Source: Chloroflexota bacterium
GTDB taxonomy: Bacteria > Chloroflexota > Chloroflexia > JAMCWQ01
NCBI GenBank assembly: GCA_023480825.1
Contig: JAMCWQ010000043.1
Span: 1 to 44,892 of the forward strand
Direction of reading: 5' to 3'
Length of the DNA stretch: 44,892 nt
This document shows positions 1-44,892 of this stretch, piece by piece. Numbering within the stretch: the stretch's first letter is position 1; each line of letters opens with the position of its first letter. The position numbers were made by a program, and so were the translations under genes. Below the pieces are notes generated by a model. That model saw only the letters and a program-made list of their open reading frames with translations. It did not search any database and was not told the origin of the DNA.

Positions 1-152
1 TGGTTACGATGCAGAACACCACGATGCGGACTGACGGCAACAACGTCGATATCGACCGGGAGATGAGCACCTTGGCCGATACAAACATAACCTATAACGC
101 CTTGCTCCAGTTCATGTCCAAGAAGCGCGTTGTGGGCGCCGGCGTGGGATAG
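1..152 (+). pseudogene. Inverted partial copy of flgB (C-terminal part), running off the left edge
   Basis: Bases 1-126 are the exact reverse complement of 303-428. The frame encodes VTMQNTTMRTDGNNVDIDREMSTLADTNITYNALLQFMSKK, identical to FlgB at 262-672(-), then diverges to RVVGAGVG and stops at 150-152. Confidence 0.8.
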
Positions 153-227
153 GGCGGCTGCGGAGCGTTTGTATTGGCTCACCTCCGCGACCGAGCCGTT
201 CTCTGCAGTTGCAGCCTGTATAGTCAT
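127..227 (-). CDS. Possible N-terminal start of the gene downstream of flgB, cut off by the inverted-repeat junction
   Basis: ATG at 227(-) gives MTIQAATAENGSVAEVSQYKRSAAALSHAGAHNA up to the repeat junction. No convincing SD; no family recognised. Confidence 0.25.
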
Positions 228-261
228 CGGGTTTCTACTTCTACCTCTTCAAGAACGCGGC

Positions 262-672
262 CTAGCCGCGCCCGTCGGTAATGATGGACCGCAGCCCGTC
301 AAGCTTCTTGGACATGAACTGGAGCAAGGCGTTATAGGTTATGTTTGTATCGGCCAAGGTGCTCATCTCCCGGTCGATATCGACGTTGTTGCCGTCAGTC
401 CGCATCGTGGTGTTCTGCATCGTAACCACGGCCGGTCCGGCATCGGCGGAACCGGAGCCGGTAATGTGAGCGGCATTGGTGATGGTCATCGGCAGCGTGC
501 CTTGCTGGTCCACGGCCTTTTTTAGAGTATCCTCGAAGGTCACAACAGAGCCTTTGAAATTCGGGGTGTCCACGTTCGCGATGTTATTGGCCGTCACCTT
601 CTGGCGGAGGGCAAGGCCATCCAGGGCTTTGCTTACCACCACACTGGTTGGGTCATTGATTAGTGAAGGCAT
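262..672 (-). CDS. flgB: Flagellar basal-body rod protein FlgB
   Basis: Rod-family N-terminus LDGLALRQKVTANNIANVDTPNFKGSVVTFED and matching C-terminus. Confidence 0.93.
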   Translation of the reverse strand: MPSLINDPTSVVVSKALDGLALRQKVTANNIANVDTPNFKGSVVTFEDTLKKAVDQQGTLPMTITNAAHITGSGSADAGPAVVTMQNTTMRTDGNNVDIDREMSTLADTNITYNALLQFMSKKLDGLRSIITDGRG

Positions 673-685
673 TCAATCCCTCCCA

Positions 686-1795
686 CTAGGCCGCACTTGG
701 GCCTCCCTGATTTTTCCAGTAGTCCAGCACTCTTGCCACGTAGTTCTGCGTCTCGCTGTATGGCGGTATTCCGCCATATTTGTCCACTGCGGCAGGCCCA
801 GCGTTGTAGGCGGCCAGGGCCAGTGGAACATCCCCAAATTTGTCCAGCATTTGCTTGAGGTAGCGCACTCCCCCATCGATGTTTTGGGCCGGATCGAACG
901 GGTTGCTGACACCCAAGGACGCCGCCGTCTGGCTCATCAACTGCATCAACCCCTTGGCTCCGGCTTTGGAGACTGCACCAGGGTTGTAGCCGGACTCCGC
1001 CTTCACCACGGCGTCGATGAGGCCGGCATCCACCCCGTAGCGTGCGGCGCTTGAGGCGATGATTTCCGCGATGTTGCCGCTCGGTAGCGGCCCGGTATAC
1101 GACGCCATGCTGCCGAGCGTGGCCCTCTGCCCGAGGGCTGCAGTGCCGTTGATATAGGGTTCCGGATCAACCGGCTTGCCGTTGACCCGCACTTCGTAGT
1201 GAACATGAGGGCCGGTCGAGAGCCCTGTGTTCCCGGAGTAGGATATGATCTGGCCCTTGCTGATCTTGTCGCCTGGCGCCACTGCCAAGCGCGAGTTGTG
1301 GCCGTAGATAGTCTCTATCTGCCCATCGTGCTCTATGCGCACGGCTAGCCCGTAGCCATCTTCCCATCCGGCCGATTTCACAACGCCGTCGCCGGTGGCG
1401 CGCACCGGCGTGCCCACTGGCACTCCGAAGTCTATGCCGGTGTGGTCGCCGGGTATCCCTGGGACGTCCCTGGGCCCGAAGGTGGAGGTTACCGGCCCGT
1501 TGACCGGCTGCCCGCTTATGGAAGATCCTGCCATCGTAACCAGGCCGGCCTGGGTGCCCTCCGGCATCCGTAGCGACTGCATAAGCTGCTCGAACGGGGA
1601 AACACCGGTGCTGGCGGCGTCCGGGGGCGACCCAATTGACAGGCTGGCGCGGAAGAAATCGCTTACCGGATCCACCGACCCGTAATCTATGAGAGATGAG
1701 TTGTCGCTCGAGTCCTGCCCAAGCCCAAGACTCCCGCTTCCAAGGGAGGGTTGGTAATTGACCAAGGGCGTCAGCGCCTGTAGTTTCGAGATCAT
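686..1795 (-). CDS. Bifunctional peptidoglycan hydrolase: M23 (LytM) endopeptidase plus C-terminal SLT lytic transglycosylase, no Sec signal
   Basis: M23 motifs HTGIDFG and GPHVHYEVRVNGKPVDP; SLT motifs DAVVKAESGYNPGAVSKAGAKGLMQLM and LALAAYNAGPAAVDKYGGIPPYSETQNYV. Confidence 0.92.
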   Translation of the reverse strand: MISKLQALTPLVNYQPSLGSGSLGLGQDSSDNSSLIDYGSVDPVSDFFRASLSIGSPPDAASTGVSPFEQLMQSLRMPEGTQAGLVTMAGSSISGQPVNGPVTSTFGPRDVPGIPGDHTGIDFGVPVGTPVRATGDGVVKSAGWEDGYGLAVRIEHDGQIETIYGHNSRLAVAPGDKISKGQIISYSGNTGLSTGPHVHYEVRVNGKPVDPEPYINGTAALGQRATLGSMASYTGPLPSGNIAEIIASSAARYGVDAGLIDAVVKAESGYNPGAVSKAGAKGLMQLMSQTAASLGVSNPFDPAQNIDGGVRYLKQMLDKFGDVPLALAAYNAGPAAVDKYGGIPPYSETQNYVARVLDYWKNQGGPSAA

Positions 1796-1799
1796 TAGA

Positions 1800-2288
1800 T
1801 TACCCTTCAGAGTGCGATTCGATAGCTTGCTTCCTTGACCTAATCTTGTGATTGAATTGCACCATGGAGATATCGTCGGTTGTCCGGTTTTCCTCCAGCT
1901 TCAGTTCTTGCTTGACGCGGGCTTCCGCGGACTCTTTCAGCTTCTCCAACTGTTTCTTCTCCTTGGCGGCCTCTATCAGTTGCTCCCGCTGGCGGTCCAC
2001 CGCATCTTGGATGGAGGCAATGAGTTGTTCTTGCACCTTGATTCGCTCTTCCAAGGACTGAATGTAGAGCAGATCGAGCCCGATCCGCGGTACGTCCAGT
2101 TGGGCCGACTCTTGGTGACCGAGCATCCCTTCCATGGAGACCACATGCCGGTCGCGAAGAATGCCGAGAGTCTTCGTCTCCTTCTGAAGCAGCCTCTCCA
2201 ACTCGGCCAAGGCCACGCGGAGTGTCTCCTCGACATGCTCACGGTAGTCGAGGACGGGCTGGAGTCTGAAGGCATTTCGTTTGGGCAT
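1800..2288 (-). CDS. fliJ: Flagellar export protein FliJ
   Basis: Small coiled-coil protein (FRLQPVLDYREHVEETLRVALAELERLLQKE) directly after fliI. Confidence 0.85.
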   Translation of the reverse strand: MPKRNAFRLQPVLDYREHVEETLRVALAELERLLQKETKTLGILRDRHVVSMEGMLGHQESAQLDVPRIGLDLLYIQSLEERIKVQEQLIASIQDAVDRQREQLIEAAKEKKQLEKLKESAEARVKQELKLEENRTTDDISMVQFNHKIRSRKQAIESHSEG

Positions 2289-2291
2289 AGG

Positions 2292-3665
2292 CTATCTCCG
2301 GGCCGCTGGCTTTGATCTGTCCGGGCGGGCTTGCGCTTCCTGATCGTCTGGGAATAGCCCTTCCAGCCAAGCCGTGGTTTCTTCGTAGGCTGTGCTTTCA
2401 TCAGATGGTTGAATGAGCAGCCCTTTGACTTTGGGCATCATCTCTAGGGAGTAGTCGATGGCCGGGTTGCTGCCGGCCACATAGGCGCCGATATTGACTA
2501 GATCTCTGGCGCTCTGATAGGTGGCCAGGACTTCTCTCAGCTTACCGGCAGCAGCGCGGTGTTGCGGTAGAGTTATGGTGTTCATAATCCGGCTGACACT
2601 GCCGAGCACATTGATGGGAGGGTAGTGGTTTTCGGCCGCCAAATCGCGAGATAGGACTATATGGCCGTCCAGAATCGAGCGCACAGTGTCCGTTATCGGC
2701 TCAGTCAGATCGTCGGACTCCACGAGCACGGTATAGAAGCCCGTAATTGTCCCACGCTCCGCGGTGCCGGTGCGCTCCATGAGTTTCGGCAGGAGGGCAA
2801 ATACGGAAGGGGTGTAGCCCTTCATCGCGGGTGGCTCGCCGATTGCCAACCCGATCTCTCGCTGGGCCATGGCGAAGCGCGTGACCGAATCCATCATGAA
2901 CGTAACGTCCATGCCCTGATCCCGGAAATACTCGGCTATAGTAGTGGCCACCCAGGCCCCCTTGATGCGGAGCAGAGAGGACTGATCGGAGGTGGAGACC
3001 ACGACGACGGACCGTTGTAGGCCTTCTTGGCCCAAGTCACGGTTGATGAAGTCCTGCACCTCGCGTCCTCGCTCGCCGATGAGGGCGATTACGTTGACAT
3101 CCGATTTGCTGTTCCTGGCGATCATGCCCATCAGGGTGCTCTTGCCCACTCCGCTACCGGCAAAGATGCCCATACGCTGCCCTTTTCCGCAGGTTAGGAG
3201 CGCATCAATGGCGCGCACCCCGGTAGGCAGCGGCTCGGTTATCATCCGGCGAGTGAGCGGGCTGGGCGAATCGTCACGGAGGACATACTCCTCCGAGAAG
3301 TTCAAGGGGCCAAGGCCGTCGATAGGCTTGCCGAAGCCGTCCAACACTCTTCCCAGCAAGCCTTCTCCGACCGGAATAGTGAACACCCGCCCGCTGGCAA
3401 CTACTTCACTGCCCGGCTTGATGCCGCGCATCTCTCCAAATGGCATAAGGAGGAGACGGTCGTTGCGAAAACCAACAACCTCCGCTGATATGCGCGGCGA
3501 GGACTCATGGGGGTGGATATGACAGATCTCCCCTACCTGGGAGGCCAGGCCCTCCACCTCGACTGTGAGGCCGATGACCTGGACAACGCGTCCCTTGGCC
3601 CGGAATGGGCTAATGGATAGAAGCATTTGCTGATATTTTTCTAGGTCTATGACCTTAACACTCAT
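2292..3665 (-). CDS. fliI: Flagellum-specific ATPase FliI
   Basis: Walker A GIFAGSGVGKSTLMGMIAR, ALIGERGREVQDFI. Confidence 0.96.
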   Translation of the reverse strand: MSVKVIDLEKYQQMLLSISPFRAKGRVVQVIGLTVEVEGLASQVGEICHIHPHESSPRISAEVVGFRNDRLLLMPFGEMRGIKPGSEVVASGRVFTIPVGEGLLGRVLDGFGKPIDGLGPLNFSEEYVLRDDSPSPLTRRMITEPLPTGVRAIDALLTCGKGQRMGIFAGSGVGKSTLMGMIARNSKSDVNVIALIGERGREVQDFINRDLGQEGLQRSVVVVSTSDQSSLLRIKGAWVATTIAEYFRDQGMDVTFMMDSVTRFAMAQREIGLAIGEPPAMKGYTPSVFALLPKLMERTGTAERGTITGFYTVLVESDDLTEPITDTVRSILDGHIVLSRDLAAENHYPPINVLGSVSRIMNTITLPQHRAAAGKLREVLATYQSARDLVNIGAYVAGSNPAIDYSLEMMPKVKGLLIQPSDESTAYEETTAWLEGLFPDDQEAQARPDRSKPAARR

Positions 3666-3667
3666 AG

Positions 3668-4417
3668 CTAATGTGACTCGGCCGCAGCATTGAAAGCTCG
3701 TTCAATCTCGCTTATTTGTACTTCTAGCTTGGCGTCGATGGTTCCACGCTTCGTCGTTACCACACAGCCCCCGACTTCCACCCGCTCGTCGGCGGTAAAT
3801 TCGAGGCCATGCTCGCGATACCCGGGGTCGTGTTCCTCGGACCAATAACCGCTTATCGTCTCCAGGTCCGTGGGATTCACTGCGATACGCACGATATCCT
3901 GCGTGGCTATGCCCTGGGTCGCCGCTTCCACCACGCGGGTGACCAATTCCCGGTCGACCGAGGCTTGGACCCGCACTATCTTCTGGGCGATGGCCAACGC
4001 CAGATTCACGACCTCTTGCTCGCATTCGGCGGCCAGCTGCGCCTTGGCCCGCCTTAGCTCATCGGCGAGGCGTCGCATGAGCTCGATTTGCGATTGTGCC
4101 TCCGCCTGGCCCTGGGCAACCCCCTCCCGCCAGCCTGCGGCATAACCCTCTTCCTGGGCGGCTTGGAAGACTCTCTCACTCTCTAGTTCGGCTTCTCGAA
4201 TTATCGCCTCGGCTTCGAGCTTGGCGTTCTCGACCTGGTGCGCCCAATCCAAGGTCTCCTGCCCAGCGGAGCCGTCTAGCTGAAAGTCGCTATCTACGGG
4301 CCCAATTGGCTCTAAATTGCCGGATTCCGGCGCTTGGGGTTCTCCTCCACTGGTGTCGGCCGTGACCATCTGAAGCTGTACGCGGTGCGTCTTGATTATC
4401 CTAGACGATGACATCAT
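3668..4417 (-). CDS. fliH: Flagellar assembly protein FliH
   Basis: FliH-like region AEAIIREAELESERVFQAAQEEGYAAGWREGVAQGQAEAQ; position between fliG and fliI. Confidence 0.88.
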   Translation of the reverse strand: MMSSSRIIKTHRVQLQMVTADTSGGEPQAPESGNLEPIGPVDSDFQLDGSAGQETLDWAHQVENAKLEAEAIIREAELESERVFQAAQEEGYAAGWREGVAQGQAEAQSQIELMRRLADELRRAKAQLAAECEQEVVNLALAIAQKIVRVQASVDRELVTRVVEAATQGIATQDIVRIAVNPTDLETISGYWSEEHDPGYREHGLEFTADERVEVGGCVVTTKRGTIDAKLEVQISEIERAFNAAAESH

Positions 4418-5411
4418 CGCCTCCCCGGGAGATGACGATCTCTTCCGCTTCGTCTAGGCGGCGGACCACATTGACGATTCGCTGCTGGGCCTCTTCCACA
4501 GCTCGCAGCCGGACTGGACCGGAGACGGCGATATCGTCTCTGAGCATCTCGGCGGCTCTTGCGGACATGTTCTTGAAGATCCGCTCCTTCAGGTCTTCTT
4601 TGGAGCCCTTGAGAGCCATGGCCAGGTCCTTGGTGTCAATGTCCCGTAGCACCCGCTGGAGCGAGCGGTCATCCAACTGCCCGATATCTTCGAAGACGAA
4701 CATCAGCTTCCGGATATTCTCGGTGAGTTCCGAATCGGACTCTTCAAGGCGCTCGAGTATGCCCTTCTCCGTGCTCCTATCAACCCTGTTCAGAATCTTG
4801 ACCAGAAACTCCAGGCCACCTACGGAGGTGTAGTCCTGAGACAGGACCATGCACCGTTTCTTCTTCAAGATGTTCTCGACGTCCTTCACCACCTCTGGCG
4901 CCGTGCGGTCCATGCTCGCTATTCTTTGGGCGATATCGGCCTGCATTCCCGGGTCCAATCCGGCGAGGATGGCTCCCGCCTGGTTCGGTGGAAGATGGGA
5001 GAGAATGAGGGCAATGGTCTGCGGATGTTCGTTCTGAATAAAACTTATGAGCTGGACGGGGTCCGTCTCACGGATGAAATCGAAGGGGTGGATTCGCCGG
5101 CGGGCCGCCAAGCGGTTCAGCAACTCCTCGGCCTTCTGGGGTCCAAGGGCGCGGAGAAGTACCTCCCTCGCGTAGCCCTCGCCGCCGGCTGAAAGGTACT
5201 CGTGGGCCAGAGACATCTCATAGCATTCTTGAAGGATATCTTCTTTGGTATCCTCGGAGATCTTCTTCATGGCGAAAATCTCTGTGGTGACCCGTTCAAT
5301 CTCGGCTTCCTTGCACGATTTCAGCACTTGCGCGGAGATTTCCGGGCCGAGGGCGATGAGCAACGCTGCGGCCTTCTGCTTACCACTAAATCCCTTGGAG
5401 ATGGTTGCCAT
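4401..5411 (-). CDS. fliG: Flagellar motor switch protein FliG
   Basis: GFSGKQKAAALLIALGPEISAQVLK; EHPQTIALILSHLPPNQAGAIL. Confidence 0.96.
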   Translation of the reverse strand: MATISKGFSGKQKAAALLIALGPEISAQVLKSCKEAEIERVTTEIFAMKKISEDTKEDILQECYEMSLAHEYLSAGGEGYAREVLLRALGPQKAEELLNRLAARRRIHPFDFIRETDPVQLISFIQNEHPQTIALILSHLPPNQAGAILAGLDPGMQADIAQRIASMDRTAPEVVKDVENILKKKRCMVLSQDYTSVGGLEFLVKILNRVDRSTEKGILERLEESDSELTENIRKLMFVFEDIGQLDDRSLQRVLRDIDTKDLAMALKGSKEDLKERIFKNMSARAAEMLRDDIAVSGPVRLRAVEEAQQRIVNVVRRLDEAEEIVISRGGDDVIV

Positions 5412-7034
5412 CTATCGCTTGTCCTCGTCTTCAGCCAGCCAGGTCTGCACTACCTGGGCGATCGCATCTGGTTGCTGCCTCGCCAGAGTGGATACCTGTT
5501 GTTGCACCATGCGCCGCCTCTGTCCCTCGGCGATGAGTTGTTCCGGCGGAATTAGACCGGTCGCTATCTCCATGTTGGGAGAATTGCTCCGGCCCATGGC
5601 GAACGCCAGTTCGGGAGTGGCGGCAGTCTGCCCCTTCTTGCCTTTTGGCTTCTTCTCCCGCTTGGCGGGCTTGAAAAGAAAGCGGAGGAATACCAGAAGT
5701 AGGACGGGCACCAGGATCAAGCCCAACACCTTGGCGGCGGTGTAGATCATTTGCATCCGCTCGGCATCCGACATGGCCTTCTCTTGCTCGGTCACGAACG
5801 ATTTGTCGAACGGGACACTGGTCATAGTCAGAGTGTCACCCCTGGCCTGGTCAATTCCCACGGCCGCGGATATGGCGCTCTGCAAGTTAGTTACCTGAGA
5901 AGCGGGTGTGGCGGAGTCCACCACGACGGCTACCGATAGCTTTTTGATGCTGCCGGGAGACTTCACAGTAGTCTCGGTGCTCTTGGAAAGCTCGTAATTG
6001 GTGGTGGTATCGGATGTGGAATATCCGCCGTTACCCGTGGTCGTGGTCGCCTGATATCCAGGTACATTGGAAGCCACTCCGGGAACGCCAACGCCGCCCG
6101 GGTCCTGGGACGTGGAGGTCTCAGTCACGGTGTGCGAGCTGCGCACCTGGGCTTGGGCATTATTGGGACTGTAGATCTCCTTGTCTGCCTGGAAAGTATC
6201 CCAGTCCAGAGTGGCCGATACCCGCACAGCCGCCTTGCCCGGGCCGAGGACTTTGTCGAGTAGCCCTTGGGCCTTCTGCGTTATTGTTCCCTCTACCTGG
6301 CGCTGGATATCCATTTGGCTGGCAGTCAAGCCCAGTGTGGCGTCTCCGGCGGCGCCGGAAGCATCGGACAGCAGGTTTCCATCGGTATCCAAGATGGTTA
6401 AGTTCTCGGGTTTCAGTCCCTCAACTGCGCTGGCGACCAGATGAGAGACTCCTTTGACTTGCTCTGGAGTAAGCTGGGCGCCAGGCCGGAGTTTCAGAAC
6501 CACAGAGGCCGTGGACTCCGTTTGATTGTCGGTGTAGATCGTGGGCTGGGGGATCACGATATGCACGCGTGACTGCTCGACCTCAGAAAGCTGGTTAATA
6601 GTGCGGCTTAGCTCCCCCTCCAAGGCCCTTTGGTAGTTGATCTGCTGGGTGAAATCGGTCATACCGAAGTTCGTCTGGTCGAAAATCTCAAAGCCCACAC
6701 CGCTGCCTTTGGGCAGGCCTTGCCCTGCCAGGTCCAGCCTCGTTTGGTCCACTTGGGAGGAGGGAACACGAATAGTTGTACCACCATCGGCTAGCTGGTA
6801 CTGTATTTTCGAATCGTTCAACTTGGTGGTGATGGCAGAGGCATCATCCTGGCTGAGACCGGAGAAAAGGGTGGCATAATCGGGCATTTGGGCCCAAATT
6901 ACCAATCCGATCGAGGCCGCAACCGCAATGACGCCAAGGAAGGCGATAGCCATCTTCTGGCCCTGGCTGAGCCGCTTCCAGATATCCACTAATTGTTCTT
7001 TTACTTGATCTAAACGCTCTTTCAATGGCGCCAC
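5412..7034 (-). CDS. fliF: Flagellar MS-ring protein FliF
   Basis: YATLFSGLSQDDASAITTKLND; INYQRALEGELSRTINQL; two TM regions. Confidence 0.96.
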   Translation of the reverse strand: MAPLKERLDQVKEQLVDIWKRLSQGQKMAIAFLGVIAVAASIGLVIWAQMPDYATLFSGLSQDDASAITTKLNDSKIQYQLADGGTTIRVPSSQVDQTRLDLAGQGLPKGSGVGFEIFDQTNFGMTDFTQQINYQRALEGELSRTINQLSEVEQSRVHIVIPQPTIYTDNQTESTASVVLKLRPGAQLTPEQVKGVSHLVASAVEGLKPENLTILDTDGNLLSDASGAAGDATLGLTASQMDIQRQVEGTITQKAQGLLDKVLGPGKAAVRVSATLDWDTFQADKEIYSPNNAQAQVRSSHTVTETSTSQDPGGVGVPGVASNVPGYQATTTTGNGGYSTSDTTTNYELSKSTETTVKSPGSIKKLSVAVVVDSATPASQVTNLQSAISAAVGIDQARGDTLTMTSVPFDKSFVTEQEKAMSDAERMQMIYTAAKVLGLILVPVLLLVFLRFLFKPAKREKKPKGKKGQTAATPELAFAMGRSNSPNMEIATGLIPPEQLIAEGQRRRMVQQQVSTLARQQPDAIAQVVQTWLAEDEDKR

Positions 7035-7067
7035 CTAGCCACGATAGACTTCAATCGGAATAGACCG

Positions 7068-7367
7068 CTAAATCTGCATTCGCATTACTTCTTGGTACGC
7101 TTCGACAAGCTTGTTGCGCACCTGTAATGCGAGTTGGAAGGCGAGAGATGATTGTTCAACCGCCAGGGCCACCTGATGTAGCTCCACCGGCTCGCCGGTT
7201 GCCAGCTTGTTAACCATGGTGTCGGCTTGGTTCTGCAGCGAGTTCAGATTGGAGACAGCCTGTTCGAGATACTTCCCGAACGATTCCACTGGCCCATTGC
7301 CGCCGGTCTGCTCCTGCTGCAACGGTATTGTCAGTGCTTTGCTCGATCCTATTGCTTGGACGCTCAT
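7068..7367 (-). CDS. fliE: Flagellar hook-basal body protein FliE
   Basis: C-terminal LALQVRNKLVEAYQEVMRMQI. Confidence 0.92.
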   Translation of the reverse strand: MSVQAIGSSKALTIPLQQEQTGGNGPVESFGKYLEQAVSNLNSLQNQADTMVNKLATGEPVELHQVALAVEQSSLAFQLALQVRNKLVEAYQEVMRMQI

Positions 7368-7391
7368 CGGTTTGCCTCTGGTTCTCTTCTA

Positions 7392-7832
7392 CTAGCGGAA
7401 CAAATCCAGGGTTTTCACGGCCATATCTTTGGCGACATTCAGAGCGGTGATGTTGGCCTCATATGCCCGGCTCGCCGAGATCATGTCTGTCATTTCGGTC
7501 ACAACGTTAATGTCCGGGTAGGTGACGTAGCCGTCTGGGCCGGCGTCCGGGTGGGTGGGGTCGTACACCCTGCGTACGGCGTTTTGGTCTTCGACGATCG
7601 AGATCGCCCTCACGCCGGCCTGCTGGGACGGTCCCTGCAGAGAATTGGCAAGAATTCCCCGGGCGCCCGTGGAGGCGCGGCTGGAGAACACCACTTGTTC
7701 CCGGAGGTACGGGCCACCCCGCGCAGTGCGAGTGGTCTCCATATTGGCGAGGTTATTGGAAATGACATCCATCCTCAGCCGTTGAGCTGTCAGACCGGAG
7801 GCACTAATCTGTAGTGAGGAAAGATAGCCCAT
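7392..7832 (-). CDS. flgC: Flagellar basal-body rod protein FlgC
   Basis: LQISASGLTAQRLRMDVISNNLANMETTRTARGGPYLRE; C-terminal SASRAYEANITALNVAKDMAVKTLDLFR. Confidence 0.95.
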   Translation of the reverse strand: MGYLSSLQISASGLTAQRLRMDVISNNLANMETTRTARGGPYLREQVVFSSRASTGARGILANSLQGPSQQAGVRAISIVEDQNAVRRVYDPTHPDAGPDGYVTYPDINVVTEMTDMISASRAYEANITALNVAKDMAVKTLDLFR

Positions 7833-7874
7833 GCTGGACCCCCTCTACGCAATTGTGATGGCGTTAGTGATTGC

Positions 7875-7902
7875 ATATTACGTCAGGGGGCGTTGTGGAC
7901 AA
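7875..7902 (-). promoter_or_regulatory. Candidate sigma-70-like promoter upstream of flgC
   Basis: Minus-strand TTGTCC-N16-TAATAT (4/6 and 4/6 matches) in the sortase-flgC intergenic region. Confidence 0.3.
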
Positions 7903-7938
7903 AGGGCCGGTAATCCCGGTTCGGAAGGCTAAAAGTCC

Positions 7939-8625
7939 CTACACTTGCTTGGCGACCACTATCAACCTGTGGGTGTAGACGCCATCTGGCACGCAGGTGA
8001 TTAGTGTGAGGGTGCGGTCATTGGTTTGAGCCATCACGCTGGTCTCCGTTGGCAGAACGACCTTGGTTTCCACTACCTGATAGAGGAATTCGTCCTCTTC
8101 GGTAAATAGAATTATGGCATCGCCGACTTGCACCTCCGGGAGCCTCTTGAACACGGACCCGGCGCGAGTGGTGCTGATGTGCCCGGACATCACGATGTTA
8201 CCAGTCTGGCCTGGATTGGCCGTATCCATGTAGTGGCCCACCTCATAGGGGGCGGTCTCCCAAATGAGGATGCCTTCCTGGACCTTGGTGCCGAGCTCCA
8301 CCACCTTGGAATCCAGACTTATTTTGGGAATCACGATGCGAATAGCAGGGAGAGCGAAGTTCTGCATCTGCTCGAGCTTCTTCGTGGCGCTAATGAGCTC
8401 CTCTTCGGAGATAATGGGAGTCTCCGACTGTGATGGAGTAGGAAATGGAGTCGGTGTCAGCGTGGCGGTTGGGGTAATTGTGGCTTGAGATACAGGCATG
8501 GGCGTAGCCATAGCCTCACCAGCCCTCACGATGACCACCCGGGGTGAGCCGAGCATCTGGTAAGCGGCAAAGAGGATGACTGCCGTGAGCACTCCTAGCA
8601 GAGCAGTTATCAGGCGCCCTTTCAC
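7939..8625 (-). CDS. Sortase family transpeptidase (class D/E-like)
   Basis: N-terminal TM anchor, Pro/Thr linker, catalytic His in NIVMSGHISTT, catalytic Cys in TLTLITCVPDG, Arg in YTHRLIVVAK. Confidence 0.93.
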   Translation of the reverse strand: MKGRLITALLGVLTAVILFAAYQMLGSPRVVIVRAGEAMATPMPVSQATITPTATLTPTPFPTPSQSETPIISEEELISATKKLEQMQNFALPAIRIVIPKISLDSKVVELGTKVQEGILIWETAPYEVGHYMDTANPGQTGNIVMSGHISTTRAGSVFKRLPEVQVGDAIILFTEEDEFLYQVVETKVVLPTETSVMAQTNDRTLTLITCVPDGVYTHRLIVVAKQV

Positions 8626-8690
8626 CGGCCATTACTCCTCATAGTCCTCAGCGGGGGACTGCTTGTAGCATCACGCAAGGCCACGGGGGT

Positions 8691-9065
8691 TCAACCACCA
8701 ATGTTCAATGAGCCGGTGGATCGTCTTGGCGCCGGCCGGTAACCATTGAGGAGGCGCTGCCCGGTGCGAAGATCACTCAAGTCCTTCCGCACGGCCGCCA
8801 TACGGGCGAGTATGGCATGCTCGACCTGCTTGTCGGTTTCTAGTATCCGGCGGATGATTTCGGCGATCGCCGGGTCCCGGTGCAGGGTCTCCTGGAGCAA
8901 CCGGCGGCGCTGTGGCTCGGCTTTGGCCTCAATCTCCGCAAGCAATTGTTCCCTTTTCTGCATCATGTCCGCAAGTTCATCGATGTCGTCTCTCTCGATG
9001 GCTTGCTTCTGGGCAATGGCTAGGGTAAGCACCGCCTGATATAGAGCATGTGATTCGGAGGCCAT
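8691..9065 (-). CDS. FliT/FlgN-like flagellar chaperone
   Basis: Small helical protein directly downstream of fliS; QAVLTLAIAQKQAIERDDIDELADMMQKREQLLAEI. Confidence 0.6.
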   Translation of the reverse strand: MASESHALYQAVLTLAIAQKQAIERDDIDELADMMQKREQLLAEIEAKAEPQRRRLLQETLHRDPAIAEIIRRILETDKQVEHAILARMAAVRKDLSDLRTGQRLLNGYRPAPRRSTGSLNIGG

Positions 9066-9070
9066 AGCTT

Positions 9071-9505
9071 CTACCTCAATGCAAGCTGTAGTTCACCTAT
9101 CCGCAAATTGGTGGCATGGTTCTCGGCGGTGGAACGCTCCGTGACCCGCACTGCTTCCTCCCACGCCGGCAGGAGTTCCTTAAGAAGATCGGCAACCTCT
9201 TGGAATAAGGCCGAGTCCTTCTTCACGTTCGCCTGCACCAAACGCTCGAGCATGTACTCATAGAGCTTGTGCAGATTGGCCGACACCGAGCCGGCATCCA
9301 TGTTCAAAGTCGTCATTAGCTCCGTGATGATGTCCTGGGCCCGTATAGCGCTGGCGTGGGTCTCCTCCATGTTCCCCTCGTCGTTCTCCAGAACGGCCTT
9401 GTTTATGAAGCGCAGGGCGCCTTGGTACAGCATTACCACCAACCGTCCTTTGCTGGCGGTCTCAGCTTGAGTTCTCTGGTACTGCTGGTAAGGGTTGTTA
9501 GTCAT
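9071..9505 (-). CDS. fliS: Flagellar export chaperone FliS
   Basis: NPYQQYQRTQAETASKGRLVVMLYQGALRFINKA. Confidence 0.96.
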   Translation of the reverse strand: MTNNPYQQYQRTQAETASKGRLVVMLYQGALRFINKAVLENDEGNMEETHASAIRAQDIITELMTTLNMDAGSVSANLHKLYEYMLERLVQANVKKDSALFQEVADLLKELLPAWEEAVRVTERSTAENHATNLRIGELQLALR

Positions 9506-9513
9506 GCCCCCTC

Positions 9514-11925
9514 CTAACTACTGCTGGTACTGCTAGTACTGCTGGTACTATAGATGTTGCTCGCACTCAACCCTGCAAGCTGGGACGCCAGGGCATTGCT
9601 TTGAACCTGGAGTTGAGCAAGCGTCGCTTCCATGGTGGCGTACTTAGCTTTGAGGGTTTCTCTCTTAGCGTCCAGCCGGGTCTGCATATCGTTTATCTGA
9701 TCGCTAAGATCCTTGACCTGCTGCTCCGAAGAGGCTTGCTGGCTCGCAAATAACCCATCGGGGGCGGCCAGTTGCTTAAGGTAGTCGTTCAGTGTTATGG
9801 ACAAGCCCTTGGTCTGGAGCCCAACATTGATGGTTTGCTCGCCGGCTTCCAGGATAGGCTTCATAGTCAGTGTTACGCCGGGTATAAGCGTGCTGTTCGT
9901 GCCTCCGGCGGCAATGGTGCCCGTAATGGATTGAGAAGCAGCGCCATCGCTCCGGAAAAACTGAATTGTGATATTGTCTTTCACATCCGCGGTCGTGGTA
10001 ACCTTGTAGTAACCCGCTTCATGGTTGGCAGTGGGGCTGCCGGTGATACTCGCGATGCTGCCGGTGGTTCCGGAAAGGCTGGCGCTATTGGTAAATGCAT
10101 TGAACAGGCCGGCCACGGCCGAAGGGTTGTCGATTAGCGCATTCGCGAGTTTGGTTTCGTCGAGCTGCAGGGTGTAGTCTGAGCCAACTGCACTCCCCAC
10201 CTTCCCGGTGCTGATGCCGATATCGGCAAACGTGCGGTACTTTCCGCTGGCGCCGATGGCCGCTCCGGCAACCAAGGTTCGCAGGGTGGCGTCGATGAGC
10301 GTGACCGAAGGATCGCCAAGGAGTAACCCTGCCTCCTTAGTGTCAGAACTGTATTTAGTCTGGTCTTTGATGGTGCTGATCACGTCGTTGAACTTCGCCA
10401 CGAAGTCCTTTACCGCACTCACCGTTTTATCGGTGTCTTGGCCGATAGTAACCTCCACCGGAGTTGTGCTGGTGGATTTCAGTGTTAGAGTAACCCCGGG
10501 TATGATGCCGGTGACGGTGTTGCTGGCGCTGGATAGCTGCTGGCCATTGGCGACGGAGTCTACGCTATAAAGGGCGTTTTGCCCGATGGTCTGCTCGGCG
10601 TCGAGGATGCCGGTTGCTTGCAGGAAATTGCCGGTGGTGTCTTCCAGCGTAACAATCCTCTCGCCTGTCGTCGTCGATGTCAGCTTCATCCGGTCGGTCA
10701 AGGCGTCATAGCTGGCGATAACGCCGGCGGAAGAAGCGTTGATGCGGCCGATGATATTGTTGATCGTATCGGACTGGTTATAAGTAATAGAGACCCCGTT
10801 TATCTTGAATTCTCCATTGCCACTGCCATCCAGACCAGCTATAGGAGTAACCAGACGGGAATTGGTGAGCGTCTCACTCGTCTTCGTGCCGCCCATTCTG
10901 ACCAGGCTCGTTATGCTGTCCGTCCCGTTTGCGGTTTCTCCGGCGCTCAATCCGCTTCCGCTTCCGGCGTCGGCAATGTTGATCTTGTAACTGGCTCCGG
11001 ACGATCTCTGGGTTAGAGAGATTGTGCCGTCATCGTTCCCGACGGCTAGGACGGTGGAATTGGGCGTGGCGTTGATATCTGCCGCTATGGAAGCAGCATT
11101 CTGGGCGGCGGTGTTCCCGGCGTCGGTCGTCCTCGTCGTGGTGGTCACACCATTGATTGTGATCGCCGTGGAGGCGATTGTCCCCGCCGCTACAGCCGTT
11201 CCCGTTGTAGTGGCGGCGGAGTTCCCGATTACTTGAGCATCCAGTAGCTTGGCGGCGGATAAGAAATTGCTGGTGTCCGACGCCGCGCCGATTTGCAGCT
11301 TCACTCCGGGATCGGATACCAACTTAAGGAGATTGGGGCGCCCGTCGGCATCATTGGCGATGGAGGCGGTGACGCCGATTCCGGAGTTGTTGATCTTCGC
11401 AACAATAGTGTTTGAGCCCGGGGCATCTACTCCGTCGCTCAGGACTGTGTTGGAGTCGATCGTTATCGTCGCCAGGCTGGTCCCCTTGATTGTAAACGTG
11501 CCTGTTGTGGGGGTCAGGCTGAACCCGGCGGCGGACAGCACCGCCGAGGGGTCTATCGCCCGTCCTATGGCCGAGCCACTCGCCATCCGCGTCGCGGTAG
11601 CCAGACGGCTTACGGTAACACTAAATGAACCGTTGGCCGCGGTGGCATCGGCAGTAGAGGTCAGAATGGGTAAGGAAGTGGCGGGCGTATCGGTGACCGC
11701 TGACTTGGAGTTTACGTATGAACTAAGCGTCAGGTTTTGGACAGCCAACTGGAGGGTGGATACCTTGCTCTGCAAATCGGTGAAGGCTGCAGCCTTTTGC
11801 TGGATGGTGGTCTGCTGCTGCTGCAATGCAGTCAGCGGCTGGCTTTCCAGCGCCATAAGTTGGTCGATCATCGACGTCGTGTTTATGCCCGATATTAGCC
11901 CGTCGACGGAGAATGAGCTTGCCAT
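9514..11925 (-). CDS. fliD: Flagellar filament cap protein FliD (long, 803 aa)
   Basis: MASSFSVDGLISGINTTSMIDQLMALESQPLTALQQQQ; C-terminal coiled coil; Ser/Thr tail TSSTSSTSSS. Confidence 0.95.
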   Translation of the reverse strand: MASSFSVDGLISGINTTSMIDQLMALESQPLTALQQQQTTIQQKAAAFTDLQSKVSTLQLAVQNLTLSSYVNSKSAVTDTPATSLPILTSTADATAANGSFSVTVSRLATATRMASGSAIGRAIDPSAVLSAAGFSLTPTTGTFTIKGTSLATITIDSNTVLSDGVDAPGSNTIVAKINNSGIGVTASIANDADGRPNLLKLVSDPGVKLQIGAASDTSNFLSAAKLLDAQVIGNSAATTTGTAVAAGTIASTAITINGVTTTTRTTDAGNTAAQNAASIAADINATPNSTVLAVGNDDGTISLTQRSSGASYKINIADAGSGSGLSAGETANGTDSITSLVRMGGTKTSETLTNSRLVTPIAGLDGSGNGEFKINGVSITYNQSDTINNIIGRINASSAGVIASYDALTDRMKLTSTTTGERIVTLEDTTGNFLQATGILDAEQTIGQNALYSVDSVANGQQLSSASNTVTGIIPGVTLTLKSTSTTPVEVTIGQDTDKTVSAVKDFVAKFNDVISTIKDQTKYSSDTKEAGLLLGDPSVTLIDATLRTLVAGAAIGASGKYRTFADIGISTGKVGSAVGSDYTLQLDETKLANALIDNPSAVAGLFNAFTNSASLSGTTGSIASITGSPTANHEAGYYKVTTTADVKDNITIQFFRSDGAASQSITGTIAAGGTNSTLIPGVTLTMKPILEAGEQTINVGLQTKGLSITLNDYLKQLAAPDGLFASQQASSEQQVKDLSDQINDMQTRLDAKRETLKAKYATMEATLAQLQVQSNALASQLAGLSASNIYSTSSTSSTSSS

Positions 11926-11956
11926 TTCCTACCGTGCCTCCCACCTGCCAGCGCCC

Positions 11957-12307
11957 TTAGCGCCGGTGCTCGCTTACTGCCTGCATGTACGCCCTCAGGT
12001 CCGCTGCCAACTTGGCCAGTTCTTCCGAGGGTATCTCCTGGATCACCTCACCATTATCGGCGTTGACAACCTGCGCCCTGATCCGGTTTGTTTCGTTGTC
12101 GATGATGAAATGCGTGTAAGTTCGTTTGAGGATGCCCTGTGCCAACTGCGTATCGATCTTCAAGGCGGGATCCGGCGTTGTGGCTTGAGCCGCCTTCTCC
12201 CGAGGTGATTCCTCCCGCCGGGCCTTCGGCCAGACCGGCAATTCTACCTGTGGGGCGCTCGCCTTTTGGCCGATAGGTTCTACTTTTTCAATCCCTTGAT
12301 AAGCCAT
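11957..12307 (-). CDS. flaG: FlaG family protein
   Basis: THFIIDNETNRIRAQVVNADNGEVIQEIPSEELAKLAADLRAYM. Confidence 0.92.
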   Translation of the reverse strand: MAYQGIEKVEPIGQKASAPQVELPVWPKARREESPREKAAQATTPDPALKIDTQLAQGILKRTYTHFIIDNETNRIRAQVVNADNGEVIQEIPSEELAKLAADLRAYMQAVSEHRR

Positions 12308-12425
12308 TTCCCTTAGCTCCTTCCTTCTCCAACCAACCCAGAGGCGGCGGATCTGGGCAGGGAAACTTCTCTGATAGTTGTCACGCCTCTAACCATCACT
12401 AAATGCGCATTGGTGATGACTGGTG

Positions 12426-12456
12426 CCGGTGCGGCCGGCGCTGCCGGCCGCACCGG
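12426..12456 (-). terminator. Strong hairpin downstream of fliC (14-bp perfect stem, 3-nt loop)
   Basis: CCGGTGCGGCCGGC-GCT-GCCGGCCGCACCGG about 40 nt past the fliC stop; no clear U-tract. Confidence 0.6.
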
Positions 12457-12497
12457 ATTGCTTCGCCGCGGGACGGTCTCCGGCGGCAGGTCGTCTA

Positions 12498-13676
12498 CTA
12501 CTGTAGCAACTTGAGAACGGACTGAGGGGCCTGATTGGCCTGAGCCAAGACAGCGGTTGCTGCCTGCTGCAGTATCTGGCTCCTCGTGAACGCTACTGTT
12601 TCGGCTGCCATATCTGCATCCCTGATCCGGCTCTCGGATGCCGACAGGTTCTCTCCTGCTACGCCCAAGTTGGCAATCGTGTGCTCGAGCCTGTTCTGAT
12701 ACGCTCCCAACTTGCCCCGCTGGTCGGAAACATTGCTGATGGCGCCGTCGATGACGTCCACCAGGTCCCGGGCCTTAGCGGCGGTGGAGACTGCAGTGTT
12801 GTCGGTTACCTTATCCGAGATGTAGCTGCCGGCGCCGCTGCCGATAGCGGTTGAGCGCATATCGGAGAGGCTGACGGTGATGCGGTCATCGACGTTGCTG
12901 CTGGTGCCCACCTGGAGCGATGCCGAGCCGCTGCCGGCAGCTGTAGTGACATCGCCAAGAGTAGCGAGGTCGGCGGCGATCTGAGCGCCGGTGCCGCCAG
13001 CGCCATTGATAGTGATCTTAACACCCAGCGAGCCGAAGTCTAAGACTTGCTCACCGGAGGCGCCCATCGCGGCTGCGGTTACTGTCACCGAGTTGGTACC
13101 GTCACTCAAGGTAGCGTCAGCGCCGGATGCCGTGAAGGTGAAGGTAGTGCCTGCAACGGCGCCGGAGACATCAACCTTAGAGACCACAGTGGCGCTGGTA
13201 GCAAGGGCTGCGCCGACCGCAACAGAGCTTCCACCAGCGAGGGAAGTGGTAAGTGAGCCGTTGAGGAGCGACTTACCATTGAACTTGGTGGTATTGCCGA
13301 TGCGGTCGATTTCCGAACGCAGGGCGTAAAGCTCATCGCCGATTGCAGTGCGGTCGCTATCGGACAGGGTCTCGTTACCGGCTTGGACAGCCAACTCCCG
13401 CATTCTTTGGAGCAGGCTGTGGACCTCGTTCAGGGAACCTTCAGCGGTTTGGATCATAGAGATACCGTCTTGGGAGTTGCGGGAAGCTTGGTTGAGTCCA
13501 TTGATCTGGGCTCTCAACTTCTCGCTGATGCTCAAGCCGGCGGCGTCATCGCCTGCGCGGTTGATCCTCAGGCCGCTGGAGAGTCTTTCAACCTGTTTTC
13601 CAAAGGCTGTAGCGTTGATGTTGAGGTTACGCTGGGCATTTAGCGCTTCGATGTTGGTATTGATTCGGACTGACAT
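12498..13676 (-). CDS. fliC: Flagellin FliC/Hag
   Basis: MSVRINTNIEALNAQRNLNINATAFGKQVERLSSGLRINRAGDDAAGLSISEKLRAQINGL; C-terminal QAATAVLAQANQAPQSVLKLLQ. Start moved from 13712 to ATG 13676 because GAGGAGG (13684-13690) is a 7-nt-spaced SD. Confidence 0.97.
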   Translation of the reverse strand: MSVRINTNIEALNAQRNLNINATAFGKQVERLSSGLRINRAGDDAAGLSISEKLRAQINGLNQASRNSQDGISMIQTAEGSLNEVHSLLQRMRELAVQAGNETLSDSDRTAIGDELYALRSEIDRIGNTTKFNGKSLLNGSLTTSLAGGSSVAVGAALATSATVVSKVDVSGAVAGTTFTFTASGADATLSDGTNSVTVTAAAMGASGEQVLDFGSLGVKITINGAGGTGAQIAADLATLGDVTTAAGSGSASLQVGTSSNVDDRITVSLSDMRSTAIGSGAGSYISDKVTDNTAVSTAAKARDLVDVIDGAISNVSDQRGKLGAYQNRLEHTIANLGVAGENLSASESRIRDADMAAETVAFTRSQILQQAATAVLAQANQAPQSVLKLLQ

Positions 13677-13706
13677 TTTCTGGCCTCCTCTGCCATGTTT
13701 CTTGCC

Positions 13707-13729
13707 GAGCACGATTTCCTTTCGTGCTC
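13707..13729 (-). promoter_or_regulatory. Predicted CsrA-binding hairpin in the flagellin leader
   Basis: RNA GAGCACGA-AAGGAAA-UCGUGCUC: perfect 8-bp stem with GGA in the 7-nt loop; a second GGA lies in the SD about 31 nt downstream. Confidence 0.6.
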
Positions 13730-13851
13730 AGTCCCTGATAGACTTTGGTTAAAGCTTCATTGGTAACACTGGCCTGCCATTTGACCGGTCTCCCCACCAC
13801 CGTCGCCGGCAACCCAGACGATGGCGGTACCAAATTCACCTCCCAATCTGA

Positions 13852-13878
13852 TTATCGGCAGAGGCATCATGAACTTGA
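13852..13878 (-). promoter_or_regulatory. Sigma-28 (FliA)-type promoter of fliC
   Basis: Minus strand TCAAGTTC-N11-GCCGATAA versus consensus TAAAGTTT-N11-GCCGATAA: perfect -10, 6/8 at -35, exact spacing. Confidence 0.85.
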
Positions 13879-14079
13879 GGGCTTTCCACTTGCCGTTCCA
13901 TAGCTGTTTGCGAGCCATGTTTGAGCGTGCGCCCCTCCGCGCCGGGACGCCGGCTTTTCGATTGGCCGGCCTGCATGGCTTGGCATACTGGACACTGGAT
14001 TTTCAGTGAGACTACCCCGGCAAGTAAGGACCCCGGTTCTCCAGTAGCCAGGCCGGAGGTCCCCGGCATGAGAGGATAG

Positions 14080-14105
14080 GAGAGGCGCACCGGAGTGCGC
14101 CTCTC
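14080..14105 (-). terminator. Perfect 11-bp hairpin between csrA and fliC, candidate terminator
   Basis: GAGAGGCGCAC-TCCG-GTGCGCCTCTC on the minus strand followed by a pyrimidine-rich CTATCCTCTCAT. Confidence 0.5.
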
Positions 14106-14278
14106 AAGAATTATGCAGTGGAATTGCTTAGGGAGCCAGACGCTCCGTAACATGACAGTACCAGCTCTGGCTGATCAAAATGAACACTCCTGTGGTGGCC
14201 TCGCCCAGCGGAGCGACTGATTGGGAAATTGAGAACCTCCAAAGTGCCCGAGGTGGGTCATGACTTCCCGTAGCGGCA

Positions 14279-14563
14279 TCACCTGGCCTGAGGGTCTAGG
14301 TCTCTATCTGTTGCTGATGAGGTGCTAGGGGCCAGCTTCACCTTGGCCAGGCTTTCCAGGCCCTGCTTGGCAGACTGCCGGCCGCTGGCGGCCTCGCGGT
14401 TCTCCTGCTTGATCTGATCGCAGAGCTCATGCCGGAGGATAGTGACGGATTTGGGCGCGGATATCCCGATCTTGATGCGATCTCCGTCGACATCGAGGAT
14501 GGTGAGCACTACGTCCTTGTCTATGAGAAGGCTTTCGCCCGGGCGCCGCGTTAGAACTAACAT
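14279..14563 (-). CDS. csrA: Translational regulator CsrA with C-terminal extension
   Basis: MLVLTRRPGESLLIDKDVVLTILDVDGDRIKIGISAPKSVTILRHEL. Confidence 0.96.
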   Translation of the reverse strand: MLVLTRRPGESLLIDKDVVLTILDVDGDRIKIGISAPKSVTILRHELCDQIKQENREAASGRQSAKQGLESLAKVKLAPSTSSATDRDLDPQAR

Positions 14564-14568
14564 GTCAC

Positions 14569-15015
14569 CTACTCCCCCTCTGCTTCGAGGCTCACAGGAT
14601 AGTGGAGGGAAAAGCGCTCATCCTGTATGACCAGTTGTTTTGCCAGCTTTGTCTTAACGTTTACCACAATCGGCCCGGCGAGATTGGCCGTAATGCGAAG
14701 GGGCTCTTGCCTTATGGTAAGTGTACAAAGAACGAGGGCATCTTTGGCGTCGCTGAGGCCAATCGCCTCCTGCTCTCGCGAGGACATTTGGATGTCATAG
14801 CCCTCGATCAGACAGTCAGGAGAGGTGACGAGGAAACAGATGTCCTCGTCGTCAAGACAGACCATTCTCAGTATTGGCTGGCCGTTGTCACTCTCGATCA
14901 CGAACCGCCGCCAATTCTCGAAGCCGATCATACCTTCGGGAAACGTGATTATCTCGCCCGCGTAGCCCTGCAGTTCTTTGTCGCCCATTCCTTTAGCTGA
15001 CTTCGTACTAGTCAA
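14569..15015 (-). CDS. fliW: Flagellar assembly factor FliW
   Basis: ITFPEGMIGFENWRRFVI; LCTLTIRQEPLRITANLAGPIVVNVKTKLAKQLVIQDERFSLHYPV. Confidence 0.95.
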   Translation of the reverse strand: MTSTKSAKGMGDKELQGYAGEIITFPEGMIGFENWRRFVIESDNGQPILRMVCLDDEDICFLVTSPDCLIEGYDIQMSSREQEAIGLSDAKDALVLCTLTIRQEPLRITANLAGPIVVNVKTKLAKQLVIQDERFSLHYPVSLEAEGE

Positions 15016-15055
15016 TTTTGTCCCTCACTCGATAGACGAATTGGCACCAACCATC

Positions 15056-15937
15056 TTATCTGAGAAAGTCGATTAGGCTTGGCTGGAGCGTCTTGGCGGC
15101 CGCGCCCAAAGCTGCCTGGTACAGTGTCTGCTCGGTAGCCAGCTTAGTGATCACGTCAGCCATGTCGGTATCCTCTGCCTTGGAAAGTAGGTCCGCCAGA
15201 TAGCCCTGCACCTCGCTAATCTGGGTGTCACTGCCCTCCAGCCGGTTCACCCTGGCACCCACTTCTGCTCGAGCCGATAAGACGGTATCGATGGCCGCGT
15301 CTATGCTGTTCAGAGTATCGGAGATTCCCTTCGTATCGTCGGCTTCGAGGCTTTGATATAGGCGGATGAGCACATCGAAGACCGGCGTCAGAGCCTGTTC
15401 GCCATCCGTGTTTACCTGGATAGTGGTGGCGGAGCCTATTTCCCGTGGGATGGCTCCATGGTCGCCGTTGTAGGTCACTGAGGAGCCATCGCCGGCAAGG
15501 GTGAAGGGAGCGGTGTCCGTTTGGAAGCCGGCAAAAATGTAGCGGCCCTCATACGTCGAGTTGCCTACTTGCACAGCGTTCTCCAGCAACTGGCGGACTT
15601 CCAAAGCGATCGCGTGCCTCTGCTCGCTCCCGATAGTGTCGTTGGCGCCGTTGGTAGCCAATTCGGTCGCCCTTATCAGAAGGTCGTTGACGGCGCCCAG
15701 GTTCACATCGGTGGTATTAAGCCATGATTTGGCGGAATCGATGCTGCGAGAGTACTGGTCGTTCTGCTCCATGGTGGAGCGAAGCGTAAGGGCGCGCACC
15801 AAGGCGACCGGGTCATCGGATAGGTTGTTGAGCCGCTTTCCCGAGGACATCTGCGCCTGGTACTTCTCCATACGCTGCACGTTTTGGGCGAGGTTATTAA
15901 GCACCGTGTTGCTCATCATCTGACTTGTGACGCGCAT
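15056..15937 (-). CDS. flgL: Hook-filament junction protein FlgL
   Basis: MRVTSQMMSNTVLNNLAQNVQRMEKYQAQMSSGKRLNNLSDDPVALVRALTLRS. Confidence 0.95.
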   Translation of the reverse strand: MRVTSQMMSNTVLNNLAQNVQRMEKYQAQMSSGKRLNNLSDDPVALVRALTLRSTMEQNDQYSRSIDSAKSWLNTTDVNLGAVNDLLIRATELATNGANDTIGSEQRHAIALEVRQLLENAVQVGNSTYEGRYIFAGFQTDTAPFTLAGDGSSVTYNGDHGAIPREIGSATTIQVNTDGEQALTPVFDVLIRLYQSLEADDTKGISDTLNSIDAAIDTVLSARAEVGARVNRLEGSDTQISEVQGYLADLLSKAEDTDMADVITKLATEQTLYQAALGAAAKTLQPSLIDFLR

Positions 15938-15949
15938 GGAAATCCTCCG

Positions 15950-17356
15950 TTACCGCCCTACAAGGCCCATATTATTGATGATGGTATTGAGCGTTTCATC
16001 GAATGTCGTCACGATGCGGGCTGCCGCCTGATACGCTCTCTGGAATTTGATCAGGTTGGTAGCCTCTTCGTCAGTCGAGACACCGGAGTAGGAGTCTCTC
16101 TGTCTCTGCAGATACTGCACCAACACGTCTTGATTGTCGGCAAGATTGGAGGCGCCGTTTATCTCGACGCCCAATTCCGAGACCATGGATTTGTAGAACT
16201 CGCCAATAGTCGTATTGGATGTGCCGATGGTGACGGCGGTATCCTGCAATCCGGCGATAGCGAGAGCGTTGCGGCCGTCTCCGGGTGAGTCGATTGCGCT
16301 GGCCGCAGCAATACTGGCAAGGTTGCCCTGGATATCGGCGCTGATAGCTATGTCATCGGCTCCAGTGCCGGTGAAGAAGTCGACCCCGGTGGTGCCGTTG
16401 AGCCCATAGCCTGCCCGGTGAATCGTATTCACCTGGGTGATCAACGCGGAAGTGAGGTCTTGAAGCTGGTTGATCTCTTTGGTGAGCACGTCGTCCCGGG
16501 CCTCGTAATAGCCCTTGATCTCTCCGCTAATCACGTTGATGGGTGACCCGCTATCGGGCCAAACCAGAATATCATCGCCATTGGCATTGAGCGCCGTGCC
16601 GACTGTATTGGTGCCGGCGCCATCGACCAAAGCGTGCCCGTCGAGAAACACGGAAACGGAGCCGTTGGACATCTCGTTGTAGGAGACCCGGACCACCGAC
16701 GATAGATCGTCCAGCAGGACGTCTCGCTTATCCCGAAGGTCATTTGCCTGGTCTCCAACGGCCTGGACCGCCGAAATCTGAGCGTTGAGGGCGGCGATCT
16801 GCGAGGCCTTGCTGTTGATGTCATCGACTTTGACCTGCACCTGCTTGTTCATATCGGCCCTGATCTGGGTCAGTTCCTGATAATCGCGATGCAGGGTGGA
16901 GATCAAATTGCCGGCCTGCTGGCGCAGGGTTGCCCGGGCGGCCGTGTTCTGGGGATCGTTACTAAGCTCTCGCCATCCGGTGAAGAATTGGCTCAGTATT
17001 GTGCTCAGACCGACGTCTGAGGGCTCATTGATGATGGTCTGGACTTGATTGAGGCTGTCTCGCCGGACCGAATAGCGGCCCAATTCGGTTTCTTCAGACC
17101 TGATCTGTTGGTCGACAAATATGTTGCGGGTGCGGCTAATCAGGGAGACTTCCACCCCGGTGCCCACCTGCCCGGCCGATGCGCTGCGGTTGAATGCGGC
17201 AACGGTGTACGGCGGTGTAGTCACGAAGCTGACAACCTGGCGCGAAAATCCGGGGGTATTGGCATTGGCCATGTTGTGGTTGGTGACGTCCAACGCTTGC
17301 TGCTGCGCCATGAGGGCTCGCATCGCCGTATTGAGGCCGAAGAAGGTTGAGGTCAA
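15950..17356 (-). CDS. flgK: Hook-filament junction protein FlgK
   Basis: FFGLNTAMRALMAQQQALDVTNHNMANANTPGFSRQVV; C-terminal EATNLIKFQRAYQAAARIVTTFDETLNTIINNM. Confidence 0.96.
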   Translation of the reverse strand: MTSTFFGLNTAMRALMAQQQALDVTNHNMANANTPGFSRQVVSFVTTPPYTVAAFNRSASAGQVGTGVEVSLISRTRNIFVDQQIRSEETELGRYSVRRDSLNQVQTIINEPSDVGLSTILSQFFTGWRELSNDPQNTAARATLRQQAGNLISTLHRDYQELTQIRADMNKQVQVKVDDINSKASQIAALNAQISAVQAVGDQANDLRDKRDVLLDDLSSVVRVSYNEMSNGSVSVFLDGHALVDGAGTNTVGTALNANGDDILVWPDSGSPINVISGEIKGYYEARDDVLTKEINQLQDLTSALITQVNTIHRAGYGLNGTTGVDFFTGTGADDIAISADIQGNLASIAAASAIDSPGDGRNALAIAGLQDTAVTIGTSNTTIGEFYKSMVSELGVEINGASNLADNQDVLVQYLQRQRDSYSGVSTDEEATNLIKFQRAYQAAARIVTTFDETLNTIINNMGLVGR

Positions 17357-17378
17357 CTTGCTACACCCTTTCCAAATC

Positions 17379-17924
17379 TCAGACGCAATGCTCGATCAAT
17401 CGTTTAGAGTTCCTGCTCGCGGTAACGGTCGAGCCCGAGGCACTGTAAGCGAAATCTCTCGACTGCAGCCCGACGACAAAGGACAGCGACTGCTGAACAT
17501 TGGATAGCAGCCGCACCAGCATGGCGGCGTTCTGCTCATTGGACTCCGAGACGGCGGCTACAAGTCTGTTCAGTCTCTCATGAGCACGCGCCAGGTCTGC
17601 TCGTTTCTCATCAGGCGACAAATCGATTAGTGCGGACATGGTCAAAGCACCGGTCGCGAAGCCGTTTTGCCCGGCCCAATCATCCAACAACTGTTTGCGT
17701 TGCTGCTCGATGGCATCAACTCTATCGAGGACATCCTTCTTTGATGATATGGCCTTTTCCAGCTTGGCAAGGTCTCGTGTCCTCGTAGCCGTTCTCTCTT
17801 GCCCAGCCAGGGTGAGCATTCGCTCCAATAGATTTCCCTCTTCTTGGAGAAGGGAAAGGAGTGGCCGCAGCGACTGCCAGCGGGCCGATTCTACAGACTT
17901 GTCTTGCCGATCAAGCTTTCTCAT
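17379..17924 (-). CDS. flgN: FlgN-family export chaperone
   Basis: Helical protein between flgM and flgK: LLSLLQEEGNLLERMLTLAGQERTATRTRDLAKLEKAISSKKDVLDRVDAIEQQRKQLL. Confidence 0.85.
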   Translation of the reverse strand: MRKLDRQDKSVESARWQSLRPLLSLLQEEGNLLERMLTLAGQERTATRTRDLAKLEKAISSKKDVLDRVDAIEQQRKQLLDDWAGQNGFATGALTMSALIDLSPDEKRADLARAHERLNRLVAAVSESNEQNAAMLVRLLSNVQQSLSFVVGLQSRDFAYSASGSTVTASRNSKRLIEHCV

Positions 17925-18249
17925 CTATTCTTCCACCGAGGAGCTTGCCGGCAAGTTTCTCCGCGGACACTTCGTAAGTGCCTGCTTGGATCTGGTTCTT
18001 GATTGTCTGCACTTTCTCCTCGCGCACGTCAGTGGCTTTGGAGACAATATCTCGCAGCTTCTGCAACTCCTTGCTTTCCGGAGAAAGCTGAACCGCGTCG
18101 ACCTGTCGACGTACCTGAGCCGATGGCTGGACCCCATCGTCACCCGGAACGCGCCGGACTTGCTCGGTTTGGACGGTCTTGTCTTCTACCTTGTTGATCT
18201 TTTGCTGATACGCTTGGATAGCCTGAGAACCTATCTTCTGAATTACCAT
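17911..18249 (-). CDS. flgM: Anti-sigma-28 factor FlgM
   Basis: DAVQLSPESKELQKLRDIVSKATDVREEKVQTIKNQIQAGTYEVSAEKLAGKLL. Confidence 0.92.
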   Translation of the reverse strand: MVIQKIGSQAIQAYQQKINKVEDKTVQTEQVRRVPGDDGVQPSAQVRRQVDAVQLSPESKELQKLRDIVSKATDVREEKVQTIKNQIQAGTYEVSAEKLAGKLLGGRIDEKA

Positions 18250-18294
18250 CTAATGCCCTCTCTTGCTAAGACCACTGGCCTTCCCCTACGGGTA

Positions 18295-18321
18295 TTATCG
18301 GCACTATTTATATCACACTTA
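18295..18321 (-). promoter_or_regulatory. Sigma-28 (FliA)-type promoter of flgM-flgN-flgK-flgL-fliW-csrA
   Basis: Minus strand TAAGTGTG-N11-GCCGATAA: perfect -10 octamer, exact spacing, partial -35. Confidence 0.75.
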
Positions 18322-18352
18322 AGGCCGGCAGCCATGCACCTTTTCACGCACA

Positions 18353-19123
18353 TCAAGTCCTTAGCTGATTTGCCAGCCCTATCATGTCGCTTACGGTCTG
18401 CAGGGATCGTGCCGAAAGCTGGTACGCCCGCTGGGCATTGATCAACTTTGTCATTTCTTCGGCGTAGTTCACGTTGGAGTTCTCCAATTGCCCCTGAACG
18501 AGCAGGCCGGTATTGGCGGCGCCAGTTACAGCCTGGCCGGATGCGGCGGTCGGGGTGAGCAAGTTCTCGCCGTCAAGCTGCAGCCCGGAGGGATTGGGAA
18601 AGGTGACGACGGGAATTTGCCCGATTTGCTCCGGCTGCAAGGCGCCGGCGCGCATAATTGTTACGGTCCCGTCCTGCGCGATTCCCAGCGTCTCGGTATC
18701 CGCCGGAACAGTGATTCCGGGCACAAGGTAACCGGAGTGAGTGGATAGCCTTCCCTGATCATCCAGCACGAAGGAGCCGTCTCTGGTGTAGACGTGCGTG
18801 CCATCCGGTTTCTGTATGTCGAAATATCCCTCCCCCACTATCGCAACATCGAGGGGATTATCTGTTTGCTGGAGGTCCCCTTGGGACAAAATCATTTGTG
18901 CAGCGTTGAGGGCCGTTCCCGCGCCTCCCGATGCTGGAGTGTCTCCATTGATGTCCACGGCCGGCGCCTCGGGCTGGAGAAGCTGGTACACCAGGTCCTC
19001 GAAATCAGCTCGCCCCTTCTTGAACCCTGGGGTTGTGGCGTTCGCCATGTTGTTTCCTATGACGTCCATGTTCCATTGCTGGGCGATGAGTCCTGATGCT
19101 GCGTTGCGCAGTATGCTAAGCAT
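18353..19123 (-). CDS. flgG: Flagellar rod/hook-type protein FlgG
   Basis: MLSILRNAASGLIAQQWNMDVIGNNMANATTPGFKKGRADFEDLVYQ; NPLDVAIVGEGYFDIQ. Confidence 0.9.
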   Translation of the reverse strand: MLSILRNAASGLIAQQWNMDVIGNNMANATTPGFKKGRADFEDLVYQLLQPEAPAVDINGDTPASGGAGTALNAAQMILSQGDLQQTDNPLDVAIVGEGYFDIQKPDGTHVYTRDGSFVLDDQGRLSTHSGYLVPGITVPADTETLGIAQDGTVTIMRAGALQPEQIGQIPVVTFPNPSGLQLDGENLLTPTAASGQAVTGAANTGLLVQGQLENSNVNYAEEMTKLINAQRAYQLSARSLQTVSDMIGLANQLRT

Positions 19124-19144
19124 TATGGTTGCTCCCCACTCCCG

Positions 19145-19924
19145 CTAACTAAACCTGGCGATCTCATTAACCGCTTTGTCGAGGGCAGCGTCTTGGAATT
19201 GGATCATCTTCTGGCTGGCTTCGTAAGCCCGGGCAACGGCCATCATATCCACCATGGCTTTGGTCACGTCGACGTTCGACCTCTCGAGGAAGCCCTGGTG
19301 CACGGTCGTTTGGGTGGCCGCCGCCGGCGCCAGTCCCGCCGTGGCGGGCTGTAGTAGATTGCCGCCAGTCTTTACCATCTGCTCTCCAGCCGGGAACTCT
19401 ACAATGGCCAGCCGGTCAACTTGTTGTCCGCCGGCCAGCACCGTGCCATCACTGGCAATCTGTACCTCTCCTTCGGGAATCTGGATGGGGCCGTTTTGGC
19501 CCAACACCAACTCGCCGTTGGCTGTGGTCAGGCGGCCGTCCGGGTTTCGCACGAAGCTACCATCCCGGGTATAGAGCACTCCTTGATTGGTCTGAACGCT
19601 GAAGAACCCGCTGCCCGACAGGGCCATGTCGAGAGGGTTTCCCGTTTCCTCGAGTTGCCCCTGAGTCATGTCGAGCGTGGACTCGCCAACGGCGACTCCC
19701 GTTCCAAGAGTCCCCACCGGAGTGGCGGTGGACATGCCGGCCGGGATGAAAGGCGAGGAAAGATCGTTGGTGCGATTGAGATACAGGCCGGGAGATGCCT
19801 CCTCGTTGGCTATGTCTTGTTTGTACCCGGTGGTCTGCACGTTTGCTAGGTTGTTATTGATGACCATTTGTTTCGAGAAAAGCGTGAGCATGCTCGACGC
19901 CGAAGCATATATTCCTCTAATCAT
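19145..19924 (-). CDS. Flagellar rod protein FlgF/FlgG paralog
   Basis: MIRGIYASASSMLTLFSKQMVINNNLANVQTTGYKQD; NPLDMALSGSGFFSVQT. Confidence 0.9.
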   Translation of the reverse strand: MIRGIYASASSMLTLFSKQMVINNNLANVQTTGYKQDIANEEASPGLYLNRTNDLSSPFIPAGMSTATPVGTLGTGVAVGESTLDMTQGQLEETGNPLDMALSGSGFFSVQTNQGVLYTRDGSFVRNPDGRLTTANGELVLGQNGPIQIPEGEVQIASDGTVLAGGQQVDRLAIVEFPAGEQMVKTGGNLLQPATAGLAPAAATQTTVHQGFLERSNVDVTKAMVDMMAVARAYEASQKMIQFQDAALDKAVNEIARFS

Positions 19925-19950
19925 AACCTATCTCCTCTTCCCTTTTCCCT

Positions 19951-20061
19951 GTGTACGCGGGGATTAAAGGGGGACTCTGGCGGGGAGCCACTGCTGACCC
20001 CGACCATCCCCACCCTAACCCTCCCCGCATGCAGGGAGGGGACAAGATTGGCCCCGTACAC
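19951..20061. repeat. REP/MITE-like palindromic intergenic element
   Basis: Imperfect terminal inverted repeats GTGTACGCGGGG...CCCCGTACAC enclosing CCCCACCCTAACCCTCCCCGCATGCAGGGAGGGG. Confidence 0.5.
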
Positions 20062-20122
20062 GGGGAGGGAGCTGACGGCTTCAGATTGCATGCTGTTGCC
20101 GCAGCCAGTGCTTTCTGGATTG

Positions 20123-20737
20123 TCACTTGTTCTTCCCCGCGCTGGCCCGGCCCTTTGACCACCTGCCAACGACCACGCCGGCGCAAAGGGTGAGCAGCAG
20201 CCCACCGCCAACAGCCAGCATCTCTCCAAGGCCGTATAGCGGAGTTGCCTCCCCGGTCTGCGGCAACTGAGCAGGATCCTGAGTGGTATTATGGGCTGGA
20301 TAGAAGCCGGCTATAGACTTGCGGGCGTCCGCCGCTGGGTCAGGATCGTTCTTAGGCTCGACGCTGATAATGAAGAAGTTGTATGAGAGATCGGGTATCT
20401 TGTCGAACTCTGCGTTGTAGTCGATCTTGCCATTGGCATCGGCGTTGAACTTGCCAACGCTGAAGGTCTGGTTTGTGTTGGTGTTTACCAGCCACCCCTC
20501 ATACATGTCCTCCGGGAGTTGGGGGAGGCCGGTGGCCGTGATGTGAGCGTAGCCATCCCTGACGCCAATATCCGCAACGCCAGCGGCCCCGGTTGGCCCC
20601 CAGTTGGAGTAGCCGGTTAGGTAGGTGAGTATTAACTTCACCGGGACGCCATTAGCGGAGGCCGGCACGGTGTTGAAGGCCATAATTGCCACCAGGAACG
20701 CTATTGACAAAAGCCGTAGAATACTGCTCCCACGCAT
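20123..20737 (-). CDS. Secreted LPXTG (LPQTG) cell-wall-anchored protein, RskA-ectodomain-like fold suspected
   Basis: Signal peptide MRGSSILRLLSIAFLVAIMAFNTVPASA; C-terminal LPQTGEATPLYGLGEMLAVGGGLLLTLCAGVVVGRWSKGRASAGKNK (LPXTG-TM-basic tail). SD AAGGAG upstream of ATG 20737. Confidence 0.88.
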   Translation of the reverse strand: MRGSSILRLLSIAFLVAIMAFNTVPASANGVPVKLILTYLTGYSNWGPTGAAGVADIGVRDGYAHITATGLPQLPEDMYEGWLVNTNTNQTFSVGKFNADANGKIDYNAEFDKIPDLSYNFFIISVEPKNDPDPAADARKSIAGFYPAHNTTQDPAQLPQTGEATPLYGLGEMLAVGGGLLLTLCAGVVVGRWSKGRASAGKNK

Positions 20738-20750
20738 TACGAAAGCTCCT

Positions 20751-21251
20751 TCATCTCTGAATTGATTGGCCGGAATGTCTGTAGAACTGGAGGAGAAGAT
20801 CGATCTCCCCACGACTCATGCCGACTTCTCTGGCGATTTCTGTTGTGTTTCTGCCTTGGCCGGCCAGAGTGATAACATTGGCTTTGCCACCGGCAAGCGC
20901 CGCGTTCTTCTCGCCGCGTGGTGGCTCCGCAATGTTCGACTGGGTAATTACCTTTGTCTTGGGCACGCTATAGTAAGCGCTGCTGAGAGCCTCTATCTGG
21001 ATCGCTGCGCTTTCGCTGAGTTCTCGCAGAGCGGATACCTGCTGGTTCAGGGTTTGCGCGGCCGCCTGGCTGGCTGCCTGTATCTCGGACACGAGCTGCT
21101 CTACTTCCTCGCGGAGTCCATCAGCCAAGTCGCCTTGAGAGCTCAGGAGGAGCCGCTGCTCCATATCTTTCAGCCGTTTGCGCATCTGCGAGTACAGAAC
21201 TGCGCACGAGAGCATCGCCATCACGGACATCAATGCCGCTAATTCTGCCAA
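20751..21251 (-). CDS. SwrB-like/DUF6115-like membrane protein: N-terminal TM, coiled coil, C-terminal HTH-like motif
   Basis: MAELAALMSVMAMLSCAVLYSQMRKR TM; C-terminal NVITLAGQGRNTTEIAREVGMSRGEIDLLLQFYR; directly downstream of fliA. Confidence 0.65.
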   Translation of the reverse strand: MAELAALMSVMAMLSCAVLYSQMRKRLKDMEQRLLLSSQGDLADGLREEVEQLVSEIQAASQAAAQTLNQQVSALRELSESAAIQIEALSSAYYSVPKTKVITQSNIAEPPRGEKNAALAGGKANVITLAGQGRNTTEIAREVGMSRGEIDLLLQFYRHSGQSIQR

Positions 21252-21306
21252 TTTCTTTTACCTCCCCCGGCGTATTTGGTGGTCTGCTGGCAATTGGAAA
21301 GTTGCC

Positions 21307-22077
21307 TCATTTCCGCTCCGTCCTGTCCTGCAATGCTGACCGCAGGCGGAGAACCGAGCGAGCATGTAGCTGGCAAACACGTGATTCCGATACGTCCAGA
21401 ACCTGGCTAATCTCGCGCAGTGTCAATTCCTCGAAGTAGTATAGGTAGATGACTAGCCGCTCCCGCTGCGGCAAGCTGTTTATCGCGTCGGTGAGAGCGC
21501 TCCGAAGCTCGGCGTTCTCTAGTATCTGCGCAGGATTTGGGCTGTTGGCGTCTTGCAGCGCCTCCAGAAGGGGAACTTGTTCGTCCCCGTCGATGTAGTC
21601 CACGGCGGCGTCGAGGGAAAGAGTGACACAACTGGCATCAACTAAGGTCTTGTTGTAACTAGCCAGGGACATCCCAACATGGTTGGCCACCTCCAGATCG
21701 CTTGCCGACCGCCCGTATTGGTGCTGCAGTTCGGAGACCGCCCGTTCGATGGTGCGGGATTTCTGCCTGACGGACCGTGGCACAAGATCGAGCGCTCGCA
21801 GAGCGTCGATTATGGCGCCCTTGATGAGCGAAATGGCGAATGTCTCGAACTTGACACCCCGGCCCGGGTCGAAACGGTTGGCTGCATTTAGGAGACCGAT
21901 AGTCCCATAGCTTATGATATCCTCGGAATCCAGTATCGCCGGCAGAGAAATAGCCAGCCTCCCGACCACGTACTTCACCAATGGGGCATAACGCACCACC
22001 AGATGCTCGAGCAATTCTGGGTTCTTTGTGGCCTGGTACTCGGTCCACACATCTTCCATCGTCCCGGCGACTACCAT
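21307..22077 (-). CDS. fliA: RNA polymerase sigma factor for flagellar operons, FliA/SigD
   Basis: VVRYAPLVKYVVGRLAISLPAILDSEDIISYGTIGLLNAANRFDPGRGVKFETFAISLIKGAIIDALRALDLVPRSVRQK; region 4 LTLREISQVLDVSESRVCQLH. Confidence 0.96.
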   Translation of the reverse strand: MVVAGTMEDVWTEYQATKNPELLEHLVVRYAPLVKYVVGRLAISLPAILDSEDIISYGTIGLLNAANRFDPGRGVKFETFAISLIKGAIIDALRALDLVPRSVRQKSRTIERAVSELQHQYGRSASDLEVANHVGMSLASYNKTLVDASCVTLSLDAAVDYIDGDEQVPLLEALQDANSPNPAQILENAELRSALTDAINSLPQRERLVIYLYYFEELTLREISQVLDVSESRVCQLHARSVLRLRSALQDRTERK

Positions 22078-22111
22078 TTGCTTACCTCGTCTACGCTAAT
22101 CATTTCCCGCT

Positions 22112-22486
22112 CTACTCGCCCGCTAACCGGAAGCTTCCATCCTCTGCAAGCTTTGCGAGGCTCTCGAACTCGCTTCTTTCAACCAGCTCATCTCGGGGTG
22201 TGGTATCGGAGCTCTCAAGTATTCGGTTCTCCCTGCCCGCCTGAAGGTCTCCAGCTACGAAATCCACCAGATTTTTGCTGGTCGTAGCAGGCTCCACAGG
22301 AGCCGGCTTTGCCACCTCGACTACCAGAAGGACAGCCCAGCCCACTTTGCCTAGCACCACTATGGAGACGGCTGTGCGTTGCAGGATGGCAAAATACCCC
22401 GCTCCGGTCAGAAACGAGACATAGGCGGTGGCCGTCCCCACAATCAGGGCCATAGCCACTGTTAGTTTGAATCCTTCTGCCCGCAT
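22112..22486 (-). CDS. Hypothetical membrane protein in flagellar locus
   Basis: 124-aa ORF with two predicted TM segments, in operon gap between PilZ gene and fliA. Confidence 0.6.
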   Translation of the reverse strand: MRAEGFKLTVAMALIVGTATAYVSFLTGAGYFAILQRTAVSIVVLGKVGWAVLLVVEVAKPAPVEPATTSKNLVDFVAGDLQAGRENRILESSDTTPRDELVERSEFESLAKLAEDGSFRLAGE

Positions 22487-22500
22487 TAGTGCATTCCCCC

Positions 22501-23184
22501 TTAAGCTAGTCCTCTCTTGCGCAACTCGATCTGCATCTTGAAGACATAGCGTACAATCCGTTTCTCATCAGCCGCTCTGATGCTGGTGAAATAACAACCG
22601 GTGCTGTAGACTTTTCCAGTTCGGCTCGTCTCCTCTTCCACCCTGGCTACTTTGGCGCAAAGCCTGATGAGGTCGGAGCATCCGTCATCAAGCCTAAGGT
22701 CAATTTGCAGATCGGTTCCGGCGGCAATCTTCCTATCGCTCTTGAAAAGAAGGCCACCGGCGCTAAGGGAAGAGATCCGCACAGTGATTGTCTCCCATTC
22801 CTCTGGCTCGCCCTGCCTCACCAGTACGCTGCTCTTCTCCAGTGATGTCGCCACCCGCACGTAGCGCCGGCGCTGCAACCGCTCAATCCCGCTCTCCAGC
22901 CGGATTATCAGGATAGGTACAGGTTGCAGAACGTTTGACAATACCATGCCTTTGATCGCATAAAGAGCGTCGCTCTCCACTGCGGAGACCACGACAGTCT
23001 GCCCTTCGGGCACCCGTACCAAGTTGGTATGCTGCATGGGCATCGAAACAGCCATGGTGTCGCTCCTCATGTCTTCGACACGCGATGGGTAGCGGTCCGT
23101 ATTGTCCTTGCCGCGCACCTCAATTTCGACAGTGCGGTTGATTTCGAAGATGCTCTCTACTTCTCTCTCCCGGCTGGCAATCAT
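22501..23184 (-). CDS. YcgR-type flagellar brake protein with PilZ domain
   Basis: ERLQRRRYVRVATSLEKSSVLVR (RxxxR), ISSLSAGGLLFKSD ([D/S]xSxxG). Start set to ATG 23184, overlapping the flhG stop. Confidence 0.88.
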   Translation of the reverse strand: MIASREREVESIFEINRTVEIEVRGKDNTDRYPSRVEDMRSDTMAVSMPMQHTNLVRVPEGQTVVVSAVESDALYAIKGMVLSNVLQPVPILIIRLESGIERLQRRRYVRVATSLEKSSVLVRQGEPEEWETITVRISSLSAGGLLFKSDRKIAAGTDLQIDLRLDDGCSDLIRLCAKVARVEEETSRTGKVYSTGCYFTSIRAADEKRIVRYVFKMQIELRKRGLA

Positions 23185-24098
23185 TGCTCCCTCGCCCGCT
23201 TTCCCTGACGGTTTCCTATTCCTGCAAGCCGGCACAAGACCCCGGCCAGCACTCCTGTCTCGGGGGCTAGGCCATCGCCGGGGAACATGGTCCCGGCAAT
23301 GGCCGAAAGGCTCACTGCCGCCGGGCAATCCGGAAATGCGAGAGCCAGCGGCGTTTGTTGCCGGATCGAAGAGCTAACATGCGCATCCACGGGCACCGAA
23401 CCCAGATAATCCAAAGGGAGGCCAAGGAAGCGCTTGGTAACGGAGATCAGGGTCTTGGCTGTTGCCGTGGCTTCCGCCGCTGATTTTGCCATGTTTACCA
23501 CTAGTGCGAAGTTGCTCTGGCCCTCCTGCAGGCCCAGCTTCATCAGAGCGTAAGCATCAGTCACCGCCGTGGGTTCCGGCGTTGTCACGACTACTACGCG
23601 ATCGGCGAATGTGACAAACCCGAGGACGTCCTGTGAGACGCCGGCGGCGGTATCCATAAGAATGATGTCCGCGCGCTCCCGCAAGCGCTGGATAGAATGG
23701 ATAAGCTCTTGTCGCCGGAGCCGGGGAAGGTCCGCCAATTCCTTGAGCCCCGAGCCCCCGGGGACTATCATGACCCCCTTGGGCCCGGTGGTGATAATAT
23801 CGGCCAGTGACTGCTCGCCACGTACGACATTGCCGAGAGTGTAGGTGGGGCTGATGCCAAATAGCAGGTCGATGTTTGCCAGACCCAGGTCGGCATCAAG
23901 CACCATGACCCTATGGCCCGATTCGGCAAGCGCCAGGGCGAGATTTGCTACCATGGTCGTCTTCCCGACGCCTCCTTTGCCGCTCGCGAAGGCCAGCAAG
24001 CGTGCTGCCTCGGCGCCGGGCTCCCTGTTGATGGGTTCTTGCCGGGCCTTCGCCATGCCGGCGAGGGCCCGCAGGGCTTCTGCCTGGTCAGCTATCAT
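23181..24098 (-). CDS. flhG: MinD-like ATPase FlhG (FleN/YlxH)
   Basis: LLAFASGKGGVGKTTMVANLALALAESGHRVMVLDADLGLANIDLLFG. Confidence 0.94.
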   Translation of the reverse strand: MIADQAEALRALAGMAKARQEPINREPGAEAARLLAFASGKGGVGKTTMVANLALALAESGHRVMVLDADLGLANIDLLFGISPTYTLGNVVRGEQSLADIITTGPKGVMIVPGGSGLKELADLPRLRRQELIHSIQRLRERADIILMDTAAGVSQDVLGFVTFADRVVVVTTPEPTAVTDAYALMKLGLQEGQSNFALVVNMAKSAAEATATAKTLISVTKRFLGLPLDYLGSVPVDAHVSSSIRQQTPLALAFPDCPAAVSLSAIAGTMFPGDGLAPETGVLAGVLCRLAGIGNRQGKRAREQ

Positions 24099-25239
24099 CT
24101 CGTGCCACCAAAACCATCTCGGCCACCATCCCTGGCGTGGCCGTAGTAATATCGTAGGGAACGTTTTGCCCGTTGGTCAGATAAGCGAGTGGCTTCCCGG
24201 TTTCCTTGAGCAGGTTCAGGATGGAGCCGTAGGTGCTCGTCTCGTCGATCTTGGTGATCAGCAAGCCATCGACGTTCCCAACGTCGAAGCTCTTGGCGAT
24301 CTCCAGCATGTCGGAGTACTTGGTGGAACAGCTCAGCGTCAGGTACACCAATTTCTGCTCCACGGCGTCGAGAAAGCTGCAAAGTGTGCTGAGATGGGCG
24401 GTGTCGTATTGGCTGTGACCAGGGCAATCGACAAGGATGAAATCCGCGTCCTGGTTCTCATTCACGTGTCGCGCGAGGTCCTCTGGAGTGTAGGCGACCT
24501 TTAGGTCTATGCCGATTATGTCGGCGTAGGACTGAAGCTGGGCAACCCCGGCTACCCGGAAGGTGTCGGTAGTCACCAGAACGACGTGGTGCTTCTCGGC
24601 CAAGACCAGGCTGGCGGCGATCTTCACCAATGTGGTTGTTTTGCCGACGCCGGTCGGGCCGACAAGAAACAGGACCTGGCACTCTCCCGGTTTGCAGGTC
24701 AAGGGGCCGGTGACAGTGATGCGCTTCTCAATATGGCGTTTCAGGCAGTCGCGAACGCCGGCATAGCTGCTCTCCGCTTGATCTCCCAGCTCCTCACGGA
24801 CCGCTCTCGTCAGCGCTGATACTTCACGTTCCTCCACCTCTTGTCTCATCAGCACCCGATGTAGAATTCGCAGCGCTTCGGGGAGTTCCGGTGGCATCTG
24901 CTTGGACTGGAAGCCGATTTCTTTCATGGCCTCCTGCAAGTCCAGAATCATGCGGTGTATCTCCTTGAGCTCGGTAGTCCTGGCGCTCGAATCCCTTCCG
25001 TCGAAGGCAGGAGCGGGGCGTGCTTGGGGTCTGGATGCCTCTCTTGACGGCGGCAGGCGCAAGTCACGGTCTTTGGCCGCCACGACTTCCCACACCGGTT
25101 TCCCAAAGAGTCCAAGCACTCCGCCGCTCTTGGTCCGTTGCGATTGCAGGATGATGGCATCTGATCCCAGTTCGGCTTTGATCTGGCTCAGTGCCTCGGC
25201 CATATCCGGTGCTCTATACTTCTTCACTGTCGTCATCAA
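24088..25239 (-). CDS. flhF: SRP-like GTPase FlhF
   Basis: VKKYRAPDMAEALSQIKAELGSDAIILQSQ; LVGPTGVGKTTTLVKIAA; VTTDTFRVAGVAQLQSYADIIGI. Confidence 0.95.
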   Translation of the reverse strand: MMTTVKKYRAPDMAEALSQIKAELGSDAIILQSQRTKSGGVLGLFGKPVWEVVAAKDRDLRLPPSREASRPQARPAPAFDGRDSSARTTELKEIHRMILDLQEAMKEIGFQSKQMPPELPEALRILHRVLMRQEVEEREVSALTRAVREELGDQAESSYAGVRDCLKRHIEKRITVTGPLTCKPGECQVLFLVGPTGVGKTTTLVKIAASLVLAEKHHVVLVTTDTFRVAGVAQLQSYADIIGIDLKVAYTPEDLARHVNENQDADFILVDCPGHSQYDTAHLSTLCSFLDAVEQKLVYLTLSCSTKYSDMLEIAKSFDVGNVDGLLITKIDETSTYGSILNLLKETGKPLAYLTNGQNVPYDITTATPGMVAEMVLVARDDS

Positions 25240-27316
25240 TGTTCACCACTCCTCCTGAGTGCACCTCAGTCTGGGTATCGATTTCCCCGTAGGAAAGAAC
25301 AGTGAGATTGGGAAGCGCTCGTTCGAGAAGCCGCTTGAGCGGCAGCCTTATGCGGGCAGAGCATACGAGCAAGGGCTGGTGCCCGGCGCCGGCCATTCTT
25401 TCCATCTCCTGGGATATTCCTTGGAGCAGGCTCTGCATAAGGATCGGGCTTAGCACCGCCACAACTCCCTGATCCGTCTGTTGTAGTGACCCGGCCACCA
25501 GTTGTTCTGCTCTCGGGCTCAGTGTAAAGACATGCAAGGAGCCATCGGACTCGGCATACTGAGAAGTGATGGACCGGCCAAGAGCGTGACGCACATGCTC
25601 GGTGAGCAGGTCGGCGTCTTTTGTGTTCCTGGCGTAGGTCGCCAGTGTCTCCAGAATGGCGACCATGTCCCGGATGGAGATCCTCTCCGCCAGAAGGTTT
25701 TGCAGCACCTTCTGAATCTCGCCAATGGACATTAAGCTGGGGACCAACTCATCGACCACCGCAGGAAACTCGGTCTTGAGGTTGTTGATGAGCGATTGCA
25801 CGTCCTGGCGCCCCAACAGGCCGGCGGAGTTCTTCCTTATCACCTCGGTAAGATGCGTGGTTATGACGGAATCGGGATCAACCACCGTGTAGCCCAGAAG
25901 CTCCGCTTTCTCCTTCTGTTGCTCGGGGATCCACAGCGCAGGGAGGCCGAAGGCCGGTTCAGTTGTTGGTACCCCATCGATCTCGCCCTCCACCAGGCCT
26001 GGATTCATCGCCAGCAGGTGGTCCAATAAGACTTCACCTTTAGCGACCTGTACTCCCCGCAGCTTAATAATGTAGGAGTTGGGAGAGAGTTGCAGGTTGT
26101 CCCTGATGCGCACTGTGGGAAGAATCATCCCCAACTCAATGGCCATCTGCCGGCGGATAAGAGAAATGCGGTTCAGGAGGGTGCCGCCGATCTCAGCATC
26201 GACGAGCGGGATCAGGCCGTAGCCGATCTCCAGTTCCATGGCATCCACTTGCAGCAGCTGGTTGACGTTCTCCACCTCTTTGCCGCGGGCTTGCTCGGCG
26301 ATTGACGTCTCTTCCTCGATGGCTTTACCGTTGTGAATCTCGCGCCTCAGTAGAAATGAGACAACCCCTAAGGTTGCGCCTATGATGAAGAAGGGTATCT
26401 TCGGTAGCCCGGGCAGCATCCCCAGTCCGAAGAGGAGGGCGGCCACAATGGCTAGTGCTCGAGGATTGGCCAGAATCTGCCTGGCGACATCCCGGCCCAA
26501 ATTCGATTCCGAAGCCGCCCGGGTGACGATGATGCCGGTGGCTGTGGATATCAGTAGGGCGGGAATCTGGGAGACCAGGCCATCGCCAACCGTCAAGAGC
26601 GTGTAGGTCTGCAGGGCCTTCATTATGTCCATGTTCAACTGGAGCACGCCGATGACGAAACCGCCGATAATGTTGATGACAATGATCACGATGCCGGCGA
26701 TGGCATCGCCCTTGACGAACTTGCTGGCGCCGTCCATCGCCCCGTAGAAGTCGGCTTCCTGTTCTATGGCTCGCCGCCGCCGCCGGGCATCCTTCTCGGT
26801 GATGAGTCCGGCGTTCAAGTCGGCGTCGATGCTCATTTGTTTCCCGGGCATGGCGTCCAAGGTGAACCTGGCGGCAACCTCGGCGACGCGCCCGGCGCCA
26901 TTGGTGATAACCACAAACTGGATGACCACGAGGATCATGAATACCACAATGCCCACAACGTAGTTGCCGCCGACGACGAAGTTGCCGAAAGACGCAATCA
27001 CCTGGCCGGCGCTGGCATGGAGCAGGATGAGCCGGGTTGCGGATACGTTCAGGCCGAGGCGAAAGAGCGTGACGATCAGCAGCAATGATGGGAACACGGA
27101 GAACTGTAGCGGCTCCATGATGTACATGGACACCAGCAGGATCGTCAGCGCTGTGGCGATGTTTATGGTTATTAGGATGTCCAGCAATATCTCCGGCAAG
27201 GGGATGATCATCATTCCCACTATGGTTACGACCGCGCCGGCGAGTAGGATATCGCTGTGCTGCATCAGCCGGCCAAGGCCGGAACTTGCTGGTTGCGCCT
27301 TGGAGTTAACTGCCAT
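25214..27316 (-). CDS. flhA: Flagellar export protein FlhA
   Basis: GRVAEVAARFTLDAMPGKQMSIDADLNAGLITEKDARRRRRAIEQEADFYGAMDGASKFVKGDAIAGI. Confidence 0.97.
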   Translation of the reverse strand: MAVNSKAQPASSGLGRLMQHSDILLAGAVVTIVGMMIIPLPEILLDILITINIATALTILLVSMYIMEPLQFSVFPSLLLIVTLFRLGLNVSATRLILLHASAGQVIASFGNFVVGGNYVVGIVVFMILVVIQFVVITNGAGRVAEVAARFTLDAMPGKQMSIDADLNAGLITEKDARRRRRAIEQEADFYGAMDGASKFVKGDAIAGIVIIVINIIGGFVIGVLQLNMDIMKALQTYTLLTVGDGLVSQIPALLISTATGIIVTRAASESNLGRDVARQILANPRALAIVAALLFGLGMLPGLPKIPFFIIGATLGVVSFLLRREIHNGKAIEEETSIAEQARGKEVENVNQLLQVDAMELEIGYGLIPLVDAEIGGTLLNRISLIRRQMAIELGMILPTVRIRDNLQLSPNSYIIKLRGVQVAKGEVLLDHLLAMNPGLVEGEIDGVPTTEPAFGLPALWIPEQQKEKAELLGYTVVDPDSVITTHLTEVIRKNSAGLLGRQDVQSLINNLKTEFPAVVDELVPSLMSIGEIQKVLQNLLAERISIRDMVAILETLATYARNTKDADLLTEHVRHALGRSITSQYAESDGSLHVFTLSPRAEQLVAGSLQQTDQGVVAVLSPILMQSLLQGISQEMERMAGAGHQPLLVCSARIRLPLKRLLERALPNLTVLSYGEIDTQTEVHSGGVVNIDDDSEEV

Positions 27317-28370
27317 GTACCCTTCCCCTCAGCCCATAGATGAATGCCAGGACCTCTGCCACAGCATGGAAGAGGTGTGCAGGAATCTCGGTGCCGATCT
27401 CTACCGCTTTATAGAGGGCCTGCGCGAGGGGCTTGTTCTCCACTAAGGGAACGTGGTTGTCTCGCGCTACTTGCTTGATTCTCTCAGCCATCAGACGCTC
27501 TCCTTTTGCCACAACCTTCGGTGAGCGCATGGTCTTGGCGTCGTACTTCAGGGCAACAGCCAGGTGAGTAGGGTTCGTAATGACGACATCGGCGGTAGGA
27601 ACGGATTGCATCATGCGGCGGTTGGCCATCTGGCGCTGTACGTGTCTGATCCGGCTCTTGAGCTCAGGGCTACCCTCGGATTGCTTCATCTCTTCTCGCA
27701 CTTCTTGGCGGGTCATGCGCAGGTTCTTGACGAATTCCCGGCGCTGGAAGACATAATCGGCGATGGCCAAAACGAATATCGCTGCCGCGCATTTCAAGCT
27801 AAGCTCCAGGCCGATGCTTCCCAGCGTCCGGAGCGCGGTGGATGGCTCCATCCGGGTGAACTCGACCATGAGCGGAGCCTTTTCCTGCAGCACCATGTAG
27901 GCGACTAGGGCTACAATCGCGATCTTTGCCAGCCCCTTCAGTAGCTCCACCATGGAGCGCTTGGAGAACATCCGGCTGAAACCTTGAACGGGATTGATCC
28001 GGCTGAACTTGGGCTTTATGAGATCTGTGCTGAAGACAAAGCCCATCTGGGCCACGTTGCTCACTACCCCGATCATGGCGGCGACTGCGAATACGGGGGC
28101 CATGATCTTCGCAAACGAAAGACAGAGCACGATTCCCGAGTGTTGTATTCCGGCGACCGTGAAGTCTCCCTTGGCCAAGTTCTGCAGCGAGTCTTTCATC
28201 ATTTGGGCGAGTTGGTCGTACATGCCTGGCCCGAAGAATTGCAGGATGAGCAGGCCACCAAGAAGTACAAGGGCCGAGTTGACCTCAACACTCTTGGCTA
28301 CCTGCCCCTTCTTCCTTGCCTCTTGTTTTCTACGGGGTGTTGCTTCTTCGGTCTTTTCTCCCGCTGGCAT
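27306..28370 (-). CDS. flhB: Flagellar export protein FlhB
   Basis: KTEEATPRRKQEARKKGQVAKSVEVNSA; autocleavage motif VVITNPTHLAVALKYD. Confidence 0.97.
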   Translation of the reverse strand: MPAGEKTEEATPRRKQEARKKGQVAKSVEVNSALVLLGGLLILQFFGPGMYDQLAQMMKDSLQNLAKGDFTVAGIQHSGIVLCLSFAKIMAPVFAVAAMIGVVSNVAQMGFVFSTDLIKPKFSRINPVQGFSRMFSKRSMVELLKGLAKIAIVALVAYMVLQEKAPLMVEFTRMEPSTALRTLGSIGLELSLKCAAAIFVLAIADYVFQRREFVKNLRMTRQEVREEMKQSEGSPELKSRIRHVQRQMANRRMMQSVPTADVVITNPTHLAVALKYDAKTMRSPKVVAKGERLMAERIKQVARDNHVPLVENKPLAQALYKAVEIGTEIPAHLFHAVAEVLAFIYGLRGRVHGS

Positions 28371-28373
28371 AGG

Positions 28374-29150
28374 CTAAGTACCTCGAATAAGGAACCCTAT
28401 CTCCTTCCACATCCCGGTGAACAGGTTGCTGGAGACGGATGCCACGAATGGGAGTGAAATTCCTATTACCACAAACCCGATGACGATCTTTATCGGCAAG
28501 CCGACCACCAATACATTAAGGGTGGGAACGGTCCGGGCCAGCAGGCCCAAAGCCACGTCGGCCAGCATCAGAGCTCCGATTACCGGCAGGGCGATGCGCA
28601 GAGCCACTCCGAAACTGCCAGTGAAGATGGCCACCAGCCGGTCCATGATGTTCTGGCTGGCGACGAATTTCCCAAGGGGCACTATATCGAAGCTCTGCTG
28701 CAGGGCCAGTAGCACCATGTGATGGCCGTTCACAGCTAGAAAGACCAGGCCGGCAAATATGGCGTAGAACTGGTCCATGAAGGAAGTCTGGCTGGAGAAG
28801 GCCGGATCGATAACGCCAGGGAAACTGAAGCCGATCTGTACCCCGATTAGGGCGGCAGCCAGCTGGACCGCGGAGTAGATGACATGGGCGGCGAAGCCGA
28901 TGAGCAGGCCGACCAGCACTTCCTGCCCAACCAGCAGCAGATATAGTCCGGTATCGCCCGGCAGAGGAGTGAGGTCTTGCGAATTCAGCGGTAACAACAC
29001 AAGCGCCATGAAGAGTCCGAAGCCCACCTTGGCCACCGACGGAAAGTTGCGGGAACTGAAGACCGGCGCCACCAGAAAGACTGTGGTGCAGCGCACGAAT
29101 ATCAAGAAGAAGTTCCCGTAATAGAGCGGCGAGCTTACAAAGACGTCCAC
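28374..29150 (-). CDS. fliR: Flagellar export protein FliR
   Basis: Multi-TM protein; PVFSSRNFPSVAKVGFGLFMALVLLP; between fliQ and flhB. Confidence 0.94.
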   Translation of the reverse strand: MDVFVSSPLYYGNFFLIFVRCTTVFLVAPVFSSRNFPSVAKVGFGLFMALVLLPLNSQDLTPLPGDTGLYLLLVGQEVLVGLLIGFAAHVIYSAVQLAAALIGVQIGFSFPGVIDPAFSSQTSFMDQFYAIFAGLVFLAVNGHHMVLLALQQSFDIVPLGKFVASQNIMDRLVAIFTGSFGVALRIALPVIGALMLADVALGLLARTVPTLNVLVVGLPIKIVIGFVVIGISLPFVASVSSNLFTGMWKEIGFLIRGT

Positions 29151-29157
29151 TACAAAC

Positions 29158-29427
29158 CTACCGCACCAAGTTCGGCAGTTGCTCCAGCAGGCTGCTCGTG
29201 TAAGTGACCATGTTGTTCAGGATCCAGGGCCCAAAGAGGGCGCCCGCCGCCATGACGGCGAGTATCTTAGGAACAAAGGAAAGCGTGAATTCGTTGATCT
29301 GGGTGGCTGCTTGAAAGATGCTCACCAGCAGGCCCACTATCAGACCAAACATCAGCATGGGCGCCGATATCATCAGGATCATCGTCATTGCGTTTTTCGC
29401 TAGCTCAATTGCCATGCTCTCAGTCAA
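29158..29427 (-). CDS. fliQ: Flagellar export protein FliQ
   Basis: LLVSIFQAATQINEFTLSFVPKILAVMAAGALFGPWILNNMVTYT. Confidence 0.96.
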   Translation of the reverse strand: MTESMAIELAKNAMTMILMISAPMLMFGLIVGLLVSIFQAATQINEFTLSFVPKILAVMAAGALFGPWILNNMVTYTSSLLEQLPNLVR

Positions 29428-29447
29428 CGTCTTCCTCCAGGTAAGGG

Positions 29448-30242
29448 CTATCCGAAACTGACCAACAGGGATTTCAGCACCAGGTGCCAGCCGTCTACGA
29501 GGACGAAAAGCAGCACCTTGAAGGGCAGAGAGATCATCGCCGGCGGCAGCATCATCATGCCCATGGACATGAGAGTGCTGGAGACCACCATGTCTATGAT
29601 CAGGAACGGAATGAAGATGGCGAAGCCCATTTCGAATGCCGTTCTCAGCTCGCTGGTGGCGAAGGCCGGGATCAACACGTAGGTAGGGACATCGGCCTGA
29701 GTGCGGGGCAGGCTTATCTTTGCCATCTTGACAAACAGAGCTATGTCCTTTTCACTCGTCTGCTTGAACATGAAATCGCGGAGCGGTTTTTCGCCGAGGG
29801 TCATGGCCGTTTGCTGGGAAATCTTGCCGCTGAGGTAGGGCTGTAGAGCCTGATTGTTCACCTGCTGCCAGGCCGGGGCCATGACAAATATGGTGAGGAA
29901 AAGAGACAATCCGAGCAGCAATTGGTTCGGAGGCATCTGAGGAACGCCGATGGCGCTGCGGGCGAATGAAAGGACGATTATGGTGCGGGTGAACGATGTC
30001 ATCATCATGAGTGCAGCGGGGGCGAGCGACAGCACCGTCATCAGCATGAGAATGGTTAGGCCCGAGGAGGCGGCCTGAGTGCCAGGTGCGCCGGTGCCAT
30101 TGATGGTGATCTTGGAGCCGCCTGCATCGAACTCACCCGAGCACGAGGCAAGGAGCAGCGTTAGGGCCGCCAGAGACAGCACTGGAATCCATTTATGGTT
30201 GCGAACCTTCTTGAAGCTGCGAGCCACTGGGGTAAGCATCAC
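29448..30242 (-). CDS. fliP: Flagellar export protein FliP with lipobox-like signal sequence
   Basis: SFTRTIIVLSFARSAIGVPQMPPNQLLLGLSLFLT; N-terminal KKVRNHKWIPVLSLAALTLLLASC. Confidence 0.96.
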   Translation of the reverse strand: MMLTPVARSFKKVRNHKWIPVLSLAALTLLLASCSGEFDAGGSKITINGTGAPGTQAASSGLTILMLMTVLSLAPAALMMMTSFTRTIIVLSFARSAIGVPQMPPNQLLLGLSLFLTIFVMAPAWQQVNNQALQPYLSGKISQQTAMTLGEKPLRDFMFKQTSEKDIALFVKMAKISLPRTQADVPTYVLIPAFATSELRTAFEMGFAIFIPFLIIDMVVSSTLMSMGMMMLPPAMISLPFKVLLFVLVDGWHLVLKSLLVSFG

Positions 30243-30400
30243 TACTCCACGTACTTCAGGGTGGCTCGATTCTACGTCAGAGGGCTTTGGGTATTAAGGG
30301 GCAAGGGGCCCAGCGCGGGGGTAACAAAGGTCCCTGGTTGGGGTAGGCTAGCGGGTAGGGGTGTCAGTTGATGGTGTCATTCTGTGGGCCCGCTCTGTTG

Positions 30401-30431
30401 AGTAGCCAGTCACCAGCAGCCACTGGCTACT
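30401..30431 (-). other. Perfect 10-bp stem hairpin overlapping the fliO stop codon
   Basis: AGTAGCCAGT-N11-ACTGGCTACT at 30401-30410 / 30422-30431, at the start of a 184-bp fliO-fliP gap. Confidence 0.6.
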
Positions 30432-31161
30432 GGGCCCTCTCTTGCGCCATCTGCTGGAGTTCCGATCGTGTCTTGCTCAGATTCTGGCGGAAATCCTCCA
30501 TAACCTGGGCCAGGCTGCCTCCCGCGGGTTGCGGCTCGGTGGGAACAGCCACAGGCTTTGAGCTCTTCAGCAACCTGTCGAGATAGGAGGAAAAGGCGGA
30601 ACCGGTGGGATTCAGGGTAGGGCCGGATTGCAGAGACAATACAGCCGCGGGGTCGTCCACCTCGGCAAGGAGTGCAAGGTTGTTGCTCGTGCCGCCCAAC
30701 ACCAGCACTTTGTTGGCAACCTCCACAAGATAGAGGTTCTGATGCTGGGCCAGGCTTGTGGAGTAGAGCACTTTCACCGGCGAGCTGGCGTTCGTCGAGG
30801 CTCGGGACTTGTTGTTCAAGTATCGCAGTCCACGGAGGGCCAGGTATACGACGCCCAGCACAACGACGAGCTTGACGAATACGTCTATGCCGTCGCTCCA
30901 CCAGTTGTTGGGCGGCTGAGTCACCGGCGACTGAAGACTATCATAGTCCTGTATCAGATAGCCCTGCTGGTCGGCGGTGGGGGTCGCGGTGGCCGTCGTC
31001 GTAGCTTGTTCTTGCCCCAGCGAAGGTGTCAGCCCGGAGGAAAGCATGCTCATGGCGTAGAGGCCGATGCCCATTGCGGCAATGAGAAGAATGGGGAAGA
31101 CAAAGGACTTCTTACTTTTCTCCGAAGTGAATAGCGAAAGCCAGGGCATTTCAGTTGCCAC
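30427..31161 (-). CDS. fliO: Flagellar biosynthesis protein FliO-like
   Basis: Single-TM protein between fliN and fliP: VKVLYSTSLAQHQNLYLVEVANKVLVLGGTSNNLALLAEVDDP. Confidence 0.88.
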   Translation of the reverse strand: MATEMPWLSLFTSEKSKKSFVFPILLIAAMGIGLYAMSMLSSGLTPSLGQEQATTTATATPTADQQGYLIQDYDSLQSPVTQPPNNWWSDGIDVFVKLVVVLGVVYLALRGLRYLNNKSRASTNASSPVKVLYSTSLAQHQNLYLVEVANKVLVLGGTSNNLALLAEVDDPAAVLSLQSGPTLNPTGSAFSSYLDRLLKSSKPVAVPTEPQPAGGSLAQVMEDFRQNLSKTRSELQQMAQERAQ

Positions 31162-31639
31162 CCAACGAAGCTACTCTCTTTGCCGGAGACACAATTTCCG
31201 TTACTCTCACTCCAAACTTCTCGTCCACTACGACAACCTCCCCCTTGGCAATCAACGTGCCGTTGACAAGGACATCCACCGGCTCACCGGCAACCTTGTC
31301 CAACTCGATGACCGCTCCGTGGTTGAGCGCCAGAATATCCCGGAGGGGCATTCGCGTGCGGCCCAGCTCCACCGTGATGTCGAGAGATACTTCCATCAAG
31401 AATTCCATGCCCCGGGTCGTCTCGCTGGCCGGCCCCGTCGCTGGCAGCGGCGCAAAATGGGCCTGGTGGACGGCAACTTTGCTCGCATCCTCCATGGGGG
31501 CGGGCGCCGGCTGGACCACCGGCGCCGGAGTAGGCTGCGTCGCTGATTGGACACTCCCCACCAGCGGCGGGGTGTCATCGACCATGCCTGCTTCGGCCAT
31601 CAGCTTGTCGAGCATCTCTTGGTCAAGCTCTCCGCTCAA
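31151..31639 (-). CDS. fliN: Flagellar motor switch protein FliN (no CheC domain)
   Basis: LMEVSLDITVELGRTRMPLRDILALNHGAVIELDKVAGEPVDVLVNGTLIAKGEVVVVDEKFGVRVTEI. Confidence 0.96.
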   Translation of the reverse strand: MSGELDQEMLDKLMAEAGMVDDTPPLVGSVQSATQPTPAPVVQPAPAPMEDASKVAVHQAHFAPLPATGPASETTRGMEFLMEVSLDITVELGRTRMPLRDILALNHGAVIELDKVAGEPVDVLVNGTLIAKGEVVVVDEKFGVRVTEIVSPAKRVASLGGN

Positions 31640-32636
31640 CTGTTTCCTCCTCGGTGTCTTCGAGTACTTCGGTGATTTGAACAGACATCCTCTTGCCTAC
31701 GAGCCCCGGCCGGCCGCGGTATTTCGATTCACCCCTGACCAAAACCGGAACATCGTCCTTTAGGTAGGTATCGAGGGTAATGACGTCTCCCCCCTGTAGA
31801 TCGATCAGCTCTCTCAGAGTAACCTTGGCGCGACCGAGTTGCACTTGCACGGGTATGGCGACCTTCTCCACTTGCCTGCGGAGGCCGGACGGCGCCTCGC
31901 CGGAGCCATCCTGGCGGGAGCTGGTGAACCAGAGCTGGGCCGACAGCTTGGGGAGCACGGGCTCCAGAAGTGCGTACGGCATGGCCAGGCTCATTGTGCC
32001 CCCGGCTTCCATTATCCTGGCTTCAAAGGCGAACACCACCATCACGTCGGTCGGCAGCAGGCCATGGATCTGCTGCGGGCTGAGGGAGGTCTCCTCGAGG
32101 GCAGGATCCAAATGAATCACATTGCCCCAGGCTTCCTTCAGGTTGTTCAAAAGCAGAGCGGTAATACTGTTCAGCAGTGACAACTCGATGTCTGTGGGCT
32201 CTCGGGTCTTTTGCAGACTTTTGGCGGTTCCCCCCAGCAGCCGGTCCAGGAAAGCGAAGGCCACCGGCAAGCTGATTTCCAGGAAGGAGCGGCCTGGCAA
32301 CGGTGACAGGCTGACAATGTTCAAAAGGGTTGGCGCCGGAATCCGGGCGAGGTATTCGTCATAGACAAGTTGCTCGACGGACACAAGCCTTGTAGTAATG
32401 CCAAGGCGCAAGTAGCCGGAGAGCGAGGAAGCGATGAGGCGGGAGAAGCTCTCGTGGATCATCTGCAAAGTGCGAATGTGGTCCTTGGAGAACTTGTCCG
32501 GCCTTCTAAAATCGTAGGCTTTGACATTGGCCAGTTGTGGCCGGCGCAACATGCTCTCTTCCTCGGCCGGTGTTTCCGTTGTCAATGAGCTCAGCAGAGA
32601 GTCTATTTCGTATTGGGATAGGATCTTTGATTCCAT
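31623..32636 (-). CDS. fliM: Flagellar motor switch protein FliM
   Basis: LSQYEIDSLLSSL; YDFRRPDKFSKDHIRTLQMIHESFSRLIASSLSGYLR. Confidence 0.96.
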   Translation of the reverse strand: MESKILSQYEIDSLLSSLTTETPAEEESMLRRPQLANVKAYDFRRPDKFSKDHIRTLQMIHESFSRLIASSLSGYLRLGITTRLVSVEQLVYDEYLARIPAPTLLNIVSLSPLPGRSFLEISLPVAFAFLDRLLGGTAKSLQKTREPTDIELSLLNSITALLLNNLKEAWGNVIHLDPALEETSLSPQQIHGLLPTDVMVVFAFEARIMEAGGTMSLAMPYALLEPVLPKLSAQLWFTSSRQDGSGEAPSGLRRQVEKVAIPVQVQLGRAKVTLRELIDLQGGDVITLDTYLKDDVPVLVRGESKYRGRPGLVGKRMSVQITEVLEDTEEETVERRA

Positions 32637-32653
32637 CGTCTTAGGCCCGATCT

Positions 32654-33172
32654 CTATTGGATAATGAACTGGGTGAAGTAGATGTCTCGAACCTTGTTCT
32701 CCTTGATTATGCCCCCGATTACACTCTTCAACTCAGTTTTCAGCTTTTCTTTGCCATCACTGGTGATCAGCTCCTGCGATGTTTTGCTGGTGAGCACGGA
32801 GGTGATCGCATCTTCGATCCGGGGCAACTCGGCTACATGCTCACTTTGGAACTCCGCTTGCTTCTGCGTGTAAGCTTCTCCCACCAGACTATCCGGATTC
32901 ACTCCCGGAAGCTCGAACTCAATGACGATCTGAGCTTTGAGGTAGCGAAAGCTGTCTTGATCGGCAAGGTTGAAGACTCTCTCCTGGCTGGAATAGGTGA
33001 TGCCGGCGACAGCCTCCGGAGTGGGCGTGTCCTGGGCCGCACCTTTTGCGGCAGCCGTTATGAGGGGCAGACCACTAGATTTGCCGAGGACTATCGGGGC
33101 GGCAAAGAAATAGCCCGCGCCCATTGCCACTAATAGCCCGACGGCGATGATAACGAGCTTGAACTTGCCCAA
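32654..33172 (-). CDS. fliL: Flagellar basal-body protein FliL
   Basis: TM segment LVIIAVGLLVAMGAGYFFAAPIV; VRDIYFTQFIIQ C-terminus. TTG start at 33172 proposed with SD GGGAGGT; the ORF-track start at 33418 reads through motB. Confidence 0.85.
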   Translation of the reverse strand: MGKFKLVIIAVGLLVAMGAGYFFAAPIVLGKSSGLPLITAAAKGAAQDTPTPEAVAGITYSSQERVFNLADQDSFRYLKAQIVIEFELPGVNPDSLVGEAYTQKQAEFQSEHVAELPRIEDAITSVLTSKTSQELITSDGKEKLKTELKSVIGGIIKENKVRDIYFTQFIIQ

Positions 33173-33174
33173 AG

Positions 33175-33993
33175 CTACCTCCCGATTGACGATGTTGGCG
33201 TAATGGTCTGTCCCGTCGGGGCAATCTGTGCCCCCGAACTGGGATAAATGATCAGAATGTCCACTCTGCGGTTGAGGGCCCGGTGTTCGCGTGTATCGTT
33301 GTCCACCAGGGGCCGGTACTCCCCGTAGCCGACTGCGCCGATACGATCCGGAGCTATGCCCTCGACACCGGTGAGATACTTTGCTACCGATACCGCCCGG
33401 GCCGTTGAAAGCTCCCAATTGGAAGGGAATAGCGGCGTGCTTATCGGGATATTATCGGTGTGTCCCTCAACCCGGATCTCATTCGGTCTGTCCTTGATGA
33501 TTTGTGCCACTTTTTCGAGCGCCACGACGGCCTGGGGTTTCAGTTCGGCCTTGGCGGAATCAAAAAGGAGGTTGCCCGATAGTGTAATTATGATTCCTTC
33601 CTTGTTTTCCCGAACCATCACGCTCCCCACAAGGCCCTTCGTCTTGGCAAACTGCTCGATGTCGCTCTGGATGGCCGCAAAATCGTCGGCCTTGCTTAGG
33701 CCGGGGCCCACACCGTACCTGAAAGTCTCGAGATCCTGCGGGCTCTGGGTTTCGAATTGCCCGCCCTCGCCGCCGACAGCGGTGGGATCAAGCCCCTCGA
33801 GGACCTGAATGTTAAAGGCTCGCTGTAGCGATGCGCTCAGTTTTGAGAACTTGGCCACGTCCGCCTTTGACATGGAATACAAGACTACAAAGAACACCAT
33901 GAGCAGGGTAATGAGGTCCGAATAGGTGAGCAGCCACCTCTCTTTGTTGTCGTGCTTTGTCCTCGCCTTTTTCCTGATTGCCATGTGCGCCAC
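33175..33993 (-). CDS. motB: Flagellar stator protein MotB
   Basis: RWLLTYSDLITLLMVFFVVLYSMS; OmpA-like VEGHTDNIPISTPLFPSNWELSTARAVSV. Confidence 0.96.
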   Translation of the reverse strand: MAHMAIRKKARTKHDNKERWLLTYSDLITLLMVFFVVLYSMSKADVAKFSKLSASLQRAFNIQVLEGLDPTAVGGEGGQFETQSPQDLETFRYGVGPGLSKADDFAAIQSDIEQFAKTKGLVGSVMVRENKEGIIITLSGNLLFDSAKAELKPQAVVALEKVAQIIKDRPNEIRVEGHTDNIPISTPLFPSNWELSTARAVSVAKYLTGVEGIAPDRIGAVGYGEYRPLVDNDTREHRALNRRVDILIIYPSSGAQIAPTGQTITPTSSIGR

Positions 33994-34046
33994 TCAATGC
34001 CATCTGGAGCCTTACAGACTCTGCTTAAATGCGGCCCCAATTAGAA

Positions 34047-34877
34047 TTACGTCGTCTGGTTGGCCGCCACGGTGTTCGTATCAAAAGCAGCCTGTCCCTC
34101 CGCAGCCTTCTCCCCCATCTTGGCGTTCCTAAGCTTTGGTGGAATAAATGATTCGAGCTTCTCTTTCACCAAGCGCGGGTTATCGCCGGCCTGCACCGAT
34201 AAGATTCCCTCTATCACCAGCCATCGCATAAAGGTTTCCGCACCGCTTTGCCCCTTCAGCTTGGTGGCAAGCGGCAGCCACAACAGGTTGGCGCTCGAAA
34301 CGCCGTATAACGTGGCAATAAAGGCCACGGAGATGGAGCGGGCTAGTTCGTCCGGGCCGCTCATATTGGCGAGAACGCGCACCAGACCCATAACCGTGCC
34401 GATGATGCCCATGGTGGGGGCGTAACCTCCCATGGCCTCCAGTATGCCGTAGCCGTCTTCGTGCCTTTTCTCCAGCGACTCGACTTCCGCCTCCATGATG
34501 GTCCTCACGAGTTCCGGGTCGGTACCGTCGACAACCAGCAAAAGCCCCTTCTTCACAAAGGCATCATCGATTGCCTGCACGTCTTCTTCAAGCGATAGGA
34601 GCCCTTCGCGCCTGGCCTTTTCGGCCAAAGTCACGAAAAGCGAAACGAGGGCCGCCGGGTCCGATTTCGGCTCTTTCATGGCTTTGCCGATCAGGGAGGG
34701 CAGGTTGGCCATCGCCTTCATCGGGAAACTGACGAGAGCGGCCCCGAATGTGCCTCCGAAGACTATTATGAAGGCGGAAATATTGGCGAGGCTGGCCGGG
34801 CTTCCGCCATCCATCATCTCGGCTATCAATAACGCGCCAATGCCGAGCACAAGGCCGATCAGCGTTGCAATGTTCAA
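34047..34877 (-). CDS. motA: Flagellar stator protein MotA
   Basis: FIIVFGGTFGAALVSFPM; LEAMGGYAPTMGIIGTVMGLVRVLANM. Confidence 0.96.
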   Translation of the reverse strand: MNIATLIGLVLGIGALLIAEMMDGGSPASLANISAFIIVFGGTFGAALVSFPMKAMANLPSLIGKAMKEPKSDPAALVSLFVTLAEKARREGLLSLEEDVQAIDDAFVKKGLLLVVDGTDPELVRTIMEAEVESLEKRHEDGYGILEAMGGYAPTMGIIGTVMGLVRVLANMSGPDELARSISVAFIATLYGVSSANLLWLPLATKLKGQSGAETFMRWLVIEGILSVQAGDNPRLVKEKLESFIPPKLRNAKMGEKAAEGQAAFDTNTVAANQTT

Positions 34878-34946
34878 GCTAGCACCTCGCAGCCGCCATC
34901 ATGCAGCTGAGCCGGCCCTCTGGCGCAGCAAGCCACTTCTGCCATG

Positions 34947-35192
34947 TCAATCGGTCTCCCCGGGTTGGCCAATCCACAGTTGGTTGCAGATGCGGCGCTT
35001 GTACTCGACGATCCTCTCGAGAACGTCCTCGATGGACTCACGGACCAGGATCTTCTTGCTGTTCGTGAGCGAGATGACTGTGTCCGGGGTCGCCTGAACG
35101 AACTCGATCAAGTCGGAGTTCAGCACTACTTCTGTGCCGTCCAGCCGAGTCACTCTAATCAAAACAGGCTCCTCGCTGATAAGCTTTTGCAT
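34947..35192 (-). CDS. flbD: FlbD family flagellar protein
   Basis: LIRVTRLDGTEVVLNSDLIEFVQATPDTVISLTNSKKILVRESIEDVLERIVEYKRR. Confidence 0.9.
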   Translation of the reverse strand: MQKLISEEPVLIRVTRLDGTEVVLNSDLIEFVQATPDTVISLTNSKKILVRESIEDVLERIVEYKRRICNQLWIGQPGETD

Positions 35193-35312
35193 CTGTGTTT
35201 CCCCAATGATAGGTTGTGGGTTGCCCCGCGCCAATGGACGAGCGTTCTGCAATTCGGCGTCACTAGTCCTATGGTTGTATAGCCTTTTGGACCTTCTTCT
35301 TTGGATCTATGT

Positions 35313-35777
35313 TCAGGTGGTCTCCTTCAGCGCCACCTGTATCTCCACCGGCCCGCATTCGGTGTCCATTTCCACCACTAGGCGTTGCAGGTCTAATGTG
35401 GAGATGGTAGTCCCGCAGCCGGTGATGAGAACAGGCGGAGCTATACTGCACTGGTAACCGCTATCGGCCAGTTTCATGCTGGCCCTGCCGGTGATAACGT
35501 TGCCTAGCTCGGCGATCCCGCTTTGGGCCAAGTCGTCTAACTCGCTAAAGGGCTGGCTCATCATCTTGCCTACTACACTCTTCGCCGTCTCCACCGACAT
35601 CCCGTAAAGGACCATGCCCTGGACTTTGCCGGTCACACCGATCAGGGTGGTCACTTCATTGGTAGTGGAAGTGGACTTGCACAGGGACAGCTTTCCCCGC
35701 TCGACCTTACTTGATAGCTCGGATTCCAGTACCTCCCGAGCGGAGTCTATGAACGGACCAACTATTTCTACCTTCAT
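35313..35777 (-). CDS. cheX: CheX-like chemotaxis phosphatase
   Basis: SGIAELGNVITGRASMKLADSG (ExxN motif); LIGVTGKVQGMVLYGMSVETA. Start set at 35777. Confidence 0.88.
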   Translation of the reverse strand: MKVEIVGPFIDSAREVLESELSSKVERGKLSLCKSTSTTNEVTTLIGVTGKVQGMVLYGMSVETAKSVVGKMMSQPFSELDDLAQSGIAELGNVITGRASMKLADSGYQCSIAPPVLITGCGTTISTLDLQRLVVEMDTECGPVEIQVALKETT

Positions 35778-35805
35778 GCCATTTCCTTTTTCATGTGATG
35801 TGCTG

Positions 35806-36612
35806 TCACGCCACTTTCCTATAGAAGGAAGTGGTGATTGTCTGAAATCCCGAGTTCTTGAACGTGTTGAGAACCTCCGTGCCACCCACAAAGAGCACGC
35901 CGCCTGGCTTCAGGTGTTCCCAAAAGTGGTGGTAGAGGGTATCTTTCGCCTCATCCGTGAAGTAGATGACCACGTTCCGGCAGAGGATCATGTCGTATAG
36001 ACCCTGGATGGGATCACGAAGTAGGTTGTGTTGCTTGAAGACGACCCGTGATCGGATGCGATCGGTCAGCTTGAATTTGTCACCCGTTTGGGTGAAATAC
36101 TTTGTGCGTGTTTCCGCTGGAACACTGCGGATGTCGGTGGTTGTGTACGAATCAGCCTTGGCTGCCTTGTCTAGGATTGTGGTATCGATGTCCGTGCCAA
36201 GGATAGTATGACGTGTGAGAGGGGTAATCTGGTCCAGTATGATAGCGACGGAGTAGGGCTCCGCTCCATAAGAACAGCCTGCACTCCAAATGTCCAGCCT
36301 TTGCCCCCGCTTCAGCAGGAGTGGCAGTATGTCCTCTTGTAGCTGGCGGAACTTGTTCTCGTCCCGGAAAAACTCGGACACGTTGATGGTGAAGTAGTCC
36401 TTGAAGGTCTGCATCATCTTCTGATCCTTCTCCAGAAGCTTGCAGAACTCCACGAAGTTCTTCGCATTGCACCTGGCCATTAGCGCGCTCAGCCGGCGGT
36501 GCATTTGCTCGCTCTTGTAGTTCTTGAGATCGATTCCGGTCAGAGTGTATATGCGACGCTGAAAGTAAGAGTAGTCCAGGTCCTCCACGATTCCCCCCTC
36601 GAGATTAGACAA
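35806..36612 (-). CDS. cheR: Chemotaxis protein methyltransferase CheR
   Basis: FTINVSEFFRDENKFRQLQEDILPLL; IWSAGCSYGAEPYSVAI; DMILCRNVVIYFT. Confidence 0.96.
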   Translation of the reverse strand: MSNLEGGIVEDLDYSYFQRRIYTLTGIDLKNYKSEQMHRRLSALMARCNAKNFVEFCKLLEKDQKMMQTFKDYFTINVSEFFRDENKFRQLQEDILPLLLKRGQRLDIWSAGCSYGAEPYSVAIILDQITPLTRHTILGTDIDTTILDKAAKADSYTTTDIRSVPAETRTKYFTQTGDKFKLTDRIRSRVVFKQHNLLRDPIQGLYDMILCRNVVIYFTDEAKDTLYHHFWEHLKPGGVLFVGGTEVLNTFKNSGFQTITTSFYRKVA

Positions 36613-37648
36613 GTTCCGCTATTCTCCTGGCCACGACTGGAAGCGGTACAACTTCGTCCGCGCAGCCCTTTTCTATGACGCTCCTCGGCATGCCGTAAAC
36701 CACACAAGTGCTCTCATGCTCGGCAATCACCCTACCACCGGCGCTCTTGATGATGGCGGCGCCAGTGGTGCCGTCCGATCCCATTCCCGTGAGAACCACA
36801 CCAATGCAGGCATTCCCATAGCTCCTGGCCAGGGACTCCATCGTGACATCGACCGCGGGACGCACGCCGTGGATTCGGGGCCCTCTGCTCAGTTGCACCT
36901 TGCCCGCCGAATCGAAAAGGAGATGACTGTCGCCGGGAGCCACCAGGGCCAGACCGGTGGCCAAATGGTGATCAGGAGCGGCCTCCCTGACCTCGATCTG
37001 AGATGCTTCGTCCAGCCGCTGGGCAAGAGACTTGGTAAAGCCTTCGGGCATGTGCTGCACTATGACGATGGCCGCCGGAATGTCCGCTTGCAATTGCGGA
37101 ACCACCTCATAGAGAGCCCTTGGCCCTCCAGTCGAGCTCCCGATTATCACCACATGTCGAAAGTCCTGGCGCTTTTCTGCGTGGACAGCTTGTTTCGGCG
37201 CGGCAACTGCCGGAGCGGCCAATGGTTTTCGTGGCCGGGCAGGTCGCACATGCGCTGAGGCCTTCACCTTGGCCACCAGCTCGTCTCGAAGCCTGTTGAT
37301 CTCCACCGGCGAGCCGTTTGCCGGCTTGGTGACGAAGTCTATGGCGCCGGCAGTAAGAGCACGAATTGTGACGTCGGCTCCTTGCTGGGTTAGGCTACTC
37401 ACCATGACTATAGGCAGCGGGGCCTCATCCATTATGGCGGAAAGGGCGGCAAGGCCATCCATTCGTGGCATTTCCACATCCAGGGTCACAACGTCCGGCC
37501 TAAGCTGCCGGACCTTGTCGACAGCGTCCATGCCATCCCGTGCCGTCCCCACCACTTCTATCTGGTCGTCGGAGGACAGTTGTCTCCCGATCGCGAAGCG
37601 CATGTATGCAGAATCATCGACAATTAGGGTCCGGATACGATTGATCAA
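36605..37648 (-). CDS. cheB: Chemotaxis response regulator methylesterase CheB
   Basis: Receiver VTLDVEMPRMDGLAAL; methylesterase VIIGSSTGGPRAL, VLTGMGSDGTTGA. Confidence 0.97.
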   Translation of the reverse strand: MINRIRTLIVDDSAYMRFAIGRQLSSDDQIEVVGTARDGMDAVDKVRQLRPDVVTLDVEMPRMDGLAALSAIMDEAPLPIVMVSSLTQQGADVTIRALTAGAIDFVTKPANGSPVEINRLRDELVAKVKASAHVRPARPRKPLAAPAVAAPKQAVHAEKRQDFRHVVIIGSSTGGPRALYEVVPQLQADIPAAIVIVQHMPEGFTKSLAQRLDEASQIEVREAAPDHHLATGLALVAPGDSHLLFDSAGKVQLSRGPRIHGVRPAVDVTMESLARSYGNACIGVVLTGMGSDGTTGAAIIKSAGGRVIAEHESTCVVYGMPRSVIEKGCADEVVPLPVVARRIAELV

Positions 37649-37716
37649 CGCGTTTCCTCCGCTGCCTGCCGGCCGGATGCTAATGCCGGGCTCCAGAGGG
37701 CAGCTGCTGTGACTTC

Positions 37717-38076
37717 CTACCTGGTGAGCAGTTTGTTAACTGCGTTCAGCACCCGGTCCGAATCAAAGGGCTTTAGCACGAAGTCCTTGGCGCCCGATTT
37801 TAGGGCGTCCATCACCATGGCCTGCTGGCCCATGGCCGTGACCATGGCCACCTTGGCGTTCGGGTCAATTTGCTTCAAAGCTTTGAGGGCTGCCAGCCCA
37901 TCCATTTCCGGCATAGTGATATCCAGTAGAACGGCGTGAGGCTTGACCTCCTGGTACACCTTCAGAGCCTGCGCCCCGTTTTCCGCCTCGATGACGTCGT
38001 GTCCGTTGTCCTTCAGCAATTTGGCGCACCGCATTCGCATAAAAGCGGCATCGTCAACCACTAGTATTGTCGCCAT
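37717..38076 (-). CDS. cheY: Chemotaxis response regulator CheY
   Basis: ILVVDDAAFMRMRCAKLL; AVLLDITMPEMDGLAAL; MVTAMGQQAMVMDALKSGAKDFVLKPF. Confidence 0.93.
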   Translation of the reverse strand: MATILVVDDAAFMRMRCAKLLKDNGHDVIEAENGAQALKVYQEVKPHAVLLDITMPEMDGLAALKALKQIDPNAKVAMVTAMGQQAMVMDALKSGAKDFVLKPFDSDRVLNAVNKLLTR

Positions 38077-38105
38077 TGTGTCTCCTTATCCCAAGAATTG
38101 GCCCC

Positions 38106-38594
38106 TTATAGTTCTCTTTCCGGGCCGCCGATACTCCTGACCTTGATGGCGCCCGTCTTCGGCACCATCTGTATGGTTCTTCCTTTGTTCCCTCCGGTGT
38201 CGCTTGCCAGTATCTTCAGACCTCTCCTGCTAAGCTCGTCGGTGACGCTCTTCACGTTCCTTGCGCCGATGTCCAGCTTGTCGGCAAAGCCCTGCGCTAC
38301 GAGCATCCGGGCGCCTCCAGCAATCTTGACCCTCAGCCTTTCCTGCCGGGCGCCCATTGCCGCGAGCTGATCAAGCAGAATGGGTATTGCCTTGTCTGCG
38401 TACTTACCCGAAGGATCACCAGAACCGTTGCTCTGCGGCAACATAACGTGGGCCATTCCGGCCACCTGGACGGCAGTGTCATAAGCGCACACTGCTACGC
38501 ACGAACCTAAACCATAGGCTACTAGTACTGCTCCATCTCCTTTGGCAACCTGTACTTCGCCTAACCCAACTGCGATTGCCTGGCTGTCTTGCAT
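38106..38594 (-). CDS. cheD: Chemoreceptor deamidase CheD
   Basis: ALVAYGLGSCVAVCAYDTAVQVAGMAHVMLPQS; LRVKIAGGARML; IGARNVKSV. Confidence 0.96.
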   Translation of the reverse strand: MQDSQAIAVGLGEVQVAKGDGAVLVAYGLGSCVAVCAYDTAVQVAGMAHVMLPQSNGSGDPSGKYADKAIPILLDQLAAMGARQERLRVKIAGGARMLVAQGFADKLDIGARNVKSVTDELSRRGLKILASDTGGNKGRTIQMVPKTGAIKVRSIGGPEREL

Positions 38595-38596
38595 GG

Positions 38597-39214
38597 TTAC
38601 CTCAGTGAATCACATATCAATTGCAGGGACTCCGGGTCGGGTACCGCCAGTAAAAGTCCTTCGATACGACAGTCTTGCTGCTGAAACGCCGTCTCGATAA
38701 GCAGGCACTTGTCGGTCTTCTGCGCCACATCCGTTAATACGATATCGAGGATGGCGCCAGCCATATCCATTATTACTGCCGGTGGCGAGGGTTGTACCGA
38801 CTTGCCCGTCACCTCTGCCAAATGGGTCAGGAAGAACGATCCAGTGATGTTTCCCACTTCGCCGAGCGCCGACGTCTCCATCTCGCCGAGCTCCCGCTGT
38901 TGCCCTTCCGGACTCCAGCACCCCATCAGTGTGTCGACCAACTGGAAAGCATACTCTATGGGGAATAGGAGCATGATGTGTCCATTTATCTCCCCGTAGG
39001 CAATTAGGTAGATCCCCACCACCGGGGTGTCCGGATTGGTGACGAGAAACGGGACTTCCTTCAGGGGCGAAAAGCCGATATACAGCGGCTTAATTCCTAT
39101 CTCTTGCCCTGTCATTTCAGACAGAGCCTTCGCTGAACTCTCCATCCCACCCACGACCACGCGGGTTAGTTTGGACAGCTCTCCGGTCTCTAGCAACTCC
39201 GGAGCGGCGTTCAT
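38597..39214 (-). CDS. cheC: CheC-like chemotaxis phosphatase
   Basis: ETSALGEVGNITGSFFLTHLAEVTG; adjacent to cheD. Confidence 0.9.
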   Translation of the reverse strand: MNAAPELLETGELSKLTRVVVGGMESSAKALSEMTGQEIGIKPLYIGFSPLKEVPFLVTNPDTPVVGIYLIAYGEINGHIMLLFPIEYAFQLVDTLMGCWSPEGQQRELGEMETSALGEVGNITGSFFLTHLAEVTGKSVQPSPPAVIMDMAGAILDIVLTDVAQKTDKCLLIETAFQQQDCRIEGLLLAVPDPESLQLICDSLR

Positions 39215-39269
39215 CAGTTCTTTCCTCCTCTTGCGGCCCGTGTTTCTAAGAGCGAGGCCTCGTTGCCGC

Positions 39270-41351
39270 TCATGATGCCAGCAACGCCGTCCCGCTTTCG
39301 GCAGCGCCCGTTTGTTCCCGGATTAGTTCTCTTATTAGTGCCGCTACATCGATAATCAAGGCCACTCGACCATCACCTAGTATCGTGGCGCCGGAGAGGC
39401 CCCTGATATCGCCAAGAAGCCTGCCTAGCGGCTTTATGACAATTTCTTGTTGTCCGACCAGCGAATCAACCACCAGGCCGACCTGCTTGTCGCCAAACTT
39501 GGTGGCCACAATCAGAAGACTATCGCCGCCCACTCCATCGACATCGTGGAAGACCGTGCTGAACCGAATGAGCGGGAGTACGTTTCCTCTCAGCGTAACC
39601 GCTTCCCTCCCGTTTATTGACTTGACCGAGCTCTTGTCGAGCCGCACCGTCTCCAGCACAGAGACGAGGGGAATGGCACAGATGCGTTTGCCCACAGATA
39701 CCAGCAGCGCCTGGATGATGGCCAGAGTCAGGGGTAGGGTTATGATGAACTTGGTGCCACTCCCCGGATGGCTCTCAGTTGTAATGAATCCATTGAGCCG
39801 CTCGACATTGGTCTTCACTATGTCCATGCCTACGCCCCGGCCGGACACATCGCTGACCTTCTTGGCCATGGAGAATCCCGACTGGAATATCAACTCAATG
39901 GCCTGCATCTCTCCCATGCGGTCCGCCATCTCTTGGGAAATGAGCTTCTTGGCCACCGCCGCGGCTTTCAAAACCTGAGGATCGATGCCTTTGCCATCAT
40001 CCTCGACCATGATCACGATATGGTTCTCCTGATGGAAGGCAGAGAGGCGGATGGTGCCCGCTGGGGACTTGCCTGCTCTCTCGCGATCCTCTGGTGACTC
40101 GATGCCATGGTCGATAGAGTTCCTCAAGAGGTGGATCAGTGGGTCACCGATTTGCTCGATTACCGAACGGTCCAACTCAGTCTCCTGGCCTTCGACAACG
40201 AAGTTGATCTGCTTTCCAGATTTCACCGCCAGGTCTCGCACCATGCGTGGGAATTTATTGAACACATTCTCGATCGGCAGCATGCGGCTCTTCATTATCT
40301 CTTCTTGCAGTTCATTGGTGATGCGGCCAACGTGCTGCGAGGCTTCAAGCAGCCGGGCCACGGTGACGTCATCGCTGCTGGACATTTCGAGCGAAGCGCC
40401 GATTTGCTGCAGACGGGTCCTTTCTATTACCAACTCGCCGACGAGATTCATGAGGTTGTCGAGGCGTTCCACGTCAATCCTCACCGTCTTGGAGAGTTTT
40501 GCCTGAGCGGCGCCGGCCTCGGCTCGCTCGGGGTTGCTTGCTGCCTTGGAGGTTGCCGGGGCTTTGGTTTCCGGCTTTGAAGGATGGGCAGATGTGTCCT
40601 TGGCGGACGCTGGTGCGTAGTCGCGAACGTCAACACTCTTGATGTCGCTGATGGAGGCGACCAGGTCCTTGATGGTTTTCGGGTCCGCCTGGCTGGTCAT
40701 CACAAGAGCCAACTTGGGGCCCACCTGCTCCGACTCGATCTCCTCGGCAGAAGGTGAGGATTTGACCACTTCGCCGAGAGCCCCCAACTCGATGAGCACC
40801 TGAAAATGCCGGGCGGCCATCAAGGGGCTATCCTCATCCACTTGGACGTCCAGCCGGTAGCTGTGCGTGTCATCGTCACTGCTGCTCAGAAGTGCATTTT
40901 CATTGTCGCTCAGCGTGAGCAGCGTCTCCGAGCTGCTCTTGCCAACGCTGCCTGCGCTGGCAATACCGGTAGCGGCGAGCTTTGCTACAACACCCGTGAT
41001 GTCCAAGGAGCTTTGTTTGAGTGATTCGACTTCGGAGGTTAGTACGCGGAGAGCATCCAGCGATTCCAGTAGGGTGTTGATGATCTGGGTCTCAACGGAG
41101 ACGGTTCCCTTTCGCAATTTGTCCAGCACCGTCTCCATGGCGTGGGTTAGCTGTGCCATGCGCTGGTGACCGATGGTTGCTGAGGAACCCTTGAGCGTGT
41201 GAGCAGCCCGAAAAATCTCTTGGAGCAGGTCCGGGTTGGCGCCGTCGCTTTCCAGCTTGATCAAGTCCTCATCGAGCAGTTGAAGCTGCTCTTCCGCTTC
41301 CTCAAGGAAGAGCTTCAGCTCCTCGGCGGTGGCATCAAATGATAGGCTCAT
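39270..41351 (-). CDS. cheA: Chemotaxis histidine kinase CheA
   Basis: Hpt AAHTLKGSSATIGHQRMAQLTHAMETVLDKLR; HLLRNSIDHGIESPEDRERAGKSPAGTI; VSGRGVGMDIVKTNVERLNG; C-terminal CheW-like domain. Start at ATG 41351 favoured. Confidence 0.96.
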   Translation of the reverse strand: MSLSFDATAEELKLFLEEAEEQLQLLDEDLIKLESDGANPDLLQEIFRAAHTLKGSSATIGHQRMAQLTHAMETVLDKLRKGTVSVETQIINTLLESLDALRVLTSEVESLKQSSLDITGVVAKLAATGIASAGSVGKSSSETLLTLSDNENALLSSSDDDTHSYRLDVQVDEDSPLMAARHFQVLIELGALGEVVKSSPSAEEIESEQVGPKLALVMTSQADPKTIKDLVASISDIKSVDVRDYAPASAKDTSAHPSKPETKAPATSKAASNPERAEAGAAQAKLSKTVRIDVERLDNLMNLVGELVIERTRLQQIGASLEMSSSDDVTVARLLEASQHVGRITNELQEEIMKSRMLPIENVFNKFPRMVRDLAVKSGKQINFVVEGQETELDRSVIEQIGDPLIHLLRNSIDHGIESPEDRERAGKSPAGTIRLSAFHQENHIVIMVEDDGKGIDPQVLKAAAVAKKLISQEMADRMGEMQAIELIFQSGFSMAKKVSDVSGRGVGMDIVKTNVERLNGFITTESHPGSGTKFIITLPLTLAIIQALLVSVGKRICAIPLVSVLETVRLDKSSVKSINGREAVTLRGNVLPLIRFSTVFHDVDGVGGDSLLIVATKFGDKQVGLVVDSLVGQQEIVIKPLGRLLGDIRGLSGATILGDGRVALIIDVAALIRELIREQTGAAESGTALLAS

Positions 41352-41586
41352 ATAAGTATCCTCGTTGCCCATTATCTGGCGGCCAATGCGGCCGGACTGG
41401 CTTCTTGTAGTTTTTGGAGAGCAGGCGGCAGCCACACCCGAGGTGTGACCACAGAGGGGTGAAACCAAGCTTCCGGCTGCTTCGTGGCTCTGAATGACAG
41501 CTTGCTTTCATCGCATCAAAGCCTGCGCTTCCTTGCTGTTGCACTAGGCCACCGGGCTCAAGGCCAGGCTGTCCTAGGTTCGGGCA

Positions 41587-41606
41587 GATATGGTGAACTC
41601 CATATC
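41587..41606. other. Perfect 7-bp hairpin in the cheA leader / divergent intergenic region
   Basis: GATATGG-TGAACT-CCATATC. Confidence 0.4.
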
Positions 41607-41650
41607 GCCATCTACTTATAAATTTCGGCTGCAAAGGGCGAATACTCAAG

Positions 41651-41686
41651 GGGACCAAAGTCCCTGCCGGCCCCGGCACAAGTCCC
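41651..41686. promoter_or_regulatory. Tandem DosR/DevR-like operator candidates
   Basis: Palindrome GGGACCAAAGTCCC (41651-41664) plus degenerate copy CCGGCACAAGTCCC (41673-41686); centres exactly 22 bp apart. Confidence 0.35.
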
Positions 41687-41756
41687 AGCGGGTGGAGGTG
41701 CACCATGGTAGGTGGTGGCTTACGCCGGCAGATTGCGGGCCGGAAGTGGAATCGTG

Positions 41757-41765
41757 TGCTAAAAT
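41757..41765 (+). promoter_or_regulatory. Extended -10 promoter upstream of the MauE/DoxX-rhodanese gene
   Basis: TGCTAAAAT (TG-N-TAAAAT) about 54 nt upstream of the start codon; weak -35. Confidence 0.4.
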
Positions 41766-41818
41766 ATGGGACACCAAATCCGGTTTGCTAGAGTTTTATA
41801 GCTAGGGGGAGTGGAATA

Positions 41819-42727
41819 GTGTTCAACGGCCCGGCAAAATACCTTGTCCTTATCCTCAGGCTGGCCCTGGGGCTGGTCTTCATCTGGTCCGGAGCGCCTA
41901 AGCTCCTGCAGTTGAGCGAGTTCTCTAGTATCGTCCAGAGCTACCATGTCCTGCCACAAGTACTCGCCGTTCCCTTTGCCTACGCCCTTCCTTGGATAGA
42001 GCTGATCCTCGGTATCCTGCTCTTCTTGGGTATTCTCACCCGTCCGGCCGCCGGTCTGGCGCTGGCTCTGCTGCTTTGCTTCATGGCCGCCATCGGCATC
42101 GCCATGGCCGGGGGAACGATGCCGCCGGATTGCGGCTGCTTCGGCCTCGCTGAGGTCTTCGGCTCCTCCGGCCCGGAAACGCTTGTCCGGGACATCCCCC
42201 TGGTGATAATAGCTTTCTTGGTGTTGGCCGGCGACAGAGGATTGCTTTCCGTATTACCATCCGGCGGGCGGCGCCCCAGGGGCGAACTCCTGTCTGTGGC
42301 CGGAACGGGAGCTTTGTTAGGCACACTGGTTGTCGTCGCGCTGGCTGGTTCCTTTTACTATGCTGTTGGCCTTGCCGCTCCCAATCCGGCCATTGCCAGT
42401 GGCCAGGTGAAGATAGCTGCCGTCGCCGAGGTGAAGCAGCGGCTCGACCGGGGTGAGGATTTTGTGCTGGTGGATGTGCGGCCGGAGGACGAATACAAGG
42501 CCGGCCATATTCCAGGAGCCGTATCACTCCCCCTCGAGCTCATTGCCCAGCGTTACCAAGAGCTCCCCAAGAGCAAACTGATAATTGTCTATTGCGAATC
42601 AGCGGATTGCGACTCGAGCGCGACCGCCGCCGATAATCTGCTGTCGCTTGGTTTCAGCAACTTGGAGGATATGAAGGACGGCATTCAAGGGTGGCAAGCG
42701 GCCGGCTATCCCCTGCAGAACAACTGA
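41819..42727 (+). CDS. MauE/DoxX-family membrane protein fused to a C-terminal rhodanese domain
   Basis: GTG start with AGGGGGA SD; N-terminal LRLALGLVFIWSGAPKLLQLSEF and DCGCFG; C-terminal FVLVDVRPEDEYKAGHIPGAVSLPLELI and IIVYCESADCDSSATAADNLLSLGF. Confidence 0.9.
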   Translation: MFNGPAKYLVLILRLALGLVFIWSGAPKLLQLSEFSSIVQSYHVLPQVLAVPFAYALPWIELILGILLFLGILTRPAAGLALALLLCFMAAIGIAMAGGTMPPDCGCFGLAEVFGSSGPETLVRDIPLVIIAFLVLAGDRGLLSVLPSGGRRPRGELLSVAGTGALLGTLVVVALAGSFYYAVGLAAPNPAIASGQVKIAAVAEVKQRLDRGEDFVLVDVRPEDEYKAGHIPGAVSLPLELIAQRYQELPKSKLIIVYCESADCDSSATAADNLLSLGFSNLEDMKDGIQGWQAAGYPLQNN

Positions 42728-42751
42728 CATGCCGATAGTGGAGGGAATCGA

Positions 42752-43831
42752 ATGGCACAGCACCGCGTCGCCGTTATCGCTGGAGATGGCATTGGCAAGG
42801 AGGTAGTCCCGGCGGGGCTAAGGGTATTGAACGCCGCTCTGGAAGCCGCAGGCGCTCCGGGCCTGCTCACCGCGGAGTTCGACTGGGGCAGCGAGTACTA
42901 TCTCCAGAATGGCCGGATGATGCCGGAGGACGCTCTGGCAACCCTTGACCGCTTCGACGCCATTTACCTGGGGGCCATTGGTGATCCGCGCGTGCCGGAC
43001 CACGTATCCCTCTGGGGGCTTCTTCTTCCGATCCGCAAGAGCTTTGACCTCTATGTCAATTTGCGGCCCGTTAAGCTGCTAAGGGGGGTGACCAGCCCGC
43101 TGCGAGATAAGGAGCCGGCGGACATCGATTTTCTCTGTGTTCGTGAAAACACGGAAGGTGAGTATGCGGGTGTTGGCGGCCGGGTGCATACCGGCACGCC
43201 ATACGAGGTCGCCCTGCAGACCAATGTCTTCACCTACCATGCCGTGGAGCGCATCGTTCGCTACTCCTTCGAGTTGGCCCGGACAAGGCGCCACCGGCTC
43301 GCCAGTATCACGAAATCCAACGCCTGCCAGTACAGCATGGTGTTCTGGGACGAGGTCGTGGAAGCGGTTAGCAAGGGTTACCCGGATGTGGAGGTCAACC
43401 GCATGCACGTTGATGCGGCGGCAGCCTATTTCGTTACGCGGCCTGAGTCCTTCGACGTGGTGGTCGCCTCCAATCTCTTCGCTGATATTCTCACCGATCT
43501 TGGTGGCGCTATTCAAGGTAGCCTGGGAATGGCTCCTAGCGCCAACCTGAGCCCTGAGCGCAAGCACCCCTCGCTATTCGAGCCTGTGCACGGGTCGGCC
43601 CCGGATATCGCCGGAAAAGGAATAGCTAACCCAGCCGGCGCCATCTGGGCTGGATCCATGATGCTCGATTTCTTGGGTGAATCGCAAGCGGCCGCCCTTG
43701 TCATGGAGGCTTTGCAGCAGATACTTGAAGCCGGCCAGACAAAGACGCCCGATCTTGGCGGCAAAGCGTCGACCGAGGAAATGGCCGGGGAGATAGCGGA
43801 GATGGTGCGGAGCTTAGCCGGGAAGCTGTAG
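42752..43831 (+). CDS. Tartrate/D-malate dehydrogenase-type beta-decarboxylating dehydrogenase (isopropylmalate/isocitrate dehydrogenase superfamily)
   Basis: VAVIAGDGIGKEVVPAGLRVL; WGLLLPIRKSFDLYVNLRPVKLL; VRENTEGEYAGVGGR; SNLFADILTDLGGAIQGSLGMAPSANL; EPVHGSAPDIAGKGIANP. Confidence 0.92.
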   Translation: MAQHRVAVIAGDGIGKEVVPAGLRVLNAALEAAGAPGLLTAEFDWGSEYYLQNGRMMPEDALATLDRFDAIYLGAIGDPRVPDHVSLWGLLLPIRKSFDLYVNLRPVKLLRGVTSPLRDKEPADIDFLCVRENTEGEYAGVGGRVHTGTPYEVALQTNVFTYHAVERIVRYSFELARTRRHRLASITKSNACQYSMVFWDEVVEAVSKGYPDVEVNRMHVDAAAAYFVTRPESFDVVVASNLFADILTDLGGAIQGSLGMAPSANLSPERKHPSLFEPVHGSAPDIAGKGIANPAGAIWAGSMMLDFLGESQAAALVMEALQQILEAGQTKTPDLGGKASTEEMAGEIAEMVRSLAGKL

Positions 43832-43842
43832 AGGCGCTACAA

Positions 43843-43871
43843 TTGCCGCAGCGCGAGGGCCGTGCTATACT
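43843..43871 (+). promoter_or_regulatory. Sigma-70-type promoter candidate for dhaK
   Basis: TTGCCG-N17-TATACT, about 110 nt upstream of the dhaK start. Confidence 0.5.
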
Positions 43872-43981
43872 CCCTGCCATTGGGCTACCATACAGGGCGG
43901 AGGCGTTCTCGCACTTTTTAACCGTTGACAAGCGAATTCGTTGACCTTTCCGGTTATCATTTGATGTAAGCGGAGGCAGGC

Positions 43982-44892
43982 ATGAAGAAGATTATCAATG
44001 ACCCGTTTGCGTTCGTCGACGAGATGCTGGATGGCATTCTGCTCGCCCATCCCAACAAGCTCAAGGCAGTCACCGAGGACCGCCGGGCGATAGTGAGAGC
44101 CGACGCTCCCGTGCAAGGAAAAGTCGCCATCGCTACCGGTGGGGGCTCCGGACATCTTCCCGTTTTTATGGGCTATGTCGGTCAGGGCCTGGCGGACGGC
44201 GTGGCGATCGGCAACGTCTTCTCCTCGCCTAGTTACGATCAAATGCTGGAAGCCACGCGCGCCATCAATGGCGGCGCCGGGGTGCTCTATCTCTACGGCA
44301 ACTATATGGGCGACCGGATGAACTTCGATATGGCCGCGGAGATGGCGGAGATGGAGGACATCCCGGTAAAAACGGTCCTGGCCGCCGATGACGTAGCGTC
44401 GGCGCCCCCGGCGGAAGCGGCGAAGCGACGAGGGGTGGCAGGTATCTTCTTCGCCTACAAGATTGCCGGAGCCCGCGCGGAGGAGGGGGCCACGCTGGAC
44501 GAGGTGACCGCGGTGGCGCAGAAGGTCATCGACAACACACGCAGCATGGGCGTGGCGTTATCTCCCTGCACCTTACCGGCCGCCGGCAAGCCAACCTTCA
44601 CCATTGGCGAAGACGAAATGGAGATCGGAATGGGCATTCACGGCGAACCTGGTGTGCGACGTGGCAAGCTGGAGAGCGCCGACAAGATCACCGAGAATCT
44701 CATCAGTGAGATAGTCCATGACCTGCCATTCAAATCGGGGGATGAGGTGGCGATTCTGATCAACGGGCTCGGCGCCACCCCCAAGGAAGAGCTCTACATC
44801 ATGTACCGCAAGGCGGATGAACTGCTCAAAGCTCGTGGTATCAAGATCTACCGTCCGTACGTCGGCGAGTACGCCACGTCCATGGAGATGGC
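43982..44892 (+). CDS. dhaK: Dihydroxyacetone kinase subunit DhaK, truncated at window end (absent from ORF track)
   Basis: MKKIINDPFAFVDEMLDGILLAHPNKL; VAIATGGGSGHLPVFMGYVGQGLADGVAIGNVFSSPS; GMGIHGEPGV; frame open to the edge. Confidence 0.93.
   Translation, partial: MKKIINDPFAFVDEMLDGILLAHPNKLKAVTEDRRAIVRADAPVQGKVAIATGGGSGHLPVFMGYVGQGLADGVAIGNVFSSPSYDQMLEATRAINGGAGVLYLYGNYMGDRMNFDMAAEMAEMEDIPVKTVLAADDVASAPPAEAAKRRGVAGIFFAYKIAGARAEEGATLDEVTAVAQKVIDNTRSMGVALSPCTLPAAGKPTFTIGEDEMEIGMGIHGEPGVRRGKLESADKITENLISEIVHDLPFKSGDEVAILINGLGATPKEELYIMYRKADELLKARGIKIYRPYVGEYATSMEM

Follow-up and report, generated by a model that had tools for sequence, protein, structure and literature searches.

Sortases dedicated to a single structure are well known: in the pilus sortase C, sporulation sortase D and aerial-hypha sortase E systems, a sortase and an LPxTG substrate share one locus or regulon and serve one structure. 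In diderm bacteria, the P ring, built from FlgI with the assistance of FlgA, is a wall-fixed part around the flagellar rod that is encoded with the flagellum, while Bacillus is believed to rely on its thick wall itself as the bushing (PMC11673145). Among the Chloroflexota, a study of flagellar synteny reported FlgH and FlgI missing from every Dehalococcoidia genome that it compared except one (PMC10284905), and Thermomicrobium roseum has no P and L ring genes, such that its flagellar attachment "remains ambiguous" (PMC2615216). The main texts of both papers contain no mention of the word sortase, and in the open-access papers that we found on sortases with the flagellum or the Chloroflexi a flagellar sortase is undescribed, an earlier description elsewhere being possible. 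Here we describe a sortase gene and a gene for an LPxTG protein within a flagellar locus. The best explanation as a whole, to which we assign a probability of about 0.6, is that the two make up a sortase–substrate system serving the flagellum of monoderm Chloroflexota. It would resemble the known pairs in its make-up and differ from them in the structure served and in the absence of the conserved polymerization lysine of pilins.

The window analysed here is an entire contig of 44,892 nucleotides from a Chloroflexota metagenome-assembled genome that is 51% complete. It carries a large flagellar locus on the minus strand, the strand on which all the genes named below are encoded. The gene for sigma-28, fliA (21307–22077), identified by sequence and by synteny with T. 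roseum, is followed by a SwrB-like gene (DUF6115/DUF2802; 20751–21251; PF19610, E=6.7e-7) and, 13 bases further on, by the LPxTG gene (20123–20737). After another 198 bases comes a flgF/flgG-type rod gene (19145–19924, hereafter flgF), then a flgG-type rod gene (18353–19123), with flgM just 3′ of the two. The sortase gene (7939–8625) lies downstream of fliS (9071–9505), assigned like the rod genes by sequence and synteny, and fliT (8691–9065; PF05400, E=1.9e-9), and upstream of flgC (7392–7832; PF06429, E=8e-13; PF00460, E=2e-9). The first-pass annotation had placed a sortase with intact His, Cys and Arg motifs between fliT and flgC and a secreted protein with an LPQTG–transmembrane–basic tail between the SwrB-like gene and flgF, both co-directional with the flagellar genes. 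Gene order and domain content bear out each of these points, and a search for FlgI (PF02119) found none in 15 flagellated genomes, with E. coli, Caulobacter and Thermotoga positive as controls. Elsewhere in the locus, positions 686–1795 encode a fusion of peptidase M23 with a lytic transglycosylase, which relatives also keep and which resembles the published description of T. roseum trd_A0646 (PMC2615216). At 29448–30242, FliP is extended at its N terminus by about 65 residues, which contain a lipobox-like LLASCSG.

The candidate wall-anchored flagellar protein, 204 residues long, starts with an ATG at 20737 behind a good ribosome-binding site, AAGGAG. A signal peptide (about residues 1–28; 20654–20737), with a helix predicted at residues 4–21, precedes an ectodomain of about 115 residues (31–145; 20303–20647), which was modelled confidently as a β-sandwich, putatively of the RskA_C type (pLDDT mostly above 90). 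The LPQTG sorting motif (residues 158–162; 20252–20266) is followed by a transmembrane helix, modelled at residues 170–201, and a basic tail, KGRASAGKNK (20126–20230 together), so that motif, hydrophobic stretch, basic tail and signal peptide, the marks of an LPXTG protein, are all present. Orthologues occupy the equivalent site in 13 class genomes, in T. roseum and in about 20 others of the phylum. Eight columns are invariant in an alignment of 28 orthologues, and three of these are L158, P159 and T161 of the motif; G162 is kept in 27. A scan for sorting tails was positive for the window copy and for most orthologues, that of genome G272 having no clear transmembrane tail. With the Pfam sorting-signal profile PF00746, a short profile that scores weakly even on clear motifs, the window protein reached 11.4 bits, below the cut-off of 20.

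PF10099, the C-terminal domain of the anti-sigma-K factor RskA, matches the ectodomain in 17 of the 28 orthologues, with a best E-value of 3.4e-10, and the window copy itself misses E=1. The nearest solved folds are Cu,Zn-superoxide-dismutase-like sandwiches, with weak scores (best E=0.005). A reading as superoxide dismutase or another enzyme was rejected, since the 28 orthologues conserve no histidine or cysteine and no metal ligands. A sortase-built pilus was likewise rejected, as at no position is lysine found in at least 60% of the orthologues. A profile search for a match of the protein to FlgI found none.

The similarity to RskA_C raises the possibility of a wall-anchored sensor or checkpoint, in which the domain would read the status of wall or rod and feed back on flagellar gene expression. 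The domain is known from anti-sigma factors, full anti-sigma-like proteins that carry it occur in the phylum, and the gene neighbourhood fits, with fliA upstream of the LPxTG gene and flgM close downstream. However, the LPxTG protein has a signal peptide and sorting signal in place of the anti-sigma domain of RskA, and its only cytoplasmic part is a short tail that a sortase could remove. We consider a sensor unlikely, though it fares better than any other alternative to a sortase–substrate system.

The sortase of 228 residues, with a GTG start behind a GAGGAG box, has an N-terminal transmembrane anchor. By contrast, in the class group 14 of 15 flagellar sortases have a lipobox-like cysteine and are apparent lipoproteins. 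Its match to PF04203 (E=2.3e-29, 102 bits) lies above the curated cut-off of 26.6 bits, that to TIGR01076 reaches 72 bits against a cut-off of 39, and the predicted fold retrieves sortases A, C, D and E with Foldseek (E=5e-11). The catalytic residues H149 (8179–8181), C211 (7993–7995) and R220 (7966–7968) are invariant in 15 orthologues. The protein is thus a member of the sortase superfamily, with LPxTG transpeptidase activity predicted from its sequence. Of the curated sortase classes, none was reached: NF033747 (class E) gave 76.7 of the 160 bits needed and NF033746 (class D) 69.8 of 165.

To place the pair among relatives, we used FlhA as a flagellar marker in a sample of 158 genomes of the class. 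Matches to the LPxTG protein were obtained in 17, and 14 of these are strong, all located between fliA or the SwrB-like gene and flgF and all with an LP[QKEN]TG motif and tail. This syntenic protein occurs in 14 of 15 FlhA-positive genomes and 0 of 143 FlhA-negative ones (Fisher p=4e-19, a value that ignores kinship); in the one FlhA-positive genome without it, G115, the contig is broken there and the FlhA match is at the edge of a contig. Sortases are common, being present in 151 of the 158 genomes, and one adjoins fliS in all 15 FlhA-positive genomes, with flgC on its other side in most. FlhA-negative members of the same family, for instance G109 and G110 (98% complete), encode five to six sortases, whose matches to the flagellar one are weaker, and no LPxTG protein; the pair is not, then, equally present in non-flagellated relatives, as the first-pass annotation had anticipated for a flagellar system.

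Does the flagellar-locus sortase act on the LPxTG protein? A single ancestral flagellar sortase for all lineages of the phylum was rejected (AU p=2e-6), and a single clade of the window, Thermomicrobium and allied flagellar sortases was not (AU p=0.06). With the flagellar sortases spread over more than one clade, the sequences point to repeated recruitment or replacement of the enzyme in separate lineages, the substrate being retained. An alternative is that a general sortase anchors the LPxTG protein and that the flagellar-locus enzyme has other targets or acts as an assembly factor. Besides the scatter of flagellar sortases over several clades, this would fit the flagellated genome G169, in which a sortase lies in a flagellar operon and no LPxTG protein was detected. 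It would also fit the presence of three other sortases in the incomplete window genome, one of which (contig C70, 5676–7044) adjoins another LPQTG protein, of 188 residues, as a separate sortase–substrate pair. The motif alone therefore cannot tell which sortase acts, and the earlier call to count the other sortases and LPXTG proteins of the genome has left the match of enzyme to substrate less certain. Against a general sortase, the LPxTG protein is almost always accompanied, in the same genome, by a flagellar-locus sortase, and the flagellar sortases of Sphaerobacter and Thermomicrobium form a well-supported clade confined to that group. We regard a general sortase as improbable, slightly more so than the sensor, and anchoring of the LPxTG protein to the wall by the flagellar sortase as probable on these comparisons.

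Across the phylum, a search of 400 Chloroflexota genomes with the class alignment of the LPxTG protein gave 31 strong homologues, and 43 genomes were FlhA-positive. The protein is present in 27 of the 43 FlhA-positive and 4 of the 357 FlhA-negative genomes, counts for which Fisher values ignore kinship; in three of those four FlhA-negative carriers the gene shares a contig with fliA and flgF. A phylogeny-corrected comparison of co-occurrence yielded one supported pair and, with too few pairs, was underpowered. Thirty of the 31 strong homologues, from 12 family groups, are placed in a flagellar locus, and the position between fliA or the SwrB-like gene and flgF is constant throughout. The sole non-flagellar homologue (G244, 9486–10604) reads LPSTA, having lost the glycine of the motif, as if the motif had decayed or changed after unlinking from flagella.

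The protein is apparently absent in 10 of the 22 flagellated family groups, including some deep lineages. A divergent, overlooked copy was rejected as the explanation, because the SwrB-like gene or fliA abuts flgF where contigs span the site. The protein is therefore not universal, and flagella in such walls can manage without it. The expectation that flagellated relatives keep the protein accordingly holds within the class and apparently fails for these family groups. Beyond the class, many genomes have the flagellar sortase gene by fliS, whereas family f52 has it adjacent to FlbD–motA and family f53 at the end of a flagellar cluster. Three flagellated genomes (G182, G200 and G323) have no detected sortase and also no LPxTG protein. 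Sortases near flgE-like matches in G311, G283 and G237 were left out of the flagellar count because the matches were overlapping or distant; in two of these genomes, other LPNTG proteins lie close to the sortases. A possible sigma/anti-sigma/sortase locus lies on contig C195 of G359, where a lipobox sortase is encoded together with a FliA-like sigma factor and an anti-sigma-like protein whose domain resembles RskA_C.

Among named genomes, the same alignment found matches in the Thermomicrobiaceae and Sphaerobacter only; these include Sphaerobacter sp., Thermomicrobium sp. CFH 73360, Thermalbibacter longus and T. roseum DSM 5159. The flagellar system on the T. roseum megaplasmid (Wu et al. 2009, PMC2615216) holds both genes, like the window. 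There, fliA is followed by a small predicted membrane protein, by the LPxTG protein WP_012642757.1, annotated as a hypothetical protein, and by flgF and flgG, and the LPxTG gene overlaps flgF by 4 bases. In a second operon, flaG, fliD, fliS and fliT precede WP_012642972.1, annotated as a sortase, which follows fliT at a distance of 3 bases. The LPxTG and sortase genes lie 174 kb apart, each in a flagellar operon, so each tracks its own flagellar neighbours and not its partner gene. Linkage in homologous loci, on which the first-pass annotation had made its proposal depend, is thus retained in the form of linkage to flagellar genes. Given this co-occurrence and synteny, we are confident that the sortase and the LPxTG protein are dedicated to the flagellum; the original proposal of a dedicated pair stands to that extent, with reservations that arise from the deep flagellated lineages without the protein and from the second sortase–LPQTG pair of the window genome.

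LPxTG proteins are often adhesins, and the protein could be one, or a link to an S-layer, merely co-expressed with the flagellum and playing no part in the motor. Tepidiforma, for example, which is motile, has an S-layer outside its wall (PMC10284905). Such a role seems rather improbable, a little below a general sortase, for a small, single-domain protein whose gene is fixed between sigma-28 and distal-rod genes in 12 families, is absent where flagella are absent and, in T. roseum, runs into flgF. That the two genes are chance neighbours carried within a flagellar cluster, as the abundance of sortases might allow, is contradicted by the same positions over many families, by their staying with flagellar genes even in genomes where the flagellar cluster is divided among several loci, and by an estimated chance proximity of 5% per genome, a rough figure, and we dismiss it as very improbable.

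How might a sortase–substrate system serve the flagellum? In the mechanism that we propose, the LPxTG protein would be exported as a Sec-type precursor with its RskA_C-fold ectodomain and sorting signal, cut by the flagellar sortase between threonine and glycine at sites of basal-body assembly and joined by the same enzyme to peptidoglycan. Ectodomains fixed to the wall around the rod could then form a collar or bushing in bacteria without a FlgI ring. With the gene beside those for the distal rod and no P ring, the most parsimonious proposal is a collar or bushing linked to the wall, and we put such a structural role, as opposed to another wall-bound one, at a little under even odds. Its proposed place and role match those of FlgI; the fold differs, and a covalent link made by a sortase would take the place of FlgA-assisted ring assembly. 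The ectodomain, FlgF and FlgG all carry net negative charge, so a charge attraction of the kind seen with FlgI is not evident. More tentatively, a covalently wall-linked collar of RskA_C-fold domains, attached by a flagellum-specific sortase that was repeatedly recruited from different lineages, may replace the P ring bushing in monoderm Chloroflexota.

The pair described here bears on how bacteria that have no P and L rings retain the flagellar rod in their wall. Found in flagellar loci of 12 Chloroflexota families and present in cultured thermophiles, it is a concrete and testable candidate. If the proposal is true, the flagellum would join the structures known to use sortases.
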